From the NCBI GenBank assembly GCA_022705045.1, contig JAKJFE010000011.1, positions 1-39,038 on the forward strand: 39,038 nt of DNA. The letters are read 5' to 3'. A program made the position numbers and the translations under genes. Within the stretch, counting starts at the first letter, position 1. Each line of letters opens with the position of its first letter. The stretch comes from Pseudomonadota bacterium. Lineage in GTDB: Bacteria > Pseudomonadota > Gammaproteobacteria > Xanthomonadales > Ahniellaceae. The notes beneath the pieces were generated by a model, which worked only from the letters and a program-made list of their open reading frames with translations, ran no database searches and was not told where the DNA came from. Of the stretch, positions 1 to 39,038 are shown in pieces.

Positions 1-66
<66 letters not shown>

Positions 67-77
67 ACGATCTTTGG

Positions 78-102
78 AAAGGGCCTCTTCGGAGGCCCTT
101 TT
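78..102 (+). terminator. Intrinsic terminator/attenuator after tRNA-fMet
   Basis: Bases 78-87 (AAAGGGCCTC) pair with 92-101 (GAGGCCCTTT) around a TTCG tetraloop, with a T run at 99-102. It lies 11 bases beyond the tRNA CCA end. It may end tRNA transcripts or attenuate read-through into rimP. Confidence 0.85.
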
Positions 103-169
103 CATTCGCACCGCATGCGCGACCCCGGTCGCAGTGCGCGGCGCACGGACGCGAACCGTGCACGATGCG

Positions 170-191
170 ATGGGCCTTCGGGCCCATTTTT
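170..191 (+). terminator. Second tandem terminator in the rimP leader
   Basis: Bases 170-176 (ATGGGCC) pair with 181-187 (GGCCCAT) around a second TTCG loop, followed by five T residues (187-191). It sits only about 30 bases upstream of the rimP start, so polymerases coming from the tRNA must pass two strong hairpins. NusA-dependent autoregulation of this operon is known in enterics; its operation here is inference. Confidence 0.8.
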
Positions 192-221
192 GTTTCTGGA
201 ATCCTGCACGTCAGGAGCACG

Positions 222-740
222 ATGAACGCAGAACAGCTGACTCGATTGTTCGAACCGGTGGTGGCATCGCTGGGTCTGGAATGCCTTGGTGTCGAATTCG
301 TCGCCAGCCGCGGAAGCGGGCTGGTGCGCGTCTACATCGATGTCGAGGGTCGACACGTCACCGTCGACGATTGCGAAGCGGTGAGCAGGGAAGTCAGCGC
401 GGCACTGGACGTGAACGATCCGATTTCGGGCCGGTACACGCTGGAAGTGTCCTCTCCTGGCTTCGATCGACCCCTGTTCACGCCCGCGCAGTTCGCGCGC
501 TTCGTTGGCGAAAGTGCCAAGGTCAGCGTGAATCTGGCGGTGAACGGCCGTCGCCGGTTCCAGGGCCAGATCGTGCGCGTCGAGGGCGACATCATCGTGT
601 TGGCGCTGGACGGCGCGGAAGTGCCGATCGCCCACGCGAATATCGAGAAAGCGAAGTTGGTACCGGATTTTTCGGCCATCGACCCGGCGCCCAAGCCGAC
701 GGGCGCGAAGCCGGGCAAGGGCAAGAAGAAAACATCTTGA
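222..740 (+). CDS. rimP: Ribosome maturation factor RimP
   Basis: This 172-residue protein is RimP, a cytoplasmic factor that binds the free 30S subunit and promotes its maturation. The N-terminal alpha/beta domain (about 1-80) includes the typical stretch with YIDVEG and SSPGFDRPL, and the C-terminal half is the Sm-like beta barrel (about 85-155). The reading frame stays open upstream to 165, but ATG 222 is preceded by AGGAG at 213-217 and gives the usual family N terminus, so 222 is chosen. The last 20 residues form a lysine/glycine/proline-rich tail ending KGKKKTS. It is first in the rimP-nusA-infB operon, with 38 bases to nusA. Confidence 0.95.
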   Translation: MNAEQLTRLFEPVVASLGLECLGVEFVASRGSGLVRVYIDVEGRHVTVDDCEAVSREVSAALDVNDPISGRYTLEVSSPGFDRPLFTPAQFARFVGESAKVSVNLAVNGRRRFQGQIVRVEGDIIVLALDGAEVPIAHANIEKAKLVPDFSAIDPAPKPTGAKPGKGKKKTS

Positions 741-778
741 TCACGTCGGCGCGCGGAAGCGTGCCTTGGAGCGCAGTG

Positions 779-2266
779 ATGAGCAAAGAAATGCTGATGG
801 TCGTGGACGCGGTCGCCAACGAGAAAGGTGTGGCGCGCAGTGTCATCTTCGATGCGATGGAGGCCGCGCTGGCGTCTGCCGCGAAGAAGCGTTATGTCGA
901 CCAGGACGTCGCGATGCGCGTCTCGATCAATCGCACTACCGGCGAGTACGAAACCTTCCGCCGTTGGGAGGTGGTCGCCGACGACGTGGTCATGGAATCG
1001 CCGGACCGCCAGGAACGCCTGATGGACGCGGTCGATCGCAATCCTGACATCCAGGTTGGCGAATTCATCGAGGAACAGGTCGAGAATGCCGAATTCGGCC
1101 GTATCGCCGCGCAGGCCGCGAAGCAGGTCATCGTGCAGCGCGTGCGTGAAGCCGAGCGCGCGCAGGTCGTCGACGCCTATCGCGACCGCATCGGCGAACT
1201 GGTGACCGGCATCGTCAAGCGCGTCGAGCGCGGCGCGGTTTACCTGGACCTCGGCGGCAATGCCGAAGCCTTCATCGCCCGCGACAAGGCCATCCCGCGC
1301 GAAAACGTGCGTGCCGGCGACCGCGTGCGTGGCTACCTGCACGACGTCCGGCTGGAAGCGCGTGGTCCGCAATTGTTCGTGTCACGTACCGCGCCTGAAT
1401 TCATGATGGAGCTGTTCAAGCTCGAAGTGCCGGAAGTGGGTCAGGGACTGGTGACGATCATGGGCTGCGCCCGCGACGCTGGCGACCGCGCCAAGATCGC
1501 GGTGAAGGCCAACGACCATCGCACCGATCCTATCGGCGCCTGCATCGGCATGCGCGGTTCGCGCGTGCAGGCGGTGTCGAATGAACTGAACGGCGAGCGC
1601 GTCGACATCATCCTGTGGAACGAGAATCCGGCCCAGTTCGTGATCAATGCGATGGCGCCGGCCGAAGTGCAGTCGATCATCGTCGATGAAGACAAGCACT
1701 CGATGGACGTCGCGGTCGCCGAGGACAAGCTCTCCCAGGCCATCGGTCGCGGCGGCCAGAACGTGCGCCTGGCCAGCAAGCTCACCGGCTGGCAGCTCAA
1801 CGTCATGACCCAGGCGCAGGTACAGCAGAAGAGCGAAGCCGAACAGGAAGCGGCACGCCTGCTGTTCGTCGAGAAGCTCGAAGTCGATGCCGAGATCGCA
1901 TCGATCCTGGTGCAGGAAGGGTTCTCCTCGATCGAGGAAATCGCCTATGTGCCGGAAAGCGAGCTGTTGTCGGTGGAAGAGTTCGACGAGGACATCGTCG
2001 CCGAGCTGCGTGCGCGTGCGCGCGACGCGTTGCTGACGCAGATGATCGCGGCCGAGGAAGATCTCGAATCGCACAAGCCGGCCGATGATCTGCTCGCGCT
2101 CGAGGGCATGGACGAAGCCACCGCGTATGCGCTGGCCGAGCGCGGCATCCGCACCCAGGAAGACCTGGCGGAACTCGCGGCCGACGAGATCACCGACATC
2201 GAGGGCATGGACGCCGAACGCGCCGCCGCCTTGATCCTTGCGGCGCGTGCGCCGTGGTTCCAGTAA
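779..2266 (+). CDS. nusA: Transcription termination/antitermination factor NusA
   Basis: NusA (495 residues, the length of the enteric protein) binds RNA polymerase and nascent RNA and modulates pausing, termination and antitermination. In order it has the polymerase-binding N-terminal domain (about 1-130, with FRRWEVV), an S1 domain (about 135-200), two KH domains (about 205-345, with [10 protein letters not shown] and the [13 protein letters not shown] GxxG motif), and two helix-hairpin-helix acidic repeats (about 360-425 and 435-495), as in the gammaproteobacterial form. The frame extends upstream to 74, but ATG 779 with GGAGCG ahead gives the conserved start MSKEML. It probably acts on its own operon through the leader terminators. 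Confidence 0.97.
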
Positions 2267-2300
2267 TTCCGCCGCAGCGAAAGCCGCAAAGAGGCAAAGC

Positions 2301-4952
2301 ATGTCCGATGTCACCGTACGCCAGCTCGCTCAAGTCCTCGGGATGACCGTGGACAAGCTGCTCGCGCAGCTGTCCGAAGCGGGAATGAAGTTCAATGGTC
2401 CGGATCAGGTCGTCACCAGCACCGAGAAGGTGAAGCTGCTGGGCTTCCTGCGGCGCACCCACGGCAAGAAGGAAGAGACCGTCGAAGCCGCTGCGCCGAA
2501 GCAGATCACGCTGAAGCGCAAGCATGTCGGCGAGCTGACCGTGTCGAGCGGTGCCGCCAAGGGCAAGACCGTCAATATCGAGGTCCGCCAGAAGCGCACC
2601 TACGTCAAGCGCAGCGAAGTGGATGAGCAGCAGGCCGCACCGGAAGTCGATTCCGAGCGCGAGCATGCACTGAAGTTGCTGGCCGAGTCGAAGGCGCGCA
2701 ACGACGCCGAGCAGAAGCGGCTGAGCGAAATGGACGCCGTGCGTCGCGCCGAATTCGAGGCACAGCGCCGCGAACAGGACGAACGTCGTCGTGCCGAAGA
2801 GGCCGTGGCCGAAGCGGCCAAACGCGCCGAAGTCGAAGCTGCGCGACTGCGCGAGGAAGAAGAAGCGCGCGCCGGCAAGAAGCATCACCACGAAGCGCCC
2901 AAGAAGCCCGAGGAGAAAGTTGCGCAGCCGGTGCGTGCGAAGGAAGCGCCCAAGGGCAGCGAACCGCCGCATCGGCACAAGGGCGTCAAGGGCAGCCACC
3001 GCATGGTCGTCACCGATGCCAGCGACGACGACAGCTCGCCGGCCACGCGTTACGCCGCCGGCGAGCTGCATCTGCCGGGCGACCATTCGCGTCGTCCGCG
3101 CAAGAAGCCGCGCCCGAGCAAGCCGGATTTCCGTTCGAACGATCGCGGTGGTGGCGGTGGCGTATCGGGTGGCTTCTCGCGTCCGACCGCACCGATCGTG
3201 CGCGAAGTCGCGATCGGCGACACCATCATCGTCGCCGACCTGGCCACCAAGCTGGCGCTGAAGGGCGCTGACGTGGTCAAGGCGCTGTTCAAGATGGGCG
3301 TGATGGCGACGATCAACCAGAGCATCGATCACGACACTGCCGCACTCGTTGTCGAAGAACTCGGTCACACGCCGATGCGTGCGACCGACAACGATGCCGA
3401 ATCGGCGCTGGCTGCCCAGCTGGATGGCGATCAGGGCGAAAAGACGTTGCGTCCGCCGGTCGTCACCATCATGGGGCATGTCGATCACGGCAAGACCTCG
3501 CTGCTCGACTACATCCGTCGCACCAAGGTGGCTGCGGGCGAGGCGGGTGGTATCACCCAGCACATCGGCGCCTATCACGTCGACACGCCGAAGGGCGTGA
3601 TCTCGTTCCTCGACACCCCGGGCCACGCGGCCTTCACGCAGATGCGTGCACGCGGCGCCAGGCTCACCGACATCGTCGTGCTGGTCGTGGCGGCGGACGA
3701 CGGCGTGATGCCGCAGACGATCGAAGCGATCCAGCACGCGCGTGCCGCCAAGGTGCCGCTGGTCGTGGCGATCAACAAGATCGACAAGAACGACGCCAAC
3801 CCGGAACGGGTGAAGCAGGAGTTGATCCAGCACGAAGTCGTGGCCGAGGATTTCGGCGGCGAAGTGATGATGATCCCGGTGTCCGCGAAGGCGGGGACCG
3901 GCATCGACGCATTGCTCGATGCCATCCTGCTGCAGGCGGAAGTGCTGGAACTGCGCGCTGTCGCCGATGGCCGTGCCACCGGCACCGTGATCGAATCCAG
4001 TCTCGACAAGGGCCGTGGCCCGGTTGCGACGGTCCTGGTCCAGGCCGGCACGCTGAACAAGGGCGATTTCCTGGTCTGCGGCATCCATTACGGCCGTGTG
4101 CGCGCGATGTTCGATGAAGCGGGACGTCAGGCCGCGCATGCGGGGCCGTCGATTCCGGTGGTCGTGCTGGGTCTATCCGGCGTGCCTGATGCCGGCGACG
4201 ATTTCATCGTCGTGGCCGACGAACGCCTGGCCAAGGACGTGGCGCAGCAGCGTGAGCAGAAGCGTCGCGAGACGCGCCTGGTCAAGCAGCAGGCGACCAA
4301 GATGGAAGACGTCTGGTCGAGCGTCAACCAGGGCGACCTGCGTACGCTGAATCTCGTCGTCAAGGCCGACGTCCAGGGCTCGGCGGAAGCGTTGCGCGAT
4401 TCGTTGACCAAGCTCAGTACCGACGCGATCAAGATCAACGTCATCGGCAGCGGCGTCGGCGGTATCACCGAATCCGACGCGCAACTTGCTGCGGCCTCGA
4501 AGGCGGTCATCATCGGCTTCAACGTGCGTGCTGACGCAACGGCGCGCAAGATCGTGCAGGACAACGGCCTCGACCTGCGTTACTTCTCGATCATCTACGA
4601 CGTCATCGACCAGGTGAAGCAGGTCGCGACCGGTCTTCTCGGCACCGAAGTGCGCGAGGAGATCATCGGCGTGGCCCAGGTGCGCGACGTGTTTCGTTCG
4701 TCGAAGTTCGGTCAGGTCGCGGGTTGCATGGTCATCGAGGGCCAGGTCAAGCGCAACAAGCCGATCCGCGTGCTTCGCGACAACGTCGTGGTCTTCCAGG
4801 GCGAACTGGAGTCGCTGCGCCGCTTCAAGGACCTGGTCGAGGAAGTGCGCAACGGCATGGAGTGCGGCATCGGCGTCAAGCAGTACAACGACGTCAAGGT
4901 CGGCGACCAGATCGAGTGCTTCGAACGCATCGAAGTGCAGCGTACGCTGTAA
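2301..4952 (+). CDS. infB: Translation initiation factor IF-2
   Basis: IF-2 is the GTPase that places initiator fMet-tRNA on the 30S subunit and drives subunit joining. The protein has 883 residues. The N-terminal IF2_N domain (about 1-55) is followed by a long charged, coiled-coil-like region rich in Glu/Arg/Ala (about 100-215), a basic linker and a second IF2_N-like domain (about 300-360). The G domain carries GHVDHGKT (G1), DTPGH (G3), NKID (G4) and a G5-like SAK; domains II-IV follow. ATG 2301 has GAGG at 2291-2294. It lies 34 bases after nusA and 12 before rbfA. The initiator tRNA at the left edge is its substrate. Confidence 0.97.
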
Positions 4953-4964
4953 GGGACGACGAGC

Positions 4965-5438
4965 ATGCGCGCGACCTTCCATCGTACCGACCGGATCGCG
5001 GCGCTCCTGCGCCGCGAGATCGGCGCGCTTGTGCACGATGCCGTGCGCGAGAAGTTGATTCCGTCGGTGTCAGTGTCCGATGTCGAGGTCACGCGTGACC
5101 TTGCGCATGCGACCGTCTATGTCACTGCCTTGGTCGGCGACCAGGGCAAGCCGGCGGTGAAGGAGCTGAACGAGGCTGCTTGGGAATTCCGGCGCGAACT
5201 GGCGCATCGCGTCGAGCTGCGCACCGTGCCGGCCCTGCATTTCAAGTACGACGATTCGGTGGATCGCGGCGAACGCATCGATGCCTTGCTGCGCGCCCCG
5301 ATCGAGCCGGAACCGGTGATCGTGAAGCCGAAGGCGCCGCGCAAGGCCGCGGCGAAGTCGGCCGCTCCGGCCAAGAAAAAGGCGCCGGCCAAGAAAGCGC
5401 CTGCGAAGAAGCGCGCGCCGCGCAAGACCGCGGAGTAA
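4965..5438 (+). CDS. rbfA: 30S ribosome-binding factor RbfA with basic C-terminal tail
   Basis: RbfA is a small KH-type protein that binds immature 30S subunits and helps 16S rRNA 5'-end maturation, notably in the cold. Residues about 3-110 form the conserved core (FHRTDRIAALLRREIG, then FKYDDSVDRGERIDALL). The remaining roughly 45 residues are an added low-complexity tail of Lys/Ala/Pro repeats (for example KKAPAKKAPAKKRAPRK), making the protein 157 residues against about 130 for many homologues. The ATG at 4965 follows infB by 12 bases. truB starts 6 bases after its stop in the same frame, separated only by the TAA. Confidence 0.95.
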   Translation: MRATFHRTDRIAALLRREIGALVHDAVREKLIPSVSVSDVEVTRDLAHATVYVTALVGDQGKPAVKELNEAAWEFRRELAHRVELRTVPALHFKYDDSVDRGERIDALLRAPIEPEPVIVKPKAPRKAAAKSAAPAKKKAPAKKAPAKKRAPRKTAE

Positions 5439-5444
5439 GCGGGC

Positions 5445-6311
5445 ATGCACGGCATCGTGCTGCTCGACAAACCGCTGGGACTGAGTTCGAACGCGGCCTT
5501 GCAACGCGTCCGCTACCGGTTCGGCAAGATCAAGGCCGGTCACGCCGGCACGCTCGATCCGCTCGCCACCGGCATGTTGCCGATCTTCCTCGGCGAAGCG
5601 ACGAAGTTCATCCAGCATGTGTTGAGTGCACGCAAGGCGTACCGGACCACGATCGCGTTCGGCGCCGAAACCGCGACTGCCGACCGTGAAGGCGACATTG
5701 TCGCGACAGCGGCGCTGCCCGCGATCGATCGCGCCGCGCTCGACACGTTGCTGGCGGGTTTCGTCGGCCGCATCCGGCAGACGCCGCCGATGTACTCGGC
5801 AATCAAGCGTGACGGTGTGCCGCTGTACAAGCTGGCGCGCCAGGGCGAACAGGTTGAGGTGCCCGAGCGCGAGGTCGAGATCGAACGCATCGAGGTGCTG
5901 GCGCATTCGCCCGAGATGCTGGAGATTGACGTGGTCTGTGGCTCCGGCACCTACATCCGCAGTCTCGGGGTCGATATCGGCCGGGCACTCGGCTCGGCGG
6001 CGCATCTGGCGGCGCTGCGACGGCTGTGGGTCAGCCCGTTCGAAGACCAGCCCATGGTCGGACTGGACCTGCTGAATGCGGCGGATGATCCGACGCGGCA
6101 CGTGCTTCCCATCGAGGCGGCGATGCCGCAGTTCCCGCCGGTCGTTCTGACCGCCTTGGAATACGCCGAACTGGCCTTCGGCCGCCGGGTCACCGGCCAC
6201 CCGGAAGCGGATGGCCGGTTCCGCCTGTACGGCTCGGCACAGCAGTTCCTCGGCCTCGGTCTGGTCGAGCACGGCATCCTGCGTGCTGACCGTTTGATGG
6301 CAACAGCCTGA
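5445..6311 (+). CDS. truB: tRNA pseudouridine-55 synthase TruB
   Basis: TruB isomerises U55 to pseudouridine in the T loop of tRNAs and also acts as a tRNA chaperone. The catalytic motif GHAGTLDPLATG is present with Asp38 as nucleophile; YRTTIAFG and the GSGTYIRSL motif further identify the family, and a C-terminal PUA-like region completes the 288 residues. ATG 5445 is the first possible start because the rbfA stop lies in frame just upstream, so the protein lacks the roughly ten basic N-terminal residues of the E. coli enzyme. Last gene before the internal rpsO promoter. Confidence 0.96.
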   Translation: MHGIVLLDKPLGLSSNAALQRVRYRFGKIKAGHAGTLDPLATGMLPIFLGEATKFIQHVLSARKAYRTTIAFGAETATADREGDIVATAALPAIDRAALDTLLAGFVGRIRQTPPMYSAIKRDGVPLYKLARQGEQVEVPEREVEIERIEVLAHSPEMLEIDVVCGSGTYIRSLGVDIGRALGSAAHLAALRRLWVSPFEDQPMVGLDLLNAADDPTRHVLPIEAAMPQFPPVVLTALEYAELAFGRRVTGHPEADGRFRLYGSAQQFLGLGLVEHGILRADRLMATA

Positions 6312-6340
6312 ATCGTACGGGCGGTTTCACGTCGGTTTGC

Positions 6341-6369
6341 TTGTTAAGACTCCGTCCCGCCCCTAGAAT
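6341..6369 (+). promoter_or_regulatory. Predicted sigma70 promoter for rpsO-pnp
   Basis: TTGTTA at 6341-6346 and TAGAAT at 6364-6369 are separated by exactly 17 bases. Transcription would start near 6376, leaving an untranslated leader of about 84 bases before rpsO, room for S15 autoregulation as known in other bacteria. This is the only good promoter-like pair between truB and rpsO. Confidence 0.65.
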
Positions 6370-6459
6370 GCGCGGCCTCCTTCGCCCAAAAACCACCCTT
6401 TGAGTCCGACAGCGCGTATCTGGCGCCGTGCGGCCTCGTCCCGTTTCAGGAAAATAGAC

Positions 6460-6729
6460 ATGTCCCTGACTGCAGAACAATCCGCCAAGATCATCGCCGA
6501 ACACGGCCGCAAGCCGAACGACACCGGTTCGCCGGAAGTCCAGATCGCGCTGCTCTCCGCCCAGATCGACGTGCTGGCGCCGCACTTCCAGGCGCACGCG
6601 AAGGACCATCATTCGCGCCGCGGCCTGATCACCATGGTCAACTCGCGCCGCCGCCTCCTGGCGTATCTGAAGAAGAACGACAGCGCGCGCTACAAGGCGC
6701 TGATCGAGAAACTCGGCCTCCGTCGCTAA
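6460..6729 (+). CDS. rpsO: 30S ribosomal protein S15
   Basis: S15 (89 residues, full family length) binds the central domain of 16S rRNA and contributes to an inter-subunit bridge. The sequence shows the conserved features GSPEVQ near residue 24, DHHSRRGL and the C-terminal [13 protein letters not shown] 6460 with CAGGAAAA at 6447-6454 is the true start; the longer open frame from 6400 is leader. Its own promoter lies about 90 bases upstream, and pnp follows after only 22 bases. Confidence 0.98.
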
Positions 6730-6751
6730 TCGATCACCAAGGAACCGCCTC

Positions 6752-8851
<2,100 letters not shown>

Positions 8852-8878
8852 TCCCCGAGACATCGCCAGCTCGACAAG

Positions 8879-8901
8879 AAACGCGCTTCGGCGCGTTTTT
8901 T
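8879..8901 (+). terminator. Intrinsic terminator of rpsO-pnp
   Basis: An 8-bp stem, 8879-8886 (AAACGCGC) with 8891-8898 (GCGCGTTT), closes on a TTCG loop and runs into six T residues (8896-8901). It cleanly separates pnp from the deo operon. Confidence 0.92.
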
Positions 8902-8924
8902 GTTGGGCCATTGATCCGCGTCAA

Positions 8925-8937
8925 CGTCGTGACGACG
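8925..8937. promoter_or_regulatory. 13-bp palindrome, possible deo operator
   Basis: CGTCGT at 8925-8930 and ACGACG at 8932-8937 form a perfect inverted repeat around one base, 20 bases upstream of the deoC start in the 56-base gap after the pnp terminator. Its position suits an operator over the promoter or start region of the deo operon. The regulator is unknown; no repressor gene is in the window. Confidence 0.4.
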
Positions 8938-8957
8938 CAGTCGACTATCGTGTCGCC

Positions 8958-9728
8958 ATGGACACGACCACCCGAACCGCATTGCGCGCGCTGGCCGCGC
9001 TGGACCTGACCAGCCTCAATGAGGGCGACACGCCGGATGACATCGCGGCCCTGTGCGCGAGGGCGCGTACATCCCACGGTGTTACTGCGGCGGTCTGCGT
9101 CTATCCCGAGCATGTGACCACGGCGCGCCGTCTGCTTGGCGGCGATGGTGGCTCAGTGGTTCGGGTCGCGACGGTGGTGAATTTCCCGGACGGTGCGGCC
9201 GATCCGGCACGCGCCGAGCGCGAGACGCGTCGCGCCATCGCGGCCGGTGCCGAAGAAATCGATGTGGTGTTCCCTTGGCGGGCATTGATCGCGGGCGATG
9301 GCGCGGTCGGTGCGCGTGTGGTGTCGGACTGCAAGGCCGTGCTGCCGCCCGGTACCCTGTTGAAGGTCATCCTCGAAACCGGCGAACTGAAGGACACGGG
9401 CCTGATCCGTCGCGCATCCGATATCGCGCTTGCGCATGGGGCCGATTTCCTCAAGACCTCGACCGGCAAGGTGCCGGTCAATGCGACGCCTGACGCGGCC
9501 TGCGTGATGCTGCAGGCCATCCTCGACGCGAAATCGGGAAGCGGTCTCAAGGTCGCGGGCGGCGTGCGTCGCGTTGCCGACGCGGCCGTCTATTTCGATC
9601 TGGTCGATACGATGATGGGCCCGGACTGGGCCACGCCGGCGCGGTTCCGCATCGGTGCCAGCGGCTTGCTCGACGACATCCTCGCGGTGCTGTCCGGCAA
9701 AACAGCCGCGGGCGGTTCGGGCTACTGA
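8958..9728 (+). CDS. deoC: Deoxyribose-phosphate aldolase
   Basis: DeoC splits 2-deoxyribose 5-phosphate into glyceraldehyde 3-phosphate and acetaldehyde, the last step of deoxynucleoside catabolism. The 256-residue class I aldolase has the Schiff-base Lys166 in KTSTGK, the relay residues Asp102 (EIDVVFPWRAL) and Lys198 (LKVAGG), and even the C-terminal Tyr256 (GSGY) that closes the active site in the E. coli enzyme. ATG 8958 fits the family length; the frame is open further upstream but runs into pnp. First gene of deoCABD, one base from deoA. Confidence 0.96.
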   Translation: MDTTTRTALRALAALDLTSLNEGDTPDDIAALCARARTSHGVTAAVCVYPEHVTTARRLLGGDGGSVVRVATVVNFPDGAADPARAERETRRAIAAGAEEIDVVFPWRALIAGDGAVGARVVSDCKAVLPPGTLLKVILETGELKDTGLIRRASDIALAHGADFLKTSTGKVPVNATPDAACVMLQAILDAKSGSGLKVAGGVRRVADAAVYFDLVDTMMGPDWATPARFRIGASGLLDDILAVLSGKTAAGGSGY

Positions 9729-9729
9729 C

Positions 9730-11061
9730 ATGGCTTACACGCCGCAATCCGTGCTTGCCGATGTCCGTGATGGCCGCGCGCCCGCTCCGGCCGCGCTGCT
9801 CGAATTCGTGCAGGGCATGGCCGACGGTCGCACCAGCGAAGGCCAGATGGCCGCGTTCGCGATGGCCGTGCGTTGTCGTGGCCTGTCGTCGATCGACACG
9901 GTGCGCCTGACACTGGCGATGCGCGACAGCGGCGAACGGCTGACGCGCGCGATGCTCGACATCGACCGGCCGCTGCTCGACAAACATTCGACCGGCGGCG
10001 TCGGTGATGCCGTCAGCCTCGCGCTGGCGCCGATGCTGGCCGCCTGCGGCGCCGCCGTGCCGATGCTGAGCGGGCGCGGCCTCGGCCACACCGGCGGCAC
10101 GCTCGACAAACTCGCTGCGATTCCGGGTTACACGGTCGATGCCGACATCGACACCTTGCGTCGCGCGCTGCGCGAGGCCGGTTGCGCCATCGTCGGTGCC
10201 GGGCGTGGCTTGGCGCCTGCAGACCGACGCCTCTACGCCGTGCGCGATGTCACCGCGACGGTCGATGCGATGCCATTGATCGTCGCCTCGATCCTCTCCA
10301 AGAAACTGGCGGTCGAACTCGACGCGCTGGTGCTCGACGTGAAATGCGGCAGCGGTGCGTTCTTTCCGGATCGCGACGACGCCGAGCAGCTGGCGCGTTC
10401 GCTGGTCAAGGTCGCGAACGAGGCCGGGCTGCCGTGTTCGGCGCTGATCACCGACATGGGCGAACCGCTGGTGCCCGCGGTCGGCAATGCCACCGAGTTG
10501 CGCGCGGTATTGCGATATCTGCGTGGCGATGTGTTGCCCTTGCGCATGCACGAGGCCTGCCTCGCGCTCGGTGCGGAGGTCATGACGCGCGCGGGTCTCG
10601 CGCATTCCATCCACGACGCACGCACGCGACTGCAACATGCACGCGACAGCGGCGCGGCGATCGAACACTTCGCGCGTATGGTCACCGCACTCGGTGGTCC
10701 GTCCGACCTCGTGCTCGCCTTCGAGCGCGACCTGCCGAGCGCGCCGATCCACGTCGACGTACTGGCCGAAGACGACGGTGCGATCCGCGCCATCGACGCG
10801 CGTCGGCTCGGCGAACTGGTGGTCGATCTCGGCGGCGGTCGTCGTCATCCCGACGACCGCATCGATCCCGCCGTCGGGCTCGATCGCGTCCGTGGCGTCG
10901 GCGAGACGGTACACGCTGGCGAACCGCTGCTGCGGCTCTGTCTGCGCGATACCGACCAGATCGCGTGGGCGAGGGCACGTGCTGCGGCCGCATTCGAGGT
11001 CGGTGAGCCGGTGCCGCCCGTTGCGCTGGTGCAGGCACGGGTCGTCGCGGAGACGCAGTGA
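9730..11061 (+). CDS. deoA: Thymidine phosphorylase
   Basis: DeoA phosphorolyses thymidine and deoxyuridine to the base and deoxyribose 1-phosphate. The 443 residues match the family: helical alpha domain, then the phosphate-binding stretch DKHSTGGVGD (about 85-94), the signature SGRGLGHTGGTLDKL (about 114-128), the SKKLA motif of the pyrimidine site, and a C-terminal barrel-sandwich domain. It starts one base after the deoC stop, and its TGA overlaps the deoB ATG, implying translational coupling. It supplies the substrate of DeoB. Confidence 0.96.
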   Translation: MAYTPQSVLADVRDGRAPAPAALLEFVQGMADGRTSEGQMAAFAMAVRCRGLSSIDTVRLTLAMRDSGERLTRAMLDIDRPLLDKHSTGGVGDAVSLALAPMLAACGAAVPMLSGRGLGHTGGTLDKLAAIPGYTVDADIDTLRRALREAGCAIVGAGRGLAPADRRLYAVRDVTATVDAMPLIVASILSKKLAVELDALVLDVKCGSGAFFPDRDDAEQLARSLVKVANEAGLPCSALITDMGEPLVPAVGNATELRAVLRYLRGDVLPLRMHEACLALGAEVMTRAGLAHSIHDARTRLQHARDSGAAIEHFARMVTALGGPSDLVLAFERDLPSAPIHVDVLAEDDGAIRAIDARRLGELVVDLGGGRRHPDDRIDPAVGLDRVRGVGETVHAGEPLLRLCLRDTDQIAWARARAAAAFEVGEPVPPVALVQARVVAETQ

Positions 11062-12254
11062 TGGCGCGGGCGCTGCTGGTCGTGCTCGATTCACTCGGCA
11101 TCGGCGCGGCGCCGGATGCGGGCCGCTTCGGCGATGTCGGTGCCGACACCTTCGGCCACATCCTCGCATCGCGTGGTCCGGATCTTCCGAATCTGCGTGC
11201 GCTCGGCTTGCATGCAGCGCACGCGCTCGCCCACGGACGTGAGCCCGCAGTGCACGAGCAAGCCGATGCCACTGCGACCTGGGCCGCGATGCGCGAACAG
11301 TCCACCGGCAAGGACACGACCAGCGGCCACTGGGAAATGTGCGGCGTGCCGGTGATGTTCGACTGGGGCTACTTCACCGCGTTCGAAAACAGCTTTTCGC
11401 CCGCGTTGCTTGATGCCTTGGTCACGCGTGCGGGCTTGCCCGGCGTGCTCGGCAATTGCCGGGCCTCGGGCACCGAGATCCTCCAGCGCTTGGGTGTCGA
11501 ACACATTCAATCGGGCAAGCCGATCGTCTACACCTCGGCCGATTCGGTGTTCCAGATCGCCGCACACGAGCAGCATTTCGGGCTGGAACGGCTGTATCGC
11601 GTCTGCGAAATCGCGCGCGAACTGGTCGACGACCATCACATCGCCCGCGTGATCGCGCGGCCCTTCATCGGCGACGATGCCTCGAACTTCAAACGCACCG
11701 GACATCGTCACGATTACGCCGTGCCACCGGTGGCGCCGACCGTGCTCGATGCACTCGTCGCGGCCGGCAAGCGGGTCATCGCCATAGGTAAGGTCTCGGA
11801 CATCTTCGCAGGGCAGGGCATCAGCCAGTCGATTCCCGCCAGCGGCCTCGATGCGTTGATCGACACGACGATCCGCACGTTTCGTGAGGCGCCGGACGAC
11901 AGTCTCGTCTTCGTGAACCTGGTTGATTTCGATTCCGAATACGGCCACCGCCGCGATGTCGCCGGTTATGCCGCGGCGCTCGAACGCTTCGATACGCGCT
12001 TGCCGGAATTGCTGGCGACACGAGGCGAGGGTGATCTGATGTTGTTCAGCGCCGACCACGGCAATGACCCGACCTGGCCGGGCAGCGACCACACGCGCGA
12101 ATGCGTGCCGCTGCTCGCACTCGGTGGTGCGTTGCGTGCTGGCAGCGCCGGTTTGCGCGAGGGTTTCGCCGATCTCGGGCAGACGCTGGCGCAGCATTTC
12201 GGACTCGCGCCGCTCGCCCACGGGCGCGCACTCGAGCGCATCGCCAACGACTGA
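11061..12254 (+). CDS. deoB: Phosphopentomutase
   Basis: DeoB converts (deoxy)ribose 1-phosphate to the 5-phosphate, joining the phosphorylases DeoA and DeoD to the aldolase DeoC. The 397-residue alkaline-phosphatase-fold protein has metal ligand Asp10 (VVLDSLGIG), the phosphorylated Thr in GKDTTSGHWE (Thr86 by position), NLVDFDSEYGHRRD and SADHGNDPTWPGSDHTRE. ATG 11061 overlaps the deoA stop (TGATG); a GTG three bases earlier is possible but less likely. Confidence 0.95.
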   Translation: MARALLVVLDSLGIGAAPDAGRFGDVGADTFGHILASRGPDLPNLRALGLHAAHALAHGREPAVHEQADATATWAAMREQSTGKDTTSGHWEMCGVPVMFDWGYFTAFENSFSPALLDALVTRAGLPGVLGNCRASGTEILQRLGVEHIQSGKPIVYTSADSVFQIAAHEQHFGLERLYRVCEIARELVDDHHIARVIARPFIGDDASNFKRTGHRHDYAVPPVAPTVLDALVAAGKRVIAIGKVSDIFAGQGISQSIPASGLDALIDTTIRTFREAPDDSLVFVNLVDFDSEYGHRRDVAGYAAALERFDTRLPELLATRGEGDLMLFSADHGNDPTWPGSDHTRECVPLLALGGALRAGSAGLREGFADLGQTLAQHFGLAPLAHGRALERIAND

Positions 12255-12262
12255 GGACGATC

Positions 12263-12973
12263 ATGGGCACGCCGCACATTTCCGCGAAACCGGGCGACTT
12301 CGCCGACACCGTCCTGCTGCCCGGCGACCCGCTGCGTGCGGCGCATATCGCGAACACGGTGCTGGACGATGCCGTGGAGGTGACGCGCGTACGTGCGATG
12401 GGCGGTTACACCGGCACCTGGCGCGGCCAGCGCGTGTCGGTGATGGGCACCGGCATGGGCATTCCATCGGCATCGATCTACGGCACCGAACTGGTACGCG
12501 AGTACGGCGTGAGACGGCTGATCCGCATCGGCACCTGTGGCGGCATTGCGTCCGACCTGCAACTCGGCGACATCGTGCTGGCGCAGGGTGCGAGCACCGA
12601 TTCCGGCGTCAACCGTTCGCGCTTCAAGGGCATGGATTTCGCCGCGATCGCGAGCTACCCGCTGCTGTCCGCGGTCGCCGAACGGGCGCGCCGCGACGGC
12701 GTGCGCGTGCGCGTCGGCAACGTCTTCAGCTGCGATCTGTTCTACGGCCCCGATCCGACCCTCGTCGACACGCTCGCCGCGATGAACATCCTCGGCATCG
12801 AGATGGAAGCCGCCGGCCTCTACGGCCTCGCCGCCCAATACGGCGCGGAAGCACTCGCCGTCTGCGCCGTCTCCGACCACCTCCGCACCCACGCCCAATG
12901 GTCCCCCGAACAACGCCAAAACGGCCTCGATGCGATGGTGCGGCTGGTGCTGGATGCGGTGGTGGCGGCGTAG
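12263..12973 (+). CDS. deoD: Purine-nucleoside phosphorylase, DeoD type
   Basis: DeoD cleaves purine (deoxy)nucleosides to base and (deoxy)ribose 1-phosphate as a hexamer. The 236 residues align closely with the E. coli protein: TPHI N terminus, PGDPLRA phosphate loop, GTGMGIPS, RIGTCGG, GIEMEAAGLYG and the catalytic Asp in VSDH. ATG 12263 lies 8 bases after deoB; the longer open frame from 12101 overlaps deoB and is ignored. With DeoC, DeoA and DeoB this makes a complete route from deoxynucleosides to central metabolism. No hairpin-plus-T terminator is visible after it. Confidence 0.96.
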   Translation: MGTPHISAKPGDFADTVLLPGDPLRAAHIANTVLDDAVEVTRVRAMGGYTGTWRGQRVSVMGTGMGIPSASIYGTELVREYGVRRLIRIGTCGGIASDLQLGDIVLAQGASTDSGVNRSRFKGMDFAAIASYPLLSAVAERARRDGVRVRVGNVFSCDLFYGPDPTLVDTLAAMNILGIEMEAAGLYGLAAQYGAEALAVCAVSDHLRTHAQWSPEQRQNGLDAMVRLVLDAVVAA

Positions 12974-13069
12974 CTCAACGCCGCTGTCTGCACGATTTGC
13001 GTCATGCCGATTGGCGAATCAGACTCTGTGCAATCGTCCGGCGATTCAGTCGGGGAATGCGTGTTGGCA

Positions 13070-13366
13070 ATGATCATTCGAACCGCAATTGAAACGGCCT
13101 GGTGGCTTGAGTGGGGTGCAACTGCCTCTCATCAACGCTGGGCTCGCCTACAGGTCTTCGCTGATGGCTCGGCGCAGGTACTGGACCTCGATGGTTTCTA
13201 TCATGACTTCGAGACAGCACACGACGCCATCAACTGGCTGTCGGAGGACGAGTACTCGCCAGCAGAGCACGTCATTGAGGAAGCGCGGCTATTCGGGTTA
13301 CTTGCTCCAAACGCAGGAACAGACAAAGACCTCGTGCCCCTTATGCACGTTGGATCCTCGATGTAA
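13070..13366 (+). CDS. Small orphan protein of unknown function
   Basis: A 98-residue acidic protein whose family I do not recognise. It is rich in Trp and aromatic residues near the start (ETAWWLEWGATASHQRWARL), has a strand-turn-strand look in the middle (LQVFADGSAQVLDLDGFYHDF), then a helix-like acidic part (INWLSEDEYSPAEHVIEEARLF). No signal peptide or membrane segment. The frame is open from ATG 13004, but the first 22 residues look like chance translation; ATG 13070 or GTG 13061 (after CGGGGA) are better starts. Its base composition is visibly lower in GC than its neighbours, and it is followed immediately by dispersed-type repeats, which suggests acquisition. No partner gene is evident. 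Confidence 0.6.
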   Translation: MIIRTAIETAWWLEWGATASHQRWARLQVFADGSAQVLDLDGFYHDFETAHDAINWLSEDEYSPAEHVIEEARLFGLLAPNAGTDKDLVPLMHVGSSM

Positions 13367-13369
13367 CTC

Positions 13370-13450
13370 CGTAGGCTGGGTTGAGCCTCGGCGAAACCCA
13401 GCGGACTAACTCACGGATGCTGGGTTTCACGTTGTTCAACCCAGCCTACG
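13370..13450. repeat. Nested inverted repeat, REP/MITE-like
   Basis: The 81-base element begins with CGTAGGCTGGGTTGA (13370-13384) and ends with its perfect reverse complement (13436-13450). Inside, GCGAAACCCAGC (13391-13402) is inverted almost perfectly at 13419-13430. Each half is itself a hairpin: GCTGGGTT at 13375-13382 pairs with AACCCAGC at 13395-13402. The core GTAGGCTGGGTTGAGC resembles a dispersed intergenic repeat found in many proteobacteria. It codes for nothing. Confidence 0.85.
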
Positions 13451-13464
13451 AGGTGACGGGGTCA

Positions 13465-13493
13465 TGTAGGCGCGCGGTTCATCGCGCGACCGG
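13465..13493. repeat. REP-like GC-rich palindrome
   Basis: TGTAGG followed by CGCGCGGTTCATCGCGCG (13471-13488) and ACCGG has the form of the TGTAGGAGCGCG-type extragenic palindromes of pseudomonads and xanthomonads. It lies 15 bases before the 3' end of fadH (minus strand), where the hairpin may protect or end that transcript; there is no T run. Confidence 0.55.
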
Positions 13494-13508
13494 CGCGTTT
13501 CGGTCACA

Positions 13509-15554
13509 TCACAACGCCGCTGCCAACCGCGTGCCCTGATCGATCGCGCGCTTGGCGTCGAGTTCGCCGGCTTCGTCGGCGCCGCCGATGAGGTGGGCAG
13601 GCTTGCCGAGCAGGGCGAGTTCGGCGTGCAGGTCGCGGTTCGGTTCCTGGCCGGCGCAGATGACGATGTGGTCGACTTCGAGCAGGCGCGCGTTCGTGCC
13701 GATGGTGACGTGCAGGCCGCGTTCGTCGATGCGGTCGTACTGCACGCCGCCGATCATCTCGACGCGCTTTATCTTCAACGTCGCGCGATGCACCCAGCCG
13801 CTGGTCTTGTTCAGGCGTTTGCCCGGCGCACCTTCCGAACGTTGCAGCAGGAACACCTGGCGTGCCGGCGGTTCCGGCTGCGGCTTCAGGCCGTCGATGC
13901 CGCCACGGCGGGTGAAGGTGTCGTCCACGCCCCATTCCTTGCGCCACAGCTTCTCGTCCAGCGACGGCGAATGGCCGGCGTGCACCAGGTATTCGGCGAC
14001 GTCGAAGCCGATGCCGCCGGCACCGATGACGGCGACGCGCGGGCCGACGTCGGCATTGCCCGCGAGCACGTCGATGTAGCTCAACACTTTCGGCGAGTCG
14101 ATGCCGTCGATGCGCACCTTGCGTGGCGTGATGCCGGTGGCGACGATGATTTCGTCGAAGCCGCTCTGGGCCAACTGTTCGGCATTGACGCGCGTCCCGA
14201 GTTTCACGTCGACGCCCGTCTCGCTGAGGCGATGCGTGAAGTAGCGGATCGTCTCGTGGAATTCTTCCTTGCCCGGAATTTTCTTGGCCATGTTGAACTG
14301 GCCACCGATCTCGTTCGCGCCGTCGAAAAGCGTCACGCGATGGCCGCGTTCGCCGAGCGTGGTCGCGGCGGCGAGGCCGGCCGGGCCGGCGCCAACCACG
14401 GCGATGCGTTTCGGTGTCGCCGTCGGCTTGATGATGATCTCGGTCTCGTAGCAGGCACGCGGATTCACCAGGCAACTGGCGCGCTTGTTCTCGAACACAT
14501 GGTCGAGGCAGGCCTGGTTGCAGGCGATACAGGTGTTGATGTGTTCGGCGCGGTTGGCGCGCGCCTTGTTCACCCATTCCGGGTCGGCCAGCAGCGGGCG
14601 CGCCATCGAGACCATGTCGCAGGTGCCGTCGGCGAGCAGCTTCTCGGCCACGTCCGGCATGTTGATGCGGTTCGTCGCGATCAGCGGCAGTTGCACGTGC
14701 TTCTTCAGCTCGCGCGTCGTGAATGCGAAACCGGCGCGTGGCACCGAGGTCACGATGGTCGGAATGCGTGCTTCGTGCCAGCCGATGCCGCTGTTGATGA
14801 TCGTCGCACCGGCGGCTTCGACCGCCTTCGCCAGCGTGGTGATTTCCTCCCAGCTCTGGCCGCGTTCGACCAGGTCGAGCAGGGACAGGCGGTAGATGAT
14901 GATGAAGTCCTTGCCGACCTTGGCGCGGATCGCCTTGATGATTTCCAGCGGGAAGCGCATGCGGTTTTCGTACGGACCGCCCCATTCGTCGGTGCGTTTG
15001 TTGGTGCGCTCGCAGAGGAACTGGTTGATCAGGTAACCCTCGGAGCCCATGACTTCGACACCGTCGTAGCCGGCATCGCGGGCGAGGGCGGCACAGTTCG
15101 CGAAGGCCTTGATCTGCGACCACACGCCGCGGCCCGACAGCTCGCGCGGCGCAAACGGCGAGATCGGCGATTTGATCTTCGATGGCGCCACGCCCAGCGG
15201 GTGGTAGGCGTATCGGCCGGTATGCAGGATCTGCATGCAGATGCGGCCATCGTGTTCGTGCACCGCCTGGGTGACCTTGCGATGCCGTGACACTTCCCAG
15301 GGCCAGCTCAGCTTGCCGGCGAACGGCGACACCCAGCCGGCGATGTTCGGGGCGATGCCGCCGGTCACGATCAGGCCGACGCCGCCCTTGGCGCGTTCAC
15401 CGAAATAGGCGGCGAGCTTGTCGAAGTCGCGGGCGCGGTCTTCGAGGCCGGTATGCATCGAACCCATCAGGACGCGATTGCGCAGGGTCACGTGGCCGAG
15501 GTTCAGCGGTTCGAGCAGGTGCGGGTAGGCGGCGGTCGTCACGGGCGGGTCCAT
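13509..15554 (-). CDS. fadH: NADPH-dependent 2,4-dienoyl-CoA reductase
   Basis: FadH removes double bonds from 2,4-dienoyl-CoA so that polyunsaturated fatty acids can enter beta-oxidation. The 681 residues (E. coli 672) comprise an FMN-binding old-yellow-enzyme TIM barrel with active-site SEGYLIN (Tyr174) and GIGWHE (His260), a 4Fe-4S cluster site with Cys342, Cys345, Cys349 and Cys361, and an FAD/NADPH part with VVGAGPAGLAAA (about 386) and VIGAGGIGFDVAEYL. The ATG at 15554 fits. It stands alone on the minus strand, with a perfect CRP/Clp-type palindrome about 77 bases upstream and a REP hairpin at its 3' end. Confidence 0.94.
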   Translation of the reverse strand: MDPPVTTAAYPHLLEPLNLGHVTLRNRVLMGSMHTGLEDRARDFDKLAAYFGERAKGGVGLIVTGGIAPNIAGWVSPFAGKLSWPWEVSRHRKVTQAVHEHDGRICMQILHTGRYAYHPLGVAPSKIKSPISPFAPRELSGRGVWSQIKAFANCAALARDAGYDGVEVMGSEGYLINQFLCERTNKRTDEWGGPYENRMRFPLEIIKAIRAKVGKDFIIIYRLSLLDLVERGQSWEEITTLAKAVEAAGATIINSGIGWHEARIPTIVTSVPRAGFAFTTRELKKHVQLPLIATNRINMPDVAEKLLADGTCDMVSMARPLLADPEWVNKARANRAEHINTCIACNQACLDHVFENKRASCLVNPRACYETEIIIKPTATPKRIAVVGAGPAGLAAATTLGERGHRVTLFDGANEIGGQFNMAKKIPGKEEFHETIRYFTHRLSETGVDVKLGTRVNAEQLAQSGFDEIIVATGITPRKVRIDGIDSPKVLSYIDVLAGNADVGPRVAVIGAGGIGFDVAEYLVHAGHSPSLDEKLWRKEWGVDDTFTRRGGIDGLKPQPEPPARQVFLLQRSEGAPGKRLNKTSGWVHRATLKIKRVEMIGGVQYDRIDERGLHVTIGTNARLLEVDHIVICAGQEPNRDLHAELALLGKPAHLIGGADEAGELDAKRAIDQGTRLAAAL

Positions 15555-15621
15555 GGGGCGTTCGAAGTCGCCATGTTCCGTTCGTCAGCCGAATCCGTCA
15601 AACGAATGTTTCATGTTTCGC

Positions 15622-15641
15622 AATGTGAAGTTGGTCACATG
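15622..15641. promoter_or_regulatory. CRP/Clp-type binding site
   Basis: TGTGA at 15624-15628 and TCACA at 15635-15639 are separated by 6 bases, a perfect match to the CRP consensus, with the inverted symmetry starting one base further out on each side. It lies in the 140-base divergent gap, its centre about 77 bases from the fadH start and 63 from the downstream gene. If it is a class II activator site, the plus-strand start would be near 15673, where CATACC (15661-15666) could serve as a weak -10. Confidence 0.7.
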
Positions 15642-15694
15642 TGCATGTAGGGGCAGTTCACATACCGTCACCCTACCTTCAGGGACGAGCCACG

Positions 15695-16585
15695 ATGCCC
15701 GACGCGATACGGATCCTCAGTCTGGGCTTCGCGAGCGCCGAGCTGCACATGATGCAGGTTGTGCTCGATTCGGCTGCGAAAACGCTGCCGCGCGGCTTCC
15801 GGCTGGTCAAGGCGAGCGAAGCCGCCGACGTGGCCGTGGTCAACTGGAGCACCCTCAATATCGAGCGCACCCAGGCCTTTCTGGCCGAGCGCTTCGCTGC
15901 GGCGCCGCTGATTTCGGTCTCGGAAACAGGCGTGCTGGGCTCGCCCGGCATGTGTGTCTCGGAAACGCAGTTGCTGCCGAACCTGGCCGCCATGGTCTAC
16001 GAGGCGATCGAGGGCATCGAGCCCGCGTATCGGGTGCGTCCGCCGGAGTACGTGTCGTGGCTGAGCGTGCGCCGGCATGATGACGCCCGAACGGCGCCGA
16101 CTGAGGATGTCCGTGAGCCGTCGACCGCCAAACCGGTGCCGAGTGCACCGGTGTTCGCGGCGCCGCCGACCATTCCTCCGGCCGCGAGCGAGCCGCGCTG
16201 GCTCGAAGGCCTGCACCTGTTGCTGGTCGACGTGCGCTCGGACGGGGCCGAAGACGCCGAACAAATGCTGGCCCGGCTGGGCGCCCGCGTCGATGTTGCG
16301 CTCGACGATCAGGACGGCTGGATCAAGCACTTGTCGCGACGCTGGGACGCCATCCTGATCGACGCCCGCCTGGGTGACGAGGCGGGCTTCAAGCTGTGTC
16401 GACGCATCACTCACGAACCGGTCCGCAAGCCGCCGCCGGTCTTCATGCTGGCCGACAAGCTGCGTCCGATCGAACGCGCCCGTGCAGCGCACGCCGGCAG
16501 TGTCGGATTCCTGACCTGGCCGCTGAAGTCAGACGCTCTGATCGCCGCACTCGGGCCGTTGCGGGCCTCGACCGCCGCGGGTTAG
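15695..16585 (+). CDS. Degenerate response-regulator receiver protein
   Basis: This 296-residue soluble protein has an N-terminal alpha/beta domain of unrecognised type (about 5-110), a Pro/Ala-rich linker (about 130-168) and a C-terminal receiver-like domain (about 172-290). In the latter the phospho-acceptor Asp is retained (Asp223 in LIDARLGDEAG), but the switch Thr/Ser is replaced by Ala (MLADKL) and the invariant Lys before Pro by Trp (FLTWP), and only one acidic residue (LLLVDV) marks the metal pocket. Normal phosphorylation signalling is therefore doubtful. No output domain is visible. ATG 15695 has AGGGACGAG ahead; the frame is open from 15641. A CRP/Clp-type site is about 63 bases upstream. 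Confidence 0.75.
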   Translation: MPDAIRILSLGFASAELHMMQVVLDSAAKTLPRGFRLVKASEAADVAVVNWSTLNIERTQAFLAERFAAAPLISVSETGVLGSPGMCVSETQLLPNLAAMVYEAIEGIEPAYRVRPPEYVSWLSVRRHDDARTAPTEDVREPSTAKPVPSAPVFAAPPTIPPAASEPRWLEGLHLLLVDVRSDGAEDAEQMLARLGARVDVALDDQDGWIKHLSRRWDAILIDARLGDEAGFKLCRRITHEPVRKPPPVFMLADKLRPIERARAAHAGSVGFLTWPLKSDALIAALGPLRASTAAG

Positions 16586-16601
16586 CCGGCAAGCCCGAGC
16601 G

Positions 16602-17390
16602 TCACTGCCAGCGCAGGGCGTGTTGCGCCAATACGCCGTATTCGAAGGTCGCCGCGTGCATCTGCGGCGACGGTGAACCGCTCGCTGCACCGGCCGCGAT
16701 CGGCAACGGCAGCCAGTGTTCCGGCGTCGGATGGTTGAAGCGCGCCTGCGGTGCGTTTTCCCAGTCGAGCAGGGCGGTGTCGCGACCCGCGGCCAGATGA
16801 TCCAGTGTCCAATCCGCAAAGGCGCGCGCTTCCGGCGTGCCGATGCCCGCCGGCGCGCGCCAATCGAGTGCGCGCAGGTTGTGGGTCAACGAACCCGAGC
16901 CGACGATCAGCACGCCGGCATCGCGTAGCGGCGCCAGCGTCTGTCCGAGCCGGTATTGCCAGCGCGCATCGCGGCGCGGATCGACCGAGATCGAGATCAC
17001 CGGCACGTCGGCGTCCGGAAACAGGCGCAGCAGCGGCACCCAGACGCCATGGTCGATGCCGCGTTGCACGTCGAGTTGCGCGGCGAATCCGGCGGATGCC
17101 AGGCGTTCGCGGATCTCGCCGGCGATGACCGGTTCGCCCGGCGCCGGATAATGGATGTCGTACAAGGCCTGTGGAAAACCGTAGAAATCGTGGATGGTTT
17201 CCTGATGCGCGTGTGCGGTCAGCGCTGGTCCCGGCGTGTCGTGATGTGCCGATGCGACCAGGACGGCGCGCGGGGTCGCGAGCGACTGCCCGATCTCGCG
17301 CCAGGCCGCAGTCGCGGCGTTTTCCTGCACCGCCAGCAGCGGCGCACCATGGGAGACGAAGAGGACGGGTTGGCGCGGCATCGTGTTCAT
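16602..17390 (-). CDS. ygiD: DODA-type class III extradiol ring-cleavage dioxygenase
   Basis: A 262-residue member of the YgiD/4,5-DOPA dioxygenase family (LigB fold), zinc- or iron-dependent enzymes that open catechol rings; the physiological substrate is usually unknown. Metal and catalytic histidines are in place: His14 (SHGAP), His49/His50 (SAHHD), the DHGVWVPLL motif, and HPTPEHWLPL in the C-terminal part. Start ATG 17390 gives MNTMPRQP; ATG 17381 is also possible. It converges with the receiver gene with only 16 bases between stops and diverges from the aminotransferase across 144 bases. Confidence 0.9.
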   Translation of the reverse strand: MNTMPRQPVLFVSHGAPLLAVQENAATAAWREIGQSLATPRAVLVASAHHDTPGPALTAHAHQETIHDFYGFPQALYDIHYPAPGEPVIAGEIRERLASAGFAAQLDVQRGIDHGVWVPLLRLFPDADVPVISISVDPRRDARWQYRLGQTLAPLRDAGVLIVGSGSLTHNLRALDWRAPAGIGTPEARAFADWTLDHLAAGRDTALLDWENAPQARFNHPTPEHWLPLPIAAGAASGSPSPQMHAATFEYGVLAQHALRWQ

Positions 17391-17534
17391 GGCGATACGT
17401 TATGGGCAGATGCGGCACCACGCCATTGCGCAGCCGTGCAAGCGCCCGCGGCAGCGACGCAAGCCCGGGGCCGGATACGCATCCGCGAGGAAATCGGCGA
17501 CACTTGCCGGCCTCGTTTCCCTTCGGAATCCGCA

Positions 17535-18689
17535 ATGCGCATCGAGACCAAGCTGCCCAAGGTCGGCACCACCATCTTCACCGTGATGTCGCAGTTGGCC
17601 GCGCAGCACAAGGCCGTGAACCTCGGCCAGGGCTTTCCGGATTTCGAAGGCCCGGAGCTGATGCGCGAGGCGCTGAATCGCGCCATGCACGAAGGCAAGA
17701 ACCAGTACGCGCCGATGGCCGGCATTCCCAAGCTGCGCGAACAGATCGCGTTGAAGACCAAGGCCTTGTACGGCTGCGCGATCAACGTCGATACCGAAGT
17801 GACGGTGACCAGCGGCGCCACCGAAGCCCTGTTCTGCGCGATCGCCGCGATCGTGCGGCCGGGCGAATCGGTGATCGTGCTCGACCCGTGTTACGACAGC
17901 TATGAGCCCGCGATCGAACTGAACGGTGGCAAGGCCATCCACGTGCCGCTCGACAGCGAGACCTTTGCGGTCGACTGGCAGCGCGTGAACGATGCCGTCG
18001 AGAAAGGCACGCGCGCCATCCTCGTGAACTCGCCGCACAATCCGAGCGGCGCCGTGTTCAGCGCGGCCGATCTCGACGCACTCGCCGAAATCGCGCGCCG
18101 CCACGACCTCATCGTGATTTCCGACGAGGTCTACGAACACATCATCTTCGACGGCCTCGCGCACCAGTCGGTGTTGCGCCATCCGGAATTGGCCGATCGC
18201 AGCTTCGTCATCTCGAGTTTCGGCAAGACCTATCACTGCACCGGCTGGAAGGTCGGCTACTGCGTCGCGCCGCCGGTACTGTCGACCGAGTTCCGCAAGG
18301 TGCACCAGTACCTGACCTTCTGCACCTTCAACCCGGCGCAGTGGGCGCTGGCGGACGTGATCGAGCAGTTGCCGAGCCACTACCTCGAACTGCCGGCGTT
18401 CTACCAGGAGAAGCGCGACCGTTTCCGCGCGCTGCTGGCCGACACGCCGTTCCGGTTGCTGCCGGTGTATGGCGCCTATTTCCAGATCGTCGACTATTCG
18501 GCGATCAGCGACCGCGACGACATGAGTTTCTGCGAATGGCTGACGCGCGACGTCGGCGTCGCCGCGATTCCGGTCTCGGCCTTCTACGAAACGCCGCCGG
18601 AATCGAAGCTGATCCGCTTCTGCTTCGCCAAGACCGACGCCACGCTCGAAGCTGCGGCCGAGCGGCTCAACCAGATCAAGGCGGGCTGA
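17535..18689 (+). CDS. Pyridoxal-phosphate methionine/glutamine aminotransferase (YbdL type)
   Basis: This 384-residue fold-type I aminotransferase is very close to E. coli YbdL, which transaminates methionine and aromatic amino acids with 2-oxo acids. Conserved features are NLGQGFPDF, NQYAPM, the cofactor-contacting DPCYDSY, NSPHNPSG, SDEVYEHI and Lys231 in SSFGKTYH, the Schiff-base residue. ATG 17535 is the only sensible start, although the frame is open far upstream. The next gene, 4 bases away, encodes an omega-amidase: together they form the transaminase/omega-amidase pair that salvages the 2-oxo acid of methionine using glutamine and then hydrolyses 2-oxoglutaramate. Confidence 0.92.
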   Translation: MRIETKLPKVGTTIFTVMSQLAAQHKAVNLGQGFPDFEGPELMREALNRAMHEGKNQYAPMAGIPKLREQIALKTKALYGCAINVDTEVTVTSGATEALFCAIAAIVRPGESVIVLDPCYDSYEPAIELNGGKAIHVPLDSETFAVDWQRVNDAVEKGTRAILVNSPHNPSGAVFSAADLDALAEIARRHDLIVISDEVYEHIIFDGLAHQSVLRHPELADRSFVISSFGKTYHCTGWKVGYCVAPPVLSTEFRKVHQYLTFCTFNPAQWALADVIEQLPSHYLELPAFYQEKRDRFRALLADTPFRLLPVYGAYFQIVDYSAISDRDDMSFCEWLTRDVGVAAIPVSAFYETPPESKLIRFCFAKTDATLEAAAERLNQIKAG

Positions 18690-18693
18690 CGCG

Positions 18694-19503
18694 ATGAACT
18701 TGCCGTCGACCGACTTGCGCGTTTCCCTGGTCCAGGCCGCGACGCATTGGCACGACGCCAAGGCCAATCGCGTGATGTATGGCGACCTGGTTCGCCCGCT
18801 CGCGGGCAGCACCGATCTGGTCGTGCTGCCGGAGACCTTCACCAGCGGCTTCACCAACGACACCTTGACGAGTGCCGAGACCATGGACGGCGTGACCGTT
18901 CGCTGGATGGGCGCACTCGCTTCCGAAGTGAACGCGGTCGTGACCGGCTCGGTCGTGATCCGCGACGGTGACCGTTTCATCAACCGACTGGTCTGGATGC
19001 GGCCGGATGAAAGTTTCGCGGTGTACGACAAACGCCATCTGTTCCGCATGGCCAACGAACACGAGCGTTATGCCGGCGGTGACGCGCGCCTCGTGGTCGA
19101 GTTGAACGGTTGGCGTGTCTGTCCGATGGTCTGTTACGACCTGCGTTTTCCGGTGTTCATGCGCAACACGATGCGCGCTGAACTCGGGCGCATGGACTAC
19201 GACCTGCTGCTGTTCGTCGCCAACTGGCCGGCGCCGCGGCGAGGGCCATGGCGCACCTTGTTGCGTGCACGCGCCATCGAGAACCTGTGTTATTCGGTCG
19301 GCGTCAATCGCGTCGGCAGCGATGGCAATGGTCTGAACTATGCGGGCGACAGTGCAGCGATCGACTTCCTCGGCGAAGCCCTGGTCGACCTCGACGAACG
19401 CGCGCAGGTCGTGACGACGACGTTGTCGGCGGCGGCGCTGAATACGCATCGCGAACGCTTCCCGGCCTGGCGCGACGCCGACGCTTTCACGCTGCAGGGC
19501 TGA
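18694..19503 (+). CDS. Omega-amidase, carbon-nitrogen hydrolase (YafV/Nit2 type)
   Basis: A 269-residue nitrilase-superfamily amidase with the full catalytic triad: Glu47 (LPETF), Lys113 (YDKRHLF) and Cys147 (CYDLRFP). The context around the Cys (MVCYDLRFPVF) and the downstream NWPAPRRGPWRTLLRARAIE block match the YafV/Nit2 omega-amidases, which hydrolyse 2-oxoglutaramate and 2-oxosuccinamate to ammonia and the dicarboxylic 2-oxo acid. It follows the aminotransferase by 4 bases. Its last 17 bases overlap the 3' end of the convergent hydrolase gene. Confidence 0.92.
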   Translation: MNLPSTDLRVSLVQAATHWHDAKANRVMYGDLVRPLAGSTDLVVLPETFTSGFTNDTLTSAETMDGVTVRWMGALASEVNAVVTGSVVIRDGDRFINRLVWMRPDESFAVYDKRHLFRMANEHERYAGGDARLVVELNGWRVCPMVCYDLRFPVFMRNTMRAELGRMDYDLLLFVANWPAPRRGPWRTLLRARAIENLCYSVGVNRVGSDGNGLNYAGDSAAIDFLGEALVDLDERAQVVTTTLSAAALNTHRERFPAWRDADAFTLQG

Positions 19504-20422
19504 TCGCACCGATCCGGCCCCAGAAGTGGCGCAGCGACGCGCAGACGCGTCCGGGTGCCTCGACTTGCGGATAGTGGCCGATGTCATCGAGCCAGACGAC
19601 ATCGGCCTCGCGGATCAATTCGCGATACCGCGCGACCATGTGCGCGCCCGAGACGGGATCAAGTGCGCCGTTGATCAATCGCATCGGGATCGTCGTGCCG
19701 GTCAAGGCGCCGACCCAACGTTCGCGCTGGCGCCTGCGCTCCACCAGGTAGCGCATCAGCCGGTGCGCGATGCGTTGCCCGTCCTGCGCGGTGATCAGTG
19801 CCCAGAAGGCATCGATTTCGTTCGCATCCGGGCGCGTGTTCGGGCCGAAGATCGCCGCAAAACTGCGTGCGAAGCTTCGTCGGTTCAACAGCTTCGCGAG
19901 CAGTGGACCGAGCGGTGTCAGCAGCAGCCGCTGGATCAGGCGCGGTCGATGCGATTCCGGGAACAGGCCGCCATTGAGGAACACGACGGAGTCGACGCGT
20001 TTGGGCTGGCCGAGTGCCGCCTGTTCACGATCACGCGCGAGCAGTTCCTGCGCCACCGTCACGCCGTAGTCGTGGGCGAGCACATGCATTCGTTCGATCC
20101 CGAGTTGGGAACGCCAGTGATCGATCAGGTCGGCCTGACCCGCGATCGTGTAGTCATGCGCAGCGGGCTTGTCCGAAAAGCCGAAGCCGAGCAGGTCCGG
20201 TGCCAACAGGTTGAAGTCGCGCGCCAGCTCGGCCCACAGCGGATGCCAGTCGAGCGATGCCGTCGGAAATCCGTGGATCAGCAGTAGCCAGGGGCGGTCG
20301 CCCGGTGGATTCAGTGCGATCTGGGCGAACACCTTGTGACCAGCGAAGACGCTGTGTCGCCCTTGCAGTCGCCAATCGCGAAGGGCGTCGATATCGATGC
20401 GGGGAAACGACGCCGCGTTCAT
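19487..20422 (-). CDS. Alpha/beta hydrolase resembling vertebrate MEST/PEG1
   Basis: A 311-residue cytoplasmic alpha/beta hydrolase. The oxyanion motif LIHGFPTASLDW is followed by DLLGFGFSDKP, and the nucleophile elbow AHDYGVTVAQELL has Asp118, not Ser, as in epoxide hydrolases and haloalkane dehalogenases. FLNGGLFPESHRPRL, the RRQRERWVGAL block, NGALDPVSG (acid) and IGHYPQVE (base) follow in the same order and wording as in the mammalian imprinted protein MEST. Substrate unknown. Its ATG overlaps the stop of the upstream M50 protease gene (ATGA), so the two are translationally coupled; its 3' end overlaps the omega-amidase gene by 17 bases. Confidence 0.88.
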   Translation of the reverse strand: MNAASFPRIDIDALRDWRLQGRHSVFAGHKVFAQIALNPPGDRPWLLLIHGFPTASLDWHPLWAELARDFNLLAPDLLGFGFSDKPAAHDYTIAGQADLIDHWRSQLGIERMHVLAHDYGVTVAQELLARDREQAALGQPKRVDSVVFLNGGLFPESHRPRLIQRLLLTPLGPLLAKLLNRRSFARSFAAIFGPNTRPDANEIDAFWALITAQDGQRIAHRLMRYLVERRRQRERWVGALTGTTIPMRLINGALDPVSGAHMVARYRELIREADVVWLDDIGHYPQVEAPGRVCASLRHFWGRIGAISPAA

Positions 20423-21141
20423 CCGGTGCGGAGCGCGCCGAGCTGTTCGTGTACGCCGCTGCTCATCATCGCGAGGAAGACCGCGAGTCCGAGATAGGCG
20501 GCGCCGTACTGCAATTTCACTTCCAGTGGCTGCTCGTAGTAGCCGGCAGGCACCGTGTCATGCCAGGTGCCGCGCCATACCGACCAGATGCTCGGCAGCG
20601 CCATGATCAGGACCAGGAACAGCATCGGGCTCGGCCTCACGAACAGCAGGGCGCCGAGGATGGGCGCCCCGACCAGCCAGATCTTCGGTGACAGGATGCC
20701 GACGATGCGACCGCCGTCGAGCGGATTGATCGGCAGCAGGTTCCACAGGTTCAGCATGAATCCGGAGTAGGCCAGCGCCATCAGCAGCGCACTGCCGGTA
20801 TCGCGTGCGGCGTAGTAGCAGACCAGCGCGCCGGCCGTGCCCGCGACCGGACCTGCCAGGGCGATCTTCGCCTCCACGCGGGCATCCATCGGCTGCTCCT
20901 TGAGTTCGATCCAGGCCCCGACGAAGGGAATGAAGGTCGGCGCACCCACGTTCAGGCCGGCGCGTTTCGCACTCAGGTAGTGGCCGAGTTCGTGCACGAA
21001 GATCAGCAGCACAAAGCCGACCGCGTACCGCCATCCGAACAGCAGGGCATAGGCGAACACCGAAATGATCATGGTGCCGCCGGTTTTCAGGATCGGTCCG
21101 AGCTTGGCGAAGTTCAGGAGCAACAGCAGGGTTTTCAGCAT
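20419..21141 (-). CDS. Site-2 protease family (M50) membrane metalloprotease
   Basis: A 240-residue integral membrane protein with about five or six hydrophobic segments. The zinc motif HELGH is at residues 50-54 in an early membrane segment and the third ligand is Asp142 in NPLDGG, as in M50 peptidases. No PDZ or CBS domain is present, so it is a minimal S2P-like protease rather than RseP; the target is unknown. It is the first gene of a minus-strand couplet with the MEST-like hydrolase (4-base overlap), and diverges from the oligopeptidase gene across 91 bases. Confidence 0.9.
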   Translation of the reverse strand: MLKTLLLLLNFAKLGPILKTGGTMIISVFAYALLFGWRYAVGFVLLIFVHELGHYLSAKRAGLNVGAPTFIPFVGAWIELKEQPMDARVEAKIALAGPVAGTAGALVCYYAARDTGSALLMALAYSGFMLNLWNLLPINPLDGGRIVGILSPKIWLVGAPILGALLFVRPSPMLFLVLIMALPSIWSVWRGTWHDTVPAGYYEQPLEVKLQYGAAYLGLAVFLAMMSSGVHEQLGALRTG

Positions 21142-21232
21142 GGCGCGAAGCGGACGGTGTCAGGGCGGTGACGAGGAACGCAAGAATAGCCGCGTGCTCG
21201 CGTAGAATCGTGCGTCTCCCACAGGAACGACC

Positions 21233-23470
21233 ATGCTGCTCAAGCGCCTTCTGCTGCCGTCGATCGTCCTGATCGCCGCCTGTACCCACACGACTCGCGA
21301 CATGACCCCAGAATCCCCCGCGTCCGCCGTCAACACGCCGCAACCGCCCGTGGCCAAGCAGGTGCCCTACACGGTGACCTCGCCGAATGGCGACCGCGTC
21401 GACCCCTACTACTGGTTGCGCGACGACACTCGCAGCAAGCCGGAAGTGATCGATTACCTCACTGCCGAGAACAACTACACGACGGCGATGCTGGCGCACA
21501 CGCAGGCATCGAAGGACCTGTTGTTCAAGGAGATGGTTGGCCGCATCCAGCAGGACGACAGTTCGGTACCGTACCTGAAGAACGGCTGGTGGTTGTACAC
21601 GCGCTTCGAGCAGGGCAAGGAATATCCGATCCATGCACGCAAGCGTGGTTCGCTCGATGCGCCCGAAGAAGTGCTGCTCGATGCCAACTTGCTGGGCGCC
21701 GGCAAGGGCTTCTACCAGATCGGGTTCTGGCAACCGAGTCCGGACGGCGCGCAACTCGTCTATGCCGAGGACTTGAGCGGTCGCCGTCAGTACGTGCTGC
21801 GCTTCAAGAATCTGCAGACCGGACAGCTGTGGCCGGAATCGATCGCGAATGTCGAAGCGAACACAGTCTGGGCCAACGACAACCGCACCGTGCTGTACAT
21901 CGAGAAAAACCCGCAGACCCTGCTCGGCTTCCGTGTGCGCAAGCATGTGCTCGGTACTGATCCGGCGAACGATCCGGTCGTCTACGAGGAAAAGGACAGT
22001 ACCTACTACATGGGCATCGGCAAGAGCCGCAGCGACCGCTTCCTGTGGATCGGTCTGAACAGCACGGTCGCGACCGAGTGGCGTTACGCCGATGCCAACG
22101 ATCCGAACCTCGTGTTCAAGACCGTGCTGCCGCGCGAGCGCGATCACGAGTACCAGGTGCAGGATCACGGCGACGAGTTCTACATCCTGACCAACTGGCA
22201 GGCGCGCAATTTCCGCATCATGCGGGCGCCCATCGCGAAGGCGGGCGACCGCGCGAACTGGGTGGAATGGGTGGCGCATCGCGATGACGCGTTGCTGTCG
22301 TCGATGACGGTGCTGCGCGATCATGTCGCCATCAACGAACGGTCGGGCGGTCTTCCGAAGATCCGCGTCAAGACGATCGCGGACGGCCACTCGGAACTGC
22401 TCGCATTCGACGAGCCGGCCTACAGTGCGTTCACCGGCGCGAATGCCGAGTACGACACCGCGACATTGCGCATCGTCTACACCTCGCCGCAGACGCCGGC
22501 GTCGACCTACGACGTCGACCTCAAGACCGGTACGCGCACGTTGCTGAAACGCGAAACCGTGCTCGGCGGATTCGACCGCGACAACTACGTCACCGAGTTC
22601 CGTTTCGCCCCGGCCCGCGACGGCGCGCAGGTGCCGGTGACCCTGCTGTATCGCAAGGGCCTGAAGCGCGACGGCAGCGCCGCGCTGTACCAGTATGGCT
22701 ACGGCTCCTACGGCGCGGCCATGAGCCCGGCCTTCAACGACAAGGTGCTGTCCCTGGTCGACCGCGGCGTCGTCTATGCCATCGCGCACATCCGTGGCGG
22801 CGAGGAAATGGGGCGTGCCTGGTACGAATCCGGTCGTCAGCTGCAGAAGAAGAACACCTTCAACGACTTCATCGACGTCACCGATTTCCTGGTGCGCGAA
22901 GGTTACGCGGCGAAGAATCGCGTGGTCGCCCAAGGCGGCAGCGCCGGCGGCCTGCTGATGGGTGCAGTCGCGAACATGGCACCGGACCGCTATCGCGCCA
23001 TCGTCGCCGACGTGCCCTTCGTCGACGTGGTCACGACCATGCTCGACGAATCCATCCCGCTGACGACCAACGAGTTCGACGAGTGGGGCAATCCGAAGCA
23101 GAAGGTCTTCTACGACTACATGCTGTCGTATTCGCCTTATGACAACGTCGCGGCGCAGGACTATCCGGCGATGCTGGTGACCACTGGCCTGCACGACAGC
23201 CAGGTGCAGTATTTCGAACCGGCGAAGTGGGTGGCCAAGCTGCGTGCGACCAAGACGGGCACGTCGCCGCTGCTGTTGAAGACGAACATGGAAGCCGGCC
23301 ACGGCGGCAAGTCCGGTCGCTTCCGTCGTCTGGAAGAAGTCGCGCTGGCCTATGCGTTCTTCCTCGATCAGCTCGGCATCGCGGTGGAATCCGCTGCCGG
23401 CGACGGTTTCGAAGGCGGCAAGGATTCCGCGGACACCGCAGACGGTTTCGAGGCCAAACATGCGCGCTAA
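21233..23470 (+). CDS. Exported S9A oligopeptidase (oligopeptidase B-like lipoprotein)
   Basis: A 745-residue serine peptidase of the prolyl oligopeptidase family. The start MLLKRLLLPSIVLIAAC has a lipobox (IAAC, Cys17), so it should be a lipoprotein, with Thr at +2. The beta-propeller follows (DPYYWLRDD near 60), then the alpha/beta hydrolase domain with Ser570 in GGSAGG, Asp655 in HDSQV and His690 in EAGHGG. The strongest similarity is to oligopeptidase B, which cuts after basic residues in short peptides. A TAGAAT -10-like hexamer lies at 21203-21208 without a clear -35. Its last 11 bases overlap lptM. Confidence 0.92.
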   Translation: MLLKRLLLPSIVLIAACTHTTRDMTPESPASAVNTPQPPVAKQVPYTVTSPNGDRVDPYYWLRDDTRSKPEVIDYLTAENNYTTAMLAHTQASKDLLFKEMVGRIQQDDSSVPYLKNGWWLYTRFEQGKEYPIHARKRGSLDAPEEVLLDANLLGAGKGFYQIGFWQPSPDGAQLVYAEDLSGRRQYVLRFKNLQTGQLWPESIANVEANTVWANDNRTVLYIEKNPQTLLGFRVRKHVLGTDPANDPVVYEEKDSTYYMGIGKSRSDRFLWIGLNSTVATEWRYADANDPNLVFKTVLPRERDHEYQVQDHGDEFYILTNWQARNFRIMRAPIAKAGDRANWVEWVAHRDDALLSSMTVLRDHVAINERSGGLPKIRVKTIADGHSELLAFDEPAYSAFTGANAEYDTATLRIVYTSPQTPASTYDVDLKTGTRTLLKRETVLGGFDRDNYVTEFRFAPARDGAQVPVTLLYRKGLKRDGSAALYQYGYGSYGAAMSPAFNDKVLSLVDRGVVYAIAHIRGGEEMGRAWYESGRQLQKKNTFNDFIDVTDFLVREGYAAKNRVVAQGGSAGGLLMGAVANMAPDRYRAIVADVPFVDVVTTMLDESIPLTTNEFDEWGNPKQKVFYDYMLSYSPYDNVAAQDYPAMLVTTGLHDSQVQYFEPAKWVAKLRATKTGTSPLLLKTNMEAGHGGKSGRFRRLEEVALAYAFFLDQLGIAVESAAGDGFEGGKDSADTADGFEAKHAR

Positions 23471-23576
23471 ATTGTTGCTTGCCTTGATGCTGCTGTGCCT
23501 GACGCTCGCGGCCTGCGGGCAGAAGGGCGATCTGGTCCGCCCGGAACCGAAGGCGGAGGCGCAGGCCAAGCAATGA
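23460..23576 (+). CDS. lptM: LptM-type small lipoprotein (YifL)
   Basis: A 38-residue lipoprotein: signal sequence MRAKLLLALMLLCLTLAAC with the lipid-modified Cys at 19, then GQKGDLVRPEP, matching the CGxKGPL signature of LptM, which in E. coli assists oxidative maturation of the LptD LPS translocon. It is only about half the length of the E. coli protein but keeps the conserved N-terminal part. The start overlaps the oligopeptidase gene by 11 bases and the stop overlaps the dapF start by 4; lptM next to dapF is the usual gammaproteobacterial arrangement. Confidence 0.88.
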   Translation: MRAKLLLALMLLCLTLAACGQKGDLVRPEPKAEAQAKQ

Positions 23577-24406
23577 GCCTGCGTTTCACCAAGATGCACG
23601 GCATCGGCAACGACTTCGTCGTGCTTGATCTGCGCGATGCGTCGACGCCCTTGTCCGCGGATCTGGCGCGTCGGCTCGCCGACCGTCATTTCGGGGTCGG
23701 CTGCGATCAGGTGATGACGATCGAACGCAGCGACGATGTGGCGTTCGCGTTCCGCTACGGCATCTACAACGCCGACGGATCGACTGCCGGCCAATGCGGC
23801 AACGGCTTGCGTTGCGTGGTGCGCTGGCTGGCCGATCGCGGTCTGGTGCGAGGACAGGGCATCCGTCTGCTGGGGCCGTCGGGTCCGGTGCGGGTGGATG
23901 TGCTCGACGATGGCCGCATCCGCGCTGACATGGGTGTGCCGCAGTTCGACGCGGCGCAGGTGCCGCTGGCGGTGGCGTCGACCGCGCCGCGCTACATGCT
24001 CGAACTCGACGGTCAATCCATTGCGTTCGGCGCGGTATCGATGGGCAATCCGCACGCGGTGATCGCGGTCGAGGATGTCGCCGCCGCGCCAGTGCTCGCG
24101 CTGGGCGCGCGCATCGAAACGCACCCGATGTTTCCGGATCGCGTCAACGTCGGTTTCGTGCAGGTCCTCGACCGCAGCCATGTGCGCCTGCGCGTGTTCG
24201 AGCGCGGCGTCGGTGAAACCCTGGCTTGCGGCAGCGGCGCCTGTGCGGCCGTCGCCGTGATGCGTATTTGGGATCGCGTCGATGCCGTCGTGCAGGTGCA
24301 GTTGCCTGGTGGCAAGTTGGATATTTCCTGGACCGGTCCCGGTCATCCGGTGTGGATGACGGGTCCGGCCACAACCGTTTTCGAAGGTGAGTGGAACGAT
24401 GAGTGA
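23573..24406 (+). CDS. dapF: Diaminopimelate epimerase
   Basis: DapF interconverts LL- and meso-diaminopimelate for lysine and peptidoglycan synthesis. The 277-residue protein contains the two catalytic cysteines, Cys75 (GQCGNGLRC) and Cys219 (ACGSGAC), the start KMHGIGNDFVV, and MGNPHAV. ATG 23573 overlaps the lptM stop (ATGA); the frame is open back to 23495 but inside lptM. The end overlaps the DUF484 gene by 8 bases. Confidence 0.97.
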   Translation: MSLRFTKMHGIGNDFVVLDLRDASTPLSADLARRLADRHFGVGCDQVMTIERSDDVAFAFRYGIYNADGSTAGQCGNGLRCVVRWLADRGLVRGQGIRLLGPSGPVRVDVLDDGRIRADMGVPQFDAAQVPLAVASTAPRYMLELDGQSIAFGAVSMGNPHAVIAVEDVAAAPVLALGARIETHPMFPDRVNVGFVQVLDRSHVRLRVFERGVGETLACGSGACAAVAVMRIWDRVDAVVQVQLPGGKLDISWTGPGHPVWMTGPATTVFEGEWNDE

Positions 24407-25076
24407 TCTGAATCCGCGTCGCGAGATCGACGCCAACGATGTGGCCGCGTTCCTGCGCCGTCATCCCGACTTCCTGGCCGATTTCCCCGACCTGGCGATG
24501 AATCTGAAGCTGCCGCGCGAGCAGGGCGCGAGCACGTCGCTGGCGAGTTATCAGCTCGACGTGTTGCGCGACAAGACACGTGCGCTGACGCGACGCCTGC
24601 AGGAACTGATCGAAGTCGCGCAGGAGAATGAGCAGCTGATGGCGCGCGTGCACGGCTTCACGCTGTCGCTGATGCGCGCGGGTTCGCTCGGCGACACGCT
24701 GGCGCGCGTGGTCGCGACCCTGACCGAAGACTTCCATACCGACTTCGTCCGCATGGCGCTGTTCCGTCCGGTCGAAGGCTTCCAGGCCGACTGGCTGCGG
24801 ATCGCCCCGCGCGAGGCGCGCGACTGGGGCGCCTTCGCCGAATTCTTCGTCAAGAACGAACCGCTGTGCGGCCGCATCAATGCCGACAAGCTCGAGTTCC
24901 TGTTCGGCCAGCATGCATCGCAGGTGCGTTCCGCCGTACTCATCCCGATCCGCGACCGCGGCCTGCTTGCCATCGGCTCGCACGATCCGAACCGCTTCCA
25001 CCCCGGCATGGGCACGATTTTCCTCAAGCTCATTGCCGACTCGGTCGACGTGGCGCTCGGGCGGTTCGACGGCTGA
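24399..25076 (+). CDS. DUF484 (GAF-like) protein
   Basis: A 225-residue cytoplasmic protein of the DUF484 family: N-terminal DVAAFLRRHPDFLADFPDL, a coiled-coil helix (about 50-90) and a GAF-like domain (about 95-220, with AVLIPIRDRGLLAIGSHDP). Function is not established. In enterics the gene lies between dapF and xerC. Here dapF comes first as usual, but xerC does not follow; a convergent exported protein gene does. ATG 24399 is chosen over GTG 24387 since it gives the shorter overlap with dapF (8 bases). Confidence 0.9.
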   Translation: MSDLNPRREIDANDVAAFLRRHPDFLADFPDLAMNLKLPREQGASTSLASYQLDVLRDKTRALTRRLQELIEVAQENEQLMARVHGFTLSLMRAGSLGDTLARVVATLTEDFHTDFVRMALFRPVEGFQADWLRIAPREARDWGAFAEFFVKNEPLCGRINADKLEFLFGQHASQVRSAVLIPIRDRGLLAIGSHDPNRFHPGMGTIFLKLIADSVDVALGRFDG

Positions 25077-25091
25077 GTCAGTTGGTTTTAT

Positions 25092-25116
25092 CCGCCCGCG
25101 CCGATGGCTCGGGCGG
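25092..25116. other. Hairpin between convergent genes
   Basis: CCGCCCG (25092-25098) pairs with CGGGCGG (25110-25116) in the 106-base gap between the convergent DUF484 and exported-protein genes. There is no T run on either strand, so a terminator role is uncertain; nothing else is seen in this gap. Confidence 0.4.
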
Positions 25117-25182
25117 TGGATGGCGGGTCCAGTGTAGGTTCAGAATGGGAGCGCAGTGCTGGTCGTTGGTCTCTGTCGCGGT

Positions 25183-25755
25183 TTATCTCGGGAAATTCGA
25201 CAGCGTCTGCACGATCGTCACTTCGCCGCGACGGCCGCAGCTGTATTCGAGCATGTAGCATTCGCCGCCGGCAGCGCAGTTTCCCCATTGATGCTGATGG
25301 GTCTCTATGCCACCTCGCGACATCCTGGACGAATGTGCCGGTTCACCAAACCGTGCCACGGTAGACTCGAATGTAGATGTAACCTCGGAGGCGCATTGCC
25401 CGCGCGTTGGCATCGTCAGTCGTTCGAGCCGAATGCTTTCCAGTCGATCTTCCTGGTTGAACGAGGCCGTCACACTGGCGCTTCGCACCGTTGCACGCGT
25501 CTCCATGCTCTGCTCTGCATATTGGGCGAGACACGTGTTGGCTTGGCAGTTCGGGTCGTAGGCATGGATGTTGAAGAACCCTGTCTTGCCGTGCGCGGCG
25601 GATGGCGCCAGCGCCTCTTCCGCGGGGAACAACGGCGCCAGCAGTGCGGCGGTTTCGGCCCGGCCCATCCCGGACTTCACACCCGCAACATCGAAGGCAA
25701 GGGCCGCATGACTGGTGACGAATAGAGACAGCATCACAAGGATTCTCGGGTTCAT
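25183..25755 (-). CDS. Exported protein of unknown function
   Basis: A 190-residue protein I cannot assign. It starts with a clear Sec signal, MNPRILVMLSLFVTSHAALA, with cleavage expected before FDV. The mature part begins VAGVKSGMGRAETAALLAPLF, a turn-and-helix pattern like that of BamE/SmpA-fold proteins (weak inference). Six cysteines in the mature part (CQANTC, GQCA, NCAAGGEC, YSCG) suggest disulfides in the periplasm. ATG 25755 is the start; the longer open frame runs backwards through tRNA-Ser and is artificial. GC is somewhat lower than in the neighbours. It lies 50 bases beyond the tRNA-Ser terminator. Confidence 0.75.
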   Translation of the reverse strand: MNPRILVMLSLFVTSHAALAFDVAGVKSGMGRAETAALLAPLFPAEEALAPSAAHGKTGFFNIHAYDPNCQANTCLAQYAEQSMETRATVRSASVTASFNQEDRLESIRLERLTMPTRGQCASEVTSTFESTVARFGEPAHSSRMSRGGIETHQHQWGNCAAGGECYMLEYSCGRRGEVTIVQTLSNFPR

Positions 25756-25804
25756 CGCATGCTCTCGATTGTGGACGGTGGCGCCTGTTTGGCCGCCGCA
25801 AACG

Positions 25805-25827
25805 AAAATCCCGGCCGGAGCCGGGAT
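25805..25827 (-). terminator. Intrinsic terminator of tRNA-Ser
   Basis: Read on the minus strand, ATCCCGGC (25827-25820) pairs with GCCGGGAT (25815-25808) around a 4-base loop and is followed by TTTT. It ends the tRNA-Ser transcript ahead of the exported-protein gene. Confidence 0.85.
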
Positions 25828-25849
25828 CGTCGATACCCTTTGCGGGAAT

Positions 25850-25939
25850 TGGCGGAGGGGGAGGGATTCGAACCCTCGGTGCCCGTAAAGGCACGCCTGA
25901 TTTCGAATCAGGTACAATCGACCACTCTGCCACCCCTCC
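25850..25939 (-). tRNA. tRNA-Ser(CGA)
   Basis: A complete 90-base class II tRNA with a long variable arm and encoded CCA (25850-25852). Acceptor GGAGGGG pairs with CCCCTCC; the anticodon stem CCTGA/TCAGG frames loop TTCGAAA, giving anticodon CGA for the serine codon TCG; the T loop is GGTTCGAATCC. Confidence 0.97.
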
Positions 25940-25979
25940 GGATGACGCACGCAGCGGGTCGAAGCTGCGAAGGGCGCGA

Positions 25980-26008
25980 ATCATACGGATTCGGTATCCG
26001 CGAGACAA
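25980..26008 (-). promoter_or_regulatory. Sigma70 promoter of tRNA-Ser
   Basis: On the minus strand TTGTCT (26008-26003) and TATGAT (25985-25980) are spaced 17 bases. The sequence after the -10 (TCGCGCCC) is a GC-rich discriminator as in stringently controlled stable-RNA promoters. Start expected near 25973, about 34 bases before the mature tRNA. Confidence 0.75.
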
Positions 26009-26070
26009 CCCTTTTTTTCATGGCGCAGCCCGATTCGATTCAGGGCGGCGCCGACCGTTTGGAGTCTTCG

Positions 26071-26478
26071 ATGAGCCTGATTTCCGTCCCCGTGTCGTTT
26101 GGCGAGTTGCTGGACAAGGTCGCCATCCTCGAAATCAAATCCGAGCGCATGAGCGATCCGGCAAAACTCGCCAATGTGCGCCGCGAACTCGATGAATTGC
26201 GCACGACTTGGGCGAAGGGAGCGGAATCGAAGATCGACATCGCCGATCTGCTGGCCGCGCTCAAGGCCGTGAACGAACGCCTGTGGATGATCGAGGACGA
26301 CATCCGCATCAAGGAGTCGAAGCAGGAATTCGACGCCGAGTTCATCCGCCTCGCCCGCGCCGTCTACTTCGAGAACGACGAGCGCGCGCGCGTGAAGCGC
26401 GAGATCAACGTGAAGCTTGGCTCGGCCCTGGTCGAAGAAAAGAGCTACCAGGATTACCGCGCCAAGCCTCAGGCCTGA
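26071..26478 (+). CDS. DUF6165-type protein next to LPS genes
   Basis: A 135-residue cytoplasmic, mostly helical and strongly charged protein beginning ISVPVSFGELLDKVAILEIKSERM, the pattern of the DUF6165 family as I recall it. Its biochemical role is unknown, but relatives tend to occur beside lipopolysaccharide or glycosyltransferase genes, as here. ATG 26071 with GGAG at 26061-26064 is preferred; ATG 26020 in the same frame would add 17 residues. It converges on the GT9 gene with a 10-base overlap of the coding ends. Confidence 0.75.
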   Translation: MSLISVPVSFGELLDKVAILEIKSERMSDPAKLANVRRELDELRTTWAKGAESKIDIADLLAALKAVNERLWMIEDDIRIKESKQEFDAEFIRLARAVYFENDERARVKREINVKLGSALVEEKSYQDYRAKPQA

Positions 26479-27518
26479 CGCGCGGCCATCAGCGCGTCAA
26501 GGCGTTCGGTCACCGCGTCGATCTCGATCAGGTCCATCACGCCCGGGAACTCGACGCGTTTGCCCCAGGGCAGTTCGGGGCCGGGCTTGTTCAGGAACTT
26601 GCGTGCCGCTGCATCGTAGCGGTCGACGGTCCAGCGCAGGTCCGAATACGGGCCGCTACGTGTGCTGTCGGTGGCGGCGTGCAGTCCGAGCACAGGCGTG
26701 CCCATCGCGTTCGCGATGTGCATCGGTCCGGCGTCCGGCGTCAGCACCGCGGTCGCGCGTGCCATCAGGGCACAGGCTTGTTTCAGCGTGTCCTTGCCGA
26801 TCAGGTTGATCAGGGGCACCTTGCTTTCGCGCTCGATCGCCGACCCCGTTTCGCGTTCGATCGCACTCGGTCCGCCACACAACATCACGCGCATGCCATG
26901 TCTGTTTGCCGCGTGTTCGGCGACACGTGCATACCCCGCGACATGCCAGTTCCGCAGCACATGGCTGGAGCAGGGGCTGATGATCAAGGTCGGCTGCTCA
27001 CCGGGCAGATGCTGCTCGGCGAAGGCGCGGTCGGCGTCGCTGACCGGGATGTCCCAGCATTTCGGTGCGTCCGGCAGGCCCAGCACGTCGCCGAAGCGAT
27101 ACAGCGTGTCGAGCACATGGCGACCCGCGGCCGGCGCGATGCGTTCGTTGATGAACAGGCTATGGCCTTCCTTGGACTTCGCCCATTCGTAGCCGATGCG
27201 ACGGCGTGCCCGGATCGCCGTGCTCAGCAGGTTGGCGCGCGCCGCGAGCTGGCACAGCAGCAGGGCGTCGAAACGGCGTCCGTGCAGTCTGGTGCGCAGT
27301 TCGCGCCAGACCGCAGCCAGACCTTGCTTCTTGTCGATGGCGATGAACTCGATGCCCGGCAGATCGCCGACCAGCTTGGCCTCGAAGCGGCCGATGATCC
27401 AAGTGATGCGCGCATCAGGACGATGCGCGCGGATGCGGTGCACCAGCGGCAGCATGTGCGTGATGTCGCCGAGGGCGGACAGGCGGAAAATGCAGATCGA
27501 TTCGACGGCTGCGCTCAC
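26469..27518 (-). CDS. Glycosyltransferase family 9 (heptosyltransferase-like)
   Basis: A 349-residue GT-B enzyme of family GT9, cytoplasmic or membrane-associated, that transfers ADP-heptose-type sugars to the LPS core. It has the N-terminal ICIFRLSALGDITHMLP motif, GYEWAKSKEGHSLF, the ISPCSSHVLRNW stretch, CGGPSAIE, and the donor-site DAGPMHIANAMGTPVLGL block. Whether it is heptosyltransferase I, II or another core transferase is not decidable here. The start is GTG 27518; an in-frame TAA lies just upstream and no Shine-Dalgarno sequence is visible. It diverges from kdkA across only 26 bases. Confidence 0.88.
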   Translation of the reverse strand: MSAAVESICIFRLSALGDITHMLPLVHRIRAHRPDARITWIIGRFEAKLVGDLPGIEFIAIDKKQGLAAVWRELRTRLHGRRFDALLLCQLAARANLLSTAIRARRRIGYEWAKSKEGHSLFINERIAPAAGRHVLDTLYRFGDVLGLPDAPKCWDIPVSDADRAFAEQHLPGEQPTLIISPCSSHVLRNWHVAGYARVAEHAANRHGMRVMLCGGPSAIERETGSAIERESKVPLINLIGKDTLKQACALMARATAVLTPDAGPMHIANAMGTPVLGLHAATDSTRSGPYSDLRWTVDRYDAAARKFLNKPGPELPWGKRVEFPGVMDLIEIDAVTERLDALMAARQA

Positions 27519-27544
27519 GTTCGGGGCTTGGTTACACTTCGGTC

Positions 27545-28285
27545 ATGAATGATGCCACGGGCACTACGCGTCCCGCTTCCGCGCGCGTGCACATCGACGG
27601 ACACCTTGGTCTGATCCACGCGCCTTCCCTGGAGCGCGCGGATGCGCGGGCCGTGTTCGACATCGAAGGGGAGATCCAGACCGGGCGCGGCCGCGGCGCG
27701 ATCCGTCGTATCGACGCGGCGTGCGGACGTGTGGTCGTGCGCCACTACCAGCGCGGCGGCATCATCGCGAAGTTTAGCCGCGACCTGTTCCTGTGGACCG
27801 GCGCCGATGCAACGCGTCCATTCCGCGAATTCCGCATCACCCAGCACTTGGCGGAGATCGGATTGCCGGTGCCGGAAGTTGTCGCGGCGCGGTACCAGCG
27901 CCACGGTCTTGGATATCGCGCCGATCTCGCGACGCGCGAAATTGCGGGCGCGTGCACCTTGGCCGAACGGCTGGCACAGGGTGATGCCAGCATCGACTGG
28001 GCCGGGCTCGGCACACTGATCGCACGCTTCCATGCGGCGGGCCTCTGGCATGCGGACTTGAACGCACACAACGTCCTGTACGACGCAGCCGGGCGTGTGT
28101 GGCTGATCGACTTCGATCGCGCGCGCTGCGTCGCGCCATTCGCGACCTCGCTCGCCGGCAATCTCGATCGGCTCGCACGCTCGCTGCGCAAGCTCGGTCA
28201 TGGTGCGCTGGTCGCCGGAGCGTCCTGGACGACGTTTCATCGTGCCTACGATCAGGCCGTCCAAGCTGCGGCTTCAGCCCGTTAA
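27545..28285 (+). CDS. kdkA: 3-deoxy-D-manno-octulosonic acid kinase
   Basis: KdkA phosphorylates the single Kdo residue of the LPS inner core. This 246-residue kinase-fold protein has the KdkA features GRGRGAIRRI (about 47-55), VVVRHYQRGG, the FREF stretch, the catalytic loop HADLNAHNVL (Asp171, Asn176) and metal-binding DFD (189-191). It has no visible Shine-Dalgarno sequence. The ATG lies 26 bases from the divergent GT9 start and 7 bases after a TACACT hexamer, so a leaderless transcript is possible. The metallo-hydrolase gene follows after 9 bases. Confidence 0.9.
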   Translation: MNDATGTTRPASARVHIDGHLGLIHAPSLERADARAVFDIEGEIQTGRGRGAIRRIDAACGRVVVRHYQRGGIIAKFSRDLFLWTGADATRPFREFRITQHLAEIGLPVPEVVAARYQRHGLGYRADLATREIAGACTLAERLAQGDASIDWAGLGTLIARFHAAGLWHADLNAHNVLYDAAGRVWLIDFDRARCVAPFATSLAGNLDRLARSLRKLGHGALVAGASWTTFHRAYDQAVQAAASAR

Positions 28286-28294
28286 ACTCCTCGC

Positions 28295-29092
28295 ATGGAT
28301 ACGGATGGCAGCCTGGCGCTGCGTTTTCTCGGAGTCGGCAATGCGCAGGCGGTGGAACTCGGTTCCGCTGCGGTTGTGCTTGAGCGCGACGGCGCGCCGC
28401 TGCTGATGATCGACTGCGGTCAGGAGGCGTTTTCGGCCTTTCTCGAACGTTACGGCCACGTGCCCGAGGCGCTGTTCGTCACGCATGCGCATTTCGACCA
28501 CATCGGCGGGCTGGAGCGGCTGTTCTATCGCGTCTATTTCGATGCCGAGCGGCGCGGGCGCGTGAAGCTGTACGTCGCAGCCGATCTGGTGCCGATCCTG
28601 CAGCAACGTGTCGCGAACTATCCGAGTCCACTGGCCGAAGGCGGCGCGAACTTCTGGGATGCGTTCCAGCTGGTGCCGGTCGATCGCGGCTTCTGGCATG
28701 GTGGCTGTTGGTTCGACGTGTTCGCGGTGCGCCATCATCTGCCACGCACCGCCTTCGGCATCGCGCTGCGCGGCAGCTTCCTGTTCACCGGCGACACCCG
28801 GCCGATACCCGAACTCGTCGCCTTTCATGCCGATGGCGCCGAGCTGATCGCACACGACTGCGGCGTGCAAGGCAATCCGTCGCACACCGGTCTGGACGAT
28901 CTGATGGCGGCGTATTCCGCCGAGACGCGCGCACGCATGATCGTTTACCACTACGCGAAACACAGCGACCGCGACGTGTTCGCGCAAGCCGGCTTGCGTG
29001 TGGCGAGCGCCGGTGATGCATTCGCGCTGGCACCGCCCATGGATGCGACGCAGGCCGCGACGCTGGCCCAGCACGGCGGACGCGTCCGATGA
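28295..29092 (+). CDS. Metallo-beta-lactamase-fold hydrolase
   Basis: A 265-residue cytoplasmic MBL-fold protein with the di-metal motif THAHFDH (His64, His66, Asp68, His69), a further His in VRHHLP, TGDTRP (bridging Asp) and VYHYAKHSD near the end. It resembles RNase Z/PhnP-like members in general shape, but the substrate cannot be told. It lies 9 bases after kdkA, and its TGA overlaps the moaA ATG, so it belongs to the kdkA-moaACDE transcription unit. Confidence 0.82.
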   Translation: MDTDGSLALRFLGVGNAQAVELGSAAVVLERDGAPLLMIDCGQEAFSAFLERYGHVPEALFVTHAHFDHIGGLERLFYRVYFDAERRGRVKLYVAADLVPILQQRVANYPSPLAEGGANFWDAFQLVPVDRGFWHGGCWFDVFAVRHHLPRTAFGIALRGSFLFTGDTRPIPELVAFHADGAELIAHDCGVQGNPSHTGLDDLMAAYSAETRARMIVYHYAKHSDRDVFAQAGLRVASAGDAFALAPPMDATQAATLAQHGGRVR

Positions 29093-30096
29093 GCGCCTTG
29101 CTCGATCCGCGCCAGCGACCGCTGCGCGACCTGCGCATCTCGGTCATCGACCGCTGCAATTTCCGTTGCCCGTATTGCATGCCGGTCGAACGCTTTGGCG
29201 GGCCCTCGGCCTTCATGCCGAAAGGCGATTGGCTGCGACCCGACGAGATCGAGCGCATCGCACGTGCCTTCGTGGCGCTGGGCGTGCGCAAGCTGCGCCT
29301 GACCGGCGGTGAACCCCTGTTGCGGGCCGAGTTGCCGGAGATCGTCGAGCGCCTGGCGCGCATCGAGGGCGTCGAGGATCTGGCACTGACCACGAATGCG
29401 GTGCTGTTGCCGAAACACGCCGAGATCTTGCGGCGCGCCGGCCTGAAGCGCTTGACCATCAGCCTGGATGCGCTGGATCCCGATGTCTTCAAGCGCATGA
29501 GCGGCGGTCAGGGCGAGGTGTCCGAGGTGTTCGCGGGCATCGCCGCCGCGGAAGCCGCGGGTTTTGCCCGATTGAAGTTCAACTGCGTCGTGCAGCGTGG
29601 CGTCAACGAAGACGACGTTCTGTCACTGGCCGAGCATTTCCGCGGCACGCCACACATCGTGCGTTTCATCGAATACATGGACGTCGGCACCTGCAACCGC
29701 TGGTCGCGGGCCGATGTCGTCGACAGCGCCGAACTGCTGGCGCGGATTGGCGAGCACTGGTCCCTGATGCCGGTCGGGCGCAGTCAACCCGGCGAGGTGG
29801 CCGAGCGTTATCGCTACGTCGATGGCGGCGGCGAGATCGGTTTCATCTCGTCGGTCAGCGCGCCGTTCTGCGGCGACTGCACGCGTGCACGAGTCTCGGC
29901 CGATGGCGAGTGGTTCACGTGTCTGTTCGCGTCCCGAGGCGTGGCTTTGCGGCCGCTGCTCGGTGCGGATGACGCAAGTTTGCGCGCCGCCATCGCGTCG
30001 CGCTGGTCGGCGCGCGCCGATCGTTACAGCGAATTGCGCGCCGAACGCGAACGCGAAGCCGCGGCACGCGTCGAAATGTTCCGCATGGGAGGCTGA
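29089..30096 (+). CDS. moaA: GTP 3',8-cyclase MoaA
   Basis: MoaA is the radical-SAM enzyme that cyclises GTP to 3',8-cyclo-GTP, the first step of molybdopterin synthesis. The SAM cluster cysteines are Cys23, Cys27 and Cys30 (CNFRCPYC); TGGEPLL follows; the second cluster uses CGDCTRARVSADGEWFTC near residue 265. The functionally needed C-terminal Gly-Gly is present (MGG). At 335 residues it is full length. The ATG overlaps the upstream stop by 4 bases and moaC begins directly after its own stop. Confidence 0.96.
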   Translation: MSALLDPRQRPLRDLRISVIDRCNFRCPYCMPVERFGGPSAFMPKGDWLRPDEIERIARAFVALGVRKLRLTGGEPLLRAELPEIVERLARIEGVEDLALTTNAVLLPKHAEILRRAGLKRLTISLDALDPDVFKRMSGGQGEVSEVFAGIAAAEAAGFARLKFNCVVQRGVNEDDVLSLAEHFRGTPHIVRFIEYMDVGTCNRWSRADVVDSAELLARIGEHWSLMPVGRSQPGEVAERYRYVDGGGEIGFISSVSAPFCGDCTRARVSADGEWFTCLFASRGVALRPLLGADDASLRAAIASRWSARADRYSELRAEREREAAARVEMFRMGG

Positions 30097-30585
30097 ATGT
30101 CGGACGGATTGAGCCATGTCGATGCCGAAGGTCGTCCACGCATGGTCGATGTCGGCGACAAGGCGGTGACGCGGCGCGAAGCCTGTGCCGAAGCGCGTGT
30201 CGTGTTTCCTCGTGCAGTCGCCGAAACCTTGCGGGTACAACATCTGCGCTCGGCCAAGGGCGCGGTGATCGATACCGCACTGATCGCCGGCACGCTGGCG
30301 GTGAAACGCACGCACGATCTCGTGCCGTTCTGTCATCCGCTGCCGGTCGAGAAGATCGCATTCGGGCACGACTGGATCGACGCGGACACCTTGCGTCTGC
30401 GCTGCACCGTTGCGGCGGTCGCGAAGACCGGGGTCGAAATGGAAGCACTGATTGGCGTGCAGATCGCGGCCGCGACGGTTTACGACATGTGCAAGGCACT
30501 GTCGCATGCGATCCGCATCGAAGGCGTGGCCGTGGTTGCGAAGTCCGGCGGGCGCGATGATTTCGATCATCGCGGAGCCGTCTGA
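30097..30585 (+). CDS. moaC: Cyclic pyranopterin monophosphate synthase MoaC
   Basis: MoaC converts 3',8-cyclo-GTP to cyclic pyranopterin monophosphate. The 162-residue protein contains MVDVGDKAVTRREA, PFCHPLP, GVEMEALIG, YDMCKA and KSGGRDDF, all family signatures including the active-site Lys/Asp region. It starts on the base after the moaA stop, and its TGA shares one base with the moaD ATG. Confidence 0.96.
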   Translation: MSDGLSHVDAEGRPRMVDVGDKAVTRREACAEARVVFPRAVAETLRVQHLRSAKGAVIDTALIAGTLAVKRTHDLVPFCHPLPVEKIAFGHDWIDADTLRLRCTVAAVAKTGVEMEALIGVQIAAATVYDMCKALSHAIRIEGVAVVAKSGGRDDFDHRGAV

Positions 30586-30821
30586 TGCGTGTGCACCTGC
30601 GCTATTTCGCGAGCCTGCGTGATGCGGCCGGCATCGACAGCGAGACCGTCGAGCACGCGGGCGACGCCTGCGCACTGTACGCCGCGATGGCGACCCGCCA
30701 TGGTTTCGTGATGCCGCGCGAACGCGTCCGGCTCGCATTGAACGGTGCCTTCGTGGCCTGGGATCACGCCCTGCGTGATGGCGACGAAGTCGTGTTTCTG
30801 CCGCCGGTATCCGGAGGCTGA
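30585..30821 (+). CDS. moaD: Molybdopterin synthase small subunit MoaD
   Basis: MoaD is the ubiquitin-like sulfur carrier of molybdopterin synthase. The 78 residues have the beta-grasp pattern (VHLRYFASLRDAAG) and end in the required Gly-Gly (VSGG), the site of thiocarboxylation. One-base overlap with moaC and a 2-base gap to moaE, its partner subunit. Confidence 0.94.
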   Translation: MRVHLRYFASLRDAAGIDSETVEHAGDACALYAAMATRHGFVMPRERVRLALNGAFVAWDHALRDGDEVVFLPPVSGG

Positions 30822-30823
30822 CC

Positions 30824-31255
30824 ATGGACGTCGACTCGATGTCGTTTTTCCGGCTCAACGATCACGGTATCGATGTCGCTGCGCTGCGCCGTGCGCTCGA
30901 TGATCCGCATTGTGGTGCCGTCGTCGGCTTCGATGGTGTCGTGCGCGACCATCATGGCGGTCGCGCCGTGTCCGAGCTGCGTTACGAAGCCTACGCGGCA
31001 CTGGCCGAACGCGAAGGTCAGGCCATCGTCGATGAAGCCGTGGCGAAGTTCGCGGTGCGCCGCATCGTCGCGGAACACCGGGTCGGCCTGCTCGGCATCG
31101 GCGACATCGCCGTGTACGTCGGCGTGTCCGCCGCACATCGCGACGCGGCGTTCGCCGCGTGCCGCCACGTCATTGACGAAATCAAGGCACGCGTGCCGAT
31201 CTGGAAACACGAACACTACGCCGACGGTGCGGCGGAGTGGATTCATCCGGATTGA
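30824..31255 (+). CDS. moaE: Molybdopterin synthase catalytic subunit MoaE
   Basis: MoaE pairs with MoaD and inserts the dithiolene sulfurs. The 143-residue protein has GAVVGFDGVVRDHH, YEAYAALAE, RVGLLGIGDIAVYVGVSA and the active-site Lys in PIWKHEHY; a second Lys common in homologues (WKKE or WKRE) is His here. ATG 30824 follows moaD by 2 bases. Its last 13 bases overlap the 3' end of convergent xseA. No moaB or moeA is in the window. Confidence 0.94.
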   Translation: MDVDSMSFFRLNDHGIDVAALRRALDDPHCGAVVGFDGVVRDHHGGRAVSELRYEAYAALAEREGQAIVDEAVAKFAVRRIVAEHRVGLLGIGDIAVYVGVSAAHRDAAFAACRHVIDEIKARVPIWKHEHYADGAAEWIHPD

Positions 31256-32601
31256 AGCCGGGCGGCGACGACACGTGCGTCGATCTCGCCATCGCGAACC
31301 TTGATCCGCAACGTGTCATCCGGCTTGATGGCTTCGACCGACTGTACGGTTCGCCCGGCCGCATCGAAGGCGATGGCATAGCCGCGTTCCAGCGTGGCCA
31401 GCGGGCTCAAGGCGTTGAGTGATCGCGCGAGACCGGCCAGATGTGTCGCTCGATGCTCGAGGCCGCGCGCGCAGACGGCTTGCAAGCGCAGGCGCGCGTG
31501 TTCGGCGCGCTTGCGCAGCAGGGCGATGCGTTCGAGGGCGGCCGCGCGGTGCAGGCGTGCCTGCAGTTGCTCGATGCGCTGGCGTTGACGGGCGATGGCG
31601 GGGGCCGGGACACGGACCAGCCGCGCGTGGACATGGCGCAGGCGTTCGCCGAGTGCGCCGAGCCGGGTCAACGGATGGCGGGCCTGCAGCCGCAGCTGCA
31701 GGCGGTCCAGGCGTTGCGCATCACGGTCGAGACGATGGCGGACGGCGCGGTCGAGCCGTCGCTTCAGCGCGTCGAGTCGATCACGCAATGCGTCCCCGGA
31801 TGGCGCGATCAGTTCCGCTGCGGCCGAGGGCGTCGGTGCGCGCAGATCGGCCACGAAATCCGCGATCGTGAAGTCGACTTCATGACCGACCGCGGACACC
31901 ACCGGCATCGGCATCGACGCGATGCGTCGCGCCAGGGCTTCGTCGTTGAACGCAAACAGGTCTTCGATCGATCCGCCGCCACGGGTGATCAGCACGAGGT
32001 CGTGCCGACCGAGCATCGCGATGCGGTCGAGCTGCGCGCGCAGTTGTGCGGGTGCCTCGGCGCCTTGCACCAGGCTCGGGAACAGGTCGGCGTCGAGCAG
32101 CGGAAAACGGCGCGACAACACGCTGACGACGTCGCGGATCGCGGCGCCGCTGGCCGAACTGACGATGGCGATGCGGCGCGGGAAGGCGTGCAGGGCGCGC
32201 TTTCGTGCAGGGTCGAACAGGCCTTCGCTGGCGAGGCGCGCTTTCAGCTCCTCGAACGCGCGCTGCAACGCACCTTGTCCGGCCGGTTCCAGATGTTCGA
32301 TCTGCAACTGGAACTCGCCGCGCGGCTCGTAGAGGGTGACGCGTGCCCGCGCCAGCACGTGTTGCCCATCGGCGGGTGCGAAGCGCAGCAGCATCGCCCG
32401 CGGCCGCCACATCGCGCAGCGCACCTGGGCGCCGGCATCCTTCAGCGAGAAATACAGGTGCCCGGATTTCGCCTTGAGGAAATTCGAGACTTCGCCCTCG
32501 ATCCAGAACAGCGGGAAGCCGCGCTCCAGCGCCGCGCGCACTTCCGCGTTCAGCGTCGTCGGCGTCAGGGTCTGGCGTTGCAGGAGCGGGGTTTCAGACA
32601 C
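31243..32601 (-). CDS. xseA: Exodeoxyribonuclease VII large subunit
   Basis: XseA is the catalytic subunit of exonuclease VII, which degrades single-stranded DNA. The 452 residues have the N-terminal OB fold (about 10-110, with FWIEGEVSNF and GHLYFSLKD), the nuclease core (VLITRGGGSIEDLFAFNDE, SAVGHEVDFTIADFVAD, APTPSAAAE) and a long Arg/Leu coiled coil (about 270-400) before LERGYAI. Start is GTG 32601. The small subunit gene xseB is not adjacent. It converges with moaE (13-base overlap) and diverges from the REC/GGDEF/EAL-like gene. Confidence 0.94.
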   Translation of the reverse strand: MSETPLLQRQTLTPTTLNAEVRAALERGFPLFWIEGEVSNFLKAKSGHLYFSLKDAGAQVRCAMWRPRAMLLRFAPADGQHVLARARVTLYEPRGEFQLQIEHLEPAGQGALQRAFEELKARLASEGLFDPARKRALHAFPRRIAIVSSASGAAIRDVVSVLSRRFPLLDADLFPSLVQGAEAPAQLRAQLDRIAMLGRHDLVLITRGGGSIEDLFAFNDEALARRIASMPMPVVSAVGHEVDFTIADFVADLRAPTPSAAAELIAPSGDALRDRLDALKRRLDRAVRHRLDRDAQRLDRLQLRLQARHPLTRLGALGERLRHVHARLVRVPAPAIARQRQRIEQLQARLHRAAALERIALLRKRAEHARLRLQAVCARGLEHRATHLAGLARSLNALSPLATLERGYAIAFDAAGRTVQSVEAIKPDDTLRIKVRDGEIDARVVAARLQSG

Positions 32602-32714
32602 GGCGGCACCGCGAACGGGGCGTGGGAGCTTAGCGACATCGCGGGACAGGGTCGATGCGTCCTCGGACTTTGGTCGTGCTTGACGATCGCCGCGCGGGCG
32701 GCGAGATTCCGATC

Positions 32715-35105
32715 ATGGACAAACGGCCGACACCGGCGTCGCTGAACAAATTGACGGCCCTGGCGGGCGAGCTGGCCACACGCGGACTGTCGCTGGTGGA
32801 ACAGTGGCCGGTCGTCGAGATCGCGCAGTTGTACGAACAGGTCGACAATCTCGCCGCGGCAGCGGATCTACCGGGCGCCGAGGCGGTGGCGAACGCGGCA
32901 CTGGAACTCGCCGTCTATCTGTCGGCGCTGGTCGAGTCGGGCAATGCCGCGAATCCGTCGCAACGGGAGCGTGCCCGCGGCTTGATGATGCATCTCGCCG
33001 AGGTGTCCGGCGCGCCGCTGCAGGGCAATGCGACACCGGCAGCGAAACCGTCCCAGCACCGGATCGTCTTCTATCTGCGTGCCGACGATCGCGAATTGCC
33101 CGGTCTGGTCCAGCAGTTGGCGCACGAGCGTTTCGTCGCGCGCAGTTTCAGCGATCTCAATCGTGCCATCGCCGAGGCGCGCAGCTTGCCGCCGCATGCG
33201 CTGATCGTCGACGAAGGTTTCGTCTCCGGGCTGGCGCGCATGATCGAGACGGTGGAACGCGCCGGCAGCGAGCATCGGCGGCGACCGCTGACGCTGGCGC
33301 TGTGTGACGGCACCGACGTCCGGCAACGCCTGTTCGCGCAGCGTGCCGGCGCCGATGCGGTCCTCGAGGGCGCGGATGCATTGCGCGCGGTCGATGGCCT
33401 GATGGGCCTGTTCCTGCGCCAGAGTCGTGACGATGCACGTGTGCTGATCATCGATGACGACGCGGCTATGGCGATGTTCTGTGCCAACGTGTTGTCCCAC
33501 AAGGGCATCGGTTCGCAGATCGTGCACACGGCGCGCGAAGGACTCGAAGCCATCGGTGCGTTTCGGCCCGATCTGGTCCTGCTCGATCTGTACCTGCCCG
33601 ACATGAACGGCATCGAGGTCGCGCAGTTGATCCGCGAACGTCCGGACATGGCCCTGACACCGATCGTGTTCATGTCCGGCGAAGAGGACATCGACAAGCG
33701 CTTCGACGCCATCCGCATGGGCGGCGACGATTTCCTGGCCAAGCCGATAAAGCCGCGGCACCTGCTCGCGTCGGTGACCAGCCGCATGGGTCGGGCGCGC
33801 AAGATTGCCGCGGCCGGTATCGCCGGTGAGGGCGTCGTCGACGCCCGCAGTGGCCGGATCGACCGCGCCACCCTCGTGCACGACATCGAACGCGCGCGTC
33901 GCGGCGAACTCGGCGAATGCGTCGGGCTGATCATGCTCAGCGTCGACGATGTGCCGGCGCTCGCGAAACGCCTGGGTTTCGTGCGCACCGGCGATCTCGC
34001 GCAGCAGATCGGGACGACGATCGCGAGCGAACCAGCGCTGAAGTCGGGCGTCTGCGCGCTCGGCGACTTCAGTTTCCTGTCGCTGCTGCCGGTCTCGAGC
34101 GAGGGCGCGCTGCGCATCGACGCCGAGAACCTGCGTGCGCGCCTGTCCGGGCGTGGCTGGTTGTCGGCGGACGCGTCGGTGCGTGTCAGTTTCTCGTTGG
34201 GCGGCGCACGCGCCGACGAACCCGGCACCAGCGTCGACGATCTGCTCGCTGGGGTCAGCGATGCCGTGCATGCGGCGCACGAGCAGGGCGGCGGTCGCAG
34301 CGAATGGGCCACGCGCAGTCGCGACGACGCCCAGGTGACACCGGACGTGCGGCTTGCCCACGCCATCCTGCGGCGACCGTTGATCGCCGACACCACCGAA
34401 TTCAGATTTCGCGCGCTGGTGCCCTTGCGCGGGCAGCTCACGAGCCAGTTCCTCGTCGACTTCGCCCTGGTCGCGCCGCGGGCATCGCAGGCCGTTCGCA
34501 TCGGACGCGACACCTTCCTGCCGATCGCGACGTCGCTCAACGTCATGCGCGGCGTCGATCGCTGGCAGGTGCATGCGCTCGCGCAGCGCGCCCGACGCGA
34601 ATCAGCCGTGATGCCGGAACTGCGTTTCCTGTTGCCGATGAGCGTCGAGACCCTGTTCGATCCCGCGTTCCCGCAGTGGCTGGGTGCGGACCTGCATGGC
34701 CTGCAATGCGAGGCCGACGCGCTGGTGCTGGTCTTCGACGTGACGCAGCTGGTCGACGATGTGCCGCGTGCAAGCCGTGCCCTGGAAGCGATCCAGACGA
34801 CCGGGGTGCGCCTGTGCCTGTCCGGCTTCTCCGATGTCGGTCGCGACCAGCAGCGCCTGTGTCGTCTGTCGAGCATCTACGCGAACCTGATCGACTGGTC
34901 GGCACCGTCGAAGGACTGGCGTGAATCGCGCATGCGCCTGGTGGCGGAATCGCTGAAACACGGCAAGCTCGTCGTGATGCGGGGGATCGACGACCCCTCG
35001 CCATTGGGCGAGTTGTTCCGCGACGGCGTGCACTATGTCGTGGGCGATGCACTCGGTACCTGGGCACCGATGCCGGCTGCGTCGGCGGCACCCTTGGCGG
35101 TCTGA
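32715..35105 (+). CDS. Response regulator with degenerate GGDEF and EAL-like domains
   Basis: A 796-residue soluble protein: N-terminal helical region (about 1-105), a receiver-like domain without usual motifs (about 115-235), an intact receiver domain (VLIIDDD 243-249, phospho-acceptor Asp291 in LLDLYLPD, Lys343 in FLAKP), a GGDEF-like domain whose signature is LGDFS (449-453), and an EAL-like domain (about 560-785). The latter keeps the order of family landmarks but has RALVPL for EAL, VTQ for the ITE metal site, SGF for DDF and RGID for AEGVE. Both catalytic activities should be absent; a phosphorylation-controlled scaffold or c-di-GMP sensor is the inference, FimX being a parallel. ATG 32715 is preferred; ATG 32655 in frame is possible. 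Confidence 0.82.
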   Translation: MDKRPTPASLNKLTALAGELATRGLSLVEQWPVVEIAQLYEQVDNLAAAADLPGAEAVANAALELAVYLSALVESGNAANPSQRERARGLMMHLAEVSGAPLQGNATPAAKPSQHRIVFYLRADDRELPGLVQQLAHERFVARSFSDLNRAIAEARSLPPHALIVDEGFVSGLARMIETVERAGSEHRRRPLTLALCDGTDVRQRLFAQRAGADAVLEGADALRAVDGLMGLFLRQSRDDARVLIIDDDAAMAMFCANVLSHKGIGSQIVHTAREGLEAIGAFRPDLVLLDLYLPDMNGIEVAQLIRERPDMALTPIVFMSGEEDIDKRFDAIRMGGDDFLAKPIKPRHLLASVTSRMGRARKIAAAGIAGEGVVDARSGRIDRATLVHDIERARRGELGECVGLIMLSVDDVPALAKRLGFVRTGDLAQQIGTTIASEPALKSGVCALGDFSFLSLLPVSSEGALRIDAENLRARLSGRGWLSADASVRVSFSLGGARADEPGTSVDDLLAGVSDAVHAAHEQGGGRSEWATRSRDDAQVTPDVRLAHAILRRPLIADTTEFRFRALVPLRGQLTSQFLVDFALVAPRASQAVRIGRDTFLPIATSLNVMRGVDRWQVHALAQRARRESAVMPELRFLLPMSVETLFDPAFPQWLGADLHGLQCEADALVLVFDVTQLVDDVPRASRALEAIQTTGVRLCLSGFSDVGRDQQRLCRLSSIYANLIDWSAPSKDWRESRMRLVAESLKHGKLVVMRGIDDPSPLGELFRDGVHYVVGDALGTWAPMPAASAAPLAV

Positions 35106-35113
35106 TCCGGATC

Positions 35114-35141
35114 TTGCCGGAGCCTGCTTTCGGGCTAGACT
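35114..35141 (+). promoter_or_regulatory. Possible promoter of the 2-oxoacid oxidoreductase operon
   Basis: TTGCCG (35114-35119) and TAGACT (35136-35141) are 16 bases apart, each matching four of six consensus positions, in the 95-base gap before the flavoprotein gene. A start near 35148 would leave a leader of about 53 bases with GGGGAGAA at 35191-35198 as ribosome site. Confidence 0.45.
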
Positions 35142-35200
35142 CGGAACGTTGTTGATCCTGCTGTCGCTGTGCGTTCGTCTGTCGTCTGATGGGGAGAAGC

Positions 35201-36989
35201 ATGCGTCCGACCGATATCCGCAATCCCGACTATTTCCACAAGGTGGTCGATTGCCAGTGGGCCTGTCCGGCGCACACGCCGGTGCCCGAATACATCCGCC
35301 TGATCGCCGCCGGCAAACACGATGCCGCCTACATGGTGAACTGGTGGTCGAATGTCTTCCCCGGCATCCTCGGTCGCACCTGCGACCGCCCCTGCGAACC
35401 GGCCTGTCGGCGCGGCCGTGTCGAAGAGGGCAATGGCGAGAAACCCGAACCGGTCGCGATCTGTCGACTCAAGCGCGTCGCCGCCGACCAAGCCGCGCAA
35501 CGGCAAACGCGTCGCCTGTGTCGGTGCCGGCCCGGCCTCGATGACGGTGGCGCGTGATCTCGCGCTTGAAGGTTATGCCGTCACCGTGTTCGACGCCGAC
35601 CCCAAGGCCGGCGGCTTCATGCGGACCCAGGTGCCGCGCTTCCGCCTGCCGGAATCGGTGATCGACGAGGAATGCGGTTTCATCACTGCACTCGGCGTCG
35701 AGTTCCGCGGCGGCACGCGCATCGAATCGCTGAAAGGCCTGATCGGACAGGGTTGGGACGCCATCTTCGTGGGTTCCGGTGCACCGCGCGGCCGTGATCT
35801 CGATTTGCCCGGCCGCAAGGAAGCCGCCGCCAACATCCATCTCGGCATCGACTGGCTGGCCTCGGTGTCGTTCCAGCACATCGAGAAGATCGGCCGGCGC
35901 GTGATCGTGCTCGGCGGCGGCAACACCGCGATGGATTGCTGCCGGTCGGCGAAACGTCTCGGCGGCGAGGACGTGAAGGTCATCGTCCGTTCGGGCTACG
36001 ACGAGATGAAGGCCTCGCCATGGGAGAAGGAGGACGCCCAGCACGAAGGCATTCCGTTCCTGAACTTCCATGTGCCGAAGACCTTCGAACACGACAACGG
36101 CAAGCTCGTCGCGATGACCTTCGAGCTGGTCCGTGCCGAGTTCGATGCCAAGGGCCGGCGCACTCTGGTGCCGACCGGTGAATCCGACGTGCGCGTCGAA
36201 TGCGACGACGTGCTGATCGCGGTCGGGCAGGAGAATTCCTTCCCGTGGATCGAGCGCGACATCGGCCTCGAGTTCGACCAGTGGGGACTGCCGGTGCTCG
36301 ACAAAGCCTCGCTGCAGTCGACGATCAAACACGTCTTCTTCGGCGGCGATGCCGCGTTCGGTCCGAAAAACATCATCTGGGCGGTCGCGCACGGCCACGA
36401 GGCGGCGGTCTCGATCGACAAGTTCCTCAACGGCGAGGACGTCAACGAACGTCCGCCGCCGATGGTGAACCTGACCTCGCAGAAGATGGGCATCCACGAG
36501 TGGAGCTACGACAACGAGATCACCCGCGACGAACGCTACGTCGTGCCTTGGGCACCGAAGGAATTGACGCTGACCAGCATCAAGGTCGAAGTCGAACTCG
36601 GCTTCGACGAGAAAACGGCGTGCAAGGAAGCCGCGCGCTGCCTCAATTGCGACGTGCAGACCGTCTTCATCAAGGACGCCTGCATCGAATGTGATGCCTG
36701 CGTCGACATCTGTCCGATGGACAGCATCAGCTTCACTTTCAATGCCGACGAAGCCGATCTGCGCAAACGCCTGACTGCGCCGGCCCTGAATCTGACGCAG
36801 GACCTGTACGTGTCTGAGAACGTGAAGACGGGGCGGGTGATGGTCAAGGACGAAGACGTGTGCCTGCATTGCGGACTGTGCGCCGAACGCTGCCCGACCG
36901 GTGCTTGGGACATGCAGAAGTTCCTGTTGCAGACGACCAAGGCCGGTGACGGTTGCCGGAGCAAGTCCAAGCTCGGAGCCGCGGCATGA
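35201..36989 (+). pseudogene. GltD-like Fe-S flavoprotein oxidoreductase, frameshifted near 35488
   Basis: Two overlapping frames encode one protein of about 595 residues. Frame one (ATG 35201, strong GGGGAGAA site) gives the N-terminal cluster domain with Cys18, Cys22, Cys61, Cys65 and Cys69, up to RLKRVAAD; it then runs to a stop at 35557. Frame two continues from about 35490 (KPRNGKRVACVGAGPAS) to 36989 with the FAD fold, the NAD(P)H fold (VLGGGNTAMDCC), GGDAAFGPKN, and a two-cluster ferredoxin tail (CIECDACVDICP, CLHCGLCAERCP). One extra base in GACCAAG (35486-35492) explains the shift. The family is the GltD-like NAD(P)H:acceptor oxidoreductases. The stop overlaps the next gene by 4 bases. 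A sequencing error is as likely as a true pseudogene, as the rest is intact. Confidence 0.85.
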
Positions 36990-38818
36990 ACGCGCAACTG
37001 AAGCCTCAATCGCTCACCGCGACCAACGACTTCGTCGTCAAGTTCGCGAACGTCAACGGCTCGGGTTCGGCCTCGGCGAACGAGTTGTTCGCGAAGGCCA
37101 TCCTGCGCATGGGCGTGCCGGTGAGTCCGCGCAACATCTTCCCGTCGAACATCCAGGGTCTGCCGACCTGGTACGAAATCCGCGTCACCGAAGCCGGCTG
37201 GCTGGGTCGGCGCGGCGGCGTTGACCTGATGGTCGCGATGAATCCGCAGACCTGGAACGGCGACCTCAAGGAGATCGAACCCGGCGGCTACCTGTTCTAC
37301 GACAGCAGCAAGCCGCTGCCAGCATCGCGCTTCCGAAACGACATCACCGTCATCGGCATGCCGCTGACCGAGATCTGCAACGCCACCTATTCGGACGCCC
37401 GCCAGCGCCAGCTGTTCAAGAACATCCTCTACGTCGGTGCGCTGTCGGTGATGCTGGACATCGAGCCGGGTGTCATCGAGCAGTTGTTCACCGAGCAGTA
37501 CAAGGGCAAGGAAAAGCTGCTCGACTCGAACGTGAAGGCGCTGCACCTCGGGCGCGACTACGCCACGAAACACATCGGCCGCATCGGGCTCACGGTGCAA
37601 CGCGCCAACAATGTCGGCGACCGCATCTTCGTCGACGGCAATTCGGCTGCCGCACTCGGTTGCGTCTATGGCGGCGCGACGGTCTGCGCCTGGTATCCGA
37701 TCACGCCGTCGAGTTCGCTGGCCGAGGCCTTCCAGTCGTATTGCCAGAAGCTTCGCGTCGATCCGGAGACCGGCAAGAACCGCTACGCCATCGTCCAGGC
37801 CGAGGACGAGATCGCCTCGGTCGGCATGGTGGTCGGTGCCGGGTGGAATGGCGCGCGTGCGTTCACGACGACGTCGGGCCCGGGCGTGTCGCTGATGACC
37901 GAGTTCCTCGGCCTCGCGTATTTCGCCGAGATTCCGATCACGCTGATCAACGTGCAGCGTGGCGGTCCGTCCACCGGCATGCCGACGCGCACGCAGCAGG
38001 CCGACCTGCTGTCCTGCGCCTACGCTTCGCACGGCGACACCAAACACATCCTGCTGTTCCCGGAAGATCCGAAGGAATGTTTCGACCATTCCGCCGCAGC
38101 GCTCGATCTGGCTGATCGCTTGCAAACGCCGGTGTTCGTCATGACCGATCTCGACATCGGCATGAACCAGCGCCTGTGTGCGCCGTTCGAATGGAACGAT
38201 GTCCGCGAATACGACCGCGGCAAGGTGATGACGGCGGAAGAGCTCGATGCCGGGAAGGATTTTGGCCGCTACCTCGATGTCGATGGTGATGGCATTCCGT
38301 TCCGCACCTATCCGGGCACGCATCCGACCAAGGGTGGCTTCTTCACCCGCGGCACCACGCGCAATGCCTATGCGCAGTATTCGGAAACCGGGCCGGACTA
38401 CATCTACAACGTGCAGCGCCTGCTGAAGAAGCTCGACACCGCGAAAACGCTGGTGCCGCAGCCGGTGATCCGCGAAGCCGCGAAGCCGACGCGCTTCGGT
38501 GTGATCTACTTCGGTTCGACCAGTCCCGCGATGCATGAGGCGCTGGAGGCTCTGGAGGCGATGGACGTGCACGTCGACGCCATGCGCCTGCGTGCGTTCC
38601 CGTTCCCGGACAGCGTCCGCGATTTCATCCATGCGCACGACCAGGTCTTCGTCGTCGAACAGAACCGCGATGCGCAGTTGCGCAGCATGCTGGTCAACGA
38701 ACTCGAGATCGCGCCGGCGCGACTGCCGAAGATCCTGCACTACGACGGCACGCCGATCACCGCACGTTTCATCACCGCCGCGATCGCCGAACAGATGCGC
38801 GCCCGGAGCACGCCATGA
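36986..38818 (+). CDS. 2-oxoacid:acceptor oxidoreductase, fused gamma-alpha subunit (KorA type)
   Basis: A 610-residue cytoplasmic subunit of a 2-oxoacid:ferredoxin oxidoreductase, which oxidatively decarboxylates a 2-oxo acid (2-oxoglutarate is likely) to the acyl-CoA and reduces a low-potential acceptor. The gamma domain comes first (about 17-190, NVNGSGSASANELFAKAIL, GWLGRRGGVDLM), then the alpha domain with YPITPSS (about 237), AEDEIASVGMVVGAG, TTTSGPG and QRGGPSTGMPTR, and a C-terminal domain (FVVEQNRDAQLRSML). ATG 36986 overlaps the flavoprotein stop (ATGA), and its stop overlaps the beta-subunit start, so the three are translationally coupled. Confidence 0.9.
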   Translation: MNAQLKPQSLTATNDFVVKFANVNGSGSASANELFAKAILRMGVPVSPRNIFPSNIQGLPTWYEIRVTEAGWLGRRGGVDLMVAMNPQTWNGDLKEIEPGGYLFYDSSKPLPASRFRNDITVIGMPLTEICNATYSDARQRQLFKNILYVGALSVMLDIEPGVIEQLFTEQYKGKEKLLDSNVKALHLGRDYATKHIGRIGLTVQRANNVGDRIFVDGNSAAALGCVYGGATVCAWYPITPSSSLAEAFQSYCQKLRVDPETGKNRYAIVQAEDEIASVGMVVGAGWNGARAFTTTSGPGVSLMTEFLGLAYFAEIPITLINVQRGGPSTGMPTRTQQADLLSCAYASHGDTKHILLFPEDPKECFDHSAAALDLADRLQTPVFVMTDLDIGMNQRLCAPFEWNDVREYDRGKVMTAEELDAGKDFGRYLDVDGDGIPFRTYPGTHPTKGGFFTRGTTRNAYAQYSETGPDYIYNVQRLLKKLDTAKTLVPQPVIREAAKPTRFGVIYFGSTSPAMHEALEALEAMDVHVDAMRLRAFPFPDSVRDFIHAHDQVFVVEQNRDAQLRSMLVNELEIAPARLPKILHYDGTPITARFITAAIAEQMRARSTP

Positions 38819-39038
38819 CCTATCTCGCCAAACCCAAGCTTCATCATCCAAGCCTCGCGCAGAACAAGGTTTGCTATACGCGTCGCGACTACGAGGGGCG
38901 CGTCTCGACCTTGTGTGCCGGCTGCGGCCACGATTCGATCTCGGCGGCCATCATCCAGGCGTGCTGGGAAATGGACGTCGAGCCGCATCGCGTCGCCAAG
39001 CTGTCGGGCATCGGCTGCTCGTCGAAGACGCCGGACTA
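38815..39038 (+). CDS. 2-oxoacid:acceptor oxidoreductase beta subunit (KorB type), 3' end cut
   Basis: The first 74 codons of the thiamine-diphosphate-binding beta subunit are present; the gene leaves the window at its right edge. ATG 38815 overlaps the alpha-subunit TGA (ATGA). Visible are TYLAKPKLHHPSL, CAGCGHDSISAAIIQA and KLSGIGCSSKTP, the standard N-terminal cluster and cofactor region of KorB/PorB-type subunits. It completes the oxidoreductase with the preceding gene. Confidence 0.9.
   Translation, partial: MTYLAKPKLHHPSLAQNKVCYTRRDYEGRVSTLCAGCGHDSISAAIIQACWEMDVEPHRVAKLSGIGCSSKTPD

Follow-up and report, generated by a model that had tools for sequence, protein, structure and literature searches.

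Organization of the locus

The window analysed here, a stretch of 39,038 nucleotides (GenBank assembly GCA_022705045.1, contig JAKJFE010000011.1), carries two adjoining genes on the minus strand. The first encodes a small M50 (site-2-protease-type) membrane protease of 240 aa (ORF at 20419..21141; Pfam PF02163), and downstream of it lies the gene for an alpha/beta hydrolase of 311 aa (ORF at 19487..20422; Pfam PF00561/PF12697) that is MEST-like by its conserved columns. The two reading frames share the sequence ATGA (20419..20422, minus strand), in which TGA is the stop codon of the M50 gene and ATG the start codon of the hydrolase gene. Both ORFs and their junction lie where the first-pass annotation had placed them. 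A 4-base overlap between bacterial genes on the same strand is ordinary in itself. The pair is enclosed by two genes on the plus strand, recognized by Pfam and synteny: a nitrilase-family gene (18694..19503; PF00795), which is convergent to the hydrolase gene and overlaps its 3' end by 17 bases, and a prolyl oligopeptidase-family gene (21233..23470; PF02897/PF00326), which diverges from the M50 gene. The G+C content is even over the six genes measured (0.63-0.66).

A Pfam scan at E 0.001 assigned Abhydrolase_1/6 alone to the hydrolase and Peptidase_M50 alone (58 bits vs. a cut-off of 27.2) to its neighbour; at this threshold the M50 protein showed neither a PDZ nor a CBS domain, in keeping with its earlier description as a minimal protease. 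The M50 protein contains HELGH at residues 50-54 and NPLDG at residues 139-143 as well as hydrophobic stretches, and with HExxH, NPxDG and a Pfam M50 score above cut-off it falls among the M50 site-2 proteases. Its closest solved sequences are MJ0392 and SpoIVFB.

Similarity of the hydrolase to MEST

The hydrolase had been likened to the vertebrate imprinted protein MEST on the wording of six blocks (GFPTASLDW, LLGFGFSDKP, HDYG, NGGLFPESHRP, RWVGAL and HYPQVE), all of which were found in its translation, and the likeness was borne out by pairwise comparison, conserved columns and trees. The eukaryotic side of these comparisons is one provisional human MEST sequence, not a database copy, which was checked by its length (335 residues) and by the S145-H146-D147 numbering given in the available part of PMC5481029. 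The window hydrolase is 41% identical to this provisional sequence over 285 aa (pairwise E 1e-67). Defining a conserved column as one with the same residue in at least 44 of the 49 bacterial hydrolase-family members (window included), the provisional MEST shares the residue in 44 of 46 such columns, and the blocks NGG-(L/I)FPE-x-HRP, RWVGAL and HYPQ-x-E are common to it and the window hydrolase. The best sequence match of the window hydrolase in the PDB reached 56 bits. Judged from pairwise comparison and trees with the one provisional MEST, no other alpha/beta hydrolases come as near to the window hydrolase in full-length similarity as MEST does, and on this sequence evidence the likeness is very probably real.

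Our literature searches found no paper that takes the bacterial relatives of MEST as its subject. A bacterial likeness of MEST as such is already in print, since the available part of PMC5481029 notes that MEST resembles epoxide hydrolases of M. tuberculosis. A scan of genome contigs with the hydrolase gave three loci, from Pseudomonas or Stutzerimonas. Plasmid transfer of the hydrolase was considered and rejected, as none of 72,556 plasmid records matched it at E 1e-20. Relaxing the threshold to 1e-4 brought in 669 records, of which three aligned over 80% or more of the query. Among the 60 plasmid matches listed, coverage was 91% (at 29% identity) for one and no more than 50% for the remaining 59.

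Phylogeny

The 49 bacterial rows came from searches of Pseudomonadota and from one named scan that gave only Pseudomonas and Stutzerimonas, with start codons of the relatives chosen by script. A quick tree was built from 69 rows and a careful one from 65, after OUT_L078, PLAS_L109 and PDB 9c2g, which had long branches in the quick tree, had been dropped together with PLAS_L110; the outgroups attach to the tree by long branches. In the quick tree the 49 bacterial members and the provisional MEST fall on one side of a branch with SH-aLRT 93, and MEST groups with a 38-member subgroup that contains the window hydrolase (support 98). The careful tree recovers the same subgroup with MEST (99/99) and sets apart ten NF002043 dehalogenases of the order together with five plasmid hydrolases (98/98). 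Forcing the 49 bacterial rows together without MEST cost 11.1 log-likelihood units, and in the AU test a position of MEST outside the bacterial family was not rejected (p-AU 0.299). The data thus favour, without establishing, a position of MEST nested among the bacterial members.

A firm placement in a known dehalogenase or epoxide hydrolase clade, which the first-pass annotation had named as contrary to its reading, did not occur with respect to the dehalogenases; epoxide hydrolases were represented by the single partial row 9c2g, which stood on a long branch apart from the family in the quick tree. The hydrolases of the window and of three further genomes of its taxonomic family (G025, G015 and G003) cluster with SH-aLRT 96 in the quick tree and 87/96 in the careful one, a grouping that fits vertical descent of the gene.

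Eleven bacterial members (L029, L030, L032, L033, L028, L031 and L070-L074) are divergent, being about 32-38% identical to the window hydrolase, and seven of them carry Met and not Tyr beside the nucleophile.

Active-site residues and predicted chemistry

Residues H50, G51, P53, D255 and H283 of the window hydrolase are present in 49 of 49 members and are identical in the provisional MEST. The Asp of HDYG, D118, occurs in 48 of the 49 and in MEST, and Y225 in 47 of the 49, again with the same letter in MEST; N150, Q164, W207 and R229 are invariant in the family. Position 119, beside the nucleophile, is Y in 36 members, M in 7, L in 5, F in 1 and W in none of the 49. With HGFP at residues 50-53, the protein combines an HGxP motif with aromatic x, an Asp nucleophile and an Asp-His pair, which are the motifs of the epoxide hydrolase class. 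The PDB entries 9c2g and 4inz, both epoxide hydrolases, are among its top profile matches. In one relative, L103:1465-2424 (G526), the nucleophile region reads LAHAYG, with Ala replacing the Asp, and this protein is possibly inactive or reassigned.

From these conserved positions and the known chemistry of epoxide hydrolases and dehalogenases, a covalent ester would form by attack of D118 on the substrate, HGFP would supply the oxyanion site, and H283, assisted by D255, would activate the water that releases the ester. Probable cap-lining residues are Y225, N150, Q164, W207 and R229. An AlphaFold2 model of the hydrolase, made from four sequences, has a mean pLDDT of 71, and in its cap blocks of residues 151-230 are at pLDDT 37-57; because the cap is poorly modelled, the roles given to its residues are drawn from sequence alone. 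In a structure search of the PDB, haloalkane dehalogenases ranked above epoxide hydrolases, at a low TM of about 0.5-0.6. With a poor cap and with matches that are mainly dehalogenases at this level, the model does not decide the substrate. Y225, found in nearly all members and assigned to the poorly modelled cap, is a candidate ring-polarising tyrosine, and the likeliest substrate would be a small hydrophobic electrophile, either an epoxide or some other compound of this kind. For MEST itself, the available part of PMC5481029 describes an epoxide-coordinating tyrosine that is conserved, and gives epoxide hydrolase activity as one of two options.

The other option offered there is that MEST would be an esterase, lipase or acyltransferase; applied to the whole MEST-like family, this reading would replace that of an epoxide-type hydrolase. 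For MEST it is drawn from a 'serine-histidine-aspartate' run at residues 145-147, described in that part of the paper as a catalytic triad. The serine of this run is Ala in 42 and Ser in 1 of the 49 bacterial members, whereas the next-but-one residue is Asp in 48, so that the letters conserved in bacterial relatives are His and Asp and the serine is not among them. We infer from this conservation that the published Ser-His-Asp triad of MEST is wrong. Folds with an Asp nucleophile can be promiscuous, a point in favour of this option, and we regard an esterase-like activity as possible but rather unlikely.

Dehalogenases carry a halide-binding Trp next to the nucleophile, and HLD-II enzymes carry an Asn in the halide site. 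A haloalkane dehalogenase would agree with the Asp nucleophile of the hydrolase and with the presence of dehalogenases among the solved proteins that match it best in sequence and structure. Against this, none of the 49 family members has Trp next to the nucleophile, HGFP places an aromatic residue where HLD-II enzymes have Asn, and the NCBIfam dehalogenase models score far under their cut-offs (65.8 of 241, 56.2 of 466 and 47.4 of 265 bits). An NF002043 dehalogenase was detected in 22 of 101 genomes of the order searched, 18 of which also match the hydrolase (17 without the weak match in G029), and the MEST-like members and the NF002043 dehalogenases separate in both trees. On three grounds, the lack of this Trp, the scores below NCBIfam cut-offs and the topology of the trees, we reject a dehalogenase identity as very improbable. 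In one genome (G059, C25:6693-7529 and 8091-8987) about 560 bases separate a MEST-like gene from an NF002043 dehalogenase gene of the same strand.

Genomic neighbours of the two genes

The first-pass annotation had treated the hydrolase and M50 genes as coupled, and had proposed that a lack of linkage in relatives, to be counted in Lysobacterales, would count against this. Ten genomes of the window's taxonomic family were sampled, three of them from its genus. The hydrolase was present in five of the ten (E 1e-15) and the M50 protein in three (E 1e-10), with both in the window genome alone; the other four hydrolase-bearing genomes lack this M50. One genome of the same genus (G041) has an aminotransferase-like gene, the nitrilase, the M50 gene and the prolyl oligopeptidase gene, with no hydrolase in between; its M50 protein is 88% identical to that of the window, and the stop codons of the M50 and nitrilase genes abut. 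In another member of the taxonomic family (G015) an aminotransferase-like gene and the nitrilase are followed by the hydrolase, and no match to the window's M50 was found in the genome.

Wider searches gave a similar picture. In the order, 49 of 151 genomes match the hydrolase (including weak matches of about 72 bits in G009 and G029 and partial ones in G055 and G122) and five an M50 relative; G000 and G141 have both, on different contigs in G141. In the phylum, the hydrolase was matched in 26 of 398 genomes (E 1e-25), an M50 relative in 23, and both in four. One of the four is the window genome; in the other three (G361, G385 and G473) the two genes are on separate contigs or at a distance of more than 100 kb. 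The paired searches of the order and of the phylum were each taken to cover the same genome set, their settings and handles agreeing. Among 74 distinct hydrolase-bearing genomes, no M50 gene was found beside the hydrolase except in the window's own, and a search of 90 hydrolase loci and the window with 23 M50 queries (E 1e-3) gave a nearby match in the window only. Flanks were read in 61 of the 74 genomes, the window genome included, where some loci overlap and some are cut by contig ends; the other 13 are all genomes of the order in which the whole-genome search gave no M50 relative. Where a flank is cut by a contig end, as upstream in G025, the whole-genome search alone speaks. Genes in the flanks come from a simple calling script that also yielded some antisense artefacts, and the names AAT, OYE, LigB and DapF were assigned by eye. 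Beyond small sets of close kin, no common neighbour of the hydrolase was seen in the loci of the order.

The proposed coupling did not hold up: the pair occurs in one of 74 hydrolase-bearing genomes, G041 keeps the M50 gene at the locus without the hydrolase, relatives show the absence of linkage that the annotation had itself named, and a conserved M50-hydrolase operon is rejected. In G003 the hydrolase gene shares 4 bases with a gene for a histidine kinase, which indicates that such overlaps come and go. A functional partnership of the two proteins restricted to this species, for instance with the hydrolase processing the lipid product of a protease-regulated membrane target, would agree with their ATGA overlap and co-orientation, but on the genomes sampled is very improbable given the M50 gene without hydrolase in the same genus, the four genomes of the taxonomic family with the hydrolase and without this M50, and the other recurrent neighbours that each gene has in other relatives. 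The M50 protein would be an independent small site-2-type protease, brought upstream of the hydrolase by local rearrangement; at this locus the genes may be transcribed together, but they probably have no function in common. Seen in one sampled genome only, the pairing says little about what either gene does.

A recurrent neighbour of the M50 gene is a gene for a DUF2167 protein. M50 relatives with 54% identity lie directly downstream of a DUF2167 gene in five of five loci, from three genomes of the phylum sample (G290, G467 and G218) and two Burkholderia replicons (L122, L123, L124, L179 and L180). In four of the five, the start codon of the M50 gene and the stop codon of the DUF2167 gene share bases (ATGA or GTGA); in L124 the two are close and a stop codon interrupts the DUF2167 frame. 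The Burkholderia genes were called by 33% identity to the DUF2167 protein of the window genome and not by Pfam scan. By eye, the DUF2167 proteins have hydrophobic tails. The link is one-sided, since among 29 DUF2167 loci besides that of the window genome M50 adjoins in three and not in 26. A strong DUF2167 gene also occurs in each of the three genomes of the window's taxonomic family that carry the M50, but on a different contig from it; in G003 a DUF2167 gene is present and the M50 absent. A literature search on DUF2167 gave a single genome announcement and nothing relevant to its pairing with M50.

The MEST-like gene has recurrent neighbours in what we call the Pseudomonas group, a label that rests on resemblance of the genomes to L039 and L041, two loci of named organisms. 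In 11 loci the MEST-like gene is preceded by one of the class II aldolase/adducin family, namely in that of P. mendocina (L039) and in those of 10 of the 25 non-window genomes in the hydrolase search of the phylum. With start codons as called by script, and with the last two aldolase residues assumed where the alignment fell short, the genes overlap by 4 bases in six loci and by 1 base in four, and in L092 they are separated by a gap of about 36 bases. A short-chain dehydrogenase (SDR) gene lies downstream in 14 loci, 13 of them distinct (L041 and L097 appear identical). The full set of aldolase-family, MEST-like and SDR genes is found in L039 (5207-8848), L079-L081, L083-L086 and L091, whereas L090, L093 and L094 have the dehydrogenase gene with no aldolase-family gene found in their flanks. 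A DUF1569 gene stands between the MEST-like and dehydrogenase genes in three of six loci inspected (L039 by Pfam, L081 and L083 by eye) and was not seen in the other three (L080, L084 and L094).

Implications

Taken together, we put the probability at about 0.7 that the hydrolase is a gammaproteobacterial MEST-like enzyme of the Asp-nucleophile, epoxide-hydrolase type, and that the M50 gene is an independent neighbour that probably shares no function with it. The interest of the finding lies in the bacterial MEST-like family and not in the window locus, where the M50 neighbour would have misled functional work. The imprinted MEST gene is linked in mice to the expansion of adipose tissue, and a 2025 paper (PMC12609188) still assigns it 'an unknown molecular function'. 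A bacterial family that shares its conserved residues occurs in culturable Pseudomonas, where the enzymes can be purified and the genes deleted. The chances seem evenly balanced that vertebrate MEST is an offshoot of this widespread proteobacterial family, in which case its nucleophile would be Asp147 and not a Ser145-His146-Asp147 triad. If so, the Pseudomonas sets of aldolase-family, MEST-like and dehydrogenase genes, with DUF1569 in some, could help to find the chemistry of MEST. Better leads than the pairing at the window locus are the aldolase-family neighbour of the Pseudomonas group for the MEST-like gene and DUF2167 for the M50 gene.

Comparison with known systems

The small M50 proteases MJ0392 and SpoIVFB share HExxH and NPLDG with the window's M50 protein, in which PDZ and CBS domains were not found; the protein differs from them in that its relatives at about 54% identity are linked to DUF2167. 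The haloalkane dehalogenases (NF002043, DbeA and DhmeA) have the fold and the Asp nucleophile in common with the window hydrolase, whose family differs from them in lacking Trp beside the nucleophile, the NF002043 members forming a separate clade. The Asp-nucleophile epoxide hydrolases (the isobutylene enzyme 9c2g and the soluble enzyme 4inz) have HG-aromatic-P, the Asp nucleophile and the Asp-His pair, all of which are also present in the hydrolase, although only one candidate cap tyrosine, and no second, was picked out in the latter. Vertebrate MEST/PEG1, in the provisional sequence, agrees with the window hydrolase in its catalytic letters, in 44 of 46 conserved columns and in 41% of residues over 285 aa, whereas it has 38 residues ahead of the matched region compared to 12 in the window hydrolase, and Ser before His-Asp where the bacterial members mostly have Ala.

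Follow-up and report, generated by a model that had tools for sequence, protein, structure and literature searches.

What does a response regulator do when both of its c-di-GMP enzyme domains have lost their catalytic residues? The question is raised by an open reading frame in the 39,038 nt stretch of DNA analyzed here (the window), which encodes a protein of 796 aa (P0001; an alternative ATG further upstream, at position 32655, would yield 816 aa). The original prediction described an intact receiver domain (REC) combined with dead GGDEF and EAL domains, as in FimX but lacking a PAS domain, and this interpretation is supported at the sequence level, the registers of two motifs aside. From the N terminus to the C terminus, P0001 comprises an Hpt-like helical bundle, a pseudo-receiver, the intact receiver, a dead GGDEF domain and a dead EAL barrel. 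A Pfam search detected only the receiver (residues 243–354, 8.6e-25) and the EAL domain (residues 595–780, 2e-10), with the GGDEF domain below detection. The AlphaFold2 model, for which 52 relatives served as input, has a pLDDT of 88 and a low pTM of 0.44, so that the folds of the domains can be read from it but their arrangement is not fixed by it. PleD was the top Foldseek match of the full model. No PAS domain was found by the Pfam search or in the model, and the receiver-like domain and the helical N terminus that had been noticed ahead of the receiver both appear in the model. The coordinates of all features are compiled in Table 1. Opposite the gene, on the minus strand, lies an open reading frame of 568 codons (window positions 32868–34574), probably a shadow frame of the high-GC sequence.

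Table 1. Features of the gene and its divergent neighbor, in window positions; domain limits are those of the structure model, and clade A is the group of orthologs described in the text
Feature	Position	Strand	Evidence
Whole gene, dead REC-GGDEF-EAL response regulator, clade A	32715..35105	+	ORF, 11 orthologs, tree
N-terminal four-helix bundle, residues 8–98, Hpt-like	32736..33008	+	Model
Pseudo-receiver, residues 116–238	33060..33428	+	Model; weak REC profile matches (E 0.02–0.05); site table
Intact receiver domain, residues 242–367	33438..33815	+	PF00072, 8.6e-25; fold match to VicR receiver
Predicted phospho-acceptor Asp291	33585..33587	+	Invariant in 52 sequences
Conserved Lys343	33741..33743	+	Invariant in clade A; at least 90% in 52 sequences
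Pseudo-GGDEF domain, residues 384–531	33864..34307	+	PleD match; FimX GGDEF profile; Pfam in relatives
GDFSF (G450-DFSF-454) at GGDEF position	34062..34076	+	Alignment with canonical GGDEF of own genome
Pseudo-EAL barrel, residues 543–780	34341..35054	+	PF00563, 2e-10; FimX-EAL profile, 8.8e-27; 3hv8 fold
R566-A-L at beta-1 FQP position	34410..34418	+	FimX profile and alignment
L580-V-D582 (in QFLVDFALV) at true EAL motif position	34452..34460	+	FimX profile and alignment
S703-GFS at DDFG position	34821..34832	+	Alignment
M755-RGID-759 at AEGVE position	34977..34991	+	Alignment
xseA (exonuclease VII large subunit), divergent neighbor	31243..32601	-	PF02601, 5.2e-101

The second receiver is the best preserved part of the protein's signaling machinery. 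Its fold matches the VicR receiver with a Z score of 23.8 and 0.8 Å over 121 residues, and the acid pair (D247-D249), the aspartate (D291), the Ser/Thr position (S321) and the lysine (K343) are all in place, as had been predicted for Asp291 and Lys343; the aspartate proved to be the same in all relatives compared. By amino acid identity, this receiver is the most conserved domain in four of the five clade A pairs compared, or near it. In the pseudo-receiver that precedes it, the beta-3 aspartate (Asp166) is retained in 10 of the 11 clade A orthologs; the lysine is missing, and so is the acid pair at its usual place. The N-terminal bundle has D44 at the place that, by eye, is equivalent to the phospho-His, and none of the clade A N termini carries a histidine at the Hpt phospho-accepting site. 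In the fold comparison, CheA P1 ranked with the best matches from natural proteins (Z 10.7), and designed or generic bundles scored alike. Neither a profile of the 11 sequences nor a direct Pfam search yielded an Hpt match for the bundle, and Foldseek returned nothing below 1e-3. The sole hint comes through kinship with clade B (see below), one member of which (L062) matches Pfam Hpt weakly, at 9.7e-5, yet lacks the phospho-His. The bundle may be of the Hpt type without being a recognized Hpt domain.

The pseudo-GGDEF domain is covered by the PleD match, which extends through residue 525. The profile of the 11 orthologs has the FimX GGDEF domain as its best, if weak, match in this region (1.6e-4), and 37 of the 52 family members match PF00990. 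The signature GG(D/E)EF of active diguanylate cyclases is absent from P0001, and the reduced motif reported at this place was recovered by alignment with canonical GGDEF of the same genome (Table 1).

For the C-terminal region, whose relationship to EAL domains had been in question, the answer is affirmative, given the Pfam match and a sequence profile that places FimX-EAL clearly first among solved relatives. In the fold comparison, 3hv8, a structure of the EAL domain of FimX with c-di-GMP, likewise ranks first (Z 26.6, 2.3 Å, 238 residues). Further FimX structures follow within about 1–2 Z units, as do several EAL domains that are active, and FimX is therefore not distinguished by fold alone. 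The proposed likeness to FimX thus holds by profile and is tied by fold. At the positions of active phosphodiesterases, P0001 has L580 for the Glu of the EAL motif, P641 for Asn, V673 and V676 for the two Glu, S703-G704 for the Asp pair, N724 for Lys, D759 for Glu and V776 for Gln. In FimX numbering, the replacements are Q461R, E475L, R479A, H533P, Q565V, E568V, Q596G, K616N, F652G, E654D and Q671V; every catalytic and pocket position in the alignment is replaced. Altogether, the anatomy and the motif losses of the original prediction stand, including the changes of DDFG to SGFS and of AEGVE to RGID, and two registers do not. The reported change of EAL to RAL was a register error: R566-A-L lies where beta-1 has FQP, and the motif proper belongs at L580-V-D582. 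The loss described as ITE to VTQ is real, with the register slightly off, as V673 and V676 occupy the two acidic positions. With these corrections, all EAL landmarks are indeed replaced; the losses of Asn, Lys and Gln had been missed.

The family was explored in a set of 61 relatives and 299 genomes of the order. P0001 falls in clade A, which has 11 members from families f1, f12 and f2, all with the same dead motifs; the named relatives are Lysobacterales/Rhodanobacteraceae metagenome bins. No clade A member has an intact EAL or GGDEF motif, which excludes a decay in one strain. In the tree, clades A and C (support 100 each) are accompanied by further paralogs of family f11 and by clade B, whose members occur throughout the order. 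An EAL-only tree that included FimX and canonical EAL domains united A, C and D (100/99), apart from B and FimX, and placed B, itself supported at 85/68, nearer to FimX. From the pseudo-receiver to the EAL barrel, P0001 can be aligned with clade B (E about 1e-42 to 1e-71). Beyond the order, among the genomes sampled from the rest of the class, there was no match at 1e-60. Judging from the codon comparisons, all domains of the clade A protein are under purifying selection, with dN/dS values of 0.08–0.47 over all domains and pairs, mostly below 0.3, at dS values that are high and near saturation in some pairs.

The genome that harbors the window has 15 EAL and 37 GGDEF matches, and it encodes two more full-length dead REC-GGDEF-EAL paralogs, L002 (G000 C174) and L003 (G000 C54). 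L002 is a clade B protein, while L003 belongs to clade C and has lost the pocket differently, with acidic residues retained at FimX positions 565 and 596. Some clade C members (L060, L048, L047 and L094) have an altered acid pair or no receiver lysine, so phosphorylation may be lost there; in clade A these residues are intact. Clade C is also present in 10 of the 11 carriers of clade A, which makes heteromers of the paralogs a testable idea; a strict co-occurrence of the two clades was rejected, as it is broken by G090, which has no clade C gene. Family f11 (L020–L022, L026, L065, L067–L075) has undergone an expansion of its own, with several dead paralogs per genome, some of them very divergent.

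The gene neighborhood is conserved on one side. xseA adjoins the clade A gene divergently in all 11 clade A genomes, which supports the orthology of these genes, and in the genomes lacking clade A that were examined there is no relative of the gene at the xseA locus. The regions between the two genes could not be aligned among relatives, and a shared regulatory site was discarded because this sequence is not conserved; no sigma-70-like site was found in window positions 32500–35250. The gene has no pilus genes as neighbors. Molybdenum cofactor genes (MoaE by Pfam; MoaA and MoaC by reading) adjoin xseA at window positions 28295–31255, in an order conserved in the genus. On the other side, an N-terminal part with a Fer4_20 match (35189–35557) and a GltD-like part (35352–36989) occupy two frames in the window and a single frame in the relatives L009 and L038, pointing to a frameshift or an assembly error.

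Whether the barrel could still hold c-di-GMP was assessed at pocket positions taken from the literature (PMC3527489), the alignment and canonical motifs. In clade B, Q461, R479, K/R616, E654 and Q671 (FimX numbers) are retained in all 20 sequences, and conservation is higher in the pocket than in the remainder of the barrel (0.60 vs. 0.39, P=0.005). In clade A, the pocket is no more conserved than the remaining barrel (0.37 vs. 0.35, P=0.41), a negative from only ten sequences and hence weaker than the positive of clade B. The few invariant barrel residues of clade A are mostly structural or hydrophobic (G573, Q578, L585, P588, R637, F652, W655 and L656). The suggestion that nucleotide binding may be lost therefore gains in substance, with the FimX-type pocket erased and unconserved in clade A, and the c-di-GMP receptor function known for the family has probably been lost there, as far as alignments can tell.

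This function is documented for a relative in Xanthomonas. XOC_4190, a protein of 656 aa with REC, NDNST and QVL that is homologous to PXO_02944/GEdpX9 (PMC4823724, PMC6637768), has no diguanylate cyclase or phosphodiesterase activity; its EAL domain binds c-di-GMP with a Kd of about 4.6 uM, and its deletion increases sliding motility and reduces virulence (PMC4823724). Disruption of PD1671 in Xylella raises gum gene expression (PMC4374697). In family f2, the clade B proteins have a REC-GGDEF-EAL architecture and a length of about 630 aa; NDNS stands in place of the GGDEF motif and Q[VL]L in place of EAL. The RT-PCR primers for PD1671 (PMC4374697) encode DSGADDF and YGYTAFE, which are identical to clade B peptides at 6 of 7 residues, with weaker agreement for others. 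Judged by sequence features, clade B corresponds to XOC_4190/GEdpX9 (motif, length, architecture and lineage) and to PD1671 (primer peptides, not full sequences). The short clade B proteins of family f2 lack the Hpt-like bundle and the pseudo-receiver, which other clade B members possess.

Against this background, we consider it rather likely that P0001 is a dead response regulator that works as a phosphorylation-switched scaffold and has most likely lost c-di-GMP binding. With both c-di-GMP enzyme domains devoid of catalytic residues and probably of nucleotide binding, the protein would most likely act through protein binding only. We infer that Asp291 in the second receiver is phosphorylated, by a putative partner kinase, a step supported by the strict conservation of this residue. 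Via the long helix that follows the receiver, phosphorylation might then alter dimerization or the packing of the domains, in the manner of PleD-type regulators. The output would be a protein-protein contact made by the pseudo-GGDEF domain and the pseudo-EAL barrel, perhaps also by the Hpt-like and pseudo-receiver domains, with no synthesis, no hydrolysis and, most likely, no binding of c-di-GMP. By descent, the best reading of the sequences is that P0001 derives paralogously from FimX-like, c-di-GMP-binding dead regulators of the XOC_4190/PD1671 type and has gone beyond them in losing the nucleotide pocket.

An effector like XOC_4190, in which the degenerate barrel still binds c-di-GMP (or pGpG) in a manner unlike FimX, would be compatible with the intact barrel fold, closest to FimX with c-di-GMP (3hv8), with the binding by clade B relatives (PMC4823724) and with the room that the loss of FimX-type contacts leaves for another binding mode; as the residues kept by clade B are all gone from P0001 and their positions are no more conserved in clade A, we regard it as unlikely. 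Purifying selection on all pseudo-domains would also fit a new small ligand or activity gained by the pseudo-EAL barrel or the pseudo-receiver, but the pocket has no new invariant polar cluster and barrel invariants are few in clade A, so that such a gain appears quite improbable. We give similarly little credence to a role in type IV pilus regulation in which P0001 would take the place of FimX or compete with it at PilZ/PilB: the barrel is of the FimX type, the genome has five PilZ-domain matches and the deletion of XOC_4190 alters sliding motility (PMC4823724), but pilus genes do not adjoin the gene, its conserved neighbor is xseA, and a true FimX with REC-PAS-GGDEF-EAL architecture is encoded separately on contig 42 of the same genome. 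The existence of this protein also rules out that P0001 is FimX itself. Finally, the loss of all catalytic motifs could be taken for a gene decaying in this strain, an explanation that can practically be dismissed: the same loss is found in 11 orthologs over three families, with open frames throughout and dN/dS well below 1, and isolated decay is contradicted by both the ortholog motifs and the selection values.

Regulators of this kind, dead GGDEF-EAL response regulators, are already known; what is new is a clade in which the pocket is erased and an Hpt-like bundle and a pseudo-receiver form the front end. Dead c-di-GMP domains are common, and by analogy they are usually classified as c-di-GMP receptors, a habit that could be tested on the family of P0001, in which sister clades of one genome have the pocket conserved in one and erased in the other, both with an intact receiver. 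It is an evenly balanced proposition that the pseudo-EAL domain of clade A is now a purely protein-binding, nucleotide-free output under REC control, and that the genome thus holds a series that starts with active EAL domains, continues with FimX and with a dead regulator that binds c-di-GMP (clade B), and ends with an erased-pocket scaffold (clade A), possibly working on or with the paralogs B and C. Should clade A prove to be nucleotide-free, nature would here provide a clear example of a c-di-GMP enzyme converted into a scaffold under the control of phosphorylation, which would caution against labeling such genes diguanylate cyclases, phosphodiesterases or c-di-GMP effectors.

Compared with known systems, P0001 shares with FimX a dead GGDEF domain and a dead EAL barrel, FimX being the closest barrel by profile and the best, though weak, GGDEF match. 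However, FimX has a REC-PAS-GGDEF-EAL architecture, whereas P0001 lacks PAS, has a pseudo-receiver plus a receiver with all phosphorylation residues, and has lost the c-di-GMP contact residues. Like PleD (REC-REC-GGDEF), P0001 has tandem receivers ahead of a GGDEF domain. PleD is phosphorylated on its first receiver and uses the second as an adaptor; in P0001 the order is reversed, the GGDEF domain is dead and an EAL domain follows. In LapD and CsrD, a dead GGDEF-EAL tandem serves signaling, not catalysis. P0001 shares the dead tandem, and LapD structures are among its Foldseek matches, but proteins of this type are membrane-bound or have other input domains and no REC. XOC_4190/PXO_02944 (GEdpX9) and PD1671 have, like P0001, an intact REC followed by a dead GGDEF and a dead EAL domain and belong to the same broad family; compared with the XOC_4190 type, clade A represents a paralog with an N-terminal Hpt-like bundle and a pseudo-receiver, devoid of the c-di-GMP pocket still present in clade B.
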